The notes below the pieces were generated by a model that did not search any database, was not told the DNA's origin, and saw nothing but the letters and a program-made list of their open reading frames with translations. A program made the translations under genes and the position numbers. 64,000 nt of DNA from Hanstruepera flava. GTDB lineage: Bacteria > Bacteroidota > Bacteroidia > Flavobacteriales > Flavobacteriaceae. Positions 1 to 64,000 of this stretch are shown piece after piece. Location: NCBI RefSeq assembly GCF_023634025.1, contig NZ_JALJCW010000001.1, positions 1,029,501-1,093,500 on the forward strand, in the 5' to 3' direction. Position 1 is the first letter of the stretch; each line of letters opens with the position of its first letter.

Positions 1-500
1 ATACTATGAAGTATTTCTGTCAATCTGAAGCTGTTGCCTACTATCTTCAAAAGTATGTGGTTTATAGAAAACGTAAAATTTATGTTGGTAAACGTACGTT
101 TGCAGATTTATCGCCATTAATTAAGAAGTATAAAGGCGAAACATTTTTGTTACCTACAACCGATAAATTAAAACCAGAGGTTCCAGAAACTTTAAATTCG
201 CTTAATGTTGATTGGAAAGAAGCCGTTTTTTATAGAACCGTAATTAGCGACCTATCCGATTTAGCAAATGTGTATTATGACATTTTAGTGTTTTTTAGCC
301 CTTCTGGAATTGATTCGTTATTTCATAATTTCCCAGATTTTAAGCAAAACAATACACGTATAGCTGTTTTTGGAAATACTACAATAAAAGCTGTTGAATC
401 ACGTGGTTTACGAGTTGATATTGCAGCTCCGACACCAGAAACCCCATCTATGACAATGGCTTTGCAAAAGTATATTCAGGAAGCCAATAAAAGAAAATAG
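1..500 (+). CDS. hemD: Uroporphyrinogen-III synthase, 5'-truncated by window edge
   Basis: The reading frame is open to the left edge, so the true start lies outside the window; an internal ATG at 6 is not taken as the start. About 165 residues remain. The family closes hydroxymethylbilane to uroporphyrinogen III in the cytosol, a step in heme synthesis. Visible support is the second half of the two-lobed HemD fold: a segment around residues 78-106 ending in FFSPSGIDSLF, then IAVFGNTTIKAVESRGL and a Pro/Thr-rich PTPETPSMTMAL stretch near the C-terminus, the usual order in HemD. A strong hairpin terminator follows within 45 bases. The short family motifs make this a good but not certain call. 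Confidence 0.82.
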   Translation, partial: TMKYFCQSEAVAYYLQKYVVYRKRKIYVGKRTFADLSPLIKKYKGETFLLPTTDKLKPEVPETLNSLNVDWKEAVFYRTVISDLSDLANVYYDILVFFSPSGIDSLFHNFPDFKQNNTRIAVFGNTTIKAVESRGLRVDIAAPTPETPSMTMALQKYIQEANKRK

Positions 501-540
501 TCTGTAATAATAGTTTTCTATTTATTATTGCATTACATAA

Positions 541-570
541 AAAAAGCACAACTTAAAGTTGTGCTTTTTT
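541..570. terminator. Bidirectional terminator between hemD and the T9SS repeat protein
   Basis: Near-perfect 14-bp palindrome with A-run and T-run on either side (AAAAAGCACAACTT and its complement). It serves the convergent genes ending at 500 and 593. Confidence 0.9.
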
Positions 571-592
571 TATGTAATCTATTTTAAAAAGA

Positions 593-1546
593 TTAATTAA
601 TAATTAGCTTTTTAGTTTCTGTTTTACCATTGGCATTTATTCTTGCCAAATAAACTCCGGATACTAATGACGAAACATTTAAACTGTTGTTTCCTAACGA
701 TAAATCCTTAAAAAGCACACGTTTACCAGTAATATTAAAAATCTCTATTTGTCCTTTTGATACTGTAGATGCAACAGTAATTTGAGTTGTTGCCGGGTTA
801 GGGTAAACATTAAACTGGCTAATTGAGTGAGACTCTCTACTTAACGTCGCACACTCTCCTTCTGTTTCAACAAATGTACTACCAGCATCAACTATCCAGC
901 TAGCCAAACCTCCATTAGCAGAGTCCTCAACAAAAATACAAGTCAAATTTGGATTTAAATCTGCATTAAAATAAGTAATACTTGTAGGCAAGTTACCATT
1001 TCTAACATCTACTGATGTTAGTGCATTATTTCTAACATCAACAAAATTTATTAAAGTATTCGAAGATAAATCCAATGACGTTAAGCCTGCATTTCTTGCT
1101 TGTATTTGTGTTAACCCAGAATTTGAAGATACATCTAATGTTGTTATTGCTGTACCAAAAATATTAATTATTTGTAAAGAAGTTAAACCCGTTACATTTA
1201 AACCTGGCAGAGTAGAACAACCTTCAAACTTAATATGTGTCAATTGGGTATTGGATGACAAATCAACCGCTACATTAATAGGGTTATAATTCATATTAAG
1301 CTCATCAATACCTGTAAAAGCTTCAATACCTGTTATATCGGTAATCCCTTGATTTGCAAACCCTAATGTTCCTGTTGCTGCGGCAGCATCAGCAGTAAGA
1401 ATTTGTCCATCTAAAATCCCTTCGGAATCATAACCAAAATTAATTAAGGCTTGTTCAAAAACAGCATCGGGTACAGCTGTATATTGGGCATAGACAAATG
1501 ATTGAAACACTAAAAGCATTCCTAATAAATAAGTAGTTTTCTTCAT
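593..1546 (-). CDS. Secreted leucine-rich-repeat-like protein with T9SS type A sorting tail
   Basis: A 317-residue protein with a signal peptide (KKTTYLLGMLLVFQSFVYAQ). The middle (about residues 60-225) holds irregular repeats of the form LTSLDLSSNT / LTSVDVRNGN, typical of bacterial leucine-rich repeats. The last 75 residues form a type A T9SS C-terminal domain: a YPNPA motif, a glycine-containing IFNITGKRV strand and a final KKLIIN. It should be exported by Sec, moved over the outer membrane by T9SS and left at the surface or released. The substrate or partner is unknown. The gene stands alone, with its own promoter and a leader hairpin immediately before the ATG. Confidence 0.85.
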   Translation of the reverse strand: MKKTTYLLGMLLVFQSFVYAQYTAVPDAVFEQALINFGYDSEGILDGQILTADAAAATGTLGFANQGITDITGIEAFTGIDELNMNYNPINVAVDLSSNTQLTHIKFEGCSTLPGLNVTGLTSLQIINIFGTAITTLDVSSNSGLTQIQARNAGLTSLDLSSNTLINFVDVRNNALTSVDVRNGNLPTSITYFNADLNPNLTCIFVEDSANGGLASWIVDAGSTFVETEGECATLSRESHSISQFNVYPNPATTQITVASTVSKGQIEIFNITGKRVLFKDLSLGNNSLNVSSLVSGVYLARINANGKTETKKLIIN

Positions 1547-1552
1547 GGTATA

Positions 1553-1595
1553 ATAGTTTTAAGGTTGAGCTAGTAAAATTATACCTTAAAACTAT
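1553..1595 (-). promoter_or_regulatory. Leader hairpin abutting the start codon
   Basis: A perfect 13-bp inverted repeat (core TAGTTTTAAGGT / ACCTTAAAACTA) with a 17-base loop ends 6 bases before the ATG at 1546. If transcription starts near 1600, as the promoter suggests, the hairpin fills almost the whole leader. Confidence 0.5.
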
Positions 1596-1605
1596 AACCT
1601 CAAAA

Positions 1606-1639
1606 CAAAAATACCGTAATACAACTAAAATATAAGCAA
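1606..1639 (-). promoter_or_regulatory. Predicted Bacteroidota promoter for the T9SS repeat protein
   Basis: On the minus strand TTG at 1639-1637 is followed after 23 bases by TATTTTTG at 1613-1606, within the TTG-N17-23-TAnnTTTG consensus. Confidence 0.45.
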
Positions 1640-1648
1640 ATCAGCGAA

Positions 1649-3265
1649 TTAGCTCTTCAAATTTGGAGCGCCAGCCAATATTTCATCGTTGGCAAACTCT
1701 TCAAACTTCTTGAAATTCTGTCTAAACGACTCTGATAATTTATAGGCTGCTTTATAATAACCTTCATCATCATTCCAAGTTTTTCTTGAGCTTAAAACTT
1801 CATCGGGAACTCCTGGACACTGTCTTGGCTGTAATAATCCAAACACGGAGTGTGTTCTATAGGTTTCTGGTGTAACGTTATCTAAATCACCATTTAACGC
1901 AGCTGTAATCATGGCTCGAGTATACTTTAATTTAATTCGGCTCCCAACTCCGTAAGGACCTCCAGTCCAACCCGTATTAATTAACCAGACATTTACTCCA
2001 GCTTCCTTCATTTTAGCACTTAACATTTCTGCATATTTTGTTGGGTGTAAAGGCATAAATGGCGCACCAAAACAAGCCGAAAAACTTGGTAGCGGTTCAT
2101 CAATTCCAGCTTCGGTTCCTGCCACTTTTGCTGTGTAACCTGAAATGAAATGATAAGCAGCCTGACCCGGTGTCAGTTTAGAAATTGGAGGCAATACTCC
2201 AAAGGCATCAGCGGTTAAAAAGAATATATTTTTTGGATTACCTGCATAAGATGGTTGTTGTATATTTTCTATATGAAATATTGGATAGCTAACTCGTGTG
2301 TTTTGAGTTATTGAACTATCCATATAATCAACATCACCGTTTGCATCAAAAATAACATTCTCCAAGATAGCTCCCGGTTTAATAGCTTTGAATATTTCTG
2401 GTTCCTTTTCTTCGCTTAAATCTATAACTTTAGCATAACATCCACCTTCGAAATTAAAGACCGTGTTCTCTTTTGTCCAACCATGCTCGTCATCACCTAT
2501 CAAACGACGATTTGGATCTGCAGATAATGTTGTCTTACCAGTTCCAGAAAGCCCAAAAAATATAGCTGTATCACCTGAATCCCCTACATTAGCAGAGCAA
2601 TGCATTGGCAAGACATTCTTATCTGTTGGTAAAACTAAATTTAGAGCAGAAAAAATTCCTTTTTTCATTTCACCAGTATAAGCAGATCCTGCCACCAAGG
2701 CTACTTTTTTTGTAAAGTTTAATATGGAAAAATTTCCTTGGCGAATACCATATTCTTCCGGGTTAGGGCATTCGTAACCTGGAGCACATAGAATCAACCA
2801 CTCTTCTTTAAAATTTTCCAATTCAGAATCATCAGGGCGAAGGAACATATTATAAACGAACATATTCGACCAAGGATATTCTGTAATAGTTCTAACATCC
2901 ATTCTATATCTTGGATCTGCACACACATAACCATCACGAGCAAACAATTCTTTGCCAGACAAATAATCTATTACATTTTCCTGAAGTCTATCAAAGTTTT
3001 CTGGAGAGATTGGTTTGTTTATGTTTCCCCACCATACTTTATCGGCGGTATAATCATCTTTTACTAAAAAACGATCTTCAGGAGATCTTCCTGTAAACTT
3101 TCCTGTATTTATGGCTAAAGTTCCATTTTTTGTTTCCTTTCCCATTCCCTTTTCAACAGTAATGGCTTGAAGTTGTTGTGGAGTTAATTGATAGTTTACT
3201 TTAGCATTTTTTATTCCATATTGATCTAACGAAATCGATTTCGAAGCTTGGGTATGATCTACCAT
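1649..3265 (-). CDS. pckA: Phosphoenolpyruvate carboxykinase (ATP)
   Basis: Converts oxaloacetate and ATP to phosphoenolpyruvate, CO2 and ADP, the entry to gluconeogenesis. The 538-residue length is normal for the ATP-type enzyme. Visible motifs are MHCSAN at about 221-226, the kinase-1a P-loop GLSGTGKTTLS at 238-248 and the metal-binding kinase-2 region GDDEHGW at 257-263, followed by conserved FNFEGGCYAKVI and TGWTGGPYG. The gene is monocistronic, with a good promoter about 25 bases before the start. Nothing is missing or unusual. Confidence 0.98.
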   Translation of the reverse strand: MVDHTQASKSISLDQYGIKNAKVNYQLTPQQLQAITVEKGMGKETKNGTLAINTGKFTGRSPEDRFLVKDDYTADKVWWGNINKPISPENFDRLQENVIDYLSGKELFARDGYVCADPRYRMDVRTITEYPWSNMFVYNMFLRPDDSELENFKEEWLILCAPGYECPNPEEYGIRQGNFSILNFTKKVALVAGSAYTGEMKKGIFSALNLVLPTDKNVLPMHCSANVGDSGDTAIFFGLSGTGKTTLSADPNRRLIGDDEHGWTKENTVFNFEGGCYAKVIDLSEEKEPEIFKAIKPGAILENVIFDANGDVDYMDSSITQNTRVSYPIFHIENIQQPSYAGNPKNIFFLTADAFGVLPPISKLTPGQAAYHFISGYTAKVAGTEAGIDEPLPSFSACFGAPFMPLHPTKYAEMLSAKMKEAGVNVWLINTGWTGGPYGVGSRIKLKYTRAMITAALNGDLDNVTPETYRTHSVFGLLQPRQCPGVPDEVLSSRKTWNDDEGYYKAAYKLSESFRQNFKKFEEFANDEILAGAPNLKS

Positions 3266-3288
3266 AATATTTTGTGTTGTTTATCCTG

Positions 3289-3322
3289 CAAAATTAAACA
3301 TTATTTTAAAGTACACACTCAA
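3289..3322 (-). promoter_or_regulatory. Predicted promoter of pckA
   Basis: Minus-strand TTG (3322-3320), 23-base spacer, TAATTTTG (3296-3289). It fits the flavobacterial consensus and leaves a leader of about 20 bases. Confidence 0.6.
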
Positions 3323-3720
3323 TTTTTTGAAATATCAGCCTTGTTTTTCAAAAACTTTATCAACAATAAAACCCAAGATAAAACCAACATCAAACCACCA
3401 ATTGGCGTTACAAAACCTATTACTTTAAAATCAAAAACCGACATACTGTTTGTAGCTAAACCGTAAATTGAACCCGAAAACAAAACCACACCCAAAACCA
3501 CCAAATAAAACAATGCTTTTTTAGTTTTTAAACCTATTGCAGTAGTTGTTCCAATAAATAATAAAAATAGAGCATGATACATTTGATAACGCACACCAGT
3601 TTCGAATACCCGTAATGATTCTTCGGTAACTTTAGACTTTAGACCATGTGCAGCAAAAGCACCAAGTATAATTCCTACAGCGCCAAGCAATGCAGCCGTT
3701 GCCAATATTTTTTTGTTCAT
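3319..3720 (-). CDS. DUF423 family small membrane protein
   Basis: About 133 residues with four predicted membrane helices, starting with the family signature AALLGAVGIILGAFAAHGLK and an internal GVRYQMYHAL. DUF423 proteins (YgdD in E. coli) sit in the inner membrane and have no firmly known function. I chose the ATG at 3720 (MNKKIL) because the hydrophobic first helix follows directly; an upstream ATG at 3744 would add eight polar residues. The pckA promoter overlaps the 3' end. Confidence 0.88.
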   Translation of the reverse strand: MNKKILATAALLGAVGIILGAFAAHGLKSKVTEESLRVFETGVRYQMYHALFLLFIGTTTAIGLKTKKALFYLVVLGVVLFSGSIYGLATNSMSVFDFKVIGFVTPIGGLMLVLSWVLLLIKFLKNKADISKN

Positions 3721-3798
3721 ATTATTTTGAAAATTGAGTTTCAATAACAGTTAGTATTTGTTACATTCGTGTCACAAAATTACTGAACAAATTCCATT

Positions 3799-5163
3799 AT
3801 GCGAAAGATATTAGTTATTGGTGCCGGAAAATCGGCATCATATCTTATAAAATATTTATTAGAAAAATCTGAAAGCGAAAACCTGATCGTTATTGTAGGC
3901 GATGTTAATTTTTCACATGCCAAAAAGCTTACCCATAATCACGATAATGCTCAAGCCATTCAACTTGATATACACGATAAAAGCTCAAGACAAAATGCCA
4001 TTAAAAACTGCGATATTGTGGTATCTATGCTTCCTGCAAGATTTCATATTGAAGCGGCCAAAGATTGTATTTCTTTTGGTAAGCATATGGTAACTGCCTC
4101 TTATGTGAGTGAGGGCATGCAAAAACTCAATAAAGCCGCAGCACAAAAAGGATTGGTTTTTATGAATGAAATAGGTGTAGACCCTGGAATAGACCACATG
4201 AGTGCCATGCAGGTTATTGACCGAATTAGAGACAAAGGCGGAAAAATTATTTTGTTTGAATCGTTTACAGGTGGATTAGTTGCTCCAGAAAGTGATAATA
4301 ATCTTTGGCATTATAAATTTACTTGGAATCCAAGAAACGTAGTTGTAGCTGGACAAGGTGGTGCTGCTAAATTTTTACAAGAAGGTACTTACAAATATAT
4401 CCCATACAACCGCTTGTTTAGACGTACAGAATTTTTGGATGTTGAAGGTTATGGTAGATTTGAAGCTTATGCTAATCGTGATTCATTAAAATACCAATCA
4501 GCTTACGGATTAAACAACGCCAAGACATTATACAGAGGAACTATGAGACGTGTAGGATTTAGTCGTGCATGGAACATATTTGTTCAATTAGGTATGACTG
4601 ATGACGAATACAGTATTGATGATAGTGAGAATATGTCATATCGTGATTTTGTGAATGCCTTCTTGCCTTATAGTCCAACTGATTCTGTTGAGTTAAAATT
4701 CAGGCACGCCTTAAAAATAGACCAAGATGATATTGTTTGGGATAAACTATTGGAACTGGATCTTTTTAGCAATAAAAAAATGGTAGGACTCAAGAAAGCT
4801 ACGCCAGCTCAAATACTTCAAAAAATATTGATGGATAGTTGGACTCTAGCCGAAGATGATAAAGATATGATTGTCATGTATCACAAATTTGGATACGAAC
4901 TAAACGGTGAAAAGCACCAAATAGATTCTACCATGGTAACTCTAGGCGAAGACCAAACCTATACTGCTATGGCTAAAACTGTTGGTTTACCTGTTGCTAT
5001 TGCTACATTAGCCATCCTTAACGAAAAAATCACAACACCAGGTGTTCAAATACCAATAACCAAAGAAGTTTACGACCCTATTCTTAAAGAGCTTGAGGCT
5101 TATGATATAACATTTAAGGAAACCGAAGTGCCCTATTTAGGTTATAATCAATTGAACTTATAA
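3799..5163 (+). CDS. Saccharopine dehydrogenase family protein (Lys9-like)
   Basis: A 454-residue NAD(P)-dependent oxidoreductase. The N-terminus carries a Rossmann motif (VIGAGKSASYL, residues 6-16) and the family segment CDIVVSMLPARFH near 71-83; NEIGVDPGIDHMSA near 122-135 and FTGGLVAPESDNN match the saccharopine-binding domain. Family members interconvert saccharopine with glutamate and aminoadipate semialdehyde in lysine metabolism. The stop codon directly touches the ATG of an Lrp/AsnC regulator, so the two are one transcript and the regulator probably senses lysine or a related amino acid. Whether this copy degrades or makes lysine cannot be told from sequence. Confidence 0.85.
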   Translation: MRKILVIGAGKSASYLIKYLLEKSESENLIVIVGDVNFSHAKKLTHNHDNAQAIQLDIHDKSSRQNAIKNCDIVVSMLPARFHIEAAKDCISFGKHMVTASYVSEGMQKLNKAAAQKGLVFMNEIGVDPGIDHMSAMQVIDRIRDKGGKIILFESFTGGLVAPESDNNLWHYKFTWNPRNVVVAGQGGAAKFLQEGTYKYIPYNRLFRRTEFLDVEGYGRFEAYANRDSLKYQSAYGLNNAKTLYRGTMRRVGFSRAWNIFVQLGMTDDEYSIDDSENMSYRDFVNAFLPYSPTDSVELKFRHALKIDQDDIVWDKLLELDLFSNKKMVGLKKATPAQILQKILMDSWTLAEDDKDMIVMYHKFGYELNGEKHQIDSTMVTLGEDQTYTAMAKTVGLPVAIATLAILNEKITTPGVQIPITKEVYDPILKELEAYDITFKETEVPYLGYNQLNL

Positions 5164-5634
5164 ATGAAGGTGGTTAACCAAAATATAGAAATTGATGGCA
5201 TAGACAAAACCATTCTTCGTGCCTTAATGCGTGATGCCCGAACACCTATTTTGGCTATTGCCAAAGAAGTTGGTATTTCTGGAGCAGCCATTCACCAACG
5301 GTTGCGCAAACTGGAAGCTTCAGGTATTATTTCAGGTTCTAAATTTGTGATTAACCCAAAGGTTTTAGGTTATACGACCATGGCCTTTATCGGAATTTAT
5401 TTAGATAAAGCCATAAGCAATCCAAAAGCCGTAAAGCAATTGGAGAAAATACCTGAAGTTTTAGAATGCCATTACACAACAGGAAACTGGAGTATATTCA
5501 TCAAAATACTTTGTAAGGACAATGAACATTTAATGCACGTACTCAATAAAGAGATTCAATCCATTCCAGGTGTTTCACGCACGGAAACCTTTATTTCCCT
5601 GGCGCAACAGATAGATAGACAAATAGAGATATAA
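5164..5634 (+). CDS. Lrp/AsnC family transcriptional regulator
   Basis: A 156-residue regulator with an N-terminal winged helix-turn-helix (about residues 15-60, with TPILAIAKEVGISGAAIHQRLRKLE) and a C-terminal ligand-binding RAM/AsnC domain (about 68-150). The start codon follows the stop of the saccharopine-dehydrogenase-like gene with no gap. Lrp-type proteins form octamers that respond to amino acids; local regulation of its operon partner is the simplest inference. A hairpin terminator follows. Confidence 0.93.
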   Translation: MKVVNQNIEIDGIDKTILRALMRDARTPILAIAKEVGISGAAIHQRLRKLEASGIISGSKFVINPKVLGYTTMAFIGIYLDKAISNPKAVKQLEKIPEVLECHYTTGNWSIFIKILCKDNEHLMHVLNKEIQSIPGVSRTETFISLAQQIDRQIEI

Positions 5635-5663
5635 AAAAGCTCCTAAATTTCAGGAGCTTTTTT
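5633..5663. terminator. Bidirectional terminator after the Lrp gene
   Basis: AAAAAAGCTCCT / AGGAGCTTTTTT stem with a short loop, between convergent genes ending at 5634 and 5686. Confidence 0.88.
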
Positions 5664-5685
5664 ATTGAATTATTTTACCTATAAA

Positions 5686-6390
5686 TTAATCTCTAGATAA
5701 AAAGATGGACAATATATACCAGAACAACAACATTAAGGATGCAAACAATCCTAAAGAAGCTGGTATATAATCATCTGTTGAGTATTTATTAACCAAATTA
5801 GACGTTTGATATAATATTGATCCACCTGCCAACAAACACATACCTACAGAAAACCACAGTCCTAAATTAAAGCCAAATAAGGTTCCAGCAATAATTAAAC
5901 CGATAGCTATAAAAAAACCAATGGTCAATCCGGTTTTTATAAACGAAAAATCTTTTTTGGTTACAAAAACCACCGCTGACAAGCCTGTAAACAATGCCAA
6001 TGTTACAATAGCTGCCTGATTGAGTAATTCCATACCAGAATCGGTATAAACTATAGCTATAAAAATAAGCGGTACAAAAATGAAAGCTTCAGCCAAAATA
6101 TACAGGCAAAACGCTAAATATTGGGTATTCTTATTGGTAGTTTTCATGGTCATACGCTCTGCATAGTTGGTTATAAACATAAAGCCCCCTAGCATAATTA
6201 ACCATTTTATTCCATCAACCATGGACAACATAAAGTTAACAATCGTTTCACTTTGTAATAATAAATATTCAAAAAGAATAAAAATTAACACACCACCTGC
6301 TACATGTGCATAGGTTTTTTTGTAAAATGCTACACGTTCGGCATCTGAAACTTCGCTCAATAATAAAGGTTCTTGAATTTGATTTTCCAT
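5686..6390 (-). CDS. Bax inhibitor-1 / YccA family membrane protein
   Basis: A 234-residue protein with seven predicted membrane helices and the BI-1 pattern: a cytosolic N-terminus (residues 1-22, with SEVSDAERVAFYKKTYAHVAGG), then evenly spaced hydrophobic stretches and a short polar C-terminus. Bacterial BI-1 members act as pH-sensitive calcium leak channels or modulate membrane proteolysis by FtsH. It lies upstream of the Bacteroidota terminator at 6433 and probably has its own promoter. The role here is not settled by context. Confidence 0.88.
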   Translation of the reverse strand: MENQIQEPLLLSEVSDAERVAFYKKTYAHVAGGVLIFILFEYLLLQSETIVNFMLSMVDGIKWLIMLGGFMFITNYAERMTMKTTNKNTQYLAFCLYILAEAFIFVPLIFIAIVYTDSGMELLNQAAIVTLALFTGLSAVVFVTKKDFSFIKTGLTIGFFIAIGLIIAGTLFGFNLGLWFSVGMCLLAGGSILYQTSNLVNKYSTDDYIPASLGLFASLMLLFWYILSIFLSRD

Positions 6391-6432
6391 AAATAGAATT
6401 TGTTAGTTAGAATTTTAGAATTGAAATTTAAG

Positions 6433-6466
6433 CAAAAAAAAGTCGGATTTTGTTAATCCGACTTAA
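6433..6466 (-). terminator. Terminator of the zinc metallopeptidase gene
   Basis: On the minus strand AAGTCGGATT / AATCCGACTT stem followed by eight T residues, 19 bases after the stop at 6485. Confidence 0.85.
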
Positions 6467-6484
6467 ATATCTTGTTTTTATTTT

Positions 6485-7180
6485 TTAGTCTCTACCTCCA
6501 AAAATTTGAAGCGCCCAATATAACAACGATGCCAAAGCACCAATAGCAGCCACTAAATAGGTTCTTGCAGCCCACTTTAAGGCATCTTCGGCGCCAGCAT
6601 ATTCTTCTTGAGATAGCATGTGCTTGTTTTTTAACCATGCCAATGCACGATTACTAGCATCATATTCCACAGGTAATGTAATAAAGCTAAATAGGGTTGC
6701 AAAGCCCATAAAGACTAAACCTGCAACAGCTATCCAAAAGCCCATTCCCATACCAGCTGCGGCACCAAGTACCAAACCACCAATAACCAACCATTGTGAC
6801 ATACCTGAAGTTACTGAAACTACAGGCACCAAAGCCGATCGCATTTGTAAAGCACTATAGGCTTGCGCATGTTGCACAGCATGTCCACACTCGTGAGCAG
6901 CAACTGCTGCTGCTGCTGCGTTACGCTGACTGTAAACGGCTTCACTTAAATTAACTGTTTTGTTTTTAGGATTATAATGGTCTGTTAGTTGACCTGGTGT
7001 TGAAATCACCTCAACATCATAAATACCATTATCAGACAGCATTTTTTCAGCAATCTCTTTACCACTCATGCCATTTCGTAAATGGACTTTTGAGTATTTT
7101 TTAAATTTTTGCTTTAATTGATTACTCACTAACCAACTCACTAAAGCAATTCCACCAATAAGTATATAATATCCTAACAT
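6485..7180 (-). CDS. Membrane zinc metallopeptidase (YugP family)
   Basis: A 231-residue membrane protein with an N-terminal helix (residues 3-19), the zinc-protease motif HECGH at 96-100 within AAVAAHECGHAVQHA, and three or four further helices from about 115 onward. The family is the neutral zinc metallopeptidase group found next to membranes; PVEYDASNRAL near residue 175 supplies the acidic residues expected for the third zinc ligand. No substrate is known. The gene is followed by its own terminator and preceded by the repeat-rich gap 7181-7519. Confidence 0.88.
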   Translation of the reverse strand: MLGYYILIGGIALVSWLVSNQLKQKFKKYSKVHLRNGMSGKEIAEKMLSDNGIYDVEVISTPGQLTDHYNPKNKTVNLSEAVYSQRNAAAAAVAAHECGHAVQHAQAYSALQMRSALVPVVSVTSGMSQWLVIGGLVLGAAAGMGMGFWIAVAGLVFMGFATLFSFITLPVEYDASNRALAWLKNKHMLSQEEYAGAEDALKWAARTYLVAAIGALASLLYWALQIFGGRD

Positions 7181-7265
7181 TGTTTTCTGTTTTAAACTGT
7201 AAATTTAGTAGTAATATAGCAAATAATGAGCCAAATATTCGTTAAGAAATTTTGTCATGTTTTTG

Positions 7266-7309
7266 TTCTCGATACAAAATGTTTTACAAACATTTCACTC
7301 GAACTGACG
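7266..7309 (+). repeat. A-type hairpin repeat, copy 1
   Basis: Ends TTCTCGATAC and ACTCGAACTGACG are shared with copies at 11213 and 32823. The core arms are AAATGTTT / AAACATTT, unlike the other copies but perfectly complementary. Confidence 0.8.
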
Positions 7310-7331
7310 TGAACGGCTAAATCTTCGACCG

Positions 7332-7375
7332 TGACTTCGCGTGATTTGTGAGGTAGGCGCAAATAGTATCGAGAA
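7332..7375 (-). repeat. A-type hairpin repeat, copy 2 (inverted, diverged)
   Basis: Reads TGACTTCGCGTG, then a core with arms ATTTG / CAAAT, then GTATCGAGAA: the reverse of copy 1. The two copies face each other 22 bases apart. Confidence 0.7.
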
Positions 7376-7408
7376 TAACTAAAGTAACTGAATTGAAACA
7401 ACCAACAT

Positions 7409-7463
7409 GAGATCCTGAAACAACCTTTCGACTGCGCTCAAGGTGACATGGTTCAGGATGACA
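7409..7463 (+). repeat. Nested repeat: D-type hairpin split by an E-type hairpin
   Basis: GAGATCCTGAAACAA (7409-7423) and GGTTCAGGATGACA (7450-7463) are the two halves of one D-type hairpin. An E-type unit starting CCTTTCGACTGCGCTCAAGG and ending TGACA (7424-7448) lies exactly in its loop. Confidence 0.7.
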
Positions 7464-7467
7464 AAAA

Positions 7468-7515
7468 AGATTGCCACGTCTCCAGACATTTACAGTCTGG
7501 AGTCTCGCAATGACA
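7468..7515 (+). repeat. B-type hairpin repeat, copy 1
   Basis: AGATTGCC at the left, TCGCAATGACA at the right, with inner arms CCAGAC / GTCTGG. Copy 2 (8058-8104) has the same orientation and differs at a few bases; the two bracket the gene at 7520-8044. Confidence 0.82.
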
Positions 7516-7519
7516 AGAC

Positions 7520-8044
7520 TTATTGCTTAATCAAATGTGCTTTTTGTAGCACTGAAATAGGATACGAAATCACTTCGGTAGAGTCTTCTCCACTAGTACC
7601 AGATTTCGTTTGATTTGTTTTACTCGCAAAGGCAATTTCAAAATCCATGCTGTCTTTGTAAAAACGCTCGGTTGTTGTTAATATGCTACCTTGTACTTCA
7701 AACATGGAGAATAGTGTATTATCAATTAATTTAGCATCTAGCAAAATACCATTGTTTTCGTCAACAACGTATTCGCCTTTTGAAGTATCCTTTTCTAGTA
7801 AGGTATAGTTTCGTTCTTCTGGTTTTCCCATCATAACATATACCAATTTGTATTCGTATTTACCAACTGTATCGGTTGGATTTAAATGGAATTCCATTTG
7901 TATTGTTTGCTTGCCATTGGGATTTGTAATATGCAAATCGCCTTTATAAATACCGTAAAAATCTTGAGGAAATTGTAATGAGTCCGTTTGAGCTGACAGA
8001 TTGAAACAACCTAACGTAATTAAAATAATTAGTACTTTTTTCAT
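7520..8044 (-). CDS. Secreted protein of unknown function
   Basis: I do not recognise this 174-residue protein. It has a clear signal peptide (KKVLIILITLGCFNLSAQ), then alternating strand-like segments (FYGIYKGDLHI, IQMEFHLNP, YEYKLVYVMM, LFSMFEVQG) that suggest a small beta-sandwich or lipocalin-like fold in the periplasm or outside. There is no lipobox and no T9SS tail. The gene is flanked on both sides by direct copies of the B-type hairpin repeat, and lies downstream of leuS on the same strand with one repeat copy between them. Confidence 0.75.
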   Translation of the reverse strand: MKKVLIILITLGCFNLSAQTDSLQFPQDFYGIYKGDLHITNPNGKQTIQMEFHLNPTDTVGKYEYKLVYVMMGKPEERNYTLLEKDTSKGEYVVDENNGILLDAKLIDNTLFSMFEVQGSILTTTERFYKDSMDFEIAFASKTNQTKSGTSGEDSTEVISYPISVLQKAHLIKQ

Positions 8045-8057
8045 GTTCTTATTAAAA

Positions 8058-8104
8058 AGATTGCCGCGTCTCCAGACGTTTACAGTCTGGATACTCGCAA
8101 TGAT
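8058..8104 (+). repeat. B-type hairpin repeat, copy 2
   Basis: AGATTGCCGCG left end, arms CCAGAC / GTCTGG, CTCGCAATGAT right end. It fills nearly all of the leuS to secreted-protein gap; the leuS stop codon begins at 8108 on the minus strand, four bases beyond it. Confidence 0.82.
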
Positions 8105-8105
8105 A

Positions 8106-11100
8106 TTATCCTACAATATTTACAATTTTACCAGGCACTACAATAACTTTTTTAGGTGTTCTGCCTTGTAATTGCTCCTGTGTTTTATCGTGAGCCAATA
8201 CGATTTTTTCAATATCCTCCTTGCTCATATCCAACGGTAACTCCAACGTAAAACGCATTTTCCCGTTAAAGGAAATCGGGTAGTTTTTGCTGCTTTCTAC
8301 CAAATGCTTCTCCTCAAATTTTGGGAATGGCACTGTTGAAATGGACTCACCATGACCTAACTGACTCCATAATTCTTCTGCTATGTGTGGTGCGTATGGT
8401 GAAATTAATACAATCAAGGGTTCCAAAATATCACGACTGGTACATTTTTGAGCGGTTAACTCATTAACGGCAATCATAAAGGTAGACACCGACGTGTTAA
8501 ATGAGAAATTCTCAATATCTTCTTCTACCTTTTTAATGGTTTTATGTAAGGTCTTCAAACTGTCTTGAGATGGCTCTTCATTTGTAACCTTTATACCATT
8601 GTCATCTACATATAACTTCCAAAGTTTTTTAAGGAATCCATGCACACCTGTAATACCTGCTGTATTCCAAGGTTTGTATTGCTCTAAAGGCCCTAAAAAC
8701 ATTTCATACAAACGTAAACTGTCGGCGCCATAGTCTTCACAGATACTGTCAGGATTTACGACATTGTATTTGGACTTGGACATTTTTTCAACGTCACGCT
8801 TTACTTTAAATGCGCCATCTTCTTCTGTTATAAATTCTGCATCTTTAAATTCTGACCTCCAGTTTTTAAACGCTTTAATGTCAAGTTCGTCAGATGAATT
8901 TACAAATGACACATCTGCATGTATTTCATCATCGCCAAATGCTAAATCGTTAATTTTTATTTTGTCTTCATCTATCGAATTCAAAAACTCTTTAAGTTTT
9001 GGTAGATTAAACTTTTCTACTAAATCGACTAACAATAAATAATTGCTATTCTTCTCATAAAATTCATTAGAACAAATTATAGTGGGGAAATTCTTGCTTA
9101 AACTAATCTTATAATCTTCAAATTCTATATTCCGAGCTGTATTGCTCCACATTAAAGTTAATCGTTTAACAAACGCACTCGTCCCCAAAATCATTCCTTG
9201 GTTAATCAGTTTTTTGGCAAACTCATCAACAGGCACCAAACCTAAATCAAACATAAACTTTTGCCAAAAACGCGCATATAATAAGTGTCCTGTAGCATGC
9301 TCGCTTCCTCCAATATATAAGTCTACTTGCTGCCAGTAATTCACCGCTTCCTGTGAGAAGATTTCGGTGTCATTATGTGGATCCATGTAACGATTAAAAT
9401 ACTGTGAACTTCCTGCCCAACCTGGCATAGTGTTGAGTTCTAGTGGATACACGCCGTTGTGCTGAGACGTCTCGACTCCGCTCGACGAGACAGAACTCTT
9501 GTTGTCATGCTGAACTTGTTTCAGCATCTCATTAGAAACTACTTTGTTATTTTTTGTATCCCAAGCCCAAGTGGTGGCGTTACCCAAAGGTGGCTCGCCA
9601 GTTTCGGTTGGCAAGTACTTCTCTACTTCTGGTAAGGTGATAGGTAAATGCTTGGCATCAATCATTTGTGGCATGCCATTAACATAATACACTGGGAAAG
9701 GTTCTCCCCAATAACGCTGTCGCGAAAAAACCGCATCACGTAAACGGTAATTGGTTTTGCCTTCACCTTGACCAATTTGCTCTAATTCGTAAATAGCTCG
9801 TTTAGTTGCCTTTTTGTAGTTCAAACCATTAAGGAAATCGCTATTGGTAATTTTGGTGTTTTCTTTATCAGCAAAGGCTTCTTCAGAAATATCAACACCT
9901 TCAAAAATATTAGGGATTGGAATATTAAAATGCTTGGCAAAATCGTAATCGCGTTGGTCACCACATGGCACGGCCATTACAGCGCCTGTTCCGTAGCTCG
10001 CTAAAACGTAATCGCCAATCCAAATTGGAATCGGTTCTTTGGTAAATGGATGTTCGGCATAAGCACCGGTAAACACACCCGAAATGGTTTTAACATCGGC
10101 CATTCTATCACGCTCGCTACGTTTTGCAGTCGCTTCTATGTATGCTTCAACTTCGGCTTTTTGTTCGTCTGTAGTAATTTGAGTTACCAATTCGTGTTCT
10201 GGTGCTAAAGTCATGAAACTGACACCAAAAATTGTGTCAGGACGTGTGGTGAATACAGAAATTTTATGAGATTCTTCGCTTTGCTCTGAATGACATTTCT
10301 CGTTTGGAAGTACATTGAAAGTTACACTTGCTCCAACCGATTTTCCTATCCAATTACGTTGGCTTTCCTTAAGGGAATCTGTCCAATCTATAGCTTCCAA
10401 TCCTTGTAATAAGCGTTCAGCATAAGCCGAAATACGCATAGACCATTGGGTCATTTTCTTCCTAACCACAGGATGTCCGCCACGTTCTGAAACGCCATTG
10501 ACAATCTCATCGTTTGCTAAAACGGTTCCTAGAGCAGGACACCAATTTACTTCAGTTTCTGCTAAATAGGTTAATCGATATTGCAGTAGTATTTCTTGTT
10601 GCTTTTCAGAGGAAAAGTTGTTCCATTCTACAGCAGTGAAATCAACTACATCATCATCACAAGCCGCATTCACGTTCGCGTTTCCTTCTTTTTCAAAAAC
10701 AGAAATTAGCGTGTTAATGTTTTCGGCTTTATCACTATCATAATTATACCATGAGTTGAACAGTTGAATAAAAATCCACTGTGTCCACTTGTAATAACTT
10801 GGGTCACTGGTACGAATTTCACGAGACCAATCGAATGAAAAGCCAATTTGGTCTAACTGTCTGCGATAGGTTTTAATGTTTTCTTCAGTGGTAATCGCAG
10901 GATGCTGACCAGTTTGAATAGCATATTGTTCAGCTGGCAGTCCAAAGCTATCATAGCCTTGCGGATGCAAAACGTTAAACCCTTTGTGGCGTTTATAACG
11001 TGCATAAATATCGGAAGCAATATATCCTAACGGATGACCCACATGCAGTCCAGCACCACTAGGGTATGGGAACATATCCAATACATAATATTTTGGTTTC

Positions 11101-11186
11101 TCTGAATGGTTGTCCGCTTTAAAGGTTTGGTTGTCTGCCCAATACTTTTGCCATTTGGCTTCGATCTCGTTGAAATTGTATTTCAT
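8106..11186 (-). CDS. leuS: Leucyl-tRNA synthetase with in-frame repeat insertions
   Basis: Charges tRNA-Leu in the cytosol. The class I signatures are present: [16 protein letters not shown] near residues 41-56 and [12 protein letters not shown] near 805. The CP1 editing domain lies at about 285-480, with [13 protein letters not shown] near 315. At 1026 residues it is longer than most LeuRS. Three segments explain this: residues about 297-307 (CHSEQSEES) come from a C-type hairpin repeat, about 553-573 ([14 protein letters not shown]) from a D plus E repeat pair, and about 670-750 is an unusual, Asn/Lys/Glu-rich segment before HADVSFVNS. The reading frame stays open through all three, so the gene should be functional. 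Confidence 0.95.
9469..9492 (+). repeat. E-type hairpin repeat inside leuS
   Basis: GTCTCG / CGAGAC arms around ACTCCGCTCGA, ending in A. It is translated on the minus strand as part of leuS. Confidence 0.7.
9503..9530 (-). repeat. D-type hairpin repeat inside leuS
   Basis: On the minus strand it reads GAGATGCTGAAACAAG then TTCAGCATGACA: a 28-base unit with arms GATGCTG / CAGCAT. It encodes MLKQVQHD in leuS. Confidence 0.82.
10268..10295 (+). repeat. C-type hairpin repeat inside leuS
   Basis: A 28-base unit beginning GAGATTCTTCGC and ending CTCTGAATGACA, arms ATTC / GAAT. Read on the minus strand it encodes CHSEQSEES in leuS. Confidence 0.82.
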
Positions 11187-11212
11187 CGTCCTGTTTTCGT
11201 TCTCGTGCTATT

Positions 11213-11258
11213 CTCGATACATTCTGACACTTATTGTCAGAATACTCGAACTGACGCA
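11213..11258 (+). repeat. A-type hairpin repeat, copy 3
   Basis: TTCTCGATAC and ACTCGAACTGACG ends around perfect 9-bp arms ATTCTGACA / TGTCAGAAT. It lies 27 bases upstream of leuS, in its promoter or leader region. Confidence 0.82.
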
Positions 11259-11339
11259 CTACTGTTTTCAATAAATAAGGTGCAAATTTAAGCTTATTAT
11301 AACAATGTTGAAAGTTTAAACGTTGTAATCCTTAGAATT

Positions 11340-11364
11340 GATTCCTGTTTTCGTGGGAATGACA
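11340..11364 (+). repeat. F-type hairpin repeat
   Basis: GATTCC, an internal TGTTTTCGTG, then GGAATGACA; arms ATTCC / GGAAT with the shared ATGACA end. It lies between leuS and ftsX. Confidence 0.7.
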
Positions 11365-11442
11365 GTTTTAAGACTTCAAAAGACTTTTGCCTTTTGAAGA
11401 ATTGTTTCAAATTCTTTTATATTTTTACATCACTAACAACAC

Positions 11443-12327
11443 ATGTTTATGAGTGCATCTTTTGATAAGTATCAAAAAAGGCGATTGATTTCATCCTATT
11501 TTTCTGTAGTATTAAGTATTGGTCTCGTATTGTTTTTATTAGGCCTATTGGGTATGTTGGTCTTGAATGCCAAAAAAGTCTCTGACCATTTCAAGGAACA
11601 AGTAGTCGTGACCATTTACTTAAAAGACTCGGCCAAAGATGTTGAGATTAAACAGCTGGAAAAGAGTTTGGCTCTTTCGGAATATGTGAAATCAACCGAG
11701 TTTGTATCGAAAGAACAAGCCGCAGAATCCATGAAAGCTGAAAATGGTGAGGATTTTATGGAGTTTTTGGGCTATAATCCGTTGCAAAACTCTATTGATG
11801 TACATGTAAAAGCCGACTTTGTTACTGAAGAGCAATTACAGGTTGTTTCAGATGAAGCCTTGACCAAAAGCTTTGTTGATGAAGTGCGTTACGATAATGA
11901 TTTAGTTACCTTAATGAACAACAACGTTAAGAAAATCTCCTTTTGGATTTTAGTGATTAGCGCATTATTTACAGTTATTGCTGTATTGCTTATCAATAGT
12001 TCCATCAGGTTGTCTGTATATTCCAAACGTTTCACTATCAAAACCATGCAAATGGTTGGCGCTACCAAACAATTTATACGTAGACCATTTGTTTGGAAAA
12101 GTGTACGTTTGGGTGTTATTGGTGCTATATTAGCTATGATAGGTATGGCTGTTGTTTTCTATTATGTCAATAAAACCTTCCCTGAATTAAACCTGTTAAA
12201 CAACAACATACTTATTGCATTTTTGTTTGTTGGTATTTTCTTATTGGGTATTGTTATTACTTGGATTAGCACGTTTATTGCCACACAACGGTTCTTAAAT
12301 TTAAAAACCGATCAGTTGTATTATTAG
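11443..12327 (+). CDS. ftsX: Cell division ABC-type permease FtsX
   Basis: A 294-residue FtsX: cytosolic N-terminus, first helix at about 22-44, a periplasmic domain (about 45-168, with NPLQNSIDVHVK) and three further helices from about 172 on, with the family motif MQMVGATKQFIRRPF between helices 2 and 3. FtsX pairs with the ATPase FtsE to activate cell-wall hydrolases at the septum; ftsE is not in this window. It heads the conserved Bacteroidota string ftsX, small protein, DUF3098, uppP, truB. An ATG six bases downstream (11449) is an equally possible start. Confidence 0.93.
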   Translation: MFMSASFDKYQKRRLISSYFSVVLSIGLVLFLLGLLGMLVLNAKKVSDHFKEQVVVTIYLKDSAKDVEIKQLEKSLALSEYVKSTEFVSKEQAAESMKAENGEDFMEFLGYNPLQNSIDVHVKADFVTEEQLQVVSDEALTKSFVDEVRYDNDLVTLMNNNVKKISFWILVISALFTVIAVLLINSSIRLSVYSKRFTIKTMQMVGATKQFIRRPFVWKSVRLGVIGAILAMIGMAVVFYYVNKTFPELNLLNNNILIAFLFVGIFLLGIVITWISTFIATQRFLNLKTDQLYY

Positions 12328-12345
12328 TGGTTAAAAAATAATATT

Positions 12346-12702
12346 ATGAAAAAAAGCACCATTATTTATATGATTCTCGCCTTTTGTGTGGGTTTTTTTG
12401 GACTTGTTGCTATTAGCTCGTTGATTATTAAAGACCCAAAGCCTGAAAAATGTGTTGTTCTAACCAAAAAAATAGTGAGAATTACTGAAGGGTCTTCTTA
12501 CGATATTGTGTTGAGTGATGCTGGTACCGACCATTACTATATTAATCGTGGATTAGAGCAAGGCTTAAATTTAGATTCCCTTAGCGCAAAAGTTTTAAAT
12601 AAAACTGTTACTTTGCACTTACCTAAACTTTGGTTGGGTACATCTGAACATATAGCACAATTAGCCGTAGGTGACGATATTATTTACACCGAATTTGATT
12701 AA
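12346..12702 (+). CDS. Small single-pass membrane protein of unknown function
   Basis: A 118-residue protein I do not recognise. One N-terminal membrane helix (about residues 5-28) anchors a periplasmic-side domain of about 85 residues rich in strand-like stretches (KCVVLTKKIVRITEG, KTVTLHLPKLWLG, DDIIYTEFD). It starts 18 bases after ftsX and ends two bases before the DUF3098 gene, so it is co-transcribed with cell-division and envelope genes. A partner role with FtsX is possible but is only inference from position. Confidence 0.8.
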   Translation: MKKSTIIYMILAFCVGFFGLVAISSLIIKDPKPEKCVVLTKKIVRITEGSSYDIVLSDAGTDHYYINRGLEQGLNLDSLSAKVLNKTVTLHLPKLWLGTSEHIAQLAVGDDIIYTEFD

Positions 12703-12704
12703 TT

Positions 12705-12959
12705 ATGGGAGAACAAAAACGTAAAGAAGCCGCTAAAACCGAATTTGTATTCGGGAAAAAGAATTATAAATTCATGCTTATTGGTTTAGCTGTTATCGCA
12801 TTAGGCTTTATTTTAATGTCTGGCGGTGGTAGTGACGACCCTAATGTTTTTAACCCAGAGATCTTTAGTTGGAGACGTATACGTCTAGCTCCTGGTCTGG
12901 TTTTATTAGGTTTTGGCATTGAGGTTTACGCCATTCTTTTAAATCCCAATAAGAAATAA
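12705..12959 (+). CDS. DUF3098 family membrane protein
   Basis: An 84-residue protein with two helices (about residues 22-40 and 61-78) separated by a loop holding SGGGSDDPNVFNPEIFSWRRI, the DUF3098 hallmark. Its place between ftsX and uppP is typical for Bacteroidota. Function is unknown; a link to division or envelope synthesis is inferred from context. Confidence 0.88.
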   Translation: MGEQKRKEAAKTEFVFGKKNYKFMLIGLAVIALGFILMSGGGSDDPNVFNPEIFSWRRIRLAPGLVLLGFGIEVYAILLNPNKK

Positions 12960-13016
12960 AAGTAATTTCCACTTCGCTTTTATAGGTTAGTAGTGCTATT
13001 TTGATATTTTTGCCAC

Positions 13017-13811
13017 ATGGATATCATTGATTCAATAATTTTAGGCATTATTCAAGGGCTTACCGAATTCCTTCCCGTGTCATCTAGTGGTCATTTGGAA
13101 ATAGGCAAGGCCATTCTTGGTGATGAATCCATTCCTAAAGAAAGCTTATTGTTTACCGTTGTTCTTCATTTTGCCACCGCTTTAAGCACCATGGTTGTTT
13201 TTAGAAAAGACATTTGGTTGATACTTAAGGGTATCTTGAAAATGGAGTGGAATGAAGATTTACAATTTGTTTCTAAAATAGCTTTATCTATGATTCCGGC
13301 TGTTTTTGTCGGTCTATTTTTTGAAGACGAACTCGAACAATTATTTGGCGGGAATATTATGCTTGTTGGATTTATGCTACTGGTCACGGCTATTTTATTA
13401 TTGTTAGCAGACAAAGCCAAAGACACCTATAAAAAAGTGACATTTGGTAATGCTTTTGTTATTGGTATCGCCCAAGCTATTGCTATGTTACCAGGTATCT
13501 CAAGGTCTGGAGCAACCATATCTACATCGGTTTTATTGGGAAATGATAAAACCAGAGCAGCTCGGTTTTCATTTTTAATGGTAGTACCGTTGATTTTTGG
13601 AAAAATAGCCAAAGATATTTTTAGTGGCGATTTAACTTACGAAGCTTCTAACTTTACTGCATTAAGCGTGGGCTTTGTGGCCGCTTTTATTTCAGGCCTT
13701 TTTGCCTGTACTTGGATGATAGCCTTGGTTAAAAAAAGTAAGCTATCCTATTTTGCTATTTACTGTTTAATTGTAGGCTTGGGAGCTATTATCTATACAT
13801 TTGTCAATTAA
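13017..13811 (+). CDS. uppP: Undecaprenyl-diphosphatase
   Basis: Removes a phosphate from undecaprenyl diphosphate to recycle the lipid carrier for peptidoglycan. The 264-residue, multi-helix protein shows both BacA/UppP motifs: GLTEFLPVSSSGH (residues 14-26, catalytic Glu17) and LPGISRSGATIS near 159-170. It starts 57 bases after the DUF3098 gene; a TATTTTTG box lies just before the ATG, so it may also have a promoter of its own. The stop is one base from the truB ATG. Confidence 0.97.
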   Translation: MDIIDSIILGIIQGLTEFLPVSSSGHLEIGKAILGDESIPKESLLFTVVLHFATALSTMVVFRKDIWLILKGILKMEWNEDLQFVSKIALSMIPAVFVGLFFEDELEQLFGGNIMLVGFMLLVTAILLLLADKAKDTYKKVTFGNAFVIGIAQAIAMLPGISRSGATISTSVLLGNDKTRAARFSFLMVVPLIFGKIAKDIFSGDLTYEASNFTALSVGFVAAFISGLFACTWMIALVKKSKLSYFAIYCLIVGLGAIIYTFVN

Positions 13812-13812
13812 T

Positions 13813-14508
13813 ATGAAAACAGCTGAAGACTTTTTATCAGGTCAAGTTTTGTTAATTGACAAGCCCTTACATTGGACCTCTTTTCAAGCGGTTAACAAGC
13901 TGCGTTGGGAAATTAGACATACCTTCAACATTAAGAAAATAAAAGTAGGACATGCTGGTACTTTAGACCCTTTAGCCACTGGACTTTTGGTAATTTGCAC
14001 AGGAAAAATGACCAAGCAAATCAACACCTTTCAAGGTCAGGATAAGGAATATACGGGAACCTTTGTAATTGGTAGCACAACCCCTTCGTATGATTTAGAA
14101 ACAGACATTGACCAGATATTTCCAACGGACCACATCACAGCCGACTTAATTCATCAGACCCCAGAACAGTTTATTGGTGATATTGAGCAATTTCCACCTG
14201 TGTTTTCAGCTATCAAAAAAGACGGCAAACGCTTGTATGAATTTGCACGTGCTGGTGAGGATGTTGAGATAAAATCCAGAACAGTTACTATTTCAGAGTT
14301 TGAAATTACCAATATTGATGGCAACAACCTTGATTTTAGGGTAGTTTGTAGTAAAGGCACTTATATTCGTTCTTTGGCTCACGATTTTGGGAAAGCACTA
14401 AATTCAGGAGCACATCTATCAGTTTTAAGGCGTACAAAAATTGGTGATTTTAATGTTGAAAATGCCCTTACTCCAGAAGCTTTTATTAAAGGCTTAACAA
14501 CCAAATAA
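13813..14508 (+). CDS. truB: tRNA pseudouridine-55 synthase
   Basis: Makes pseudouridine 55 in the T-loop of tRNAs. Counting from the ATG at 13813 (231 residues), the motif GHAGTLDPLATGLL places the catalytic Asp at residue 52; KGTYIRSLAHDFG near 186-198 is the second conserved element. I prefer this ATG to a TTG four codons upstream that overlaps uppP. Co-transcribed with uppP. Confidence 0.97.
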   Translation: MKTAEDFLSGQVLLIDKPLHWTSFQAVNKLRWEIRHTFNIKKIKVGHAGTLDPLATGLLVICTGKMTKQINTFQGQDKEYTGTFVIGSTTPSYDLETDIDQIFPTDHITADLIHQTPEQFIGDIEQFPPVFSAIKKDGKRLYEFARAGEDVEIKSRTVTISEFEITNIDGNNLDFRVVCSKGTYIRSLAHDFGKALNSGAHLSVLRRTKIGDFNVENALTPEAFIKGLTTK

Positions 14509-14565
14509 TCTAATTTTCCGTATATTACCTTAAAACACATGGTGTTTTGCCCAACATTTTAACTT

Positions 14566-15288
14566 TTGAATTTAACAGATAAACATAAATCTTTACTTAT
14601 AACAGGATTGCTTTCCGGCAGTTTGGTCATGGGCTTGTTTACATTTCATTTAAAGCAGCAAAACCCCTATTTATCTGAAAGTTATTATGAAGTTGAGCCT
14701 AAAACAGAGGAAGAACTAAAACAAGAGGAATTAGAAAAAACCAAAGCTGAAGAACAAGCCAAAGCCGAAACCAATAAAGCTTTCAATGAAACCGAAAACT
14801 ACAAGCGTTTTGCTAAAGCCTATCAGCCTATTGCGCCTCCTAAAGATTACGAATATACCCCTTCAGAAAGTCAGAGTGAATTGCATGACGGTCAAGATAA
14901 AGCAACAACTTCGCAACCTGAAATTGATGATGATGTTTTATCTTCTTTTAATAGTGTAAACTCGGTATTAAAGAAACAACAGAGTAATTTAAGTCAGCAA
15001 TCTGTAAACAAAAAAAGCTCTATGCATTATTCTTTGGTAAACAGAACCCATAGATATTTGCCAACACCCATTTATTTATGTGAAACTGGCGGTAAAATAG
15101 TGGTTAACATTACTGTAAATTCTGCTGGAAAAGTTACAAATGCTTCTGTAAATCAGGCTGCTTCTGTTGACAACCAATGTTTAAAGGACCATGCACTTGA
15201 GTATGCCAACGAGGCTAGGTTTAATCAAGATGCCTCAAAAAAATCGCAATTAGGCTCTATTACCTTTTACTTTGAAGGCAAAAACTAA
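14566..15288 (+). CDS. TonB-like energy-transducer protein
   Basis: About 240 residues: one N-terminal membrane helix (about 10-27), a Glu/Lys/Ala-rich linker (about 45-75, EEELKQEELEKTKAEEQ), a variable middle, and a C-terminal domain (about 160-238) with GGKIVVNITVNSAGKV and CLKDHALEYANEARF, the pattern of a TonB C-terminal domain. It probably links an inner-membrane motor to outer-membrane receptors. ExbB/ExbD are not nearby. The start is read as TTG at 14566 because no ATG lies before the membrane helix. The 3' end overlaps the convergent thioredoxin-like gene by four bases. Confidence 0.75.
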   Translation: MNLTDKHKSLLITGLLSGSLVMGLFTFHLKQQNPYLSESYYEVEPKTEEELKQEELEKTKAEEQAKAETNKAFNETENYKRFAKAYQPIAPPKDYEYTPSESQSELHDGQDKATTSQPEIDDDVLSSFNSVNSVLKKQQSNLSQQSVNKKSSMHYSLVNRTHRYLPTPIYLCETGGKIVVNITVNSAGKVTNASVNQAASVDNQCLKDHALEYANEARFNQDASKKSQLGSITFYFEGKN

Positions 15289-15905
15289 ACGCCCAATAGT
15301 TGCAATAAATCTTCGATAATAGTCTGACCTTTATCTGTATTATACCAACGCTGTAAATCTTCTTTAAATTCAGGTGTTAAAACACCATGTTCAACTTTAT
15401 AATTATCAACTAATTTAGTTGCTGTGCTTGGCCTAGGGCCAAACGTACTTACCACTTGTTGGGTAACTTTATCAATCATAATTAATTTAGGAATAGCCCT
15501 AGCTCCTTTGGTCAAAAACTGATTCATTAGCAACTCATTTTCATCGCGTAGTACCAATTTTAAATCAATACCACCGTGTAAACTGGCTATTTTATTAATT
15601 ACTGGGACCACGTGGGCTGCATCACCACACCAGCTTTCAGTAATGACCAACCAAGTTACTTCCCCAGAAAAATTGGCTAAACGTATTTTGGCTTCATCAG
15701 AAACCTTAATGGTTTTATCCCAACGTTTCATGCGTTTATCGTTAAGCATGGTGTAGTTTATATTGGCTTCTGTTTTATCCAATCCACTTGTTGAATTGTT
15801 TTCCACCAATGTTTTAACCAACTCTCTATAGTTTGAATACGATAGACTTTTTGACATACTTGAATTAACACTATCAAAAATTGATTTATTTTGAATAACT
15901 TCCAT
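15285..15905 (-). CDS. Thioredoxin-like fold protein with a single cysteine
   Basis: A 206-residue cytosolic protein whose central part (about 75-180) has the thioredoxin order: strand WLVITESW, active-site region CGDAAHVVPVINK (Cys93), then LVLRDENELL and RAIPKLIMID with the expected cis-proline. The usual CxxC is reduced to CGDA, so disulfide exchange by the standard two-Cys route is not possible; this form is frequent in Bacteroidota thioredoxin-family proteins. Substrate unknown. It shares four bases with the convergent TonB-like gene. Confidence 0.85.
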   Translation of the reverse strand: MEVIQNKSIFDSVNSSMSKSLSYSNYRELVKTLVENNSTSGLDKTEANINYTMLNDKRMKRWDKTIKVSDEAKIRLANFSGEVTWLVITESWCGDAAHVVPVINKIASLHGGIDLKLVLRDENELLMNQFLTKGARAIPKLIMIDKVTQQVVSTFGPRPSTATKLVDNYKVEHGVLTPEFKEDLQRWYNTDKGQTIIEDLLQLLGV

Positions 15906-16055
15906 ATTAAAATATTTAGAGCAAAATTACGACCTCAATTTCTTTACTTTAGTAACCCTTGTTACATTAAGGGAACAAAAGTAATTTGAATTTTAGACTG
16001 CAAATATGATTTATATCATATCTATGTCTAACTTTATATCAAAATCTTACATGAA

Positions 16056-16304
16056 ATGAAAAAATTAAAAATTATAAACATACTAAAATGGTTAACAGGA
16101 TTAGGTTTTTTAGTTTTTATAGTTATTGAAAAACTTAATTTTCTTGAAGGATATCCAACAATCGAATCTGAAATATTTGACACCTTGAATAAAATAATGC
16201 TATTGTCATTTTTAGTAATAACATTTTATGAGAGTCGAATATTAATAAAACAAAAAGACCAAAGAATTGAAGAACTTGAAGCAAAGTTAAAACAATCGTT
16301 ATGA
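16056..16304 (+). CDS. Small two-helix membrane protein
   Basis: An 82-residue protein of unknown function. It has two hydrophobic stretches (about residues 10-25 and 45-60) and a charged coiled-coil-like end (KQKDQRIEELEAKLKQ). Its stop overlaps the ATG of tag by four bases (ATGA), so translation is probably coupled and the gene is likely real in spite of its size. Confidence 0.7.
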   Translation: MKKLKIINILKWLTGLGFLVFIVIEKLNFLEGYPTIESEIFDTLNKIMLLSFLVITFYESRILIKQKDQRIEELEAKLKQSL

Positions 16305-16864
16305 TAAAACATAGATGCAATTGGTGTGTTGGCGACGAACTTTATGAAACTTATCATGATAAAGAATGGGGTGTTCCTGTTTATGATGATGACACCATTT
16401 TTGAATTTCTAATTTTAGAAACCTTTCAGGCAGGATTGAGTTGGATAACCATTTTAAAAAAGCGTGAAAACTTTAGAAAAGCTTTTGATAATTTCGATTA
16501 CCAAAAAATAGCTAAATACCAACAACCAAAAATTGAGAGCTTACTGCAAGATGCTGGAATTGTTCGAAATAAATTAAAGGTTAATGCGACTGTTACCAAT
16601 GCACAAGCCTTTATGAAAATTCAAGATGAATTTGGTTCGTTCTCCAAATATATTTGGGATTTTGTTGGAGGTAAACCCATTAAAAACTCTTGGAAAACCA
16701 TGAGCGCAGTACCAGCTACTACGGCCATTTCTGATACTATAAGTAAAGATTTAAAAAAACGCGGGTTTAAGTTTGTGGGCTCTACTGTTATATACGCACA
16801 CATGCAAGCCACAGGTATGGTTAACGACCATATAATATCTTGCTATAGATATAAAGAGGTTTAA
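16301..16864 (+). CDS. tag: DNA-3-methyladenine glycosylase I
   Basis: Excises 3-methyladenine from DNA in base excision repair. The 187-residue length is normal. The four zinc ligands typical of Tag are visible: Cys6 and His19 (in CNWCVGDELYETYHDKEWG) and His177 and Cys181 (NDHIISC). QAGLSWITILKKRENFR and TSW-like WKTMSAVPATT are also family features. Translationally coupled to the small membrane protein upstream, and overlapping the convergent PPK2 gene by four bases. Confidence 0.95.
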   Translation: MIKHRCNWCVGDELYETYHDKEWGVPVYDDDTIFEFLILETFQAGLSWITILKKRENFRKAFDNFDYQKIAKYQQPKIESLLQDAGIVRNKLKVNATVTNAQAFMKIQDEFGSFSKYIWDFVGGKPIKNSWKTMSAVPATTAISDTISKDLKKRGFKFVGSTVIYAHMQATGMVNDHIISCYRYKEV

Positions 16865-17685
16865 TCGAGATTAACATCCTCAATTACCAGATGCTCAATA
16901 ATCGCTTTATCTTTTGGGTCGTAAGGTAAGATATTTAGAATGTGCTCCATGACTTCTATTCTAGCTTTTGTTTTTTTGTTAGCCTTAATAATTACCCAAG
17001 GAGCTAATTTAGTATTGGTTTTTTTAAACATTTTCTTTTTGTAGAGCGTATAATCATCCCAAAGCTCTAATGCTTTTTGATCTACAGGACTATACTTCCA
17101 TTTTTTTAAAGGACTTGCTTTTATTTCTTCAAATCGTTTTTGTTGCTCTTCTTTAGAAATAGAAAAATAAAACTTAATTAATCGTATTCCAGATTCGATT
17201 ATCATACGCTCAAATTGATTGACTTGATTCATGAAAATATCATATTCCTCTTGAGAGCAGAATCCGTTTACTGGCTCTACTATGGCTCTATTGTACCAGC
17301 TTCTATCAAAAAACACAATTTTACCTTCATGTGGTAATTGATTAATATACCGTTGAAAATACCACTGACCTTGCTCAACAACTGTAGGTTTTGGTAATGC
17401 CACAACCTTAAACTCTCTAGGGTTTAAATGTTCGGTTACACGTCTAATTGCACCACCTTTTCCTGCAGCATCGCGACCTTCAAAAATAATAACAACCTTT
17501 TCGTTGTTAATTTCAACCCACTTTTGGAGTTTTATTAATTCTTCTTGAAGCGATTTTAAACGCGACTCATAATTCAAGTATCTTAACACTTTAGATAACG
17601 AACCACTCGTGTCTCTTAACAATTGCTTTTGCCCTTTTTTAGAGTTTAGTTTCTTTAAATGCTTCTCTTCTAATTTATCAGTCAT
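16861..17685 (-). CDS. ppk2: Polyphosphate kinase 2 family protein (second of a tandem pair)
   Basis: A 274-residue PPK2 using polyphosphate to phosphorylate nucleotides, or the reverse. It shows the P-loop GRDAAGKG at 70-77, the lid-side GGAIRRVTEHLNPR, and the Walker B region VFFDRSWYNRA near 132-142. It follows a paralogue by only five bases on the same strand. Single-domain PPK2s differ in preferring nucleoside mono- or diphosphates; sequence alone does not let me assign the class. The N-terminal 20 residues are unusually lysine-rich. Confidence 0.93.
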   Translation of the reverse strand: MTDKLEEKHLKKLNSKKGQKQLLRDTSGSLSKVLRYLNYESRLKSLQEELIKLQKWVEINNEKVVIIFEGRDAAGKGGAIRRVTEHLNPREFKVVALPKPTVVEQGQWYFQRYINQLPHEGKIVFFDRSWYNRAIVEPVNGFCSQEEYDIFMNQVNQFERMIIESGIRLIKFYFSISKEEQQKRFEEIKASPLKKWKYSPVDQKALELWDDYTLYKKKMFKKTNTKLAPWVIIKANKKTKARIEVMEHILNILPYDPKDKAIIEHLVIEDVNLD

Positions 17686-17690
17686 AAATC

Positions 17691-18557
17691 TTAATCTATT
17701 TGTTTTATTAATCTATAGTAGCGCTGTACAATATTAGGGTCTGGCAGTAAACTTGTTTTAGAATTACCTTTATTATCATAGTTAAATTTAGAAAGCACAT
17801 AACGCATACTTTCTAAACGTGCTTCTTTCTTAATATTTGTTTTTACAATTATCCAAGGACTAAAAGCCGTGTGTGTTTTGCTAAACATCTGCTCTTTATA
17901 GTAGGTATAATCATCCCAGCGTTTTTGTCCTTCTTGATCTACAGGACTAAACTTCCAACGTTTTAGTGGGTTTTGTAATCTAGCATTAAAACGTGTAACT
18001 TGTTCTTCTTTTGAAATTGAAAACCAGAATTTTATTAAGATTATACCATCTTCATAAAGCATATGTTCAAATTCTGGCACTTGAACCATAAATTCATTAT
18101 ACTCTGCTTCACTACAGAAGCCCATTACAGGTTCGACTACTGCTCGATTATACCAACTTCTATCGAAAAAAACAATTTCACCAGGATTTGGCATTTCTTT
18201 TATATAGCGTCTAAAATACCACTGACCCTTTTCAACTTCAGTAGGTTTGGTTAAAGCAACAACGCGCATGGAACGCGGATTTAGGTGCTCTATAAAACGC
18301 CTTATCGTGCTACCTTTACCAGCAGCATCACGCCCTTCAAAAATTATACAAACACGTTTCTTGTGTTTAGCAACCCATTGTTGCAGGTCAACTAGTTCGG
18401 CTTGTAGTTTAACGAGTTCGCTCTCATATTGCATGTTATAGCGTAAGGTATCCATACGCTCCTGTGGTATTTTAGATTCAAATACTTTTAAAAACACTTC
18501 TTTATCGCTAAAATTTTTAAAGTCTTCTTTTGTAAGCATAGGCATATAATTGAACAT
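17691..18557 (-). CDS. ppk2: Polyphosphate kinase 2 family protein (first of a tandem pair)
   Basis: A 288-residue PPK2 with P-loop GRDAAGKG at 75-82, STIRRFIEHLNPRSMR and Walker B VFFDRSWYNRAVVEPVMGF. It keeps the same core as the downstream copy but differs clearly over its whole length, so this is not a recent duplication. The C-terminal tail (about 260-288, with LLPDPNIVQRYYRLIKQ) is absent from the partner. Both probably share one transcript, starting near 18570. Confidence 0.93.
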   Translation of the reverse strand: MFNYMPMLTKEDFKNFSDKEVFLKVFESKIPQERMDTLRYNMQYESELVKLQAELVDLQQWVAKHKKRVCIIFEGRDAAGKGSTIRRFIEHLNPRSMRVVALTKPTEVEKGQWYFRRYIKEMPNPGEIVFFDRSWYNRAVVEPVMGFCSEAEYNEFMVQVPEFEHMLYEDGIILIKFWFSISKEEQVTRFNARLQNPLKRWKFSPVDQEGQKRWDDYTYYKEQMFSKTHTAFSPWIIVKTNIKKEARLESMRYVLSKFNYDNKGNSKTSLLPDPNIVQRYYRLIKQID

Positions 18558-18597
18558 TAAATATCGGACAATTACTATTTCTAAAAAATGATAAATA

Positions 18598-19224
18598 TCA
18601 GCTTAAATAAGTAAGGAAAGTATCTCTAGAAATCTCTTCAGCACCCAAACTCTCCAAATGATTCGTATGTAATTGGCAATCTATAAGTTTATAATTGGTG
18701 TTTTGAACAAAGGTTATAAAACCAACCTTACTGGCATTGCTAACTTTGGTAAACATGCTTTCACCACAAAATATACCATTGCCCAAATCTACGCCATAAA
18801 GTCCACCAACTAACTCGCTATTTAACCAAACTTCTATAGATTTGGCAAAACCCAATTCGTGTAATTTGGTATATGCGTCAATCATGCTTTTGGTAATCCA
18901 AGTGCCTGATTGGCCATTGCGTTTGGCTATAGAACATTCCGTAATAACTTGGCGAAAATTAGTATTGACAGTAACTTCGAAATCTGAATTTCGAAGAATT
19001 TGCTTCATACTTTTTGAAACTTTCAATTTCTCTGGAAACAAAACATATCGAGGGTCTGGAGACCACCATAAAATAGGCTCGTTGGAATTAAACCAGGGAA
19101 AAATGCCCGTTTTGTAAGCTAGTAATAAACGCTCTGAAGATAGGTCGCCTCCTATACCAATTAAGCCATCTGGGCTTGCTTCACGCGGGTCTGAAAATTT
19201 TATACTGGTTCCTAAATAATACAT
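18598..19224 (-). CDS. aat: Leucyl/phenylalanyl-tRNA--protein transferase
   Basis: Adds Leu or Phe from aminoacyl-tRNA to proteins with N-terminal Arg or Lys, marking them for ClpS/ClpAP. The 208-residue protein has the family signatures GLIGIGGDLSSERLLLAYKTGIFPW-type N-terminus (seen in residues 20-45), WWSPDPRYV and SVEVW-like SIEVWLNSELVGGLYGV with GESMF. ClpS is not in this window. It ends 41 bases before the upstream PPK2 start, on the same strand. Confidence 0.95.
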   Translation of the reverse strand: MYYLGTSIKFSDPREASPDGLIGIGGDLSSERLLLAYKTGIFPWFNSNEPILWWSPDPRYVLFPEKLKVSKSMKQILRNSDFEVTVNTNFRQVITECSIAKRNGQSGTWITKSMIDAYTKLHELGFAKSIEVWLNSELVGGLYGVDLGNGIFCGESMFTKVSNASKVGFITFVQNTNYKLIDCQLHTNHLESLGAEEISRDTFLTYLS

Positions 19225-19399
19225 AAACTTGCTGATAATGAGTTGATTAAATTAAATAACACTAACCAACTCCCAATTTTTAACTTTGAAAATACAACTT
19301 TTTTCATCATCTTTACAGTGGCCTTTGTGCAATAAATTTTGTTCATCATTGCTTTTTTTGAGTTTGTTTATAAAGGTCAAATCTAAAACCACAAAACTA

Positions 19400-19427
19400 A
19401 AGCCTTGTTTTCGCAAGGCTTTTTTTA
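19400..19427 (+). terminator. Plus-strand terminator without an upstream gene
   Basis: AAGCCTTG, a TTTTCG loop, CAAGGCTT and a T-run. The T-run is only on the plus strand, where the nearest upstream coding gene is tag, 2.5 kb away. It may end a small RNA. Confidence 0.7.
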
Positions 19428-19430
19428 TAA

Positions 19431-19459
19431 AAAAACCCAACTTTTTAAGTTGGGTTTTT
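19431..19459. terminator. Terminator, likely for the DUF3127 gene
   Basis: AAAAACCCAACTT / AAGTTGGGTTTTT stem; it works on both strands and lies 90 bases beyond the DUF3127 stop, with an A-type repeat between. Confidence 0.8.
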
Positions 19460-19492
19460 ATCTTTAATAATCTTGGATAATCATCATAATAC

Positions 19493-19537
19493 TTCTCGAT
19501 ACATACTGACTGTTAATGTCAGCACACTCGAAGTAAC
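19493..19537 (+). repeat. A-type hairpin repeat, copy 4 (diverged right end)
   Basis: TTCTCGATAC left end, core arms CTGAC / GTCAG, right end ACTCGAAGTAAC instead of ACTCGAACTGACG. It is just downstream of the DUF3127 gene. Confidence 0.72.
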
Positions 19538-19548
19538 ACCATAATTAT

Positions 19549-19926
19549 TTAAAAAGGTAAATCGTCATGATCATCCTCATTCAAATTACTTGCAGGTTCA
19601 AATGCTTCAGCTGGTGGAACTGGTGGCATTTCAGGGTTTGAATTATCAGCTTGCAAAGCTTCTATTCTCCAGCCTTGTATAGAGTTAAAATATTTGGTCT
19701 CGCCTTGAGGGTTTACCCATTCTCTTCCACGTAAATTGATATTGATTTTTACTTGCTGACCAACCTGAAAGTTATTTAATAAATCTGTTTTATCTTGAAC
19801 AAATTCCACCATAATATGCTGTGGGTATTGCTCTTCGGTAGTTACAACCACCTCTCTTTTTCTAAATCCGTTTGCTCCAAAGGTTTGCGTTTCTCCAATT
19901 ACCTTAATTCTACCTTGTACTTCCAT
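19549..19926 (-). CDS. DUF3127 protein with SSB-like acidic tail
   Basis: A 125-residue protein matching DUF3127: VQGRIKVIGETQTFG at the start, a run of strands (KREVVVTTEEQYPQHIMVEF) and VGQQVKININLRGREW. This looks like an OB-fold. A Pro/Asn-rich linker (about 96-113) leads to the C-terminus EDDHDDLPF. The same DDLPF ending closes the SSB protein at 38322-38780, where such tails recruit repair and replication proteins. I infer a single-strand nucleic-acid-binding role; no direct proof is in the sequence. It sits alone downstream of the flavin reductase gene, 21 bases away, probably in one transcript. Confidence 0.85.
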   Translation of the reverse strand: MEVQGRIKVIGETQTFGANGFRKREVVVTTEEQYPQHIMVEFVQDKTDLLNNFQVGQQVKININLRGREWVNPQGETKYFNSIQGWRIEALQADNSNPEMPPVPPAEAFEPASNLNEDDHDDLPF

Positions 19927-19947
19927 TTTAAAATTCTAATTTTCTGT

Positions 19948-20817
19948 TTATGATAATAATATTTTCCAGGCACTTTCTATATCGCCAAAACTCAAATAGT
20001 TATGTGCCAATTTATGTTTTTCTCTATGTGATGCATTTGAAATATTTGGGTAGCGCTCACTTACCGATACAACAAACTCCTTAACAGCTTCTTGAGTTGG
20101 TAGTCTTTCAACATTACCTAACATACCCAAATCGTTTCCAGTTAAAATCATACTATTTTTAATATGGTCTGGAAAACTGTCTACACCAATACCTAAAGTC
20201 GATAAGGGTTTAGGTATTTCAAAAAATCCGCTTTTAGCACGACTGTAATAACTACCTCCTGCGCGTGCAACCAAATCTAATTTTTCCTGAACAATATGGC
20301 CTTCACTATCTAAAACCTCATCGTCTATATGCATTTTTACAACTTCGCAAATCACTAAATTTCCTGCACCACCTTCATTTCCTAAAGCCACAACCTTATT
20401 AACCTTACATTCAAATTGAATGGGTGATTCGGCCACTCTAAAAGGTTTTACCAAATCAGATTCCAGCATATGCAACCCTGATTTATCAAACTCATTGACA
20501 TCTTCAGGATATTCGGTGCTACTTAATGACATTTGATGAACAATATCAAAATTAACCACGTTTATAACCACTTCTTTTGTTTCCAACACATTTTCCAGAG
20601 TATGCTTCGTAGTATTATTACGAACACGCCTAGCTGGCGAAAAAATTAGTATTGGCGGATTGGCACTAAAGACATTAAAAAAACTGAAGGGTGATAAATT
20701 GGGATTCCCGTTTTTATCTAGGGTACTTGCAAAAGCAATAGGTCTCGGTGCCACAGCGCTCAACAAATAACTATGTAATTTACCAGTAGATAAGTCTTTA
20801 GGCTCAAAAGATGTCAT
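19948..20817 (-). CDS. Flavin reductase / DIM6-type FMN-binding protein
   Basis: A 289-residue protein of the flavin reductase-like family. AVAPRPIAFASTLDKNGN (residues 17-34) and SPFSFFNVFSANPPILIFSP are the FMN-binding part of the split-barrel fold; the C-terminal 80 residues are extra compared with the minimal domain. Members reduce or bind FMN and supply partner enzymes; the partner here is unknown. It is divergent from the histidine kinase gene, with a 120-base shared upstream region. Confidence 0.87.
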   Translation of the reverse strand: MTSFEPKDLSTGKLHSYLLSAVAPRPIAFASTLDKNGNPNLSPFSFFNVFSANPPILIFSPARRVRNNTTKHTLENVLETKEVVINVVNFDIVHQMSLSSTEYPEDVNEFDKSGLHMLESDLVKPFRVAESPIQFECKVNKVVALGNEGGAGNLVICEVVKMHIDDEVLDSEGHIVQEKLDLVARAGGSYYSRAKSGFFEIPKPLSTLGIGVDSFPDHIKNSMILTGNDLGMLGNVERLPTQEAVKEFVVSVSERYPNISNASHREKHKLAHNYLSFGDIESAWKILLS

Positions 20818-20937
20818 GAAACTTTTTTAATTTGCACAAATGTAATTAATCTGTTAATGAACTAAAAGTGATTTGGTTAACATATCAAACAATATTATTA
20901 ACATATTTGCATTATATTACAGATTGTAAATTTAGCT

Positions 20938-22104
20938 ATGCTATTCTCAAAATATAGAAACCTTACACGCTGGATAATTGTAGTTGCTTCCTTTGGAATA
21001 ATATCGTTAATTCTTTGGAACACGTATGTGTTTTTTCAAAAGTTTAAAATTGAGGAACGCACAAAAATGGATATTTGGGCAACAGCCATGAACAATATTA
21101 TGAGTAATCCGTTAGAGGAAAACATTAATCCGGTAGTGGATAAGGTTTTTGCTTCAGAGATTACCAACCCCATGTTTATTATTAACAAGGGGAATGTTAT
21201 TTTATCTAACAATATTGATGAAAAAAAACTTGAAAATCAGCAAAAATTAAATTCTTTAATCGAGCGATTCTCTGAAGAAAACGAACCTATTGAAATTTGG
21301 TATATTGATAAAGACACTAACCAAAAAGTTGTTCACGGCAATTTATATTATGGAAATTCAGAAGTGTTGAACAAACTCAAATACTATCCATTAGCTTTAT
21401 TACTCATTATTTTCTTATTTGCCGCAGTAGTCTACTTTTTTTATCGCAGCTCAAAAATAGCTACTCAAAATAAGCTTTGGTCTGGTATGGCCAAAGAGAC
21501 GGCTCATCAAATTGGCACACCCCTTTCATCATTAATTGGTTGGACTGAAATTTTAAAAACTGAAAACGTAAGTCCAGATTATATTGCTGAAATTGAAAAA
21601 GACATCAGTAGATTACAAACTATTACTGAACGTTTTAGTAAAATTGGGTCGTTGCCTACTTTAGAAAAAGCCGATATTGTAAAAGAAACCATAGAGTCCT
21701 ACGATTATTTAAAAGCGCGATCTTCAGATTTAATAGAATTTGAGCTTAAAGCTCCTGATGAAGCTATTTATGTTCAACTCAACAAACAATTATTTAGTTG
21801 GACTATTGAGAATTTGGTTAAAAATGCCATTGATGCCATGAAAGGAAAAGGAAAGTTAAGCATTGAAATTTTACAATTGGAAAATATTGTTAAAGTTCAA
21901 ATTACCGATACTGGAAAAGGCTTATCTAAAAAACAATACAAAACCATTTTTGAACCTGGGTATACAACAAAAAAGCGAGGTTGGGGTTTAGGGCTATCAT
22001 TAGCCAAACGTATAATTGAAGAGTTCCATAATGGTAAAATTAAAGTATTGCACTCCGAAGTCAAGAAAGGTACAACGATGCAAATAGAATTAAAATTGGT
22101 TTAA
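20938..22104 (+). CDS. Orphan sensor histidine kinase
   Basis: A 388-residue membrane kinase: helices at about 12-33 and 150-169 frame a small periplasmic sensor region of about 115 residues; the H-box is KETAHQIGTPLSSLIGW with His190; the ATPase part has the N-box ENLVKNAIDAM (near 291-301), DTGKG and GLGLSLAKRI. The H-box belongs to the variant with a TAHQIGTPLSSL core common in Bacteroidota. No response regulator lies nearby, so its partner must be elsewhere. Two bases separate it from the next gene. Confidence 0.93.
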   Translation: MLFSKYRNLTRWIIVVASFGIISLILWNTYVFFQKFKIEERTKMDIWATAMNNIMSNPLEENINPVVDKVFASEITNPMFIINKGNVILSNNIDEKKLENQQKLNSLIERFSEENEPIEIWYIDKDTNQKVVHGNLYYGNSEVLNKLKYYPLALLLIIFLFAAVVYFFYRSSKIATQNKLWSGMAKETAHQIGTPLSSLIGWTEILKTENVSPDYIAEIEKDISRLQTITERFSKIGSLPTLEKADIVKETIESYDYLKARSSDLIEFELKAPDEAIYVQLNKQLFSWTIENLVKNAIDAMKGKGKLSIEILQLENIVKVQITDTGKGLSKKQYKTIFEPGYTTKKRGWGLGLSLAKRIIEEFHNGKIKVLHSEVKKGTTMQIELKLV

Positions 22105-22106
22105 CT

Positions 22107-22460
22107 ATGGCTGATAGATTTATAACCATAAAAGAGGTTGCCTTAAAAAACAACTGCCCGGAATGTTATAACAATGAAGGTTTACAACTAACCTTTAAGC
22201 AAAAGTTTATGGAGTCTAACTTTTACAAGTCTATAACCCAAGAAACCAAACACATTTTGCATTGCAATACATGCAACACTACTATTTATCCTATAAGCTG
22301 GACAGATGATATTGAGCGTGTTGTTAAGTACCACCAGCGTGCTTTTGCACCTAAAAAACCATCTTTTAAATTGAAAAAGAAAGCTTGGCTGTTAATTAGT
22401 GTTACTTTAATGGTTTTAGCTGCAGGAATTGTTTTATTTGTCTTAAAAGATAAATTATAA
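22107..22460 (+). CDS. Zinc-ribbon protein with a C-terminal membrane anchor
   Basis: A 117-residue protein of unknown function. Two CxxC pairs (CPEC at about 17-20 and CNTC near 57-60) look like a zinc ribbon, and a single hydrophobic helix (about 93-113) anchors the C-terminus. It directly follows the histidine kinase gene and may be part of the same signalling unit. The 3' end overlaps the convergent HIT gene by six bases. Confidence 0.75.
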   Translation: MADRFITIKEVALKNNCPECYNNEGLQLTFKQKFMESNFYKSITQETKHILHCNTCNTTIYPISWTDDIERVVKYHQRAFAPKKPSFKLKKKAWLLISVTLMVLAAGIVLFVLKDKL

Positions 22461-22844
22461 GTTTGCCCTAATAGCCGCAGCTAAATCTTGAAATTCTGCA
22501 TCAGATAGTTTTTCCTTACTTAAAAATCGGGCATCTTCCATAGAGTTTAACGGAATTAAATGCACGTGAGCATGAGGCACTTCCAAACCTATCACGGTCA
22601 TACCCACACGTTTACAGGGAACCGCTTTTTTAATGGCTGCTGCAACTAATTTTGAAAAAGCCATTAACTCCAGATAGGTGTCATCATCTAAATCAAACAA
22701 CTTATCAACTTCCGCTTTTGGTATGCAAAGTGTATGGCCTTTGGCATTAGGATTAATATCCAAAAACGCAAAAAACTTGTCTGTTTCTGCAATTTTATAA
22801 CACGGTATGTCTCCGTTAATAATTTTTGTGAAGATAGATGCCAT
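22455..22844 (-). CDS. HIT family nucleotide hydrolase
   Basis: A 129-residue Hint-type HIT protein. It starts IFTKIINGDIPCYKIAE and has the catalytic histidine triad HAHVHLIPL near residues 93-101. HIT proteins cleave nucleoside phosphoramidates and adenylates in the cytosol. It is 75 bases downstream of greA on the same strand, with a terminator in between, so it probably has its own promoter. Confidence 0.95.
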   Translation of the reverse strand: MASIFTKIINGDIPCYKIAETDKFFAFLDINPNAKGHTLCIPKAEVDKLFDLDDDTYLELMAFSKLVAAAIKKAVPCKRVGMTVIGLEVPHAHVHLIPLNSMEDARFLSKEKLSDAEFQDLAAAIRANL

Positions 22845-22867
22845 AACAATTAGATTTATGTAAATAT

Positions 22868-22898
22868 AAAAAGATTCCTGCAGGACAGGAATCTTTAT
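22868..22898 (-). terminator. Terminator of greA
   Basis: AAAGATTCCTG / CAGGAATCTTT stem with a five-base loop, followed by T-rich sequence on the minus strand, 22 bases after the greA stop. Confidence 0.85.
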
Positions 22899-22919
22899 AA
22901 ATATTATTTAATCATTCTA

Positions 22920-23393
22920 TTATCTCGAAATCTCTAAAATGTCAAATTTCATGACACCATTTGGCACTTGTACTTCGGCAACTTCGCCAACAGATTTACC
23001 CAATAACCCTTTTCCGATAGGGGAATTTACAGATATTTTACCTGAAGCTAAATCGGCCTCGCCATCGGCTACCAAAGTATATGTCATTTCCATACCATTG
23101 GTTTGGTTTTTAATCTTTACTTTAGATAGCACCAAAACTTTAGAGGTGTCTAATTGCGACTCATCAATTAATCGCGCGCCTGCTAAAGTTTCTTCAAGTT
23201 TAGAAATTTTCATTTCCAACATACCTTGCGCTTCTTTAGCAGCATCGTATTCGGCATTTTCGCTTAAATCGCCCTTATCCCTTGCTTCTGCAATAGCCTG
23301 CGAAGCAAGTGGACGCTCTATATCCTTAAGTTGTCTTAACTCGTCTCTTAACTTTTTTAATCCTTCTGCAGTGTAATAAGATACTTTACTCAT
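22920..23393 (-). CDS. greA: Transcription elongation factor GreA
   Basis: Rescues backtracked RNA polymerase by stimulating transcript cleavage. The 157-residue protein has the N-terminal coiled coil with DLSENAEYDAAKEAQGMLE (residues 42-60) carrying the acidic tip, and a C-terminal FKBP-like domain with SPIGKGLLGKSVGEVAEV. Length and motifs are standard. The leader contains a G-type palindrome. Confidence 0.97.
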   Translation of the reverse strand: MSKVSYYTAEGLKKLRDELRQLKDIERPLASQAIAEARDKGDLSENAEYDAAKEAQGMLEMKISKLEETLAGARLIDESQLDTSKVLVLSKVKIKNQTNGMEMTYTLVADGEADLASGKISVNSPIGKGLLGKSVGEVAEVQVPNGVMKFDILEISR

Positions 23394-23418
23394 AACTTCA
23401 TCGTTTCTATATTAAAAA

Positions 23419-23439
23419 TATCCCGAAGCAAGTTCGGGA
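23419..23439. repeat. G-type palindrome in the greA leader
   Basis: TATCCCGAA, GCAAG, TTCGGGA: arms TCCCGAA / TTCGGGA around a five-base loop. Its form resembles the dispersed hairpin repeats, but this is the only copy in the window. Confidence 0.55.
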
Positions 23440-23534
23440 CTAAAGAAAAAATCCCGCTTACACGAGATGATGTTACAAATATACAAAATATTTATCGCGC
23501 TTTACTTTTTATTGTAAATTGCACCTAAAATTAA

Positions 23535-23996
23535 ATGAAAATGAAACGTTTTTTAAGCTTTGTTTTTGGCTTTTGTTTGTTGGTTTCATGCAGTAACGAT
23601 GACGACAACAATAACAACAATCAGAACAACCAATTTATACCTAATATCGTTTTTGATACGGGTACACTTATAAACACCAATTTGCCACAATATAGTGACT
23701 TACAGTTCCCTAATAACTATGTTACTTTAAATTCTAATTACGGTTTAAATGGCGTTGTTGTATTTTATGCTGGTGGCAACAATTACAGTGCTTTTGAGTT
23801 AACCGACCCTAACCACGAAGTACGCAGTTGTTCTACTTTAGAAGTTGAAGGCGTTATAGCCACATGTAACTGTAGCGAAGCCAAGTCTTATGACATTCTT
23901 ACAGGACAGCCACAGCAAGGCACAACAGGTAATTATGGCCTAAAACGCTATTTTGTTGAAGTTAATGGCAATATTATTAGGGTTTATAATAATTAA
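23535..23996 (+). CDS. Lipoprotein of unknown function
   Basis: A 153-residue protein with a lipobox (LLVSC, Cys at about residue 19) followed by an Asp/Asn-rich stretch, the usual export spacer in Bacteroidota surface lipoproteins. The rest is strand-rich and has two CxC-like cysteines (CNCS near 117). I do not recognise the family. It stands alone and shares a bidirectional terminator with the convergent receptor gene. Confidence 0.75.
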   Translation: MKMKRFLSFVFGFCLLVSCSNDDDNNNNNQNNQFIPNIVFDTGTLINTNLPQYSDLQFPNNYVTLNSNYGLNGVVVFYAGGNNYSAFELTDPNHEVRSCSTLEVEGVIATCNCSEAKSYDILTGQPQQGTTGNYGLKRYFVEVNGNIIRVYNN

Positions 23997-24027
23997 AAAA
24001 AAAGCGACCAATTGGTCGCTTTTTTTT
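23997..24027. terminator. Bidirectional terminator between lipoprotein and receptor genes
   Basis: AAAAAGCGACC / GGTCGCTTTTT stem with an AATT loop and A/T runs on either side. Confidence 0.9.
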
Positions 24028-26239
24028 AGAACTTCAAAGTTGCACCTAATAAAAAGTTAATGGTTGCTTGTGGGTAAAACCCTGCGCCTTCTATGGTTGT
24101 AACCTGTGGTGGGTTAGACCATGTATCATCATAAGTGTAGTAATACCCATTAGATTCATATTTAACATTAAAAATATTATTAACTAATCCTGTAAAAACA
24201 ATGGATTTTAAAAACGGTTGAGACTCCTCATCTCTTTTAAATGATAACTCGTAATTAATATTAAAATCGTTTACAAAGTAACTATCCAGTTTTGAGGCTT
24301 CAGCTTCAGTATTGCTCATATATTGGTCGCCAACATATTTACTTAATAATGACATTTGTAAACTTGGAGTGGGTTGAAATACTAAAGCATTGCCCACAAT
24401 TATATTGGGAGCAAAAGAAATATCTGTTTTTCCTAAATTAACTAACTCGCCATCTATTGAGGTTATAGTCTCTTTGTTTTTATTGGAACTTACAGTCAGG
24501 TTGGGCTGAACAGAAAACTTTTGACCAAGTTGTATGGCTGCCTCAATTTCTAACCCTAATCGATAGCTTTCACCACTGTTTGTGCGTATAGGATTTCCTA
24601 CGTTATCAAGCTCTCCCGTTAAAACCAACTGCTCATTGTAAAGCATGTAGTAGGCATTGGCGTAAAGCCTGAACACATCTGTATTGTAGCGCCAGCCCAA
24701 CTCAAAATCATTAAGTTGCTCAGGTTTGACATCTGGGTTATTTTCAAAATCATCACGATTGGGCTCCCTATTTGCTCTAGCATAAGAAAAATACAAACTA
24801 TTATTAGCATCAAGCGCATACGTTATACCAGCTTTTGGGTTAAAAAAGCTATAGTTTTCATCAATTAGTAATGGCACTCTATCTGATGTTAAACCTGTTG
24901 TTTTATAATCAACCAAGCGCAACTGTAAATCGGCAAACAAGCTAATCTTGTCATTTAATCTATAATTTGCTTTACCAAAGAAACTTAAATCTGTTTTAGT
25001 CCCGTTTCCTTCGTAATATCTGTCAGTATTCATACTATTACTTGCAAATTGTGCCCAAATAATTTCTCCAAAATGGTCGCCATCGTAATAACTATATGAT
25101 CCTCCAAAAATAGCGTCTAAACCGCCTTTTTTGTAATTAGCGTTTGCGTTTACCACATAAAAATCGTTATCTAACCAACGCCTTCTAACCAAATCGGTTT
25201 CTGTTACCGTTTCGCTTCCTATTACAACATCATTTAATCCGTAATCCGCAAAAGGCTCATCTTCTTTATATTGTTCAAAATAGCCACGACCATAAGTATA
25301 GTTTAAAGCCAAATTAGTTGACCAATAATTGTTATAGCGTTCATTCCAGTGTAATTGATAATGGTCTTGCTGGTAATTATCAACTTCGTTTTCATAAAAT
25401 TGAATGTTACCGTTTTCGTCTGTGTACTCGCCAGCTGTATTGTAGGTTCTATCGTTTTCAAGTTTATCTAAATCCTCTAAACCGTTCCAAGATTGATACG
25501 TTCTTTCTTTTCCAGCAAAAGTTATGGCCTTGATAATACGCTTATCATCAACATAAGAACCTTGAAGGAAATACGACTTTAAATCGGATGAGGCTCGATC
25601 AATATATCCATCAGATTGAATGGTTGACAATCTTCCTGCCACTTCAAAATGATCGTTTAGTAAACCCGTACTAAATTTTAACGTGTGTTTATGCGTATTG
25701 AAACTTCCAAAAGAATTGGCAAATTCGGCATAAGCGTTTTCCGAAACAGCATCAGTCAATACATTGATACTTGCACCAAAAGCTCCAGAACCATTGGTTG
25801 AAGTTCCCACACCACGTTGCAATTGTAAACTTTCAACAGATGATGCAAAATCTCCTAAATTAACCCAAAATGTTCCTAACGACTCGGCATCGTTATACGG
25901 AATACCGTTAATGGTTATATTGGTAGATTGCGCATTAATACCACGAACACGAATACCCGTGTAGCCGACTCCTGCACCTGCATCGGTTGTCGTAACTACC
26001 GACGGTAAATAGTTAAGAAGAATAGGAATATCCTGACCTAGGTTACGCTCTTGAATTTCTTCTTTAGAAACGTTTGAGTGTGTAATTGGCGATGTTGCCT
26101 TAACACGCACTGCACTTACCATAACCTCGTTTAAAACCTCAAGTTTTGTAGAGTCGTTTTGTTGTTCGTTAGGTTTTTCTTGAGCACAAACACTCATGGC
26201 AAAACCCAAAAAGCCTAAAATTGTGAATAAAGATTTCAT
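24026..26239 (-). CDS. TonB-dependent receptor, predicted thiamine-compound uptake
   Basis: A 737-residue outer-membrane receptor: signal peptide (residues 1-19), plug domain at about 50-165 (ILLNYLPSVVTTTDAGAG, GIRVRGINAQSTNI, INGIPYND, LQRGVGTSTNGSGAFGASINVLT), then a 22-strand-type barrel ending in ATINFLLGATLKF with the C-terminal Phe. The substrate cannot be read from the protein, but a TPP riboswitch and a good promoter precede it, and thiamine transport genes lie just upstream. Rodionov and co-workers described thiamine-regulated TonB receptors of this sort in Bacteroidetes; import of thiamine or a precursor is therefore the best call. The promoter starts next to the arfB stop, so it is a separate transcript from the upstream operon. 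Confidence 0.9.
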   Translation of the reverse strand: MKSLFTILGFLGFAMSVCAQEKPNEQQNDSTKLEVLNEVMVSAVRVKATSPITHSNVSKEEIQERNLGQDIPILLNYLPSVVTTTDAGAGVGYTGIRVRGINAQSTNITINGIPYNDAESLGTFWVNLGDFASSVESLQLQRGVGTSTNGSGAFGASINVLTDAVSENAYAEFANSFGSFNTHKHTLKFSTGLLNDHFEVAGRLSTIQSDGYIDRASSDLKSYFLQGSYVDDKRIIKAITFAGKERTYQSWNGLEDLDKLENDRTYNTAGEYTDENGNIQFYENEVDNYQQDHYQLHWNERYNNYWSTNLALNYTYGRGYFEQYKEDEPFADYGLNDVVIGSETVTETDLVRRRWLDNDFYVVNANANYKKGGLDAIFGGSYSYYDGDHFGEIIWAQFASNSMNTDRYYEGNGTKTDLSFFGKANYRLNDKISLFADLQLRLVDYKTTGLTSDRVPLLIDENYSFFNPKAGITYALDANNSLYFSYARANREPNRDDFENNPDVKPEQLNDFELGWRYNTDVFRLYANAYYMLYNEQLVLTGELDNVGNPIRTNSGESYRLGLEIEAAIQLGQKFSVQPNLTVSSNKNKETITSIDGELVNLGKTDISFAPNIIVGNALVFQPTPSLQMSLLSKYVGDQYMSNTEAEASKLDSYFVNDFNINYELSFKRDEESQPFLKSIVFTGLVNNIFNVKYESNGYYYTYDDTWSNPPQVTTIEGAGFYPQATINFLLGATLKF

Positions 26240-26298
26240 TCGATAAATAAATTTATACGAATAAAAAGAGGTAATTATTCTTTGGTTAAAAAAACATT

Positions 26299-26325
26299 AG
26301 ATGCTTCGACAAGCTCAGCATGACA
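26299..26325 (+). repeat. D-type hairpin repeat in the riboswitch leader
   Basis: AGATGCTTCGACAAG then CTCAGCATGACA, arms ATGCT / AGCAT. It lies between the riboswitch and the receptor ATG, where an expression platform would normally be. Confidence 0.78.
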
Positions 26326-26328
26326 ATT

Positions 26329-26407
26329 AAAAATTCCTAAACAGCATTACCTGTTCTAGGTTCAATGGGTATGATCTCAGCCGATAATTGGCACCCCTTT
26401 TTGAGAA
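26329..26407 (-). promoter_or_regulatory. TPP riboswitch
   Basis: On the minus strand the conserved core is in order: GGGGTGCC (26397-26390), GGCTGAGAT (to 26374), ATACCC, GAACCT, ACAGGTAATGC (to 26344). Closing arms are A-rich and T-rich. These are the hallmarks of the THI element, which binds thiamine pyrophosphate and turns off the downstream gene. Which platform it uses (transcription or translation) is unclear because a hairpin repeat fills the following segment. Confidence 0.95.
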
Positions 26408-26412
26408 CAGTG

Positions 26413-26442
26413 CAAATTTAATGATCAATTCATAATTAACAA
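26413..26442 (-). promoter_or_regulatory. Promoter of the riboswitch-controlled receptor
   Basis: Minus-strand TTG (26442-26440), 19-base spacer, TAAATTTG (26420-26413), the exact flavobacterial pattern, a few bases before the riboswitch. Confidence 0.75.
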
Positions 26443-26449
26443 TGAAAAA

Positions 26450-26857
26450 TCAAGTTATTTCTGGTGGTTTTCTATTGGCTTTTTTATCAGATTGTTGGCG
26501 CTTTTTTGCCAATCGTTTTAGCTTAACTGATTTAGGTATTTTGGTTGGTTTTCGCTTTTTGGGAATTACTAAACCTTGATTTATCAATTCTAAAAATCGC
26601 TTGATCACTAAATCTTTGTTTTTGTGTTGGCTACGACTGCCATCACTTTGCAGTATAAGCACTCCTTCAAATGTTAATCGGTTTGCCAGATTTTTAAACA
26701 ATAACTCTTTTTGCTCTTCTAGAAATACTTGGGAATTAGTTAAATCGAAACTTAACACAACCTTTGATGACACCTTATTGACATGCTGACCACCAGCGCC
26801 CGAACTACGGACAGCCTTAAACTGTAATTCTGATATCAAAGCCTGCTCATCAAACAT
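26450..26857 (-). CDS. arfB: Alternative ribosome-rescue factor ArfB (YaeJ-type hydrolase)
   Basis: A 135-residue codon-independent release factor that frees stalled ribosomes. The catalytic GGQ is at residues 22-24 within RSSGAGGQHVNKVSSKV, and the C-terminal tail is strongly basic (KKRKPTKIPKSVKLKRLAKKR), as needed to enter the empty mRNA channel. It begins one base after DUF4301 and is the last gene of the operon that contains the thiamine transport genes; any functional link is unclear. Confidence 0.95.
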   Translation of the reverse strand: MFDEQALISELQFKAVRSSGAGGQHVNKVSSKVVLSFDLTNSQVFLEEQKELLFKNLANRLTFEGVLILQSDGSRSQHKNKDLVIKRFLELINQGLVIPKKRKPTKIPKSVKLKRLAKKRQQSDKKANRKPPEIT

Positions 26858-26858
26858 C

Positions 26859-28409
26859 TTATTTTATTTGATGAGTTGGTTTTAACAAATCTGTGACTGT
26901 TTTTACAGGGTTGAATGTAATTAAAGGCACTTCAACGAAAATAGAATTCCAATTAGCCATACTGCCATTCCAAAGTCCAGGTAACTCTAAAGCCTTAAGC
27001 TCTTTACCTGTTTTGGTTTTCATGGTAATAAAAGCTGTTTTAGGATCAACAAATGCCTCCAGATTAAAAGTATTGCCTTTATAATCTTTTATTCCACAAA
27101 CCAAGTCAACCGGATTAAAATGTGTGGCATGCTTAAGAATATTTTTTTGTCGTTTATCTTTTTTATTGATTTGAGCAGACTCAACTATCTGTAAAGAAAC
27201 TTGCCCACTTTCATCTTTCACCCAAAATGGCCCACCACCTGGTTCTCCTTCATTTTTCACCATACCGCAAACACGAATTGGTCGATTTAATTTTGTTCTT
27301 AAATATTCAATTTGATATTTTTTTGAATACTTTTCAAACTCACTGGATATTTTAGTATTGAGTTTATTACTTAAAAATTCAGCAATCTCAACCAAATGAC
27401 TTTCTGTTATATCTTGGTTCTCTAATTGTCTTAAATAATCGAATGTTTTGTTCTGGAGTGATACCAACAATCCAGCAAGAGCCTTTTTATAATTGGCTAC
27501 TTCTTTTTCATACTTAAAAACAACAACATTATCTATGTTTTTTATAAAAATGATGTCGGCTTCCTGTTCGTTTAAATTGTGTAGTAAGGCACCATGACCT
27601 GAAGGTCTGAACAACAAACTTCCATCCTCTAAACGAAATGGTTCATTTTCTGGAGTAACAGCAATAGTATCGGTAGATTCTTTTTGATACGAAAAAGATA
27701 TATGGAACTTTGTATTTGTTTTTCGTTCTACAATATCCTGAATACGTTTAAATTCATCATCAAAAATATGTTCGTATCGCTCTGAAATGGTGAAATGTAA
27801 ATGTGCTTTTTGCTGACTTGAAGCATATAGAGCGGCTTCAAATAAATGCTCTTCAAAAGCCGTTGAAATATGTCCCTTATATTGATGAAATGGTAGTAAA
27901 CCCTTTGGGAAAAATCCATAATTCAGTTTATCAGCATCCAACATGGTTTTTACAAAATAGTACCGATGCTCATCATTTGAAAACGCTTTATAGTCTGGAT
28001 AATGGGTTTCCATCTCCTTCTTAACTTCATCATAAAACGGAAACTTTTCTAAACCAACAAAAAACAGTGAAAGTGTAGAATCTTTTTCTTTGTTTAAATA
28101 GGCATTTAATGTTTCAATTTCAGGGTTGTAAGTTTCACTAAACTTGAACAGAGACTTAAACATGCGTGTTGCAGCTCCTGAAGCTGGCACAAATTTTAAT
28201 ATAGAATTATTGTCTCTTCGTAAATCAAACAAATCTATTAATCGTTGTTGTTCGTCTTCAGACATTTTCAATATCCCGTCGCCATAAGTTGCTGCTGAAA
28301 CCAAATTCACAAATGGCAAACCTTGTTTAAACAACTGTATTTGTTCTTTGACTTTAGCTTCGGTAAGACCTTTGCTTTTTATTTGAAGATAATCCTTTTC
28401 TAAAAGCAT
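26859..28409 (-). CDS. DUF4301 family protein
   Basis: A 516-residue protein known only as DUF4301 in Bacteroidota. It has no signal peptide. Near residues 73-84 is VPASGAATRMFK, which resembles the glycine-rich signature of sugar-nucleotide pyrophosphorylases (GxGTRM followed by Lys); FRPSGHGALLHNLNE near 267 and VCGMVKNEGEPGGGPFWVKD near 380 are other strongly conserved-looking parts. I infer a nucleotidyltransferase-like fold, but the function is unknown. It follows the NadR-like kinase without a gap and precedes arfB by one base. Confidence 0.85.
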   Translation of the reverse strand: MLLEKDYLQIKSKGLTEAKVKEQIQLFKQGLPFVNLVSAATYGDGILKMSEDEQQRLIDLFDLRRDNNSILKFVPASGAATRMFKSLFKFSETYNPEIETLNAYLNKEKDSTLSLFFVGLEKFPFYDEVKKEMETHYPDYKAFSNDEHRYYFVKTMLDADKLNYGFFPKGLLPFHQYKGHISTAFEEHLFEAALYASSQQKAHLHFTISERYEHIFDDEFKRIQDIVERKTNTKFHISFSYQKESTDTIAVTPENEPFRLEDGSLLFRPSGHGALLHNLNEQEADIIFIKNIDNVVVFKYEKEVANYKKALAGLLVSLQNKTFDYLRQLENQDITESHLVEIAEFLSNKLNTKISSEFEKYSKKYQIEYLRTKLNRPIRVCGMVKNEGEPGGGPFWVKDESGQVSLQIVESAQINKKDKRQKNILKHATHFNPVDLVCGIKDYKGNTFNLEAFVDPKTAFITMKTKTGKELKALELPGLWNGSMANWNSIFVEVPLITFNPVKTVTDLLKPTHQIK

Positions 28410-28979
28410 TTAATGGTTTTCATTTAATAATTTATCAATATGGAAAATTGCTAAATTTAAGCGTTCCTTTTTATTACCTTTTAACAACACAAAAGGTTTT
28501 TGGTGTTTAACTAGGGCCTCTCTAAAAGCTAAAAACATAGCCTCGCGCTCATTCGGTTTATCCCTTAAATCATCAGCTTCCCAAGGTGTGTCAATATAGG
28601 TCAAAAAATACAAATCGTACGTATTTTGTAAAGCATATTTTTCTAGAATTGGGTCGCAAGCACCAGAATAATAAGTTTCAGAATACACCTTGGTTTCCAA
28701 TAGATCTGTATCGCAAATTAATACCGAATCTGTTTTTTGGGCCAATTCATTTTCAAGTCTCATTTGTCCAATTGCTATAGGAAGCAAATCTTTTGACTCA
28801 CAAGTTTTACGTTCGTTATTCCATTTATCCTGCAAATATTCCCGAGCGTATTCTGGAACCCAAACAGAATTGTAATGTCTGGCCAACTGTTTGGACAATG
28901 TTGTTTTCCCAGTTGATTCTGGGCCGAATAAAACGACTTTTATACAGTTTGCCGGTTGTTGTTTAAGCTTTTCTTCCAT
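28410..28979 (-). CDS. NadR-like P-loop kinase, candidate thiamine kinase
   Basis: A 189-residue ATPase similar to the ribosylnicotinamide-kinase domain of NadR: P-loop FGPESTGKTTLS (residues 18-29), VPEYAREYL near 46, CDTDLLETKVYSETY as Walker B region near 109, and the lid-type DLRDKPNEREAMF. NadR's N-terminal regulator and adenylyltransferase domains are missing. It overlaps the 3' end of the PnuC-type transporter gene by 40 bases, so the two are translationally tied. In a thiamine context it would trap imported vitamin by phosphorylation; with nicotinamide riboside as substrate it would serve NAD salvage. The riboswitch next door and the thiamine-binding protein favour thiamine. Confidence 0.82.
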   Translation of the reverse strand: MEEKLKQQPANCIKVVLFGPESTGKTTLSKQLARHYNSVWVPEYAREYLQDKWNNERKTCESKDLLPIAIGQMRLENELAQKTDSVLICDTDLLETKVYSETYYSGACDPILEKYALQNTYDLYFLTYIDTPWEADDLRDKPNEREAMFLAFREALVKHQKPFVLLKGNKKERLNLAIFHIDKLLNENH

Positions 28980-29572
28980 GCTAAATATCCAAATATTGCT
29001 ATTATGGTAAACCCTAAATACTGGAGGCTAGTAAATGTAAATCCTTTATAGAAATATAAAGGCACTGAAATGACATCGCCAATAATCCAGAAAATCCAGT
29101 TTTCAATTTTACGCCTGGCCATAAGCCACATGCCCACAAAGAAAATAGCTGTGGTTAACGTATCTACATAAGCCACCCAACTAGTCCATTTATCAAAGGT
29201 TTGATATACCACAAAAACAAACACTAATGTTGCCAAAAATATTGCAGCACTCATGATATTTTCTTTTTTTGTGGTTGTTGAAATTGGTGTTACGTGGGTT
29301 TCATCTACTTTTCGAGTCCAAACATACCAACCATAAACACTCATAATAAAATAATACCCATTTATCATCATATCACCCAACAAACCCCATTTCAGTAATA
29401 GATATACAAAAATAAGTGTGCTAATCATACCTGTTGGAAAGACCCAGATTTTGTTCTGTTTTGAATACCAAACTGACAAAAACCCAAAAATAACAGCCAC
29501 AATTTCCAATACAATATCTACAGTATCATACCCTTGATACTGTCCGAAAAAAAAATCAAAAATGGGGTTCAT
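28940..29572 (-). CDS. pnuT: PnuC-family vitamin transporter, predicted thiamine-type (PnuT)
   Basis: A 210-residue inner-membrane protein with about seven helices and PnuC-family motifs: EIVAVIFGFLSVWYSKQNKIWVFPTG (in the first 55 residues), NGYYFIMSVYGWYVWTRK and NWIFWIIGDVISVPLYFYKG. PnuC proteins pass nicotinamide riboside; PnuT relatives pass thiamine by facilitated diffusion and need a kinase to trap it. It overlaps a thiamine-binding protein gene (17 bases) on one side and a NadR-like kinase gene on the other. I favour thiamine, but the ligand has not been shown by sequence alone. Confidence 0.85.
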   Translation of the reverse strand: MNPIFDFFFGQYQGYDTVDIVLEIVAVIFGFLSVWYSKQNKIWVFPTGMISTLIFVYLLLKWGLLGDMMINGYYFIMSVYGWYVWTRKVDETHVTPISTTTKKENIMSAAIFLATLVFVFVVYQTFDKWTSWVAYVDTLTTAIFFVGMWLMARRKIENWIFWIIGDVISVPLYFYKGFTFTSLQYLGFTIIAIFGYLAWKKSLNNNRQTV

Positions 29573-29816
29573 AATCGTGTCTATCAGTTTTTACGATTTT
29601 CATATATAACAAACCATTTTCCATAAGCTCAAAAGCTTCTTTGATTTCTGTTTGCAACAAGGCCATCACTTGATCATAATCGCCATAAACTTGAGTGCTT
29701 AATGGGTTTTCCAACACCTTTAAATTTGAAGCACGAAGTTTTTTAATAAAGTGTATAATTGCAGGTTCAAATTCATTCTGCAAAGGTGTTAACGTTAGTT
29801 CTACTGATATTTTCAT
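29556..29816 (-). CDS. YkoF/MTH1187-like thiamine-binding protein
   Basis: An 86-residue soluble protein with the single-domain ferredoxin-like pattern of the MTH1187/YkoF family: ISVELTLTPL at the N-terminus, HFIKKLRASNLKV, then PLSTQVYGDYDQVMALL. YkoF binds thiamine and its pyrimidine part. It has no signal peptide, so it is cytosolic. The gene overlaps the transporter gene by 17 bases. It probably binds incoming thiamine or its HMP half, as inferred from family and position. Confidence 0.82.
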   Translation of the reverse strand: MKISVELTLTPLQNEFEPAIIHFIKKLRASNLKVLENPLSTQVYGDYDQVMALLQTEIKEAFELMENGLLYMKIVKTDRHDYEPHF

Positions 29817-29829
29817 AAGCCTCTCTTAA

Positions 29830-29846
29830 TCTCTCCAAAGGAGAGA
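29830..29846. repeat. Palindrome before the thiamine-binding protein gene
   Basis: TCTCTCC, AAA, GGAGAGA: a perfect 7-bp-arm hairpin in the 57-base gap between the GGGP-synthase gene and the thiamine-binding gene. It may set relative expression or be another dispersed repeat. Confidence 0.5.
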
Positions 29847-29873
29847 AACAATCATGTGTTATTATTATCTATA

Positions 29874-30644
29874 TTAGTACTGTTGTTTCCTCTTTTGAGG
29901 AAATGTCTGCAGGACAAACGGGTTTTTAATTTCTTCAAAAAATGTTTCATCTTCTTCAAACGCTGTTCCTATAACAACTAAATCTGCTCCAGAACTATAA
30001 GCAGATACCAATTGTTGTTTTGATCTGATTCCTCCTCCAACAATTAAAGGAATCTTCAATTTGTTTTTAACTTGAGTAATTATTTCTGTAGTCACCGAAT
30101 GTATGGCTCCACTTCCTGCTTCAAGATATATGAGTTTCATTCCTAATAATTCGCCAGCTTTAGCTGTATCTGCTATTAACTGAACGTTTTTTCTTGGTAT
30201 TGGCATTGTTTCTGTTACACGTTGTACAGCCGTTTCTTTTCCGTTTTCAATTAAAATATATCCAGTTGGAATAACTTCTAAATTAGATTCTTCTAATAGA
30301 GAGATAGATTGAATATGTTTACCTATTAAATAATCTGGGTTTCTTCCTGATATTAAGGATAAAAATAAAAGCGCATCGGCTTCATTAGTAATTTGGGTAA
30401 TATCACCAGGAAATAATATCACAGGCAATTGTGTAAACTTTTTTATCTCTGAAACTATGGTTTCTGTTTGGCTTTTTTCAACTTCACTTCCTCCCACAAA
30501 AATATGTGTAGCAATTGATTCATTCACCTTATTGATAAAGGTTTCTGTATTGTCTAAAGGAAACTTGTCAGGATCTATAAGAACTGCCAACAACTTTTCG
30601 CCATTAGAAACAGAAAGTAATATGTTATTATAAATATGTTTCAT
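29874..30644 (-). CDS. Geranylgeranylglyceryl-phosphate synthase-like (GGGPS/PcrB family)
   Basis: A 256-residue TIM-barrel prenyltransferase. Family features are LLAVLIDPDKF near residues 18-28, FVGGSEVEK near 49-57, LFLSLISGRNPDYLIGKH, TGYILIENG and the phosphate-binding GSGA...IVGGGIRSKQQL and DLVVIGTAFEED. In archaea this enzyme joins glycerol-1-phosphate to a C20 prenyl group; group II bacterial members also occur in Bacteroidota, where their lipid product is not settled. It follows the phosphopantetheinyl transferase gene without a gap and probably opens the transcript into the thiamine genes. Confidence 0.92.
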   Translation of the reverse strand: MKHIYNNILLSVSNGEKLLAVLIDPDKFPLDNTETFINKVNESIATHIFVGGSEVEKSQTETIVSEIKKFTQLPVILFPGDITQITNEADALLFLSLISGRNPDYLIGKHIQSISLLEESNLEVIPTGYILIENGKETAVQRVTETMPIPRKNVQLIADTAKAGELLGMKLIYLEAGSGAIHSVTTEIITQVKNKLKIPLIVGGGIRSKQQLVSAYSSGADLVVIGTAFEEDETFFEEIKNPFVLQTFPQKRKQQY

Positions 30645-31274
30645 TTATGATGGCAAAGCAAAAGCGCAAGTAAAACCTTCAAATTCAAAAAAAGTCGTAT
30701 TATATCGATACTTCTTTTTCTCATAGTCAATCCAAGCGACAGTTGTTTCATCTTCAATTGCAAAAGGGATAACCAATGTATGCTGCAAAAAACTTAATCC
30801 TGGTGTGGCAAACAGTTTGTACAATGACTCTTTTACACACCAAATAACAGTTAACTTTCTCACGTATTCAGTATCTTCAACATTTAAATATTGCGATTCG
30901 TAATCCATAAACTTATGTGCAATACGGCCAATTTTTTCACGTTGCTTTTCGATATCAATTCCCACTTTAGAATCACTTACTACAACTGCTGAAAAATTAA
31001 ATGAGTGTGTTATTGAAATTTGTTTGCCATCCTTTAAATGTGGTTTGCCATTTTCGTCATAAAACAAGTCCGAATCCTGATAACCAAACTCTGCCAACAA
31101 ATGTCTAACACTTAAAAATCCACGTTGATGCAATTCACTTTTCATTCCTAAAACACGTTCCATATTTTCTGGTTTCAGGGTAATGGGATTTAGCAAATCA
31201 TCATAAGATTCCGTAATCTTCCAGATTTTAACAGTAGTTTGCGGATTGGGAGTAATGGATTTATATAGAGGCAT
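30645..31274 (-). CDS. 4'-phosphopantetheinyl transferase
   Basis: A 209-residue Sfp-type enzyme that moves phosphopantetheine from CoA to carrier proteins. Its two signature regions are present: VGIDIEKQREKIGRIAHKF (near 102-120) and WCVKESLYKLFATPG (near 144-158). No carrier-protein or synthase gene is near. It is divergent from ahcY, and its stop abuts the ATG of the GGGPS-like gene, so the two share a transcript. Confidence 0.92.
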   Translation of the reverse strand: MPLYKSITPNPQTTVKIWKITESYDDLLNPITLKPENMERVLGMKSELHQRGFLSVRHLLAEFGYQDSDLFYDENGKPHLKDGKQISITHSFNFSAVVVSDSKVGIDIEKQREKIGRIAHKFMDYESQYLNVEDTEYVRKLTVIWCVKESLYKLFATPGLSFLQHTLVIPFAIEDETTVAWIDYEKKKYRYNTTFFEFEGFTCAFALPS

Positions 31275-31297
31275 TTAATATTCTGAAAGTTATTAGT

Positions 31298-31305
31298 TAT
31301 CTTTG
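31298..31305 (+). promoter_or_regulatory. -7 element of ahcY
   Basis: TATCTTTG matches TAnnTTTG, 35 bases before the ATG. No clear TTG is seen at the -33 position, so strength is uncertain. Confidence 0.5.
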
Positions 31306-31340
31306 CAGTCGCAAATAATTACAAAGACAAATATAACAAT

Positions 31341-32657
31341 ATGAACACAAAAACTGTTGCCTACGTACCTAATAAGGTAAAAGATATGTCGCTAGCGGCA
31401 TGGGGACGAAAAGAGATTGAATTGGCTGAAGCCGAAATGCCAGGATTAATGAGTTTACGTGAAGAGTACAAAGACTCACAACCTTTAAAAGGCGCGCGTA
31501 TTGCAGGATGCTTACATATGACCATTCAAACTGCTGTTTTAATTGAAACCTTACAAGCTCTTGGTGCAGAAGTAACGTGGAGTTCTTGTAACATATTTTC
31601 TACTCAAGACCAGGCTGCCGCTGCCATTGCTGCTGCAGGTACCGCTGTTTATGCTTGGAAAAATATGACCGAGGAAGAATTTGATTGGTGTATTGAGCAA
31701 ACTCTGTTCTTTGGTGAAGACAGAAAACCACTTAACATGATATTAGATGATGGTGGTGATTTAACCAATATGGTATTAGACAAATACCCAGAATTAGTTC
31801 CTGGAATTAACGGTTTAAGTGAAGAAACCACTACAGGTGTTCACCGTTTATACGAGCGTATGGAAAAAGGCACGTTGCCAATGCCAGCGATAAACGTAAA
31901 CGATTCGGTTACTAAATCTAAATTTGATAACAAATATGGTTGCCGAGAAAGTGCTGTAGACGCTATTAGACGTGCAACTGATGTCATGCTAGCTGGTAAA
32001 CGTGTGGTTGTTTGTGGATATGGTGATGTTGGTAAAGGTACAGCAGCCTCTTTTAAAGGTGCTGGAAGTATTGTAACTGTTACTGAAATTGACCCAATTT
32101 GTGCTTTACAAGCGGCTATGGATGGTTTTGAAGTGAAGAAATTGGAAACCGTTGTTGGCAATGCAGATGTGGTTATTACAACTACTGGGAATAAAGATAT
32201 TGTTCGTGGTGAGCATTTTGAAGCTATGAAAGACAAAACCATTGTTTGTAACATTGGGCATTTTGATAATGAAATTGACATGGCTTGGTTAAACAAAAAC
32301 CACGGTAACACTAAAGATGAAATTAAGCCACAAGTTGACAAATACAACGTAAACGGTAAAGATGTCATTATTTTAGCTCAAGGTCGTTTAGTAAATTTAG
32401 GTTGCGCCACTGGACATCCAAGTTTTGTAATGAGTAACTCATTTACAAACCAAACCTTGGCTCAAATTGAACTTTGGAACAACAAAGATGCTTACGAAAA
32501 CAAAGTGTATATGTTGCCAAAACATCTTGATGAAAAAGTAGCAAAATTACATCTTGAAAAAATTGGTGTTGAGTTAACTGAACTTAAAAAAGACCAAGCA
32601 GAATATATTGGTGTTAAGGTTGAAGGGCCATACAAACCTGAATATTACAGATACTAA
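31341..32657 (+). CDS. ahcY: Adenosylhomocysteinase
   Basis: Hydrolyses S-adenosylhomocysteine to adenosine and homocysteine, keeping methylation going. The 438-residue length is standard. Visible elements are the substrate part [23 protein letters not shown]-like N-terminus, the NAD-binding [17 protein letters not shown] near 230-246, [11 protein letters not shown] near 306 and the C-terminal KPEYYRY whose Lys and Tyr reach into the partner subunit. A single-gene transcript with a -7 box and a terminator. Confidence 0.98.
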
Positions 32658-32711
32658 AATAGACCGCTAGCGCTTCTAGACTCTAGATCGCTTCGCTTTT
32701 AGATATTAGTC

Positions 32712-32741
32712 AACCCTTACAGAAATGTGAGGGTTTTTTAT
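32712..32741 (+). terminator. Terminator of ahcY
   Basis: AACCCTTACA / TGTGAGGGTT stem with one wobble pair, followed by a T-run, 55 bases after the ahcY stop. Confidence 0.85.
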
Positions 32742-32757
32742 TTAATTAAGCTCACTT

Positions 32758-32800
32758 CGTCACTTCGAGTGATTTCAATTTATTGAAATTGTATCGAGAA
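32758..32800 (-). repeat. A-type hairpin repeat, copy 5
   Basis: Inverted orientation: CGTCACTTCGAGT, arms ATTTCAAT / ATTGAAAT around TT, GTATCGAGAA. It is 22 bases from copy 6 and opposite to it. Confidence 0.8.
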
Positions 32801-32822
32801 GTTAAATTGATTATATTAACTG

Positions 32823-32866
32823 TTCTCGATACAAAATTCTTTACAAGAATTTTACTCGAACTGACG
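32823..32866 (+). repeat. A-type hairpin repeat, copy 6
   Basis: TTCTCGATAC, perfect 9-bp arms AAAATTCTT / AAGAATTTT around TAC, ACTCGAACTGACG. It ends 11 bases before the vsr ATG, so the vsr upstream region is almost all repeat. Confidence 0.82.
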
Positions 32867-32877
32867 TTTTATAATAA

Positions 32878-33351
32878 ATGGAATACCAAGAACCAAAAAT
32901 AAAAGTCCCTCGTTTTGAGGAATCTGCTGGATTTTATACCACTAAAAAGCGCTCAAAAATCATGAGTAAGATACGTGGTAAAAACACCAAACCTGAACTC
33001 TTGTTTCGTAAAGCACTTTGGGCAAAGGGAATAAGATATCGTGTGGACAGCAAACAACTTCCTGGCAAACCAGATATCTCCATAAAAAAATACAAATTGG
33101 CCATTTTTATTGATGGCGAATTTTGGCATGGTTACAATTGGCAAGAGCGCAAACTGTTCATCAAAAGTAATCGCAGATTTTGGCTACCAAAAATTGAACG
33201 CAATATGCAACGCGACAGGGAAGTGAATCGTCAATTGGAAGCATTGGGTTTTACAGTTTTTAGGTTTTGGAGTAAGGAAATCTTAACTGATTTAGACACC
33301 TGTGTCAAGGATGTTTTAATCTATATAGAAACCGGCAGAAACAACTGGTAA
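32878..33351 (+). CDS. vsr: Very short patch repair (Vsr-type) endonuclease, orphan
   Basis: A 157-residue Vsr: SKIRGKNTKPELLFRKALW (about 28-47), the PD-(D/E)xK-like core PGKPDISIKKYKLAIFIDGEFWHGYNW (Asp at about 64, within residues 61-87) and RFWSKEIL near the C-terminus. Vsr nicks at T:G mismatches arising from deaminated 5-methylcytosine and normally travels with a cytosine methyltransferase gene. None is in the window. The motif Cys/His zinc ligands of E. coli Vsr are not evident here. The upstream region consists of two facing hairpin repeats. Confidence 0.88.
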   Translation: MEYQEPKIKVPRFEESAGFYTTKKRSKIMSKIRGKNTKPELLFRKALWAKGIRYRVDSKQLPGKPDISIKKYKLAIFIDGEFWHGYNWQERKLFIKSNRRFWLPKIERNMQRDREVNRQLEALGFTVFRFWSKEILTDLDTCVKDVLIYIETGRNNW

Positions 33352-33354
33352 TAA

Positions 33355-33384
33355 AAAAACCCTTTCTTAATAGAAAGGGTTTTA
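33355..33384. terminator. Bidirectional terminator between vsr and rpmA
   Basis: AAAACCCTTTC / GAAAGGGTTTT stem with a seven-base loop between convergent genes. Confidence 0.88.
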
Positions 33385-33405
33385 ATATCTTAACAACACT
33401 GTTTC

Positions 33406-33666
33406 TTAAGCCTCAAAAGGCACAACAGAAACGTATGACTTGTTATCTTTTTTCTTTTCAAACTTTACAATACCATCAACTTTAGCATGTAATGTATGAT
33501 CTTTTCCAGCATAAACATTTTCACCTGGATTGTGTGCAGTACCTCTTTGTCTTACAATGATGTTACCTGCAACGGCAGCTTGACCACCAAAAATCTTAAC
33601 ACCTAATCGTTTCGATTCTGATTCTCTACCGTTTTTCGAACTTCCGACTCCTTTTTTATGTGCCAT
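33406..33666 (-). CDS. rpmA: 50S ribosomal protein L27
   Basis: An 86-residue protein beginning [21 protein letters not shown], the standard L27 N-terminus (first 21 residues) that reaches the peptidyl transferase centre, with [16 protein letters not shown] further in. It follows rplU by 25 bases on the same strand, the usual rplU-rpmA pair. Confidence 0.98.
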
Positions 33667-33691
33667 TTTATTTCGATTTTATAGGGTTAAA

Positions 33692-34231
33692 TTAACTTAA
33701 AGCAGCAATTAACTCGGCTTTCTTCATTGAAGAATATCCTGTGATTTCTTTTGCTTTGGCCATCTCTCTTAATTCAGCAACTGTTAATTTACTTAAATCT
33801 TGAGTTGATTCTTCTTTCTTTGCTGGTTTTGCCTCTGCTTTAGGAGCAGCTGCTTTTGGTTCAGCTTTTTTAGTTTCTGCTTTTGGAGCTGCTTTCTCTG
33901 TTTTAGCAGGTTTTGCTCCTGAAGCTACAATACTTTCAATTTGAATTTCTGTTAAGGCTTGTCTATGACCATTTTTTACACGGTAACCTTTACGTCTTTT
34001 CTTTTTGAAAACTATCACTTTATCACCTTTAAGGTGCTTTAAGACTTTTGCTCCTACTTGAGCTCCGCCTATAGCTGGGGCGCCTACAGTTACATTGTCA
34101 CCATCGCCAATTAAAAGAACATTATCGAAAGAAACTTTCTTACCTTCTTCAGTTGCTAAACGGTTAACAAAAACTTTTTGGTCTTTTTCAACTTTAAATT
34201 GATGCCCTGCTATCTCTACAATTGCGTACAT
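33692..34231 (-). CDS. rplU: 50S ribosomal protein L21 with C-terminal extra domain
   Basis: Residues 1-105 are L21 (YAIVEIAGHQFKVEKDQKV at the start; KKRRKGYRVKNGHRQ near 77-91). Typical L21 is about 103 residues; this one is 179. After an Ala/Lys/Pro/Glu-rich linker (about 108-143) comes a small domain (about 144-179) with LSKLTVAELREMAKAKEI and SSMKKAELIAALS, which looks like a Rho N-terminal/SAP-type helix-extended-loop-helix motif. Such domains bind nucleic acid. This extension is known in other Bacteroidota L21 proteins as far as I recall; its purpose is unknown. Confidence 0.96.
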   Translation of the reverse strand: MYAIVEIAGHQFKVEKDQKVFVNRLATEEGKKVSFDNVLLIGDGDNVTVGAPAIGGAQVGAKVLKHLKGDKVIVFKKKRRKGYRVKNGHRQALTEIQIESIVASGAKPAKTEKAAPKAETKKAEPKAAAPKAEAKPAKKEESTQDLSKLTVAELREMAKAKEITGYSSMKKAELIAALS

Positions 34232-34274
34232 AGCGTAACGTTTTTATTAAATTAATTTATTCAAAAAATGAGTG

Positions 34275-34304
34275 CAAATATACTGCTAAATAATTAAACT
34301 ACAA
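34275..34304 (-). promoter_or_regulatory. Promoter of rplU-rpmA
   Basis: Minus-strand TTG (34304-34302), 19-base spacer, TATATTTG (34282-34275), an exact match to the flavobacterial consensus, about 45 bases before the rplU ATG. Confidence 0.75.
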
Positions 34305-34318
34305 ACGTTTTGTTGAAA

Positions 34319-34762
34319 TTAAGAAACATTCCAACTTTTTTTAAAGTATTGCATTACAGTAAAAGACGAAATTAAGGTTGTAGCAATACCCATGACACCT
34401 ACGGTAAAAGTCACCAAGCCAACACTCAACTCATAACCAACATTAGCCGTTTCAAATAATTTGACAATAAAAGAATCGTTGACCTCGGTAATATAAAACA
34501 AGAAAAAAACTGAAAAAACTACGGTAGCAATACATCCAGAGACCAGTCCAGCTGTAATGCCTTTTGAATAGGTAAAATCGTTACCCAATTCTAATTTGTA
34601 GTAGCGAATAGTTTCATAAATACCGAATCCTGTAATAGCAGCATTAAGAAAGCTATATACGGGATTTGTATGCTTACCAAATAGCGATAGAACTAAAAAA
34701 TAAGCTATTAAAATCCCACTCATAATTAGTCCGAAACGGACAGGAAGTCCAACTTTTTTCAT
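34319..34762 (-). CDS. DUF4199 family membrane protein
   Basis: A 147-residue protein with four membrane helices. VRFGLIMSGILIAYFLVL at the start and ITAGLVSGCIATVVFSVFF with the preceding FTYSKG are typical DUF4199 features. Function is unknown. It is a single gene between the rplU promoter region and the DMT transporter. Confidence 0.85.
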   Translation of the reverse strand: MKKVGLPVRFGLIMSGILIAYFLVLSLFGKHTNPVYSFLNAAITGFGIYETIRYYKLELGNDFTYSKGITAGLVSGCIATVVFSVFFLFYITEVNDSFIVKLFETANVGYELSVGLVTFTVGVMGIATTLISSFTVMQYFKKSWNVS

Positions 34763-34872
34763 AATTCTCTGTTTATTATTTCTTTTAAATTTCGTGAAAA
34801 TTTAGCAGAAATAATAATTTACAGCCGTTTATTGCTCAATTTCAATAAATTGATAAAGAAATTTTAATTCAG

Positions 34873-35751
34873 TTATTGCTTTCTTCTATGTGATAAAAAC
34901 ACTCCTATTAATATAATAATTGTAGCTAAACCTTGTAAAAAACTAAATCCCTCACCATCTAAAACACCCCAAATTAAAGCAACAATGGGCATTAAATATG
35001 TAACTGAAGATGCAAAAACAGGAGTTGATATTTGTACCAACTTATTAAAGAGCACTTTGGCAAGTGCAGTACCAAAAAAGGACAATATAACCACGTACAC
35101 AATGGCAGAACCAAAGTTAGGATTTTCAAAAGTTTCAGCCTTGAAGAAATTAGAAAACAATAAAACCAGAAAGGCCGGAATAATTATTACAGCATAGTTT
35201 CCAGCAGCTATTGCTAGCGGTTTTACCTCTTGTAAATAACGTTTAATTATATTCACATTTGCAGCATACATAATTGTTGATGCTATAACATAACCAGCAA
35301 AAAGATAATTCTGATCTGGGTTAAGTTCTGCACCTTTTAGTATTAAGATTGCCGTTCCTATAAAACCAATTATTACACCCAAAACCTGACGTTTTGTAGA
35401 AGCAATTTTAAACACTGCAAAACCTAATAAAATAGTATTTAATGGAACCAAGGAATTTAAAATGGAAGCCACTGCGCTATCTATTTCTGTTTCTGCAATA
35501 GCAAAGAAAAAGGCTGGAAAGAAAGATCCTAAAAAACCAGAAAGCGCAACCCATTTCCATTGACTTTTGCCAATAGTTTTTAATGACTTATAACCCGCTA
35601 TCAACAAAAATAATCCTGTTACAATGGTCCGTAATGACCCTAGTTGAAAAGCTGTTAAACCCAAAAGGGATTTTTTTATTAAAATGAAAGATGTCCCCCA
35701 GATAAGTGAAAGCGCCAATAAATATGCCCACTTGATATTAATACTTTTCAT
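34873..35751 (-). CDS. EamA/DMT superfamily transporter
   Basis: A 292-residue inner-membrane protein with ten predicted helices in two EamA repeats: LIWGTSFILIKKSL (first repeat, near residue 16) and SSVTYLMPIVALIWGVL (second repeat, near 245). The family exports metabolites such as amino acids; the substrate is unknown. The gene is monocistronic and ends 110 bases from the DUF4199 gene on the same strand. Confidence 0.92.
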   Translation of the reverse strand: MKSINIKWAYLLALSLIWGTSFILIKKSLLGLTAFQLGSLRTIVTGLFLLIAGYKSLKTIGKSQWKWVALSGFLGSFFPAFFFAIAETEIDSAVASILNSLVPLNTILLGFAVFKIASTKRQVLGVIIGFIGTAILILKGAELNPDQNYLFAGYVIASTIMYAANVNIIKRYLQEVKPLAIAAGNYAVIIIPAFLVLLFSNFFKAETFENPNFGSAIVYVVILSFFGTALAKVLFNKLVQISTPVFASSVTYLMPIVALIWGVLDGEGFSFLQGLATIIILIGVFLSHRRKQ

Positions 35752-35842
35752 ACTGAATTTATCTAGCCCACAAAATTGTGATTTTTAATGCAATAAACAC
35801 CAATATTTAGTAATTTTGTAAAGAACTTAATACGAAATACAC

Positions 35843-36361
35843 ATGAAGACATTTAGAAACATTATAGTTGTTTTTTTACTAGCTGTTAGTTTTTTAGCAT
35901 GTAAAAACGAAACAACTCCAGAAGTTGTAACTGTGGAAAATGAAACCGCTGAAACTTCAACTGAAGCCGTAAGTGAATTAGACCCAAATGCTACTTATGC
36001 CAAAGCCGAATTCACTATTGAAGGCATGACTTGTGCTATGGGTTGTGCAAAAACTATTGAAAAGAAAATGGCCAAACTAGATGGCGTTAAATCTGCAAAG
36101 GTAGATTTTGACTCACGAATTGCCATGGTTGAATATGATGAAGCAAAAGTTAACACAACAACATTGGAAGACGTTGTAAAAAAAGCTGGTGACGCATATT
36201 CAGTAAAAGACATGAAGACCGTTGAAAATTTTGACGGAGAAAAAAAGGCTTGCGACAAAGATTGCAAAAAAGCATGCTGTGCCAATAAAACTGAAGCTGA
36301 AAAAACAGCTTGCGCAAAAGACTGCAAAATGGCTTGTTGTGCTGACAAAGCCAAAGCTTAA
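35843..36361 (+). CDS. HMA-domain lipoprotein with Cys-rich tail
   Basis: A 172-residue lipoprotein: lipobox SFLAC (Cys20), acidic/Thr-rich linker, a heavy-metal-associated domain at about 53-125 with IEGMTCAMGCAKTIEKKM, and a tail (about 135-168) with two copies of ACxKDCKxACCA. The metal motif here is CxxxC (CAMGC) rather than the usual CxxC. Anchored outside the inner membrane, it probably binds copper or a similar soft metal in the periplasm or at the surface. No metal pump or regulator lies nearby. It is followed by a bidirectional terminator. Confidence 0.87.
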   Translation: MKTFRNIIVVFLLAVSFLACKNETTPEVVTVENETAETSTEAVSELDPNATYAKAEFTIEGMTCAMGCAKTIEKKMAKLDGVKSAKVDFDSRIAMVEYDEAKVNTTTLEDVVKKAGDAYSVKDMKTVENFDGEKKACDKDCKKACCANKTEAEKTACAKDCKMACCADKAKA

Positions 36362-36376
36362 AACATTCAATATTTT

Positions 36377-36411
36377 AAAAAAGCCTAATGAATTTCATTA
36401 GGCTTTTTTTA
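36377..36411. terminator. Bidirectional terminator between HMA lipoprotein and gldD
   Basis: AAAAAAGCCTAATG / CATTAGGCTTTTTT stem between convergent genes. Confidence 0.9.
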
Positions 36412-36993
36412 TTCTTTCCACTTTACAGTTTCTATGATATGCTTAATATCCTTTTGCAAATAATGGGCTGCTGGTAAAATAGAATCGTAATTAGGTTTGG
36501 CATAGAAGTACAAAGAACCTGTTAAAAAATGATTGATGCTGTCGGTCAAATAAAATTGTGATTGCGAAGCTGCATTACCACCAACTTCATAAAACATACC
36601 GTAAACTCTTTTTTCTTTGCTTTCAAAAACCTGCTCAGAAATGGCATCAGCTTTTAAAGTATGTTCTTGCGTAAACCCTTGAGCATCTTTTAACAGAGTA
36701 ATCAATCGCTCATTATTATTGTTAATGGGTTTGTATGTTAGGTATATGGTACCTTTTAAATCGGGATAAACGAGATCTATACCATAACTTCCCGAATCGA
36801 CCGAAAGGGTCCTTGCCTTAATTTCTTTAGCCAATTCATTTTTTTCAAAGGCAAACGGAAATCCAGTATCAAAGGTTTTATATTGCGCTTCGGGATACTC
36901 TAATCTTAAATATGCACTTGGTTTGGGCAAGGTTTCATTAGCGCATGATAAGCCCAATAATACCACAAGTGTTAGACTTAAAACTTTTTTCAT
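36409..36993 (-). CDS. gldD: Gliding motility lipoprotein GldD
   Basis: A 194-residue lipoprotein with lipobox LGLSC (Cys17) and GldD-like sequence: YLRLEYPEAQYKTFD followed by a strand-rich body. In Flavobacterium johnsoniae GldD is needed for gliding and for T9SS function, and gldE overproduction can suppress some defects of it. It starts one base after gldE ends, and both lie downstream of ssb, the order seen in other flavobacteria. Confidence 0.92.
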   Translation of the reverse strand: MKKVLSLTLVVLLGLSCANETLPKPSAYLRLEYPEAQYKTFDTGFPFAFEKNELAKEIKARTLSVDSGSYGIDLVYPDLKGTIYLTYKPINNNNERLITLLKDAQGFTQEHTLKADAISEQVFESKEKRVYGMFYEVGGNAASQSQFYLTDSINHFLTGSLYFYAKPNYDSILPAAHYLQKDIKHIIETVKWKE

Positions 36994-36994
36994 A

Positions 36995-38299
36995 TTAAGG
37001 TAATGTAACTTTTATTCGCTTTATGCGCTTTTGGTCTAAAGCTTCTACTGTAAAAACGTAGTTTTCAAAATTTATTTTACTGCCCTGTTTTGGAAAACTT
37101 TTTGAAATCTCTAAAACAAACCCAGCAATTGTTTCGGCTTCGCCTTTTTGTTCCTCGAAAAGCGTTTCATTCTCTAGTTTAGTTATCTTATAAAAATCTT
37201 TTAAAGCCGTTTTACCTTCAAAAACATAGTTGTTGTTGTCCAATTTAGAATAAATTAAATCTTCATCATCAAACTCATCACTAATATCGCCTACAATTTC
37301 TTCAATAATGTCTTCTAAAGAAATTAGTCCAGAAGTTCCACCATACTCATCAACAACAACCGCTAAATGCACTTTTTTATCTTGGAATTCTGCCATTAAA
37401 TCATCTAGCTTTTTGTTTTCTGGAACAAAAAATGGTTCACGTAATAAAGTGGTCCAATCAAACTGTTTTCTATCAATATAAGGCAGCAAATCCTTTACAT
37501 ACAAAATACCTTTTATTGAATCGATATTTTCTTCGTAAACTGGGATTCTAGAATACCCATTTTCTACAATTTCAGGAATTATGTCAACGTACTTCTCACT
37601 TATATTTAAGGCAAAAATATCAATACGCGGACGCATAACTTGTTTGGTGTCTGTATTTCCGAACGAAACAATACCTTGCAATATTTTTTGTTCTTCTACA
37701 GTAGTATCAGCTTCACTTGTTAACTCGAGAGCTTGAGAAAGCTGGTCAACACTTATATTTGATTTTTGTTTCCCAAATTTGTTATGAATAGCCAGTGTAA
37801 TACTTCGCATGGGTAAACTTAACGGTGAAAATAAAAAGTCTAAAACCCTTAACGGATATGCCATAAACAAAGAAAACTTCAAACGGTTTCTGCTAGCATA
37901 TATTTTAGGCAAAATCTCGCCAAACAATAGAATTAAAAAGGTAATTACAATAACCTCTAAAACAAATTGTAATATTTCTGATTGAATACTTCCAAATAAA
38001 GAATCGCCTAAATAGGCAAACAATATTACGATGGCGATATTAATAAAATTATTGGCTACCAATATCGTTGCAAGTAGTTTTTTTGGGCGCTCCAATAATT
38101 TAGTGATGATGCCAATTTTAGTACTAATTACCTCATCGCCATCATCAATATCGGTTCGTGTTAAAGAGAACAAGGCTACTTCTGCTCCCGAAATTAAGGC
38201 AGAGCATAGCAGTAGTAAAAATAAGAGTGCCAAACCAATTACAACCGATAAGTCAATTGCAGTTAAAAATGAAAGAAATCGTATGGGTTCTGGGTCCAA
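36995..38299 (-). CDS. gldE: Gliding motility-associated GldE (CNNM/CorC-type membrane protein)
   Basis: A 434-residue protein with a DUF21 membrane part (helices at about 14-36, 70-92, 100-122), a CBS pair (about 213-335, with MRPRIDIFAL and KVHLAVVVDEYGGTSGLISLEDI) and a C-terminal CorC_HlyC domain. CNNM/CorC proteins take part in Mg or Na handling; GldE is tied genetically to gliding and to GldD. It is 22 bases downstream of ssb and one base upstream of gldD, so an ssb-gldE-gldD transcript is likely. Confidence 0.93.
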   Translation of the reverse strand: MDPEPIRFLSFLTAIDLSVVIGLALLFLLLLCSALISGAEVALFSLTRTDIDDGDEVISTKIGIITKLLERPKKLLATILVANNFINIAIVILFAYLGDSLFGSIQSEILQFVLEVIVITFLILLFGEILPKIYASRNRLKFSLFMAYPLRVLDFLFSPLSLPMRSITLAIHNKFGKQKSNISVDQLSQALELTSEADTTVEEQKILQGIVSFGNTDTKQVMRPRIDIFALNISEKYVDIIPEIVENGYSRIPVYEENIDSIKGILYVKDLLPYIDRKQFDWTTLLREPFFVPENKKLDDLMAEFQDKKVHLAVVVDEYGGTSGLISLEDIIEEIVGDISDEFDDEDLIYSKLDNNNYVFEGKTALKDFYKITKLENETLFEEQKGEAETIAGFVLEISKSFPKQGSKINFENYVFTVEALDQKRIKRIKVTLP

Positions 38300-38321
38300 A
38301 GATTAGGGTTTAAATTATACT

Positions 38322-38780
38322 TTAAAATGGTAAATCGTCGTCCGGTAAATCTACCTCTGGTTTCGGAGTAATTGGCTCTTGTCGAGCCTGACCTTGACTA
38401 TTGTTTTGCTGACTATCTTGCTGGTTTTGCGAACCACTTTCATTCTTTGTAGTTAAAAAGGTGAATTCTGTACACTGAATCTCTGTGGAATATCTATCGT
38501 TACCACTATCGTCCTGCCATTTTCTAGTTTTTATTCTACCTTCAATATATACTTTATCGCCTTTGCTAACATATTTCTCAAAAATCTCTGCGGCTTTATT
38601 TCTAACGACAATATTGTGCCATTCGGTATTTGTAACACGCTCATTAGTCTGCTTATTGGTGTACGTTTCATTTGTTGCAAGTGGAAAACGACCAATACAT
38701 CCACCTCCTTCAAAATAATGCATTTTTATTTCATCGCCTAAATGCCCAATTAGCATAACTTTATTTAATGTTCCTGACAT
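38322..38780 (-). CDS. ssb: Single-stranded DNA-binding protein
   Basis: A 152-residue SSB: OB-fold at about 1-110 (NKVMLIGHLGDEIKMHYF, TEWHNIVVRNKAAEIFEKYV, YIEGRIKTRKWQDD), a Gln/Ser/Asn-rich linker and the acidic tip PDDDLPF that recruits partner proteins. Normal length. It begins the likely ssb-gldE-gldD operon, 91 bases after mutY. Confidence 0.96.
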   Translation of the reverse strand: MSGTLNKVMLIGHLGDEIKMHYFEGGGCIGRFPLATNETYTNKQTNERVTNTEWHNIVVRNKAAEIFEKYVSKGDKVYIEGRIKTRKWQDDSGNDRYSTEIQCTEFTFLTTKNESGSQNQQDSQQNNSQGQARQEPITPKPEVDLPDDDLPF

Positions 38781-38871
38781 AATATTCTGTTTAATTTGAA
38801 AAGCAAAATTAATCTTTTGCTTTTCATAATCTTAAATTTAATAAAAAAATATGATTGCCGTAAATCTCCAA

Positions 38872-39894
38872 TCAAAAATTAAAGTCATCTATAAAGTTTT
38901 TAATTAAAATAGGTGTTGCATATTTATGAATAGTGTGTATAGGGATACTTGGCTCTGGTAACATATCAGATTTGATTATCCAAAATTTGGTATATAAATG
39001 CTGATGGGATAACTTATGAACTATACTCTTGTCATTATATAAGGTAATGTGCTGTTCATTTATCTTAAGTTGAGATTTAAGTTCATTAATTGCTAAAGGC
39101 TGTTTTGATTCGATTAAAGGAAACTGATACAGGTTTTGCCAAATACCTTTCCCTTCGCGCTTTTCCAAAACTGTTTCCCCTTTTGGGGAAATATAAACTA
39201 AATAGTTAAAGTACTTCTTAACGGGTTTAGATTGTTTGTTCTTTTTAGGCAATACGTTAACTTTATTATGCTTAAATGCGCTACATGTTTCGTTTAATGG
39301 GCAAATATTACAATCTGGATTTTTAGGCTTACATTGAATAGCTCCAAACTCCATAATGGCTTGATTAAATTCAGCAGGATTGTTTGTATCTAAAATTTCT
39401 TGGGCAATGACCTTAAACTCTTTTTTACCTTGAGTACTATTTATAGCAGTACTTACACCATAATAGCGTGCTAAAACCCGATAGACATTTCCATCTACAA
39501 CAGCTGTGGCCTCATTAAAACAAATAGAAGCAATAGCACTAGCAGTATAATCTCCTATTCCTTTTAATTTAATCAGCTCCTTATAACTCTCAGGGAATTT
39601 TCCGTTTAGCTCTTTAGCTATATATTTTGCTGTAGCATGAAGATTTCGCGCACGTGAATAATACCCTAATCCTTGCCAAAGTTTTAAAACATTCTCTTCC
39701 GTTGCATTTGCCAAGTCGAAGACTGTTGGATATTGACTTACAAAAGCTTCATAATAAGGTAACCCTTGCTTAACTTGTGTTTGCTGCAAAATTATTTCTG
39801 ATAGCCAAATGTAATATGGATTTTTAGTTTTACGCCAAGGCAAAAATCGCTTATTTATTGAATACCAATATGTTAAAGTTTTTGTAATATGCAT
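38872..39894 (-). CDS. mutY: A/G-specific adenine DNA glycosylase
   Basis: Removes adenine opposite 8-oxoguanine. The 340-residue protein has FLPWRKTKNPYYIWLSEIILQQTQ-type N-terminus (residues 15-40), the helix-hairpin-helix LKGIGDYTASAIA with catalytic Asp in VVDGNVYRVLAR (near 133), the iron-sulfur cluster cysteines (CKPKNPDCNICPLNETC, near 188-204) and a C-terminal NUDIX-like domain from about 225. Divergent from the HU gene, with about 135 bases of shared upstream region. Confidence 0.97.
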   Translation of the reverse strand: MHITKTLTYWYSINKRFLPWRKTKNPYYIWLSEIILQQTQVKQGLPYYEAFVSQYPTVFDLANATEENVLKLWQGLGYYSRARNLHATAKYIAKELNGKFPESYKELIKLKGIGDYTASAIASICFNEATAVVDGNVYRVLARYYGVSTAINSTQGKKEFKVIAQEILDTNNPAEFNQAIMEFGAIQCKPKNPDCNICPLNETCSAFKHNKVNVLPKKNKQSKPVKKYFNYLVYISPKGETVLEKREGKGIWQNLYQFPLIESKQPLAINELKSQLKINEQHITLYNDKSIVHKLSHQHLYTKFWIIKSDMLPEPSIPIHTIHKYATPILIKNFIDDFNF

Positions 39895-39955
39895 TTACAG
39901 AATATACTAATCGCAAAAATAATCGTTTATATTCTTAAATTTTAATGATTTAGGT

Positions 39956-39987
39956 TTGAAATATTGAATTTTAAATTCCTATATTTG
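39956..39987 (+). promoter_or_regulatory. Promoter of the HU gene
   Basis: TTG (39956-39958), 21-base spacer, TATATTTG (39980-39987), about 45 bases before the ATG. Exact fit to the flavobacterial consensus. Confidence 0.75.
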
Positions 39988-40030
39988 CATCCCTTTAAAA
40001 GATTAATAGTAACGTAATAAAATATTTAAA

Positions 40031-40321
40031 ATGACGAAGGCTGATTTAGTAGCAAAAATTTCTGAAAAATTAGGAATTGAAAAAGGCGATGTACAAGCAA
40101 CAGTAGAAACATTTATGGATGAAGTTAAAACTTCTTTAGAAAGCGGTGATAACGTTTACTTAAGAGGATTTGGAAGCTTTATTGTAAAAACAAGAGCAGA
40201 AAAAACAGGTAGAAATATTTCAAAAAACACAACCATTAAAATACCTGCTCACAATATACCTGCGTTTAAACCAGCAAAAGTTTTTGTAGAAGGTGTTAAA
40301 ACAAACGTAGACGTTAAATAA
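40031..40321 (+). CDS. HU/IHF family DNA-binding protein
   Basis: A 96-residue nucleoid protein: MTKADLVAKISEKLG at the start and the HU signature GFGSFIVKTRAEKTGRN near 48-64, with NIPAFKPAK ending the DNA-binding arm. HU and IHF cannot be told apart here; sequence resembles HU-beta. A 30-residue basic gene follows 34 bases downstream. Confidence 0.96.
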   Translation: MTKADLVAKISEKLGIEKGDVQATVETFMDEVKTSLESGDNVYLRGFGSFIVKTRAEKTGRNISKNTTIKIPAHNIPAFKPAKVFVEGVKTNVDVK

Positions 40322-40355
40322 AACATTAAATAATTAACCTTAAAAGAAGACATTT

Positions 40356-40448
40356 ATGCCAAGTGGTAAAAAAAGAAAAAGACACAAGGTAGCGACACAC
40401 AAGCGCAAAAAAAGAAGACGCGCAAATCGTCACAAAAAGAAAAAATAA
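40356..40448 (+). CDS. 30-residue basic ribosomal-type protein (AURKAIP1/COX24, bS22/mS38-like)
   Basis: Encodes only 30 residues: MPSGKKRKRHK, VATHKRKKRRRANRH, then four Lys. Over two thirds are Lys, Arg or His. I recognise it as the short protein that Bacteroidota annotate with the AURKAIP1/COX24 domain, related to mitochondrial mS38 and to actinobacterial bS22, both small-subunit ribosomal proteins. Support for it being real: ATG and stop fit, codon use is like its neighbours, and a terminator follows four bases after the stop. It is probably transcribed with the HU gene. Confidence 0.85.
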   Translation: MPSGKKRKRHKVATHKRKKRRRANRHKKKK

Positions 40449-40451
40449 GCT

Positions 40452-40482
40452 AAAAAAGTAGTTGTTTAACTACTTTTTTGGT
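40452..40482 (+). terminator. Terminator after the 30-residue gene
   Basis: AAAAAAGTAGTT / AACTACTTTTTT stem followed by a T-run. Confidence 0.9.
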
Positions 40483-40567
40483 TTTAAAATCAAAACGTTC
40501 TTTGATATTGAGCCTCTTTTCGTATTACCTTTCGAATAAGTTGCTCCATGGATTTAAAATCCTGTGA

Positions 40568-40696
40568 AATGCCTTTAAAAACTTTAATCTTAAATTATTA
40601 AGACTAATCAAGGCATTCAGTCTGACAACTAAAAAATAATAATAGTTGTTAGATTAAAAATATAGTATTAATCCATCTGTACTTAATTGTATGGAT
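40568..40696 (+). promoter_or_regulatory. Structured 5' leader of the RNase E/G gene
   Basis: Three inverted repeats precede the ATG at 40710: AATGCCTT/AAGGCATT (40568-40575 and 40610-40617, enclosing a smaller CTTAA/TTAAG pair), TCTGACAACTA/TAGTTGTTAGA (40621-40631 and 40643-40653, 11 bp with one wobble), and ATCCAT/ATGGAT (40671-40676 and 40691-40696). RNase E genes in other bacteria are autoregulated through their leader, so this may be such a site. Confidence 0.5.
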
Positions 40697-40709
40697 AAAA
40701 ATTAACTAA

Positions 40710-42254
40710 ATGGATAAAGAATTGATTATTCGTTCGAGTTCTGAAAATGTTGATTTTGCCTTATTAAAAGATGGAAAACTAGTTGAATTACATAAAGACG
40801 AAGGTGGTAACAACTTTTCGGTTGGTGATGTGTTTATAGCCAAAATAAGAAAAGCTGTTCCTGGTTTAAATGCTGCATTTGTTAATGTGGGCTACGAGAA
40901 AGATGGTTTTTTACATTACCACGACCTCGGACCTAAACTTCCTTCCCTTTTAAAATTCACAAAACGTGTAAGCACAGGTAAACTAAAAGATTATTCTTTA
41001 AAGAATTTCCCATTTGAAAAAGATATTGATAAAGACGGGAAAATTACTGACGTCTTAAAATCAAATCAGTCTGTTTTAGTACAAATAGTTAAAGAACCTA
41101 TATCGACCAAAGGACCTAGAATAAGTTCAGAGCTTTCAATAGCTGGTAGATATATAGTTTTGGTGCCTTTTTCTGATAGAATTTCTATTTCTCAAAAGAT
41201 AGAAGACAAAGAAGAAAAAGATCGCTTAAAACGCCTTGTTAGGAGTATTACACCTCAAGGTTTTGGTGTAATTGTTCGTACTGTAGCAGAAGGCAAAAAA
41301 GTAGCAGAACTAGACAAAGATTTACAAAACTTGCTTGGTCGTTGGACCGCAATGTGTAAAAAGCTAGACAAAGCTCACCATCCTAGTAAAGTACTAGGTG
41401 AATTAAATAAGGCTTCATCAATTTTAAGAGACATTTTTAACGATACTTTTACAAGTATTTATGTCGATGATGAAGAACTTTATATTCAAATTAAAGATTA
41501 TGTGCAAGAAATTGCGCCAAGGAAAGAATCAATAGTTAAGCTATATCAATCTAACGTGCCTATTTTCGAGAAATTTGGTATTGAAAGACAGATTAAAACG
41601 TCTTTTGGAAAAACCGTTTCTATGGCCAAAGGCGCTTATTTGGTTATCGAACACACAGAAGCCCTACATGTGGTTGATGTAAATAGCGGTAACCGTTCAA
41701 ATAAGGCTAAAACGCAAGAGGACACCGCGTTAGAAGTCAATTTAATTTCGGCCGCAGAAGTTGCTAGACAATTGCGTTTACGCGACATGGGTGGCATTAT
41801 TGTTATTGACTTTATTGATATGGGCAAAGCTGAAAACAGAAAGAAGCTTTATAATTTTCTTCGTGATGAAATGAAGGATGATAGAGCTAAACACAAAATT
41901 TTACCACCAAGTAAATTTGGATTGGTACAAATTACAAGACAAAGGGTTCGCCAAGAAATGAACATTAAAACGCGTGAAGAGAATCCTGACGCAATTAATG
42001 GACAAGAAGTTGAGGCTCCAATAGGTATTGTACCTAAAATAACTCATGATCTTGAACAATTATTTAAAAAAGACTATAAAAAGCTGACATTAAACACACA
42101 TCCTTTTATAGCAGCCTTTTTAACCAAAGGTTTTCCATCTATTCGTTCAAAATGGTTTTTTGAACACAAAAAATGGGTAAAGATTTTACCAAGAGATGCT
42201 TACACATATTTAGAGTACCACTTTTTCGATAAAGATGGTAATCAAATTAAATAA
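40710..42254 (+). CDS. rng: Ribonuclease E/G family protein
   Basis: A 514-residue endonuclease for rRNA and mRNA processing. It has the S1-type RNA-binding region (about 35-130, with FIAKIRKAVPGLNAAFVNVGYEKDGFLH split within residues 42-70), the DNase I-like catalytic core with metal ligands in HVVDVNSG (near 321) and GGIIVIDFIDMG (near 362-373), and QITRQRVRQEM near 410. In E. coli RNase E/G a CxxC zinc-link follows this last motif; here no Cys pair is present (KTREENPDA follows). It lacks the long RNase E scaffold tail, so it is more like RNase G. Confidence 0.94.
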   Translation: MDKELIIRSSSENVDFALLKDGKLVELHKDEGGNNFSVGDVFIAKIRKAVPGLNAAFVNVGYEKDGFLHYHDLGPKLPSLLKFTKRVSTGKLKDYSLKNFPFEKDIDKDGKITDVLKSNQSVLVQIVKEPISTKGPRISSELSIAGRYIVLVPFSDRISISQKIEDKEEKDRLKRLVRSITPQGFGVIVRTVAEGKKVAELDKDLQNLLGRWTAMCKKLDKAHHPSKVLGELNKASSILRDIFNDTFTSIYVDDEELYIQIKDYVQEIAPRKESIVKLYQSNVPIFEKFGIERQIKTSFGKTVSMAKGAYLVIEHTEALHVVDVNSGNRSNKAKTQEDTALEVNLISAAEVARQLRLRDMGGIIVIDFIDMGKAENRKKLYNFLRDEMKDDRAKHKILPPSKFGLVQITRQRVRQEMNIKTREENPDAINGQEVEAPIGIVPKITHDLEQLFKKDYKKLTLNTHPFIAAFLTKGFPSIRSKWFFEHKKWVKILPRDAYTYLEYHFFDKDGNQIK

Positions 42255-42255
42255 C

Positions 42256-42289
42256 AAAAAGCCTTACTAAATAGTAAGGCTTTTTTTAT
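42256..42289. terminator. Bidirectional terminator between rng and the PorE-like gene
   Basis: AAAAAGCCTTACT / AGTAAGGCTTTTT stem between convergent genes. Confidence 0.9.
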
Positions 42290-42307
42290 TGTTATTATTA
42301 TTAATTT

Positions 42308-44221
42308 TTATTCTTGTGCTGGGCCTCCGCTAGTAATAATAAACTCTGAACGACGGTTTAATTGGTGCTCCTCTTCAGTACAGTTAGAACCGCAATTTAC
42401 TTTTGGTTCTTTTTCTCCCATACCAATACCAGAAATTCTATTGGCATCTATTCCTTTTGAAACCACATACTGAACGGTTGTTTTTGCACGTCTATCAGAT
42501 AATGCCTCATTATATGAATCAGATCCTCGGCTATCTGTATGCGATGTCGCTTTAATAACCATATCTGGATATTTGTTCATAATTTGAACTAACTTATCTA
42601 ATTCGAATGCAGCTTTAGATGTAATATTAGACTTGTCAAAATCAAAATATATTGGTTCCAACTCCACTCTATCGGCTACAATTAATTCTTCAATAGGATC
42701 TAATTGAATTGTAACTGCTTGCTCCTCTTCTCTAGTTCCACTTACCATAGCTTGTCCACTTTCGTATTCATCCATAGTAGCTTCTATTCTTACATCTTTC
42801 TCACATTCAACCATATACTCGGCAACCCCTTCAGCATTGGTTGGTTTTGAATTCACTTTGTTTCCGGCATCATCATAAAGTGTTGTCATAGCTCCGCTTA
42901 AAGGCTCTCCTGTGTTTGCATCTACAACAGTAGCTGTAATTAACACATCACACATTGGTTGTAATTTCTTTAATGCATAAATATCATCGCTTCCCTTTCC
43001 ACCTTCACGGTTAGAGGATATATAGCCTTCACCTGTTTCTTCATTCATGTAATAAGCAAAATCGTCTGCATTACTGTTAACTGGTATTCCAGCATTACGC
43101 ACAGGCGCCATCTTACCATCAATTTCTTTGGTGTAAAATACATCAAGCATTCCTAGTCCTAAATGACCATCAGAAGAAAAATAAATATCACCATTACTAC
43201 TTGCATATGGAAATTTCTCATTGCCTTCAGTATTAACCTTTTGCCCTAAATTAACAGGCTCACCAACGGTTCCGTCATCGTTAACAGGAGCTTTGTAAAT
43301 ATCAAATAACCCAAATCCTCCTGGCATGTCAGAATGAAAATATATGGTCTTACCGTCTGAACTTATAGACGGATTACTAACGTTATAGTTTGGACTATTT
43401 ATGTGTAATGCCTCAACATTTCTCCAACTATCTCCATCTTTAGAAGCTTTAAACATGTGTAGTACACTATACTTGGTGTTTGAAATACTATCTTTTTCAA
43501 ATTCACCTTCAAAAAAGCTCTCTCTTGAAAAATAAGCTGTGTTACCATCTGGACTAAATGTTACAGTCCCTTCATGATATTTTGTATTAATATCACCTTC
43601 AGCTAAATCTGGTTCTTGGTATGTACCATCAGTCAAAAGATTAGACACATAAACATCTAAAAAAGGTTGATCGTTCCAACCATATGTTTTTCTAGCTTTA
43701 TTTCTAGCAGAAGTGAAATAAAATTGATTGCCATTTAACACACCTCCAAAATCAGATTGTTCAGAATTAATATCTAAATTTTGAATATTAAATTTCTTTC
43801 CTTTCTCTAAAATTTTTGGCAAATAATCTGGATTTGCTTTAAAAGCAACTGCTCTGTCATCTCCTGGTCTCATTTCAGCAAAGCGACTCATTTGCTCATT
43901 AGATTCGGCATATTTCCCGTTTGCCTTAAGCATTTGAGAATACTTGTAAATCATTTCTGGACTTTGAGAGGACTCTAAAGCTTTTGCATACCATCGTTCA
44001 GCCTCAACAGTATTAAATATGTTGTAATTAGCTTCTGCCAGTTGGCTGTAAACATAAGCATCTGCTTCTCCTTTTTCTACTAATTTTTGGTAATCTTCAA
44101 TAGCGTCAACAAACTCAAATTTTGCAAAATGTTTGTCGGCAGCTGCAGTTTTTTTGTTTTGAGCAGTTACACTTAAACTACTCATTAATATTAATGTGAT
44201 AAATACTTTAAAGTTTTTCAT
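42308..44221 (-). CDS. PorE-like OmpA-family protein of a T9SS cassette
   Basis: A 637-residue periplasmic protein: signal peptide (about 1-20), TPR-like helices (about 25-120, AYVYSQLAEANYNIFN), a WD40/PD40-type propeller (about 150-425, with repeated VTFSPDGNTAYFSRE and SISSDGKTIYFHSD), a carboxypeptidase-regulatory-like domain (about 430-515, VVDANTGEPLSGAMTTL) and an OmpA peptidoglycan-binding domain (about 525-630, TSHTDSRGSDSYNEALSDRR). This exact domain order is that of Porphyromonas PorE. It is the last gene of a three-gene unit with PorP/SprF and a type B adhesin. Confidence 0.92.
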   Translation of the reverse strand: MKNFKVFITLILMSSLSVTAQNKKTAAADKHFAKFEFVDAIEDYQKLVEKGEADAYVYSQLAEANYNIFNTVEAERWYAKALESSQSPEMIYKYSQMLKANGKYAESNEQMSRFAEMRPGDDRAVAFKANPDYLPKILEKGKKFNIQNLDINSEQSDFGGVLNGNQFYFTSARNKARKTYGWNDQPFLDVYVSNLLTDGTYQEPDLAEGDINTKYHEGTVTFSPDGNTAYFSRESFFEGEFEKDSISNTKYSVLHMFKASKDGDSWRNVEALHINSPNYNVSNPSISSDGKTIYFHSDMPGGFGLFDIYKAPVNDDGTVGEPVNLGQKVNTEGNEKFPYASSNGDIYFSSDGHLGLGMLDVFYTKEIDGKMAPVRNAGIPVNSNADDFAYYMNEETGEGYISSNREGGKGSDDIYALKKLQPMCDVLITATVVDANTGEPLSGAMTTLYDDAGNKVNSKPTNAEGVAEYMVECEKDVRIEATMDEYESGQAMVSGTREEEQAVTIQLDPIEELIVADRVELEPIYFDFDKSNITSKAAFELDKLVQIMNKYPDMVIKATSHTDSRGSDSYNEALSDRRAKTTVQYVVSKGIDANRISGIGMGEKEPKVNCGSNCTEEEHQLNRRSEFIITSGGPAQE

Positions 44222-44239
44222 AATGTTTAGCTTAAGTGA

Positions 44240-45151
44240 TTAGAAATAACGAGGTGAACGTGATACTTTCTTCGAGAAACTAAAGTCGAAGTTGATAAAT
44301 ATCTCGTGAGAAGCCGATGTTGTAACATCTAATTCTGACGTAATACTATCATAAGCATAGCCTATTCTTAAGTTAGGTGCTACCATGAAATTAACCATTG
44401 CACTAAACGAATCATCCAATCTGTATCCTGCTCCAATTTCAACAATGTTGTACATAAAAAGGTTAGCATTAACATCAAAACTCACTGGTGAATCAAAAGC
44501 CATTTTCATCATACCATGCGGCTTTAAGGCAAAATTGTCAGATAAATGAAATACATAACCAGCAGCTACAAATAAGTGCTGTGTATCAGATCCTATTTTT
44601 GTGCCATTTTGATCAATGTGAACAGAATTTAACATGTTAGGCATAGAAACAGATACGTAATAGGTATCTGGCTTATATAAATAAGCACCTGCACCAACGT
44701 TTGGATTTACCGTATCTATATTTTCTTCTAAAAATGGATCGTTAGGGTCTATAACATCTAAATCAACTAACCCAACATCTAAAAATGTTGCTCCAGCTTT
44801 GACACCTAAAGCTAAACGGTGATCTCCTCCTAATTGTAATGTATATGAGAAGTCTCCATATACGTTGGTTTCTCTAACTGGACCTATCTCATCACTAATA
44901 AAAGACAATCCTAAACCTACATTTTTACCTACTGGAGAACTAATAGATAATGTACCTGTATTTGGTGCACCATCTAATCCAACCCATTGGCTTCTGTAAA
45001 GTGCTCCAATGGCAATACCATCAAAAGAACCTGCGTAAGCTGGGTTAACAACGTTCATATTATACATGTACTGTGTATACTGCGGATCTTGTTGCGCTCG
45101 CATAAATGATGCGGACAATAAGAATATTAAAATTATATATAGTTTTTTCAT
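44240..45151 (-). CDS. PorP/SprF family T9SS outer-membrane protein
   Basis: A 303-residue outer-membrane beta-barrel with signal peptide and the family start QQDPQYTQYMYNMNVVNPAYAG (residues 20-41; key residues QYTQYM and NPAYAG), and about a dozen amphipathic strands. In F. johnsoniae SprF is needed to put the adhesin SprB on the surface, and PorP/SprF proteins serve type B T9SS cargo. It lies between the cargo gene (23 bases upstream) and the PorE-like gene (18 bases downstream), so it is most likely the dedicated anchor for that adhesin. Confidence 0.95.
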   Translation of the reverse strand: MKKLYIILIFLLSASFMRAQQDPQYTQYMYNMNVVNPAYAGSFDGIAIGALYRSQWVGLDGAPNTGTLSISSPVGKNVGLGLSFISDEIGPVRETNVYGDFSYTLQLGGDHRLALGVKAGATFLDVGLVDLDVIDPNDPFLEENIDTVNPNVGAGAYLYKPDTYYVSVSMPNMLNSVHIDQNGTKIGSDTQHLFVAAGYVFHLSDNFALKPHGMMKMAFDSPVSFDVNANLFMYNIVEIGAGYRLDDSFSAMVNFMVAPNLRIGYAYDSITSELDVTTSASHEIFINFDFSFSKKVSRSPRYF

Positions 45152-45174
45152 TATAAAATTTTGGTTGTGTTAGT

Positions 45175-48100
45175 TTACTTGTTGATATATACCCATGAGG
45201 TTCTTACTTTTCCACCTTGATATTTCATAACATAGAAATAAGTACCAACTGGAAGTTCATCTCCATTGTCTGCTACACCATAAAATTCATTTGTATAACC
45301 ATCGGTCTTTTTAAATATTTCGGTACCATTTCTGTTGTAGATTACTAAACTTTCTACATCAAAACTACTTAAATCGAATGTATCATTAAATCCATCATCA
45401 TTTGGAGTAATTACTTGTGGAATAACACAAGCCAAAGTTTCAAAGCTTTGAACTGACACTTCTGGACAAGGCCCTGAAGTTGTATATTCAATGGTATACT
45501 CTGTACCTTGAGAACCACCTGTTACTTCCCCTGTATCAGGATCTATCATTGCGCCATCATTTGGTTCTGGATTAAAAGCAAATGTACCTCCTAAATCACC
45601 TGTTATCTGTACCTCAACACCATCGCATATTGGTGTTAAAATTGTAAAGGATGCATCTTCAACTGCAAAAGTAGTAACTGTTTGTGAACTTGTTTCCGGA
45701 CATACTCCTGAAGTTGTATACTCTACAGTATAGGTTGTGTCTGCAGATCCAAAAACCTCACCAGTGACTGGATCAATAACCGCACCATCAGTTGGTAATG
45801 GGTTAAAGATAAATGTTCCTCCTGTTGTCCCTGTTATTGTTGCTGTAGCGCCATCACAAGTTGGTGTCATCGTGAATGAAGCATCATCAGCTGGTAATAC
45901 AGTAACATTTTGTGTACTTGTTTCTGGACAAGCTCCAGAAGTTGTGTATTCTACAGTATAAGTTGTTCCTGAAACACCATCTGTAATAGTACCTGTAACA
46001 GGATCTATTAATGCCCCATCGCCAGGCGGTGGATTCAATGCAAATGTACCACCAGTATCACCAGTTATCGTAGCGGTGGCACCGTCACAATTTGGTGTCA
46101 TTGTAAATGAAGCATCATCAGCTGGTAAAACAGTAACCGTTTCAATGCTAGAAGTTGGGCAGGTCCCTCCTGTCGTATACTCAACAGAGTAAGTAGATCC
46201 TGGAACTCCGTTTGTAATTGTACCTGTATCAGGGTCAATTACGGCTCCATCTGCAGGATCAGGATTAAAGGCAAAAGTTCCTCCTGTAGTTCCTGTTATT
46301 GTTGCAGTTGCGCCATCACATGTAGGTGTTAAAGTAAATGATGGATCTTCAGCACCAGAATTATCATAATTAACAACTACTTGATCCACAACTGTAGATG
46401 TACCTCCAGTACATAACTCATATGTTACAGATGCAGTATAAGTTGTAGTTGCTGTAGGAGATACTGTAATTGTTTCTGTGTTTCCAATAACAACACCATT
46501 TTCATCTAACCACTCAAACGTATAGTTTGGTGTTCCTTCTGAAGGTGCAAATCTGTAAGATTCCGGTGCGTCTGGAGTAACTTCCCAAACACCGGTGTTT
46601 CTTCCTGCAGGTGTAAATGCAGCTGTGTCGTCAATATTTTGAACACCAATAACAGCATTACCGTCGTTCCATCCTGGACAAATTGGTTTTTCAAAAACAT
46701 TAATGTCAATGTTATTTGATGATTCATAAAGAATAATTTGGCTACTAGACTCTATACTATTACAGCTAAAGTGACAAACACTTGTATAGTTTACAACAAA
46801 CATTCTGTAAGGAGCCGAACCAATAACCAAATAATTAATGTCTCCACAAACTCCTGGATCAATATCATGAGCTACACCAAAAATATTGGCTTGCGTTAAA
46901 GAAGGGTTATCATTATTAGGTAATGTATCACCTGGATCAATGTTCCAACCATTAAATCCTCCTGCATTTTCAAGTTCGAAACTTAACACACCGTTAGATC
47001 CTACAAGAATTTGATTATAAACACCTCCAAAGAAACAGAACTCAAATCCTATGTCAATAACTTCAGACCATCTGTCGTCAATATCCAAACTCGTAGGAGT
47101 ACCTCCAACAACTGGTGGTAAAGGACAAGTATCTAATCCATTAATAATATATGTGCTAGTATCTTGACCAAATAAATGGAAATTAGCTGTTAAATCGGTT
47201 TCAGGGTTTAAACAATCTACATCAGCATCCTCACCAGCATACACAATAGAACAAGGGTTTGGTGGTGGTGGACAAATAAATGTTATAGGACTACTTATTA
47301 CATCACAAGTATCATCATCAGACTTAATGGTAGTAATTGTTACCACTGTGTTAGCGGTATAAGGTCCCATTGTAACAATACCTGTAGTGCTTGCAGTTTG
47401 ATCTGGGCTACCTTGATCGTCAGAAACAATTATTGATGCTGCCCCACTTAAATCTGTAATATTGACCTCTATTACGAAATCAGGATTATCAGGATCTGTT
47501 TCACAATCACCTATAGCATTAAATGATACCACTTGAGGTATACAAATGGTTTTAAACGTATATTCTGTACAATCTATTGCTGGACCATTACTATTATAAG
47601 GCACAATAGTTACATAATAATTTGTAGCGTTATCTAGAACTCCTGGATCGTAAGTTAAAACGTTACCAACATCTAGGTTATCAACAACATCGGTCCCTCC
47701 AGGTGTTGTGCCAATAGAAATAGTATATCCATCAACCAAAATAGAGGCTGCTGTCCAAGTAATATCGGTATTAATATCAATATCTATTCCACCATCAGCA
47801 GGAGTTGTCATCACTGCATTACAATTAGGCACTGCAGTTGCATCAAAACATTGTACGTCGAAATCCCACTCTGTTTGTCCAGTACTACCACAACTTACAG
47901 ATCCATCTGAATCTACACCTACCGTTATTGATGAACCAGAAGAAATAAAGAATAAACCTGATAAATCGCCACCGTTATCTCCTTGGAAAATAATAGTTCC
48001 ATCAGAGTCTGTAATAATTAATTCGTCCCATCCAGCTTCAATCCAACCAGCGTTGAAAAATACAACTAACTGTGAACCATCGTTACTCGCAAAATTAAAT

Positions 48101-50310
48101 TCCATAGTATCGTTCGCTACATAACAATATGTTGTATTTATTGTCTCGTTAATTGAACAATCAAGGATTTGATTTGGATCTGGGCGTGTTGTAAAACTTT
48201 CCTCAACACAACCTGTGGCGTTACCATTGGCATTATAAGGTACAATGGTTACATAGTACGTAGTATCAAAAGCTAAAGTTCCCGGATCGTATGTTAATAC
48301 ATTTCCTACATCTAAATTATCAACAATGTCAGTTCCGCCAGGTGTTGTACCAATGCTTAAAATATAGCCATCTACTTGACCAAATGCTGCGGTCCAAATT
48401 AAATCTTCATTCTCGTTAACATCTGTTGCACCGTTCACCGGATTTGTCAAAGATGCATTACAATCTGGTGTTGCTGTAGGGTCAAAACATGAAACCGTAA
48501 AGTCCCATGGTGTTTGATTGCCTGAATCACAACTTACAGATCCATCTGAATCTACAGAAACTTCTAATGATCCTCCTGAAGATACCCAAGATAAACCAGT
48601 TAAATCTCCTCCATTATCACCTTGGAATAAAATTGTACCATCAGAATCTGTAACTATAAGTTCATCCCATCCTGCTTCAATCCAACCAGCATTAAAGACC
48701 AATGATAATGGGTTTCCATTATTACTTGCAAAGTTCCATGTCATAGTATCATTTGCACTATAACAATAAACAGTATTAACGGTTTCACCTACATCACAAT
48801 CTAAAATTTGATTTGGATCATTTTCCGTTGTAAAGCTTTGTTCATTACAATTAATAGCTGAACCATTATCGTTATATGGTACTATTGTTATATAGTATGT
48901 GGTTTCGTATAATAAGGTTCCTGGATCATAAGTTGTTGAATTTCCGTTATCGAAATTATCCAAAATATCAGTTCCTCCAGGTGTTGTACCTATTGATATA
49001 GTATAACCTGTTACAATTACAGACGCTGCACTCCATGTGATATCGGTATTAATATCTACAGCAACATCGCCGTTAGCAGGTGTAGTTAACACTGAGTTAC
49101 AATTAGGAACAGCCGTTAAATCTATACAAGATACATCAAAGTTAATTGGCACATAACCAAGACCTTGGCAGTTTACAGAACCATCGGTATCCATTTCAAC
49201 ATAAAGTGTGCTACCTGTGGTGTTTCTAGATATACCTGTCAAATCACCGCCATTGTTTCCATTGAATAAAACCAGAGCTGTATTATCAGGTCCATCGTAA
49301 ACAATAATATCGTCGCAACAGCTTTCCATTTGACCTGCATTAAAACGGATGTTTAATGGACCGCCATCAGAACTTTGGAAATTCCACGACATGGTATCGT
49401 TATCTGTATAACAATATTCAATATTAACTGGCACACCAGAAGCACAATCTACAGGTGCATTAGGGTCAGCTCCTGTTGTAAACGAAAATTCTGTACAACC
49501 AACCGCCGGACCGTTAGCATTATAAGCCAAAACAGTAACATAATATGTTGTACTGTATTCTAGAGCAGTTGGGAAGTTAAATGTTGTTGATAAACCTACG
49601 TCTAAATTGTCCACTATATCTGTTCCTCCTGGAGTTGTGCCAACTGATAACACATAGCCTTGAGGAATTCCAGTTGCTGCAGACCATTCTAAATTGGTAT
49701 TGATTCCAACACCAGTACTCCCATTTGCAGGTGTAATTAAGTTAACACAAGAAGGTGGATCTGAAACTACTTGTGTGGCAGCAATGTTATCTAAATACAC
49801 ATAGTATGTACCTATTGCCCATGCAGCATCAATACGCAGTTTAAAATCCGAACCTGCAGGCAAACTTGCAGCAGGAACAGTTGCAGAAATATTGGCGCAC
49901 TCATTTGAGGTTATATGGTTAACATCGTTAATTGTTAAGACTGTATTCCATGTCCCACCGTCATTTGTGGAATATTGAACATACAACTCACCCCATCCAG
50001 GAGGTGTTGGGTCTGTTGCGGCCGACCAGTCTACAATTTTATAGTCAAATGCAATTGTCAAATCAGTTCCATTTGACTGACCAACTACATTTGGTGATGT
50101 TAATGCACCTGTAAGATTGGTGTCATCAAAATTCGATCTAACTGACCATCCGTCGCAATTTTGGACAAATGAAACAGCATAATCTCCAGGATCACTAGTC
50201 CAACCTGCTGGTAAGGTTACACTAGCATCAAAATTTTCTACTAATCCTATTTGAGAAAACCCAACAAGTGAAATTAACCCAAATAAAAGTGAAAGTGTAA
50301 TTTTTTTCAT
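45175..50310 (-). CDS. Giant T9SS type B surface protein with tandem repeats
   Basis: A 1711-residue secreted protein: signal peptide (1-19); an adhesin-like MAM/cleaved-adhesin domain (about 22-180); three to four Ig/FN3-like units (TWSAASVIVTGYTISIG type) alternating with CUB-like units (about 185-925, period about 215 residues); a domain of about 210 residues with NIDO-like GSNGVLSFELENAGG (about 1035-1245); five Ig-like repeats of about 75 residues (about 1310-1625, each starting DASFTMTPxCDGATATITG); and a type B T9SS C-terminal domain (last 85 residues, VITPNDDGFNDTF, LVIYNRNGTEIF, GTYFYVMKY). It should sit on the cell surface, like SprB or other gliding adhesins. It is the first gene of the three-gene cassette. 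Confidence 0.95.
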   Translation of the reverse strand: MKKITLSLLFGLISLVGFSQIGLVENFDASVTLPAGWTSDPGDYAVSFVQNCDGWSVRSNFDDTNLTGALTSPNVVGQSNGTDLTIAFDYKIVDWSAATDPTPPGWGELYVQYSTNDGGTWNTVLTINDVNHITSNECANISATVPAASLPAGSDFKLRIDAAWAIGTYYVYLDNIAATQVVSDPPSCVNLITPANGSTGVGINTNLEWSAATGIPQGYVLSVGTTPGGTDIVDNLDVGLSTTFNFPTALEYSTTYYVTVLAYNANGPAVGCTEFSFTTGADPNAPVDCASGVPVNIEYCYTDNDTMSWNFQSSDGGPLNIRFNAGQMESCCDDIIVYDGPDNTALVLFNGNNGGDLTGISRNTTGSTLYVEMDTDGSVNCQGLGYVPINFDVSCIDLTAVPNCNSVLTTPANGDVAVDINTDITWSAASVIVTGYTISIGTTPGGTDILDNFDNGNSTTYDPGTLLYETTYYITIVPYNDNGSAINCNEQSFTTENDPNQILDCDVGETVNTVYCYSANDTMTWNFASNNGNPLSLVFNAGWIEAGWDELIVTDSDGTILFQGDNGGDLTGLSWVSSGGSLEVSVDSDGSVSCDSGNQTPWDFTVSCFDPTATPDCNASLTNPVNGATDVNENEDLIWTAAFGQVDGYILSIGTTPGGTDIVDNLDVGNVLTYDPGTLAFDTTYYVTIVPYNANGNATGCVEESFTTRPDPNQILDCSINETINTTYCYVANDTMEFNFASNDGSQLVVFFNAGWIEAGWDELIITDSDGTIIFQGDNGGDLSGLFFISSGSSITVGVDSDGSVSCGSTGQTEWDFDVQCFDATAVPNCNAVMTTPADGGIDIDINTDITWTAASILVDGYTISIGTTPGGTDVVDNLDVGNVLTYDPGVLDNATNYYVTIVPYNSNGPAIDCTEYTFKTICIPQVVSFNAIGDCETDPDNPDFVIEVNITDLSGAASIIVSDDQGSPDQTASTTGIVTMGPYTANTVVTITTIKSDDDTCDVISSPITFICPPPPNPCSIVYAGEDADVDCLNPETDLTANFHLFGQDTSTYIINGLDTCPLPPVVGGTPTSLDIDDRWSEVIDIGFEFCFFGGVYNQILVGSNGVLSFELENAGGFNGWNIDPGDTLPNNDNPSLTQANIFGVAHDIDPGVCGDINYLVIGSAPYRMFVVNYTSVCHFSCNSIESSSQIILYESSNNIDINVFEKPICPGWNDGNAVIGVQNIDDTAAFTPAGRNTGVWEVTPDAPESYRFAPSEGTPNYTFEWLDENGVVIGNTETITVSPTATTTYTASVTYELCTGGTSTVVDQVVVNYDNSGAEDPSFTLTPTCDGATATITGTTGGTFAFNPDPADGAVIDPDTGTITNGVPGSTYSVEYTTGGTCPTSSIETVTVLPADDASFTMTPNCDGATATITGDTGGTFALNPPPGDGALIDPVTGTITDGVSGTTYTVEYTTSGACPETSTQNVTVLPADDASFTMTPTCDGATATITGTTGGTFIFNPLPTDGAVIDPVTGEVFGSADTTYTVEYTTSGVCPETSSQTVTTFAVEDASFTILTPICDGVEVQITGDLGGTFAFNPEPNDGAMIDPDTGEVTGGSQGTEYTIEYTTSGPCPEVSVQSFETLACVIPQVITPNDDGFNDTFDLSSFDVESLVIYNRNGTEIFKKTDGYTNEFYGVADNGDELPVGTYFYVMKYQGGKVRTSWVYINK
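45430..46360 (-). repeat. Ig-like tandem repeats in the adhesin gene (about 76 residues each)
   Basis: Five or so copies of a unit of about 228 bases, with DASFT, CDGATATITG, GGTF, DPxTG and YTVEYTTSG at constant spacing. Middle copies are closest to one another, while the C-terminal copy is the most different. Confidence 0.8.
47510..49790 (-). repeat. FN3-like plus CUB-like tandem repeats in the adhesin gene
   Basis: The segment encoding GTTPGGTDIxDN recurs at about 47703, 48343, 48983 and 49634, giving a period of about 640 bases. Three copies are followed by a CUB-like module with WDELIVTDSDGTI; the copy nearest 47600 lacks it. Confidence 0.8.
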
Positions 50311-50568
50311 TATTAATATTATAGTTAGTTAATGTTTAAAGTGAATAAATCCTTTAAAGCTTACTTCTAAAAAGGGAAAAGCAGCTTCAAAAAAACACGC
50401 TAAATTCACCAGATAATACTTAAATTATTAATCCCTAAAATTATAAAAAAACTCTGTTTAGGCTCTCTTAACACAAGCTTAATAGATTAACTACGCTTTT
50501 CATCGTTAAACTGAATTGGAGAAATTAACCCTTATGCGATTCGTCGGATTTTATAACACTTCTTCTGA

Positions 50569-51606
50569 TTATGGTGCAGGGTTTGGAATTTTTCTATGAA
50601 CATCATTTATTGCTTCTATTACCTCTTCTTTAAGCACTAAATCTATACTGCCCAGATTTTCTTTTAATTGCTCTAAAGATGTTGCTCCTATTATGTTACT
50701 TGTAACAAAGGGTTGTTGGTTAACAAATGCCAAGGCCATTTGTGCGAGAGACATATCATTGTCTTTGGCAATTTTCAGATATTCTTTAGTAGCTTCTGTT
50801 GACTGCTCACTACTATATCTCGCAAACCTTGGAAACAATTTTAAACGTGCATTTTCTGCTGCATTACCTGTAACATATTTACCTGATAGCACGCCAAAAG
50901 CCATAGGCGAATAGGCCAACAAACCTATATCTTCTCTTATTGCTATTTCTGCCATGTCGCCCTCAAAAACACGGTTTAACAATGAGTAAGCATTTTGAAT
51001 GGTTATCATTCTCGGAAGGTTCTTTTGTTTAGACTCTTCTAAATAACGCATAGTTCCCCAAGCTTTTTCATTGGAAATACCTATATACCTTATCTTACCG
51101 GATTTTATTATGCTATCCAATGTATTTAAAACCTCATTGAAATTATCCGACCATGTGTCACTTTCATTATGAACATAATCGCGAACACCAAATGTATTTG
51201 TGTTTCGTTCTGGCCAATGCAATTGATACAAATCAATATAATCAGTTCGCAAGCGTTTTAAACTCTCATTAACAGCATCATTTATGGCTTCCTTACTAAA
51301 TCCGTTAGTTCTTATATGAGCGGTATAATCTCCTGGCCCAGCAATTTTAGTGGCTAATACTATTTTATCCCTTTGTCCTGATTTTTGAAACCAGTTTCCA
51401 ATAATCCGCTCGGTTTCCGCATAAGTTTCTGCTGTTGCTGGAACAGGATACAACTCTGCTGTATCAAAAAAATTAACGCCTCTATCAACAGCTAAATCCA
51501 TTTGGGCATGACCTTCAGCTTCTGTATTTTGGTTTCCCCATGTCATAGTTCCCAAGCATATTTTACTGACTTTTATATTTGTTTGTGGTAGTGTTGTGTA
51601 TTTCAT
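50569..51606 (-). CDS. Aldo/keto reductase (Tas-like)
   Basis: A 345-residue NADPH-dependent oxidoreductase of the aldo/keto reductase superfamily. FFDTAELYPVPATAETY (near 46-62) has the catalytic Asp and Tyr; LATKIAG and DLYQLHWPERNTN supply Lys and His of the tetrad; LAYSPMAFGVLSGKY and IIGATSLEQLKENL form the cofactor-binding end. The substrate is unknown. The long loop after Tyr matches the Tas group. It is monocistronic. Confidence 0.95.
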   Translation of the reverse strand: MKYTTLPQTNIKVSKICLGTMTWGNQNTEAEGHAQMDLAVDRGVNFFDTAELYPVPATAETYAETERIIGNWFQKSGQRDKIVLATKIAGPGDYTAHIRTNGFSKEAINDAVNESLKRLRTDYIDLYQLHWPERNTNTFGVRDYVHNESDTWSDNFNEVLNTLDSIIKSGKIRYIGISNEKAWGTMRYLEESKQKNLPRMITIQNAYSLLNRVFEGDMAEIAIREDIGLLAYSPMAFGVLSGKYVTGNAAENARLKLFPRFARYSSEQSTEATKEYLKIAKDNDMSLAQMALAFVNQQPFVTSNIIGATSLEQLKENLGSIDLVLKEEVIEAINDVHRKIPNPAP

Positions 51607-51633
51607 GATTTTTAATTTTACTCTATAAATATA

Positions 51634-51671
51634 AAAACCTTTCAGAATAACAACTATCCTGAAAGGTTTAA
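51634..51671 (-). terminator. Terminator of the OmpA lipoprotein gene
   Basis: AAACCTTTCAGG / CTGAAAGGTTT stem and T-run on the minus strand, 22 bases after the stop at 51693. Confidence 0.8.
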
Positions 51672-51692
51672 CTAATAAACAAATTACATTAC

Positions 51693-52652
51693 TTAAATCT
51701 CATTGAGAAGTTTTGAAATTTCGTCTAGTTTAGGTGTTAGAATAACTTCAATTCGTCTGTTTTTTGCTCTGCCCTCTGCATTATCATTAGATGCTATTGG
51801 TGCAAATTCACCACGACCAGCAGCCGTTAAGTTTTCAGGATTAATTGATGGATTTTCACGCAATATATTAACAATAGCTGTTGCTCTTTTTGTTGATAAA
51901 TCCCAGTTTCCACTTAATTGCGAATTCCCTTTATAAGGCACATTGTCGGTATGTCCTTCAATTAATATTGCTATATCTGGGTTATCGGCTAAAACGGTTC
52001 CCAATTGTTTTACAGCTTGTTTTCCATTAGAACCAACTGCCCAACTTCCAGATTCAAACAATAATTTATTTTCCATTGATACGTATACCTTTCCATTTCG
52101 TTGTTCAACGGTTAAGCCCTTACCTTCAAAATCAGTTAGTGCTCTTGAAATAGCCTCTTTTAATTGGTTCATGGCTGCATCCTTGGCTGCAATAACACTT
52201 TCTAGTTCGGCTACACGATTGGATCGCGCTTCCAGTTCTTGTCTTAATTTTTCCAATCGGCCACTTTCTGCTTCCAAAGCTTGTTCTTTGGCTTCAAGCT
52301 GTGCCAATAACTCTCTGTTTTTTTGAACATTTTCAGCAATAGCCGCCGAGCTATTAGCTTCTAGTGCATCATAAGATGCTTTAAGGTTATCTAAATTTGT
52401 TTTTGCTGCGTTATAATCATGCTGCAACTTATCGCGTTCAGCTAGCGTCTTATCATATTGAGCTTGTAATTGCTCCAGTTCATTAAGTGCATCATTCTTT
52501 GCTTTTAAAAGTTCATCATTTTCAGCAAGTAATTCTCTATTTTGTTCTTTTAAATCGCCATACTTTGTTTCTAAATCTTTATAAACTTTTGGCGACACAC
52601 ATGCCGATAAAAGCATTACCATTGCGACTACTGTAAGTGTTGTTCTCTTCAT
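51693..52652 (-). CDS. OmpA-family lipoprotein with long coiled coil
   Basis: A 319-residue outer-membrane lipoprotein: lipobox LLSAC (Cys18), a long coiled coil (about 25-170, with heptads such as ELLAQLEAKEQALEAE), and an OmpA/MotB-type peptidoglycan-binding domain (about 190-310, with ILIEGHTDNVPYKGN and NRRIEVILTPKL). It should tie the outer membrane to the cell wall across a large distance. It begins 10 bases after the exonuclease III gene ends, so the two may be co-transcribed. Confidence 0.92.
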   Translation of the reverse strand: MKRTTLTVVAMVMLLSACVSPKVYKDLETKYGDLKEQNRELLAENDELLKAKNDALNELEQLQAQYDKTLAERDKLQHDYNAAKTNLDNLKASYDALEANSSAAIAENVQKNRELLAQLEAKEQALEAESGRLEKLRQELEARSNRVAELESVIAAKDAAMNQLKEAISRALTDFEGKGLTVEQRNGKVYVSMENKLLFESGSWAVGSNGKQAVKQLGTVLADNPDIAILIEGHTDNVPYKGNSQLSGNWDLSTKRATAIVNILRENPSINPENLTAAGRGEFAPIASNDNAEGRAKNRRIEVILTPKLDEISKLLNEI

Positions 52653-52662
52653 TTGTTTGCTA

Positions 52663-53424
52663 TTAATTTTCTATTTCTAATAATATAGGGCAGTGATCAC
52701 TATGTACTGCTTCCGTGAGTATAACGGCTCTTTTAATTTTTTCTTGTAAGGGTTGCGAAACCATGGCATAATCTAATCGCCATCCTTTGTTATTAGCTCT
52801 GGCATTTGCACGATAACTCCACCAGCTATATTCTTGGCGTTCTGGATGTAGGAACCTATAAGAATCTATAAAGCCATTGTCTATAAACTTACCAAGCCAC
52901 TCTCTTTCTTCTGGAAGAAATCCAGAGACACCTTTCATTTTTGGGTTGTGAATGTCTATCTCTTCATGACAAATATTATAATCGCCACATATTATCAAGT
53001 TTGGCAGTTTAGATTTCAATGTATTGGTATAATCCTGAAACATATCCATGTAATCAAACTTATGCTGTAACCTCAAATCGTTGGTGCCTGATGGTAAATA
53101 CAAACTCATTACAGAAAATCCATCAAAATCTGCCCGTAGATTTCGACCTTCAATATCCATGGACTCTATTCCTGTACCAAATTCTATATGGTTTGGTTTG
53201 GTTTTGCTCAATATCGCTACACCACTATATCCTTTTTTTTGTGCACTAAACCAATAGGTATGTTCATAACCTGCATTGTGAAACAAGCTTAAATCCAATT
53301 GGTCTTCCATGGCTTTTATTTCCTGTAAACAAACCACATCTGGATCAGCCAATTTCAACCAATCTACAAATCCTTTATTAATGGCTGCTCGAATACCGTT
53401 TACGTTATACGAAATGATTTTCAT
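52663..53424 (-). CDS. xth: Exodeoxyribonuclease III
   Basis: A 253-residue AP endonuclease and 3'-5' exonuclease. Key motifs are SYNVNGIRAAINKGF (residues 4-18), VVCLQEIKAMEDQLD (Glu36, near 30-44), GDYNICHEEIDIHNP (near 146-160) and HSDHCPILLEI at the C-terminus with the catalytic His. Standard length. It heads a two-gene transcript with the OmpA lipoprotein and is divergent from the large outer-membrane protein gene. Confidence 0.96.
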   Translation of the reverse strand: MKIISYNVNGIRAAINKGFVDWLKLADPDVVCLQEIKAMEDQLDLSLFHNAGYEHTYWFSAQKKGYSGVAILSKTKPNHIEFGTGIESMDIEGRNLRADFDGFSVMSLYLPSGTNDLRLQHKFDYMDMFQDYTNTLKSKLPNLIICGDYNICHEEIDIHNPKMKGVSGFLPEEREWLGKFIDNGFIDSYRFLHPERQEYSWWSYRANARANNKGWRLDYAMVSQPLQEKIKRAVILTEAVHSDHCPILLEIEN

Positions 53425-53545
53425 GTTTATATTTTAGAATTTTAGCTAAAGTAAATAATGCGTTACTTTTACACTATTAAATTAAATTGCTTTTAACAAA
53501 AACTATCAACAAAATAAATACCGTTTAAAGCAGTTTTATTACAAC

Positions 53546-56500
53546 ATGAGAATTAAACTAACTGTTCTGTCCTTATTTTTAGGGTTTTGTGTGTATTCGC
53601 AAAATCCTATTTCGAATTATAGGAGTAAAACAGTAGCTGTTAAAGATTCTATTGTTATCGACAGTATTAGTATAAATTCTGGGTTTTTTACACTCAAAAA
53701 AAAAGATAGTTCGTTTATCGATGCCAGCTATTATGAAGTTGATTTTGCAAAAGCCATTTTATATTTAAAAAAACCCGTTGCCGAGGACAGTTTAATTGCT
53801 GATTATTTGGCCTATCCTGATTTTTTAACAAAAACCTACAAACAACTGGACGATAAAGTTGTTTTAGCTAATACTGACCAACAACAATTATTATACAAAT
53901 TATCACAACCCAGTGAGCGCGATGAATATAAACCATTTGATGGTCTTACAACTCAAGGTAGTATTTCTAGAGGCATAGTAGTTGGAAACAATCAAAACTC
54001 TGTTTTGAATAGCGAGCTGGATTTGCGAATTACAGGTAAATTAAGTGAAAAAGTATCCTTAAGGGCATCTATTCAGGATGCCAATATTCCACTTCAAGAG
54101 AGTGGTTACTCACAACGCTTGGATGAATTTGACCAAGTATTCATTGAAATGTTTAGCGAAAACTGGAAAATTCGCGCAGGTGATGTAGATTTGGTAAATG
54201 CCAATTCGTTTTTTGGAAAATTTAGCAAACGTGTTCAAGGGCTTTCAATTAACGCCAAACTCAACCATCCTAATTCAACTACAAATTTATTTGCCGCAGG
54301 GGCTTTGGTAAGAGGACAATTTAACACCTCGCAATTTACAGCACAGGAAGGCAATCAAGGTCCTTATAAAATAACTGGCCCAAACGAGGAGCTTTATGTA
54401 TTAATAGTATCTGGCAGCGAAACCGTTTATGTAAACGGAGTTCCACTAGAACGTGGTGAAAACAACGACTACATAATAGACTATAATGCAGGTGAAATTA
54501 TTTTCAACCCAACATTTCCTATTACTTCTGAAATGCGTATTACGGTAGACTACCAGTATAGCGAGCGTTATTATTCCCGCTTAATTGTTTATGGTGGTGG
54601 TAACTATTCTGGTGATAAACTTAAGATAGGAGCTTCAGTTTATAGTGAGAGTGATTCAAAAAACAGTCCGTTATCTCAAAACCTATCGGCAGAACAAGTT
54701 GAGATTTTAGCTCAAGCTGGCGATGACAAAAGCCTTATGGTTGCACCATCGGCCACACCAGAAGCCTATAACGAAAACAGAGTTTTATATAAAAAAGAAC
54801 TTATAAATAGTGTTGAAGCCTTTGTGTTTTCTAATAATCCTGACGATGAATTATATAGTGTACAATTTTCATTGGTGGGTGATAATTTGGGAAATTATAT
54901 TATTAGCGATATTGATGCCATTTCAACTATATATGAATACATAGAACCTATTGCTGGAGTTCCTCAAGGGAATTATGAGCCCATTATACAATTGGTTGCC
55001 CCTAATAAATTGCAATTAGCGATTGTTAACGGGAACTATAAGCCAACGCAAAAAACCGATATAACTTTTGAATTGGCAGGAAGCAAAAACGACCTCAACC
55101 TGTTCTCAAGTATTGATGACGACGATAACGATGGCTATGCTGGAAAATTTATAGTTAACCAAGCTATTATTAAATCAGATAGCTTATGGAATTTAAATGC
55201 ACTTATCGATACAGACTATATTAATGAAAACTTTAGAACCATTGAACGTATTTATAATGCAGAATTTAGTAGAGACTGGAATTTAGGCACTTCAAACGGT
55301 TCCCAAAATATCACAAATTTGGGCAATCAGGTTTTTATTACTTCTGGATTAAAAGCTTTTCATCCAAAAAAAGGCCTTGTTTCCTATCAATTTGAATACT
55401 TAAACTACAGCAATAATTTTAACGGCAACAGACATATAGCTTTAGCCGATTTAGCCTTAAAACGATGGCAAATAGTTAGTAATTCTAGTTTTTTGAATGC
55501 CGATTCAAATGAGTCTACCTCAACTTTTTTACGATCTTATAACCGAATAGCATATAGTTTTAACAAGGGCTGGACAGGAACGCGATTAGCTTTGGAAAGT
55601 AATGAACAACGTGTTATTGAAACCGATTCCTTTACACCAATAAGTCAACGGTTTAAATCGTATGAAGTTTTTGCAGGTATTGGCGACAGCACCAAAGTTT
55701 TTGCTGAAGTGGGTTATAAATATCGCGTAAACGATAGTTTAAGAAATAGCCGATTAGGGAAAGTAAACACCTCTAACAATTATTATATTGATTCGCGCCT
55801 TATTCAAAACAGTAGAACCAATCTATCATTTTATGCCAATTACCGGACGTTAAAAGACATAGACCCAGAGCGTAATGAAAATTCGCTGAATTCGCGTTTA
55901 ATTTTTAGCCAGCGCTTTATTAAACAACTTATATTCTGGAATACCACTTATGAAACCAATTCAGGAACAGCACCGCAACAAGAATTCACATATTTGGAAG
56001 TAGAATCTGGGCAAGGTGTTTACACATGGATTGACTATAACAATAATGGGATACAGGAACTGGAAGAATTTGAAATTGCACAATTTCCAGATGAAGCCGA
56101 TTATATACGCGTTTTACTTCCCAACCAGGTTTTTATTAAAACCCATCAAATACGTTTTAGTCAATTATTAACGCTTAATCCGCAACAATGGGCAAACGAT
56201 GATAACACCTTTAAAAAGGTGCTTTCGCATTTTCACAATCAAACCTCGTATTTGATAGACAGTAAAGAAAGACGTGATGGTAACGATTTTAACTTAAATC
56301 CATTTAATATAAATGAAGCCAACCAATTAGCCTTACAATATAATTTTAGAAACGTCTTGTTCTTTAACCGTGGTAAACAACGTTACACAACGTCCTACAC
56401 TTATTTAAGTAATAAGTCAAGAAATGTACTGTCTTTTGGATTCATTGAGAATAATTTGGTAAGCCATAAGCTGCAATTCAATCATAAATTTGCCAAAAAT

Positions 56501-56977
56501 TGGCTTATAAATTTGGAATCTAATTTTAATGAAAACGAGAGCTTAAGTGAAAATTATCCAAGTAAAAACTTCAATATTGAAGAGACTAATTTTTTCCCAA
56601 AACTAACGTATCTGTTAAATGACAATACCAGTTTTGATGTGTTTTTCCAGTATGCTAGTAAAGAAAATACCATTGCACAATTTGAAACTTTAAAGCAGCA
56701 AAAATATGGTGCCTCATTTCGTTACGCCAATTTTCAAAAAATAGCTATTAGCGGCGAGTTTAATTATTTTTCAAATGATTTTTCTGGCGATACCAACACG
56801 GCAGTGGCTTACCAAATGATGGAAGGCTTGCAGCCTGGTAAAAACTACACATGGAATCTTATTGCACAAAAGAAAATAACCAGTTTTTTAGATTTAAATT
56901 TGTCTTACAACGGTAGAAAATCTGAAACCAGCAAAGTCATCCATACAGGTAACATACAACTAAAAGCTTATTTTTAA
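53546..56977 (+). CDS. Large predicted outer-membrane beta-barrel protein
   Basis: A 1143-residue secreted protein with a signal peptide (1-18). I do not know its function. After about 130 residues comes a strand-rich region with SRGIVVGNNQNSVLNSELDL and GKLSEKVSLRASIQDAN, and most of the C-terminal half consists of alternating amphipathic strands, ending LNLSYNGRKSE...IQLKAYF, so an outer-membrane barrel is likely. Two Asp/Asn-rich stretches (IDDDDNDGYAGKF near 528, and DYNNNGIQELEEFE near 831) look like calcium-binding loops of EF-hand type. No T9SS tail is present. Similar large proteins exist in many Bacteroidota. Confidence 0.8.
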   Translation: MRIKLTVLSLFLGFCVYSQNPISNYRSKTVAVKDSIVIDSISINSGFFTLKKKDSSFIDASYYEVDFAKAILYLKKPVAEDSLIADYLAYPDFLTKTYKQLDDKVVLANTDQQQLLYKLSQPSERDEYKPFDGLTTQGSISRGIVVGNNQNSVLNSELDLRITGKLSEKVSLRASIQDANIPLQESGYSQRLDEFDQVFIEMFSENWKIRAGDVDLVNANSFFGKFSKRVQGLSINAKLNHPNSTTNLFAAGALVRGQFNTSQFTAQEGNQGPYKITGPNEELYVLIVSGSETVYVNGVPLERGENNDYIIDYNAGEIIFNPTFPITSEMRITVDYQYSERYYSRLIVYGGGNYSGDKLKIGASVYSESDSKNSPLSQNLSAEQVEILAQAGDDKSLMVAPSATPEAYNENRVLYKKELINSVEAFVFSNNPDDELYSVQFSLVGDNLGNYIISDIDAISTIYEYIEPIAGVPQGNYEPIIQLVAPNKLQLAIVNGNYKPTQKTDITFELAGSKNDLNLFSSIDDDDNDGYAGKFIVNQAIIKSDSLWNLNALIDTDYINENFRTIERIYNAEFSRDWNLGTSNGSQNITNLGNQVFITSGLKAFHPKKGLVSYQFEYLNYSNNFNGNRHIALADLALKRWQIVSNSSFLNADSNESTSTFLRSYNRIAYSFNKGWTGTRLALESNEQRVIETDSFTPISQRFKSYEVFAGIGDSTKVFAEVGYKYRVNDSLRNSRLGKVNTSNNYYIDSRLIQNSRTNLSFYANYRTLKDIDPERNENSLNSRLIFSQRFIKQLIFWNTTYETNSGTAPQQEFTYLEVESGQGVYTWIDYNNNGIQELEEFEIAQFPDEADYIRVLLPNQVFIKTHQIRFSQLLTLNPQQWANDDNTFKKVLSHFHNQTSYLIDSKERRDGNDFNLNPFNINEANQLALQYNFRNVLFFNRGKQRYTTSYTYLSNKSRNVLSFGFIENNLVSHKLQFNHKFAKNWLINLESNFNENESLSENYPSKNFNIEETNFFPKLTYLLNDNTSFDVFFQYASKENTIAQFETLKQQKYGASFRYANFQKIAISGEFNYFSNDFSGDTNTAVAYQMMEGLQPGKNYTWNLIAQKKITSFLDLNLSYNGRKSETSKVIHTGNIQLKAYF

Positions 56978-58068
56978 TAGTACTTTATATCCCTTGTCCA
57001 TACATATAAAGGTTCGCCATTTACAATTTTTGTTATTTCGGTCCAGTTTCCTTTTTTGTCGAATTTGTATTTATAATCAATTGTATATTCTTTCTCTCTA
57101 AAATGGCACAATACTTTAATTATGTATCCTTTTTCATCGTATTTATAATTAACCAACTCTTTTGAGGAGCTGTTTTTAACTACTGAATACTCGTAACTAA
57201 TCTTCCTGTCATCTAAATCATATTTATATTTTCTGTAAGCATAAACAGTATCTCGAGCATAGCCTTCATAAATTAAATTGTTTCTTTCATCATATTCATA
57301 AATCGTTTTATAAGGTCTTTTCGAATTTTCTTCAATCCAGTGCTCTTCATATACCTTATTCTCAAAATCATCAAACTTGCTCTTTTTTAATAAAAACTTT
57401 TTCCCAATAGAATCTCTAACTTTAAAACTATCTTCATTAGTATAATTAAAAACTCTTTGATGATATTCATTAATTGTATTTTCAATGCTATCTATTTCAT
57501 ATGTAATAATATCTCGGCTACCATCTTCATCAAAGCTATTTACTCCAATTATTTTTCCTTTGTATCCTCTTATAAAATACAAATGCACAAAATCATTGGG
57601 GTCGTCACTCCAATAACGACTTTCAGAAATCAGCAAATTTGATTTATTATAAAAGTATCTAGTAAGGTAATGAACATCATCCCAATAAAGCTCTTTAGTT
57701 TCAACTAAATTATTATTTTTATCATAAGTATATTTATATTCTCTTTTAAAACTTCCATCTTTATTATACCAAATCTCATTATCAGGTAATCCGTTTTTCA
57801 GAAATTCCTTTTTATAATTTACATAGAAACAACCTTTTGAGTCAACCCAGTTACATTTAAAAGTTTCTCGGATATTCTCTGGAGTAAATATTAATGCATG
57901 GCCATAATCTCCATCATTTTGCATAAACTTATAATTCTGTTTTTTTTCGTTTAAAAATTCAACCTTTTCCCTAACCGATTTAGGGTTCCCATAAATTGTA
58001 TCCATGTTTTGCTGAGAATAGGCAGAAACAAGTAATGAAGTAAAAATAAGAGTGTAAATAAATTTCAT
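56974..58068 (-). CDS. Secreted RHS/YD-repeat-like protein
   Basis: A 364-residue exported protein with a signal peptide (1-18). The body holds several irregular YD-type repeats: YKYTYDKNNNLVETKE, IYEYDERNNLIYEGY, YKYDLDDRKISYEY and YKYDEKGYIIKV, a pattern also found in RHS and wall-associated proteins. It is too short for an RHS toxin and has no polymorphic C-terminus. It overlaps the end of the outer-membrane protein gene by four bases (convergent). Function unknown. Confidence 0.78.
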   Translation of the reverse strand: MKFIYTLIFTSLLVSAYSQQNMDTIYGNPKSVREKVEFLNEKKQNYKFMQNDGDYGHALIFTPENIRETFKCNWVDSKGCFYVNYKKEFLKNGLPDNEIWYNKDGSFKREYKYTYDKNNNLVETKELYWDDVHYLTRYFYNKSNLLISESRYWSDDPNDFVHLYFIRGYKGKIIGVNSFDEDGSRDIITYEIDSIENTINEYHQRVFNYTNEDSFKVRDSIGKKFLLKKSKFDDFENKVYEEHWIEENSKRPYKTIYEYDERNNLIYEGYARDTVYAYRKYKYDLDDRKISYEYSVVKNSSSKELVNYKYDEKGYIIKVLCHFREKEYTIDYKYKFDKKGNWTEITKIVNGEPLYVWTRDIKYY

Positions 58069-58159
58069 ATAAGATAACTGGTTAGTAGCTCAAATATCCA
58101 AAATTATGTATACTACCAAAAACTATAATGAGTAAACCATGCTTTTTATTGAGTCAAAT

Positions 58160-58194
58160 AAAAAAACTCCCAAGATTAACTTGGGAGTTTTTTT
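58160..58194. terminator. Terminator, likely for glyS
   Basis: AAAAAAACTCCCAAG / CTTGGGAGTTTTTTT palindrome, about 95 bases after the glyS stop, with C- and B-type repeats between. Confidence 0.85.
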
Positions 58195-58195
58195 A

Positions 58196-58232
58196 TGTCG
58201 TTCAGAACAAAGTGAAGCGTAGTGAAGAATCT
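58196..58232 (-). repeat. C-type hairpin repeat, copy 2 (diverged)
   Basis: Minus strand: AGATTCTTCACTACGC at one end and TTGTTCTGAACGACA at the other. It differs from the leuS copy by a longer loop and one base at the right end. Confidence 0.7.
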
Positions 58233-58247
58233 TTTAACCTTTCCAAA

Positions 58248-58285
58248 AGATTACCACAACTTTCTTTGATAGTTTCGCAATGTAA
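58248..58285 (+). repeat. B-type hairpin repeat, copy 3 (diverged)
   Basis: AGATTACCAC, inner arms AACT / AGTT, TTCGCAATGTAA. It has the ends of the B type with another stem; it stops four bases before the glyS stop codon. Confidence 0.6.
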
Positions 58286-58288
58286 GTT

Positions 58289-59833
58289 CTATTTCATTTT
58301 TTGAAGCCAATGCTTAACGTCAACTTCTTTTTTAATAATATCTCGTAAATCGTCTATCTTTACTCGTTTTTGTTCCATAGTATCTCTATGACGAATAGTA
58401 ACAGAGTTATCTTCTAACGTATCATGGTCAACAGTTATACAAAATGGCGTACCATTAGCATCTTGACGTCTGTATCGTTTTCCAACAGCATCTTTTTCGT
58501 CGTAAAAAACATTAAAATCCCACTTTAAATCGTCAACTATTTGTTTGGCCACTTCTGGCAAACCATCTTTTTTAACTAACGGAAATACTGCTGCTTTAAC
58601 AGGCGCCAAAACTGCTGGTAATTTTAAAACGGTTCGCGTTGTATTGTTGTCTAGTTCTTCCTCTACCAAGGCATTAGAAAATACAGCTAAAAACATACGG
58701 TCTAAACCAATAGAGGTTTCCAACACATAAGGTGTATAGCTGGCATTATCTTCATGGTCAAAATATTGCAGTTTCTTTCCTGAATATTCTTCATGTTGCT
58801 TTAAATCGAAATCGGTACGTGAGTGAATACCTTCTAACTCTTTAAACCCAAATGGGAATTTAAATTCTATATCTGTTGCAGCATCGGCATAATGCGCTAA
58901 CTTCTCATGGTCGTGGAAACGGTAATTATCATCTCCCATTCCCAATGACTTATGCCATTTTAATCGGGTTTCCTTCCAGTAATTAAACCATTCTTTCTGG
59001 GTGCCTGGCTTAATAAAAAACTGCATTTCCATTTGTTCAAACTCACGCATTCTAAAGATGAACTGTCTGGCAACTATTTCGTTCCTAAATGCTTTACCAG
59101 TTTGCGCAATACCAAACGGAATTTTCATTCGACCCGTTTTTTGCACGTTCAAAAAATTAACAAAAATTCCTTGAGCGGTTTCAGGACGTAAATACAAATC
59201 CATTGCTGTATCTGCCGAAGCTCCAAGTTTGGTGCCAAACATCAGGTTAAATTGCTTTACATCTGTCCAGTTTTTACTACCAGACAGCGGATCGGCAATT
59301 TCCAATTCTTCAATAAGTGCTTTTACATCTGCTAAATCTTCATTTTCCAACGATTTAGCCATTCGCGATAAAATAGTATCAATCTTTTCTTGATAGCCCA
59401 ATACGCGACCATTTGTTGAAACGAACTCGGCTTTGTTAAAGGCGTCTCCAAAACGTTTAGCCGCTTTTGCAACTTCTTTATCAATTTTAGCTTCTAGTTT
59501 GGCACAATAATCTTCAATTAAAACATCAGCTCGGTAACGCTTTTTAGAGTCTTTATTATCAATTAGCGGGTCGTTAAAAGCATCAACATGCCCAGAAGCC
59601 TTCCATGTAGTTGGGTGCATAAAAATCGCTGCGTCTATTCCCACAATATTATCGTGCATTTGTACCATGGCCTTCCACCAATAGTCACGAATATTCTTTT
59701 TTAATTCTGCTCCATTTTGAGCATAATCGTAAACTGCGCTTAATCCATCGTAGATTTCACTACTCTGAAATACGTAACCATACTCCTTTGCGTGAGAGAT
59801 TACCTTTTTAAATTGATCGTCGTTGTTTGCCAT
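58289..59833 (-). CDS. glyS: Glycyl-tRNA synthetase (class II, single-chain type)
   Basis: Charges tRNA-Gly. The 514-residue homodimeric form shows motif 2 (FRNEIVARQFIFRMREFEQMEMQF, seen at about 249-272) and motif 3 (ETSIGLDRMFLAVF), with RPETAQGIFVNFLNV and a C-terminal anticodon-binding domain from about 410. It is the archaeal/eukaryotic-like alpha2 form, as usual in Bacteroidota. A TATTTTTG box ends seven bases before the ATG, so the transcript may be nearly leaderless. Confidence 0.97.
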   Translation of the reverse strand: MANNDDQFKKVISHAKEYGYVFQSSEIYDGLSAVYDYAQNGAELKKNIRDYWWKAMVQMHDNIVGIDAAIFMHPTTWKASGHVDAFNDPLIDNKDSKKRYRADVLIEDYCAKLEAKIDKEVAKAAKRFGDAFNKAEFVSTNGRVLGYQEKIDTILSRMAKSLENEDLADVKALIEELEIADPLSGSKNWTDVKQFNLMFGTKLGASADTAMDLYLRPETAQGIFVNFLNVQKTGRMKIPFGIAQTGKAFRNEIVARQFIFRMREFEQMEMQFFIKPGTQKEWFNYWKETRLKWHKSLGMGDDNYRFHDHEKLAHYADAATDIEFKFPFGFKELEGIHSRTDFDLKQHEEYSGKKLQYFDHEDNASYTPYVLETSIGLDRMFLAVFSNALVEEELDNNTTRTVLKLPAVLAPVKAAVFPLVKKDGLPEVAKQIVDDLKWDFNVFYDEKDAVGKRYRRQDANGTPFCITVDHDTLEDNSVTIRHRDTMEQKRVKIDDLRDIIKKEVDVKHWLQKMK

Positions 59834-59844
59834 GCTGCAAAAAT

Positions 59845-59876
59845 AAAAAACCGCTTCAACTAAATGAGCGGTTTTC
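59845..59876 (-). terminator. Terminator of the coiled-coil protein gene
   Basis: Minus strand: AAAACCGCTC, a loop, AGCGGTTTT then T-rich sequence, 20 bases after the stop at 59896. It overlaps the glyS promoter region. Confidence 0.75.
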
Positions 59877-59895
59877 TAAAAAATATATTGGTTAG

Positions 59896-60780
59896 TTAGT
59901 TTAGTTCTATTTTTGAAGTTCCTAGAATTTCATTGTCATGAAAAACGGATATGATATAATTCCCTTTTTTGAGTGGTTCTTTAGAATTCACATTAATTTT
60001 AGTGCACACATCTATGTTAGAATTTCTATAATTTACAGATGTTTTTCCACTGTAAACCAATGTCGTTTTACCAAATTGAACAGCACCTCTATCTGAAATT
60101 ACATTGTTGTTCTGATCTAAAATTTGAACATAAATATCTTTGTTACCTTTAGGGGAAAAAGGATTTTCTTCCAATGTAAAGCAAACTTCTAAATTATTGG
60201 CCTCTTCTGCATTGTTTGTTTCAATATCGTAACTTGATCTGGATGTAATTAAAGCTTTTGCTTGAATGTTATTTGCCGACAATGCTGTAAACTCCTTTAC
60301 AACAATTGCTAACTTTTGATTTTCCACAATTAGTTGCTCAATCTGATCCTTTTGCAAGGCAATGGTTTCAGAAGCTTTATCAGACTCTGATTGGAGTTTA
60401 GAATTTTCTTTTTTAATGGAGTTTAATTTAGCAAGCACAACATTTTGGCTCTCTCTTAATGCTCTCGCTTCTTGCTTATACTTCGTAATTAATGGAAGAT
60501 TGGCTTTGACCATCTGTAAAGAATCTAGAAGCACATGTATTCTAGATTTAGAATGTCGTAACTGTAAGGCTGTTTCTTCGTTTTCAACACCAACCTTTTC
60601 GTAAAGCGATATCATTTCTGACAACTCCTGTTGCACAAGCTTAAACTCTTGTTCTGCAACAGCTTCTTGACTTTTGTGTGTGTTGTAACTAGAAAAGCTA
60701 ATTGACCCTAATACAACAATGGCTATTACCAAAGTACCAATAATTAATCTGTAGTTAAATAATTGAGGGTTAACTATCAT
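59896..60780 (-). CDS. Membrane-anchored coiled-coil protein of unknown function
   Basis: A 294-residue protein with one N-terminal helix (about 10-30, IIGTLVIAIVVLGSISF), a long coiled coil (about 38-165) and a C-terminal beta-sandwich-like domain (about 190-294, CFTLEENPFSPKGNKDIYVQIL). It probably faces the periplasm. This architecture occurs in many Bacteroidota but I know no function. It is monocistronic and divergent from comF. Confidence 0.8.
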   Translation of the reverse strand: MIVNPQLFNYRLIIGTLVIAIVVLGSISFSSYNTHKSQEAVAEQEFKLVQQELSEMISLYEKVGVENEETALQLRHSKSRIHVLLDSLQMVKANLPLITKYKQEARALRESQNVVLAKLNSIKKENSKLQSESDKASETIALQKDQIEQLIVENQKLAIVVKEFTALSANNIQAKALITSRSSYDIETNNAEEANNLEVCFTLEENPFSPKGNKDIYVQILDQNNNVISDRGAVQFGKTTLVYSGKTSVNYRNSNIDVCTKINVNSKEPLKKGNYIISVFHDNEILGTSKIELN

Positions 60781-60938
60781 CTTAATTAATCTATTATCTC
60801 GCTAAACTAAAATTAAGATTGGTTAAAATCACTTTTTATCGATGAAATGAAAAAAAATTTGTTGAAGTTCTTATAAAATTTCAATTGCATTTTACAGGCT
60901 TAAAAAACTGTAATATATTTATTACTAAATTATTATAC

Positions 60939-61616
60939 ATGCTTGAATCGTTAGCCAATTTATTTTTTCCAAAAGTATGTTATAGCTGTAGCCATTTATT
61001 AACAGATAACGAGCTTTATATTTGCACCTTGTGTAGACATAAATTACCTGTTACAAATTTTCATTTTAATGATGATGATACCGTTAAGCGTATTTTTTAT
61101 GGTAGGGTTCCCGTAAAATATGCTACTGCTCTTTTACGATTTGAAAAAAAAGGACTTACGCAAACCCTAATTCATAATTTAAAATACAAAGGTTTTGAAG
61201 AAATAGGTTTGTTTTTAGGTAATTGGTTGGGATCTGAACTTAAAGAGATTAAAGCATATTCTAACATAGACCTTGTTATTCCAGTTCCATTGCACAAAAA
61301 TAAGCTTCAAAAACGCGGTTATAATCAAGTTACATTATTTGCCAAGCAAATAGCTAAACATATTAATGCAGAATATGTTGATGATGTTTTGATTAAAACA
61401 ACTAACACAGCTTCACAAGTTAGTAAATCAAGAATTTCAAGATGGTTTAATAATCCTGAAATATTTCAAGCTGTTAACACGCATAAAATTGAAAACAAAC
61501 ATGTATTGTTGGTAGATGATATTATTACAACAGGAGCAACTTTAGAAGCTTGCTCCAATATATTATTAAACACAAAAAACGTTAAAATTAGTATCGCTGC
61601 TATGGCAATAGCTTAA
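60939..61616 (+). CDS. comF: ComF family phosphoribosyltransferase-like protein
   Basis: About 225 residues from the ATG at 60939; a TTG at 60885 would add 18 residues unlike the family. It starts with LANLFFPKVCYSC, the zinc-finger part with CYSC and CTLC, then has the PRTase motif VLLVDDIITTGATLE near 187-201. ComF helps DNA uptake in naturally competent bacteria, where it is needed after entry; no other competence gene lies here. Confidence 0.92.
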   Translation: MLESLANLFFPKVCYSCSHLLTDNELYICTLCRHKLPVTNFHFNDDDTVKRIFYGRVPVKYATALLRFEKKGLTQTLIHNLKYKGFEEIGLFLGNWLGSELKEIKAYSNIDLVIPVPLHKNKLQKRGYNQVTLFAKQIAKHINAEYVDDVLIKTTNTASQVSKSRISRWFNNPEIFQAVNTHKIENKHVLLVDDIITTGATLEACSNILLNTKNVKISIAAMAIA

Positions 61617-61671
61617 TACCTATTTTAATAATGCTAAATATATTGTTTCTTTGCACAAATAGAATACTCGA

Positions 61672-63276
61672 ATGTACAAAAGCCTTTCAAATTTTATTTT
61701 TCTTTTAGTAGTTAGCTTCGTTTTTTTTAACTGTGCTAATCGTGGAAAACCTGGTGGCGGAGCAAAAGATATAACGCCTCCCGAAATTGTAAAGTCTGAA
61801 CCAGAAAACTACAATTTAAATTTTAAAGGCAATGAAATTGAGATAACTTTTGATGAGTATATAAAAATTAAAAACTTACAAAAGCAGCTCATAATTTCGC
61901 CACCTATGGATCCTGCTCCAGAGATTACTCCAATGAGCGTTGCCAGTAAAACCATTCGTATTCGAATTAATGATACTCTTTCCCCAAACACAACTTATGC
62001 CTTTAATTTTGGCAATAGCATTGTAGACAATAACGAAGAAAATCCATTTCCATATTATAAATATGTATTCTCTACCGGTGATTATATCGATTCATTATCA
62101 GTTAGTGGCTATATTATAGATGCCGAGTTGCAAAAACCAGATAATTTTGTTTCTGTAATGTTATACGAGGTAGATTCTACTTTAAACGACTCTATAGTTT
62201 TTAAAAAACAACCGCGATATATTACCAATACACTTGATAGCACTACAACATTTACTTTAGAAAATTTAAAAGCTGGAAAGTATATGTTAGTTGCCATGAA
62301 AGATGAAAACCAAGATTACAAATTTCAGCCAAGTACCGATAAAATAGGCTTTTACAAATCTTACATTACGGTTCCAACAGATAGTATATACGAGTTGAAA
62401 TTATTTAAAGAAACCCTAGACACCAAAATTATACGTCCACGATTAATATCTGGTGAAAAAGTTGCCTTTGGCTACCAAGGCGATTACGATTCTATTGCAA
62501 TCAATATGCGCTCTAATGTTCCAGATGATTTTGAATCGCGTATTACAAAAGACCCTGAAGCAGACTCTTTATACTATTGGTATAAACCAAGGTTGGAAGT
62601 AGACTCCTTACTTTTTAATGTAACGGCAAAAAATTATACCGAAGATTTTACCGTTAAAATTAGTGAACAACAACGTGATACTTTAGAAATATCTGCAAGC
62701 CCAACAGGCTCGTTAAATTTTAAAGATAATTTTAAAATAACCGGAACCGTACCCTTTTCAAAAATTGACACTGATAAAATTACTATTCTTAATGCCGATT
62801 CTCTTAAAGTTGATTTTCAAACAAAGCTAGACACATTATCCAATACTGTTGAAATTGCCTTTGAAAAACCAGAAAGCGAACGCTTCAATATTGAAATATT
62901 ACCTGAAGCTTTTGAAGACTTTTTTGGGGACACAAACGACACTTTAAATTATAAGCTATCTACCAAAACCTATGGCGATTACGGCAATGTTCGTGTAACA
63001 TTACAAAACGCGGTTTACCCTATGATTGTCCAACTCACCAACGACAAAGGTGAAGTAAAAGCCGAAATTTACACTACAAAACCTGAACCAATTGATTTTA
63101 GACATATAGAATCTGGTGATTATTATTTGCGTGCCATTTTTGATTCAAACGGTAATGGTAAGTTTGACTCCGGAAACTATCTTAAACAATTGCAACCAGA
63201 ACGTGTAAGTCATTTTCCAGACAAACTGGAAGTGCGGTCTAATTTCGATTCTATTTATGAATTTATTCTATTGTAA
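61672..63276 (+). CDS. Lipoprotein with N-terminal Ig-like (Big_5) domain
   Basis: A 534-residue lipoprotein: lipobox FFNC (Cys21), followed by NRGKPGGGAKDITPPEI and an Ig-like domain (about 35-145) with VKSEPENYNLNFKGNEIEITFDEYI (key parts EIEITFDEYI) and TTYAFNFGNSIVDNNE. The rest is strand-rich, with a final segment RAIFDSNGNGKFDSGNYLKQL, a calcium-loop-like feature. Similar lipoproteins are widespread in Bacteroidota and function is unknown. It converges on the amidase gene, overlapping by 14 bases. Confidence 0.85.
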   Translation: MYKSLSNFIFLLVVSFVFFNCANRGKPGGGAKDITPPEIVKSEPENYNLNFKGNEIEITFDEYIKIKNLQKQLIISPPMDPAPEITPMSVASKTIRIRINDTLSPNTTYAFNFGNSIVDNNEENPFPYYKYVFSTGDYIDSLSVSGYIIDAELQKPDNFVSVMLYEVDSTLNDSIVFKKQPRYITNTLDSTTTFTLENLKAGKYMLVAMKDENQDYKFQPSTDKIGFYKSYITVPTDSIYELKLFKETLDTKIIRPRLISGEKVAFGYQGDYDSIAINMRSNVPDDFESRITKDPEADSLYYWYKPRLEVDSLLFNVTAKNYTEDFTVKISEQQRDTLEISASPTGSLNFKDNFKITGTVPFSKIDTDKITILNADSLKVDFQTKLDTLSNTVEIAFEKPESERFNIEILPEAFEDFFGDTNDTLNYKLSTKTYGDYGNVRVTLQNAVYPMIVQLTNDKGEVKAEIYTTKPEPIDFRHIESGDYYLRAIFDSNGNGKFDSGNYLKQLQPERVSHFPDKLEVRSNFDSIYEFILL

Positions 63277-64000
63277 AGCTGTCTTTATCGTTTAAAAATT
63301 TCAACTTATTCCTGTAGTATTCAATATGCTTTTTTTCTAGGGTCAAAATTTCAATTTGTTCTTTGTTGGGTCTCAAAGGTGTAATATTATTACCTAAAAC
63401 ATCATAAACTGCCGAGTGACCGCAATACTCATTTTGCTTTTCATCTATCCCTATTCGGTTAACACCAATGCAATAACACATATTTTCAATGGCTCGCGCT
63501 TTAAGCAAGGCATCCCAGGCAGCAATTCTTGGTTTAGGCCAATTGGCGACATATACAACCATATCATAATCTGCCGTGTTTCTTGACCAAACTGGAAAAC
63601 GCAGATCATAACAAATCAATGGACAAATCTTCCAGCCTTTGTATTCAATAATCACCTTTTCTTTCCCTGCTTCAAACACTTTATCTTCTCCAGCCAAGGA
63701 GAAGGTGTGGCGTTTATCGTAGGCAACTATATAACCATCTGGAAAAGTAAAAATCATACGATTATAAAACTTGTCATTTTCCTTTATAATTAAGCTTCCC
63801 ATAAGAGCTATATCATACTCCAATGCTTGTTTCTTCATCCATTCCACTGACTTACCATCCATAGTTTCTGCCATCGTTTCGGCATTCATAGTAAATCCTG
63901 TAGTAAACATTTCAGGAAATATTATTAAGTCTACATCGCTAGGTAATTCTTGAAATTTTTCCTTGAAATTTTTCCGATTGGCTTTAGCGTCTTCCCAAAC
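63263..64000 (-). CDS. Nitrilase-family omega-amidase, 5'-truncated by window edge
   Basis: The frame is open to the right edge (last bases read VWEDAKANRKNF at the start), so an internal ATG at 63910 is not the start. The Glu-Lys-Cys triad is visible: Glu in IIFPEMFTTGF, Lys in YDKRHTFSLAGE, Cys in CPLICYDLRFPVWSR. Family members hydrolyse alpha-ketoglutaramate and similar omega-amides (YafV-type). It overlaps the 3' end of the Ig-like lipoprotein gene by 14 bases. Confidence 0.92.
   Translation of the reverse strand, partial: VWEDAKANRKNFKEKFQELPSDVDLIIFPEMFTTGFTMNAETMAETMDGKSVEWMKKQALEYDIALMGSLIIKENDKFYNRMIFTFPDGYIVAYDKRHTFSLAGEDKVFEAGKEKVIIEYKGWKICPLICYDLRFPVWSRNTADYDMVVYVANWPKPRIAAWDALLKARAIENMCYCIGVNRIGIDEKQNEYCGHSAVYDVLGNNITPLRPNKEQIEILTLEKKHIEYYRNKLKFLNDKDSFTIE

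Follow-up and report, generated by a model that had tools for sequence, protein, structure and literature searches.

A NadR-like P-loop kinase as candidate thiamine kinase of a proposed vitamin B1 capture-and-trap system in Hanstruepera flava

In E. coli, thiamine is phosphorylated to TMP by ThiK (YcfN), an enzyme of the aminoglycoside-phosphotransferase fold, and the TMP is then used by ThiL. Operons of the type OMthi-pnuT-tnr3 have been described in gut Bacteroidetes, according to the available text of PMC5613172. According to a 2025 study, 8 genomes of Flavobacteriales and 3 of Cytophagales encode ThiL and a putative thiamine receptor but are missing key biosynthesis genes; the pattern is interpreted there as salvage, and the available portion of the article names no enzyme for the conversion of thiamine to TMP in those genomes (PMC12236431).

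The system described here was found in a window of 64,000 nucleotides from Hanstruepera flava. With the OMthi/omr1-pnuT-tnr3 operons of Bacteroides and relatives, as given in the available text of PMC5613172, it shares a TPP riboswitch, a TonB receptor, a Pnu transporter and a predicted thiamine-phosphorylating enzyme, but a NadR-like enzyme would replace the thiamine pyrophosphokinase (TPK), ThiL would be required, and a thiamine-binding protein is usually present. The predicted reaction is like that of ThiK, whereas the window protein belongs to the AAA_28 family. The P-loop kinase fold is that of the NadR ribosylnicotinamide kinase domain (H. influenzae 1LW7, L. lactis 6GYE, 8X7F), but the window kinase is a stand-alone protein of 189 aa that lacks the adenylyltransferase domain and shows linkage to both a thiamine-binding protein and a TPP riboswitch. 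No published proposal of this kinase as a thiamine kinase was found in a literature search. The features of the locus, in window coordinates, are as follows.

24026..26239, minus strand, TonB-dependent receptor, read as an outer-membrane thiamine receptor (PF00593 and PF07715)
26317..26408, minus strand, TPP riboswitch, 5' of the TonB receptor gene (RF00059, 49.9 bits, E 3.2e-9)
26450..26857, minus strand, ArfB ribosome-rescue hydrolase (NF006718, 127 bits, cut-off 100)
26859..28409, minus strand, DUF4301 protein (PF14134, 743 bits)
28410..28979, minus strand, NadR-like P-loop kinase, 189 aa, read as a thiamine kinase (PF13521, AAA_28, 152.9 bits)
28940..29572, minus strand, Pnu-family transporter (PnuC), read as a PnuT thiamine facilitator (PF04973, 186.4 bits)
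29556..29816, minus strand, thiamine-binding protein of the MTH1187/YkoF type, 86 aa (PF01910, 28.3 bits, cut-off 24.9)
29874..30644, minus strand, PcrB-family GGGP synthase, a frequent upstream neighbour (PF01884)

The gene for the thiamine-binding protein is the first in the thiamine part of the operon. It overlaps the PnuC gene by 17 bases, and the PnuC gene overlaps that of the kinase by 40 bases; both the families and the overlaps agree with the original prediction, as does the TonB receptor behind a TPP riboswitch (PF00593/PF07715; RF00059). The same prediction placed the operon directly upstream of the riboswitch. The neighbourhood is the same, but the kinase and the riboswitch are separated by the genes for DUF4301 (26859-28409) and ArfB (26450-26857). 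ArfB is probably a passenger of the operon, and the GGGP synthase is not thought to have a part in the thiamine system. The start codon of DUF4301 immediately follows the stop codon of the kinase in the same frame. In-frame fusions of DUF4301 and the kinase occur in five relatives.

The match to the TPP riboswitch covers all 105 model positions of RF00059 in a focused scan. A default Rfam run over the full window listed no match, because the 49.9 bits fall below the curated gathering score of 54.3. The riboswitch leads the TonB gene only and not the PnuC-kinase pair. Of the 110 Flavobacteriaceae genomes in which a kinase was matched and a riboswitch listed, at least 76 have the riboswitch on the strand of the kinase and 0-9 kb downstream of it; for the other 34, no riboswitch appears within 9 kb of the kinase in any other orientation among the matches listed. 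This proximity exceeds chance. The riboswitch starts 7-65 bases past the kinase in four reduced genomes. Rfam detected a single TPP riboswitch (L176) in 19 kinase loci of genomes outside the Flavobacteriaceae, and close linkage is thus mainly a feature of the Flavobacteriaceae at the 1.5 kb flanks used. The riboswitch counts are based on covariance matches or require an adjacent receptor; regular-expression matches (up to 2 mismatches) include chance ones and were never used alone. The TonB receptor of the window is 40% identical to that of an operon in another Bacteroidia genome (L211), where the order riboswitch-TonB-PnuC-TPK is of the kind described as OMthi-pnuT-tnr3 (PMC5613172, available text).

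AAA_28 is the only domain matched by the kinase. No NMN adenylyltransferase domain was found in a Pfam search, there is no match to the TPK catalytic fold (PF04263) or to the APH-type fold of ThiK, and the score against TIGR01526 (NadR) is 105 bits, relative to a cut-off of 341. The predicted structure has a pLDDT of 95.2, and its closest folds are those of NadR, with a TM-score of 0.84 to 8x7f. A GxESTGK-type loop, E43, R46, D90-T91, D136, R139, and R145 (window numbering) are common to the kinase and the NadRs of Bacteroidia. Lid position 137 is a glycine in 6/6 full-length Bacteroidia NadRs versus 1/47 stand-alone kinases; the window kinase has an aspartate there and does not match the D-G-x-R lid motif of NadR, a motif drawn from this comparison and not a curated signature. 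Conversely, the stand-alone kinases have D/E140 in 46/47, P142 in 44/47, and Q72 in 47/47. Pfam identified three of the six NadRs (L140, L220, L224), and the other three (L222, L223, L225) were assigned by length and P-loop position only; L221 is a kinase-acetyltransferase fusion and not a NadR. A branch of the kinase tree (support 87/95) sets the stand-alone kinases apart, with L221 grouped among them, and a topology that holds all seven NadR-labelled rows together, L221 included, is not rejected (p = 0.18).

The genome of the window (G000, 3.09 Mb, listed as 99.99% complete) contains ThiL about 57 kb from the cluster on the same contig. No match to ThiC or ThiE was found in this genome, nor was there a match to TPK (PF04263) anywhere in it, as had been predicted from the window alone. 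Since the substrate of ThiL is TMP, something must phosphorylate thiamine in G000. Among 149 Flavobacteriaceae genomes, ThiL is over the cut-off in 149, a kinase match is present in 142, ThiE is over the cut-off in 55 (54 full-length matches), ThiC is present in 34, and TPK in 13. All 115 genomes that lack ThiC have the kinase or TPK: 113 have the kinase, and the other two have TPK. In the searches of G000 for TPK, ThiC and ThiE, no source of TMP for ThiL other than the kinase was found.

These patterns make it probable that the NadR-like protein is a thiamine kinase within a vitamin B1 capture-and-trap system. The riboswitch-controlled TonB receptor would carry thiamine across the outer membrane, and PnuC/PnuT would carry it across the inner membrane. 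The kinase would then convert thiamine and ATP to TMP, which would be trapped in the cell and converted to TPP by ThiL. The thiamine-binding protein, as part of the kinase route, may hold cytosolic thiamine or hand it over. Substrate, product, direction of flow and the role of the binding protein are all proposed from comparative sequence evidence. The enzyme is presumably a monokinase rather than a pyrophosphokinase; a single phosphate suffices because ThiL is over the cut-off in 149/149 genomes. The original prediction had the NadR-like protein in the place of TPK, which is retained in that it stands in for TPK and revised in that it need add one phosphate only.

The relationship between the kinase and TPK was computed across genomes. 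Loss or decay of the kinase is found in 9 of the 38 Flavobacteriaceae genomes with ThiC or TPK versus 0 of the 111 others (p = 2e-6), and TPK is present in 6/9 kinase-lacking genomes versus 7/140 other genomes (p = 9e-6). Four TPK genomes retain PnuC and its neighbours but no intact kinase: the gene is a pseudogene with three in-frame stops in G276, a fragment in G274 and a 19-residue remnant left by deletion in G234, and it is gone altogether from G272, where the gap yields no match. TPK and a seemingly intact kinase occur together in seven genomes. Outside the Flavobacteriaceae (n = 153), TPK was found in 29 genomes, the kinase in 80, and both in 0; this count for the class leaves out 25/110 genomes with matches weaker than 1e-15, mostly confined to the P-loop, and keeps at least one genome (G094) with a full-length NadR instead of a stand-alone kinase. 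None of the 13 TPK loci of the Flavobacteriaceae has PnuC or a receptor; among 10 TPK loci from elsewhere in the class, 2 have PnuC and 1 has a receptor and riboswitch. When only the ThiC-bearing genomes are considered, the exclusion of kinase and TPK is not significant (p = 0.31, with G276 counted as kinase-bearing). The genomes are related, and a tree-aware test on the ThiL tree is underpowered: only 4 pairs that are both independent and supported contrast in TPK. On average, 2.1 of these pairs show loss of the kinase together with TPK and 0.0 show the opposite (median p = 0.5). TPK and NadA also co-occur (p = 0.002), and general prototrophy may therefore confound the kinase-TPK pattern.

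The PnuC at 28940..29572 is the single PnuC match in the genome, and PnuC adjoins the kinase at 79/80 loci of relatives. Among kinase-lacking genomes, PnuC is present in 6/6 with TPK and 0/3 without TPK. In the PnuC tree, which has long branches, a supported group contains four of the six PnuCs from NadR-labelled loci but not the remaining two, one of which comes from L221 and so not from a NadR locus. The two PnuCs from TPK operons lie outside the group of the window PnuC, and the tree thus gives no indication of substrate. At least 104/136 genomes without TPK have the thiamine-binding protein, versus 0/13 with TPK (p = 4e-8). The PF01910 count of 104/149 was taken at E 0.001, with 79 over the cut-off, and is a lower bound, since in G222 and G264 the binding protein is detected by BLAST but missed by the profile. 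When 60 binding-protein homologues were searched against the loci around PnuC in the 13 TPK genomes, a 23-residue remnant in G204 was the only match.

The chief alternative is that PnuC and the kinase import and phosphorylate nicotinamide riboside for NAD, with the TPP riboswitch and receptor a separate unit. The closest sequence and fold matches of the kinase are indeed NadR, no match to NadA or NAPRTase was found in G000, and the kinase is present in all 69 genomes without NadA and NAPRTase, G000 included. NadA or NAPRTase is present in all 9 kinase-lacking genomes (p = 0.0037), a pattern that would also be expected of a nicotinamide-riboside kinase. In these statistics NAPRTase was counted in 34/35 listed genomes; the weak match in G204, which has NadA, was dropped. 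The association with NAD genes, however, is gone once TPK is fixed (p = 0.24 and 1), whereas the effect of TPK persists inside the genomes with NadA or NAPRTase (p = 2e-4). Fourteen genomes measure 2.2 Mb or less; the only one without the kinase is also the only one with ThiC, though 9/14 have NadA. A role in NAD synthesis leaves this pattern unexplained, and likewise the loss of the kinase alongside TPK, the retention of PnuC in kinase-lacking genomes only where TPK is present, and the thiamine-binding protein at the head of the operon. In addition, the window kinase has no NMN adenylyltransferase domain, and full-length NadRs with a PnuC of their own occur as separate systems, once (G158) alongside the stand-alone kinase. 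NAD synthesis from kynurenine has been reported for Flavobacteriales (PMC4217691, available text), and such a route may supply NAD in G000. The nicotinamide-riboside reading is considered unlikely.

It is very improbable that the kinase is itself a pyrophosphokinase that makes TPP directly. Its tendency to exclude TPK, a TPP-producing enzyme, would fit, but direct formation of TPP is disfavoured by the universal presence of ThiL in the 149-genome sample, including genomes without ThiE, where the evident use of ThiL is kinase-made TMP. The chemistry of NadR-type kinases is the transfer of a single phosphate to an alcohol, as in the phosphorylation of NR to NMN (PMC7221760, available text). That the kinase acts on HMP or hydroxyethylthiazole, or has broad specificity, is scarcely credible: no match to ThiE was found in G000, and just 55/149 genomes have one over the cut-off, so that no known enzyme could join these precursors, although small-molecule P-loop kinases can be promiscuous.

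The proposal of a NadR-derived thiamine kinase that replaces TPK is supported by the gap in the genome, the exclusion of TPK, the decay of the kinase in place, and the linkage to riboswitches and PnuC. Two findings that would have spoken for a different role were a classical TPK elsewhere, for which G000 has no match, and co-occurrence with NAD genes rather than TPP riboswitches; the linkage is to riboswitches, and the raw NAD association is lost with TPK fixed. A broader reading is offered tentatively: the kinase could represent an additional family of salvage enzymes that phosphorylate thiamine, unrelated to TPK and ThiK and derived from nicotinamide-riboside kinase, which forms a unit with PnuT and a dedicated cytosolic binding protein that presents thiamine to it. 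As parts of the same conjecture, this family might be near-universal in Flavobacteriaceae and widespread in Bacteroidia, and the binding protein could conceivably become useless and be lost whenever a pyrophosphokinase takes over. A single candidate would fill the step from thiamine to TMP in 113/115 of the ThiC-lacking genomes sampled. The assignment would correct the likely reading of the PnuC-kinase pair as a nicotinamide-riboside system, and predictions of vitamin B1 auxotrophy in Bacteroidia would become testable.

The genome that holds the window (G000; 3.09 Mb, listed as 99.99% complete) contains ThiL and only one copy each of PnuC and a NadR-like gene. Matches for thiamine pyrophosphokinase (TPK, PF04263), ThiC and ThiE were absent from the genome search, in agreement with the original prediction that the usual TPK is missing. 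The substrate of ThiL is thiamine monophosphate (TMP), and the thiamine-type transporter PnuT reportedly moves thiamine by facilitated diffusion. TMP should therefore arise by phosphorylation of thiamine, since ThiE is lacking. ThiL scores above the cut-off in all 149 Flavobacteriaceae compared, while ThiC is found in 34 and ThiE, above its cut-off, in 55. Judged from this gene content, the activity lacking from the pathway is predicted to be a thiamine monokinase.

The candidate for this activity is a NadR-like kinase encoded on the minus strand. The elements are arranged in the following order:

minus strand, phosphopantetheinyl transferase
minus strand, PcrB-family enzyme
minus strand, thiamine-binding protein (PF01910)
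minus strand, PnuC transporter (PF04973)
28410-28979, minus strand, AAA_28 kinase of 189 residues
26859-28409, minus strand, DUF4301 protein
minus strand, ArfB
minus strand, TPP riboswitch (49.9 bits over the full model length, slightly below the curated cut-off)
minus strand, TonB receptor

The coordinates and gene overlaps first assigned to this region are correct. The operon had been placed directly upstream of the receptor, but DUF4301 and ArfB lie between them and the riboswitch precedes the receptor alone.

The linkage of kinase, PnuC and riboswitch is old and tight. PnuC adjoins the kinase in 79 of 80 Flavobacteriaceae kinase loci (one of the 80 with a decayed kinase), and is found upstream in 79/79 loci whose upstream flank spans 1.5 kb or more in a separate collection, whose genomes may overlap with the first set. 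A riboswitch-like element and a receptor appear within 6 kb downstream of the kinase at 57 of 72 loci in the separate collection. Of 110 genomes for which a kinase match and a covariance-model riboswitch are both listed, at least 76 have a riboswitch on the kinase strand, 0-9 kb downstream of the kinase; for the other 34, the matches listed include no riboswitch within 9 kb of the kinase in another orientation. DUF4301 and ArfB were not found at the kinase locus of four reduced genomes (G299, G208, G284 and G293), where the riboswitch starts 7-65 bases past the kinase. In Bacteroides, pnuT is described next to tnr3, and PnuT as transporting thiamine (PMC5613172). No proposal of a NadR-like thiamine kinase was recognised in the literature searched, mostly outside subscription journals, and an earlier prediction may exist.

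The DUF4301 start codon in the window follows immediately after the kinase stop codon in the same frame. Kinase and DUF4301 are fused in a single frame in five genomes (G062, G283, G291, G290 and G160), at these loci:

L071:9001-11118, kinase-DUF4301 fusion
L104:9001-11094, kinase-DUF4301 fusion
L110:7462-9558, kinase-DUF4301 fusion
L020, kinase-DUF4301 fusion
L025, kinase-DUF4301 fusion

A functional tie between DUF4301 and the kinase is possible. The DUF4301 protein weakly matches UTP-glucose-1-phosphate uridylyltransferases (18.6 bits, below cut-off). The kinase is also fused to an aldose 1-epimerase domain in G055 (L229:4074-5567), where PnuC lies upstream and both a TonB receptor and a riboswitch-like element follow downstream, and to a GNAT acetyltransferase domain in G148 (L221:4938-5984), next to PnuC.

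The kinase is matched in 142 and TPK in 13 of the 149 Flavobacteriaceae. Two kinase matches are decayed, with three in-frame stops in G276 and a fragment in G274. When these two are counted with the genomes without a match, TPK is present in 6 of 9 kinase-lackers versus 7 of 140 others (p 9e-6). The kinase is lost in 9 of 38 genomes with ThiC or TPK and in 0 of 111 with neither (p 2e-6), and kinase or TPK is present in 115/115 ThiC-less genomes. The only genomes lacking both (G172, G292 and G295) have ThiC and ThiE and gave no match for PnuC. PnuC is present in all six kinase-lackers with TPK, being of a divergent type in G159 and 38% identical in G254. In G272, G274, G276 and G234 the kinase is broken, a remnant or gone; the thiamine-binding protein is also missing, and the home locus is otherwise retained. 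Because PnuC outlasts the kinase in TPK genomes, PnuC is likely a thiamine transporter and the kinase, from these gene patterns, a likely interchangeable partner of TPK. A divergent second PnuC type, whose two members group with each other in the PnuC tree, occurs in two TPK genomes (L146:5346-5927 in G272; L190:8953-9576 in G159).

In the class-wide sample outside the family, TPK is found in 29 genomes, the kinase in 80 and both in 0 of 153 (p 1e-11, a nominal value because the genomes are related). TPK adjoins uptake genes at 0 of 13 Flavobacteriaceae TPK loci; PnuC is next to TPK at 2 of 10 loci from the rest of the class, one of which (L211) also has a receptor and riboswitch. The genomes compared are related, and the ThiL tree offers only four supported independent pairs; on average, kinase loss accompanies TPK in 2.1 of these and runs contrary to it in 0.0 (not significant). 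Within ThiC-bearing genomes alone, with G276 counted as kinase-bearing, the exclusion is not significant (p 0.31). The strength of the case is the agreement of pathway gap, linkage, exclusion and decay in place.

The predicted kinase structure (pLDDT 95.2) is nearest to NadR kinase domains (8x7f, TM 0.84), followed by thymidylate kinases. A domain search of the protein did not find an NMN adenylyltransferase domain. In the kinase tree a branch with support 87/95 separates the stand-alone Bacteroidia kinases from six full-length NadR-like proteins, three of them confirmed by Pfam; five of the six adjoin a PnuC. Lid position 137 is G in 6/6 full-length proteins versus 1/47 stand-alone kinases, whose lid is mostly D-[D/P]-x-R-[D/E]-x-P. 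Both systems occur together in G158. The row TonB receptor-PnuC-full-length NadR-like gene at L140, L220 and L225 (in L225 with a receptor split across two frames and a NadR assigned by length and P-loop position) is probably a dedicated nicotinamide-riboside uptake system in Bacteroidia.

That the kinase is instead a nicotinamide-riboside kinase feeding NAD supply is unlikely. Of the 149 genomes, 61 have NadA and 35 have NAPRTase; each of the nine kinase-lackers has one or the other (p 0.0037), as predicted for such an enzyme. However, this association is gone once TPK is held fixed (p 0.24 and 1), and the kinase-TPK exclusion persists among genomes with NadA or NAPRTase (p 2e-4). Among 14 genomes of at most 2.2 Mb, 9 of which have NadA, 13 carry the kinase without ThiC and the sole kinase-lacker is the sole ThiC bearer. 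Neither NadA nor NAPRTase is matched in 69 of the 149 genomes, G000 included. A kynurenine route is reported in Flavobacteriales (PMC4217691).

For the proposed thiamine kinase, the neighbouring thiamine-binding protein provides a further pattern. Its profile, which misses some copies (G222 and G264), matches 104 of the 149 genomes at an E-value of 0.001; 79 of these exceed the cut-off. It matches 0 of 13 TPK genomes (p 4e-8). Among genomes with an intact-looking kinase, it is absent from 7/7 with TPK (p 5e-5). Searched with 60 homologues, the PnuC loci of all 13 TPK genomes yielded no whole copy, just a 23-residue remnant in G204 (L126). G204 has TPK and keeps the kinase; the binding protein may disappear ahead of the kinase. 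By its distribution, the thiamine-binding protein tracks the kinase rather than thiamine use in general, and it would hold or present thiamine for the kinase.
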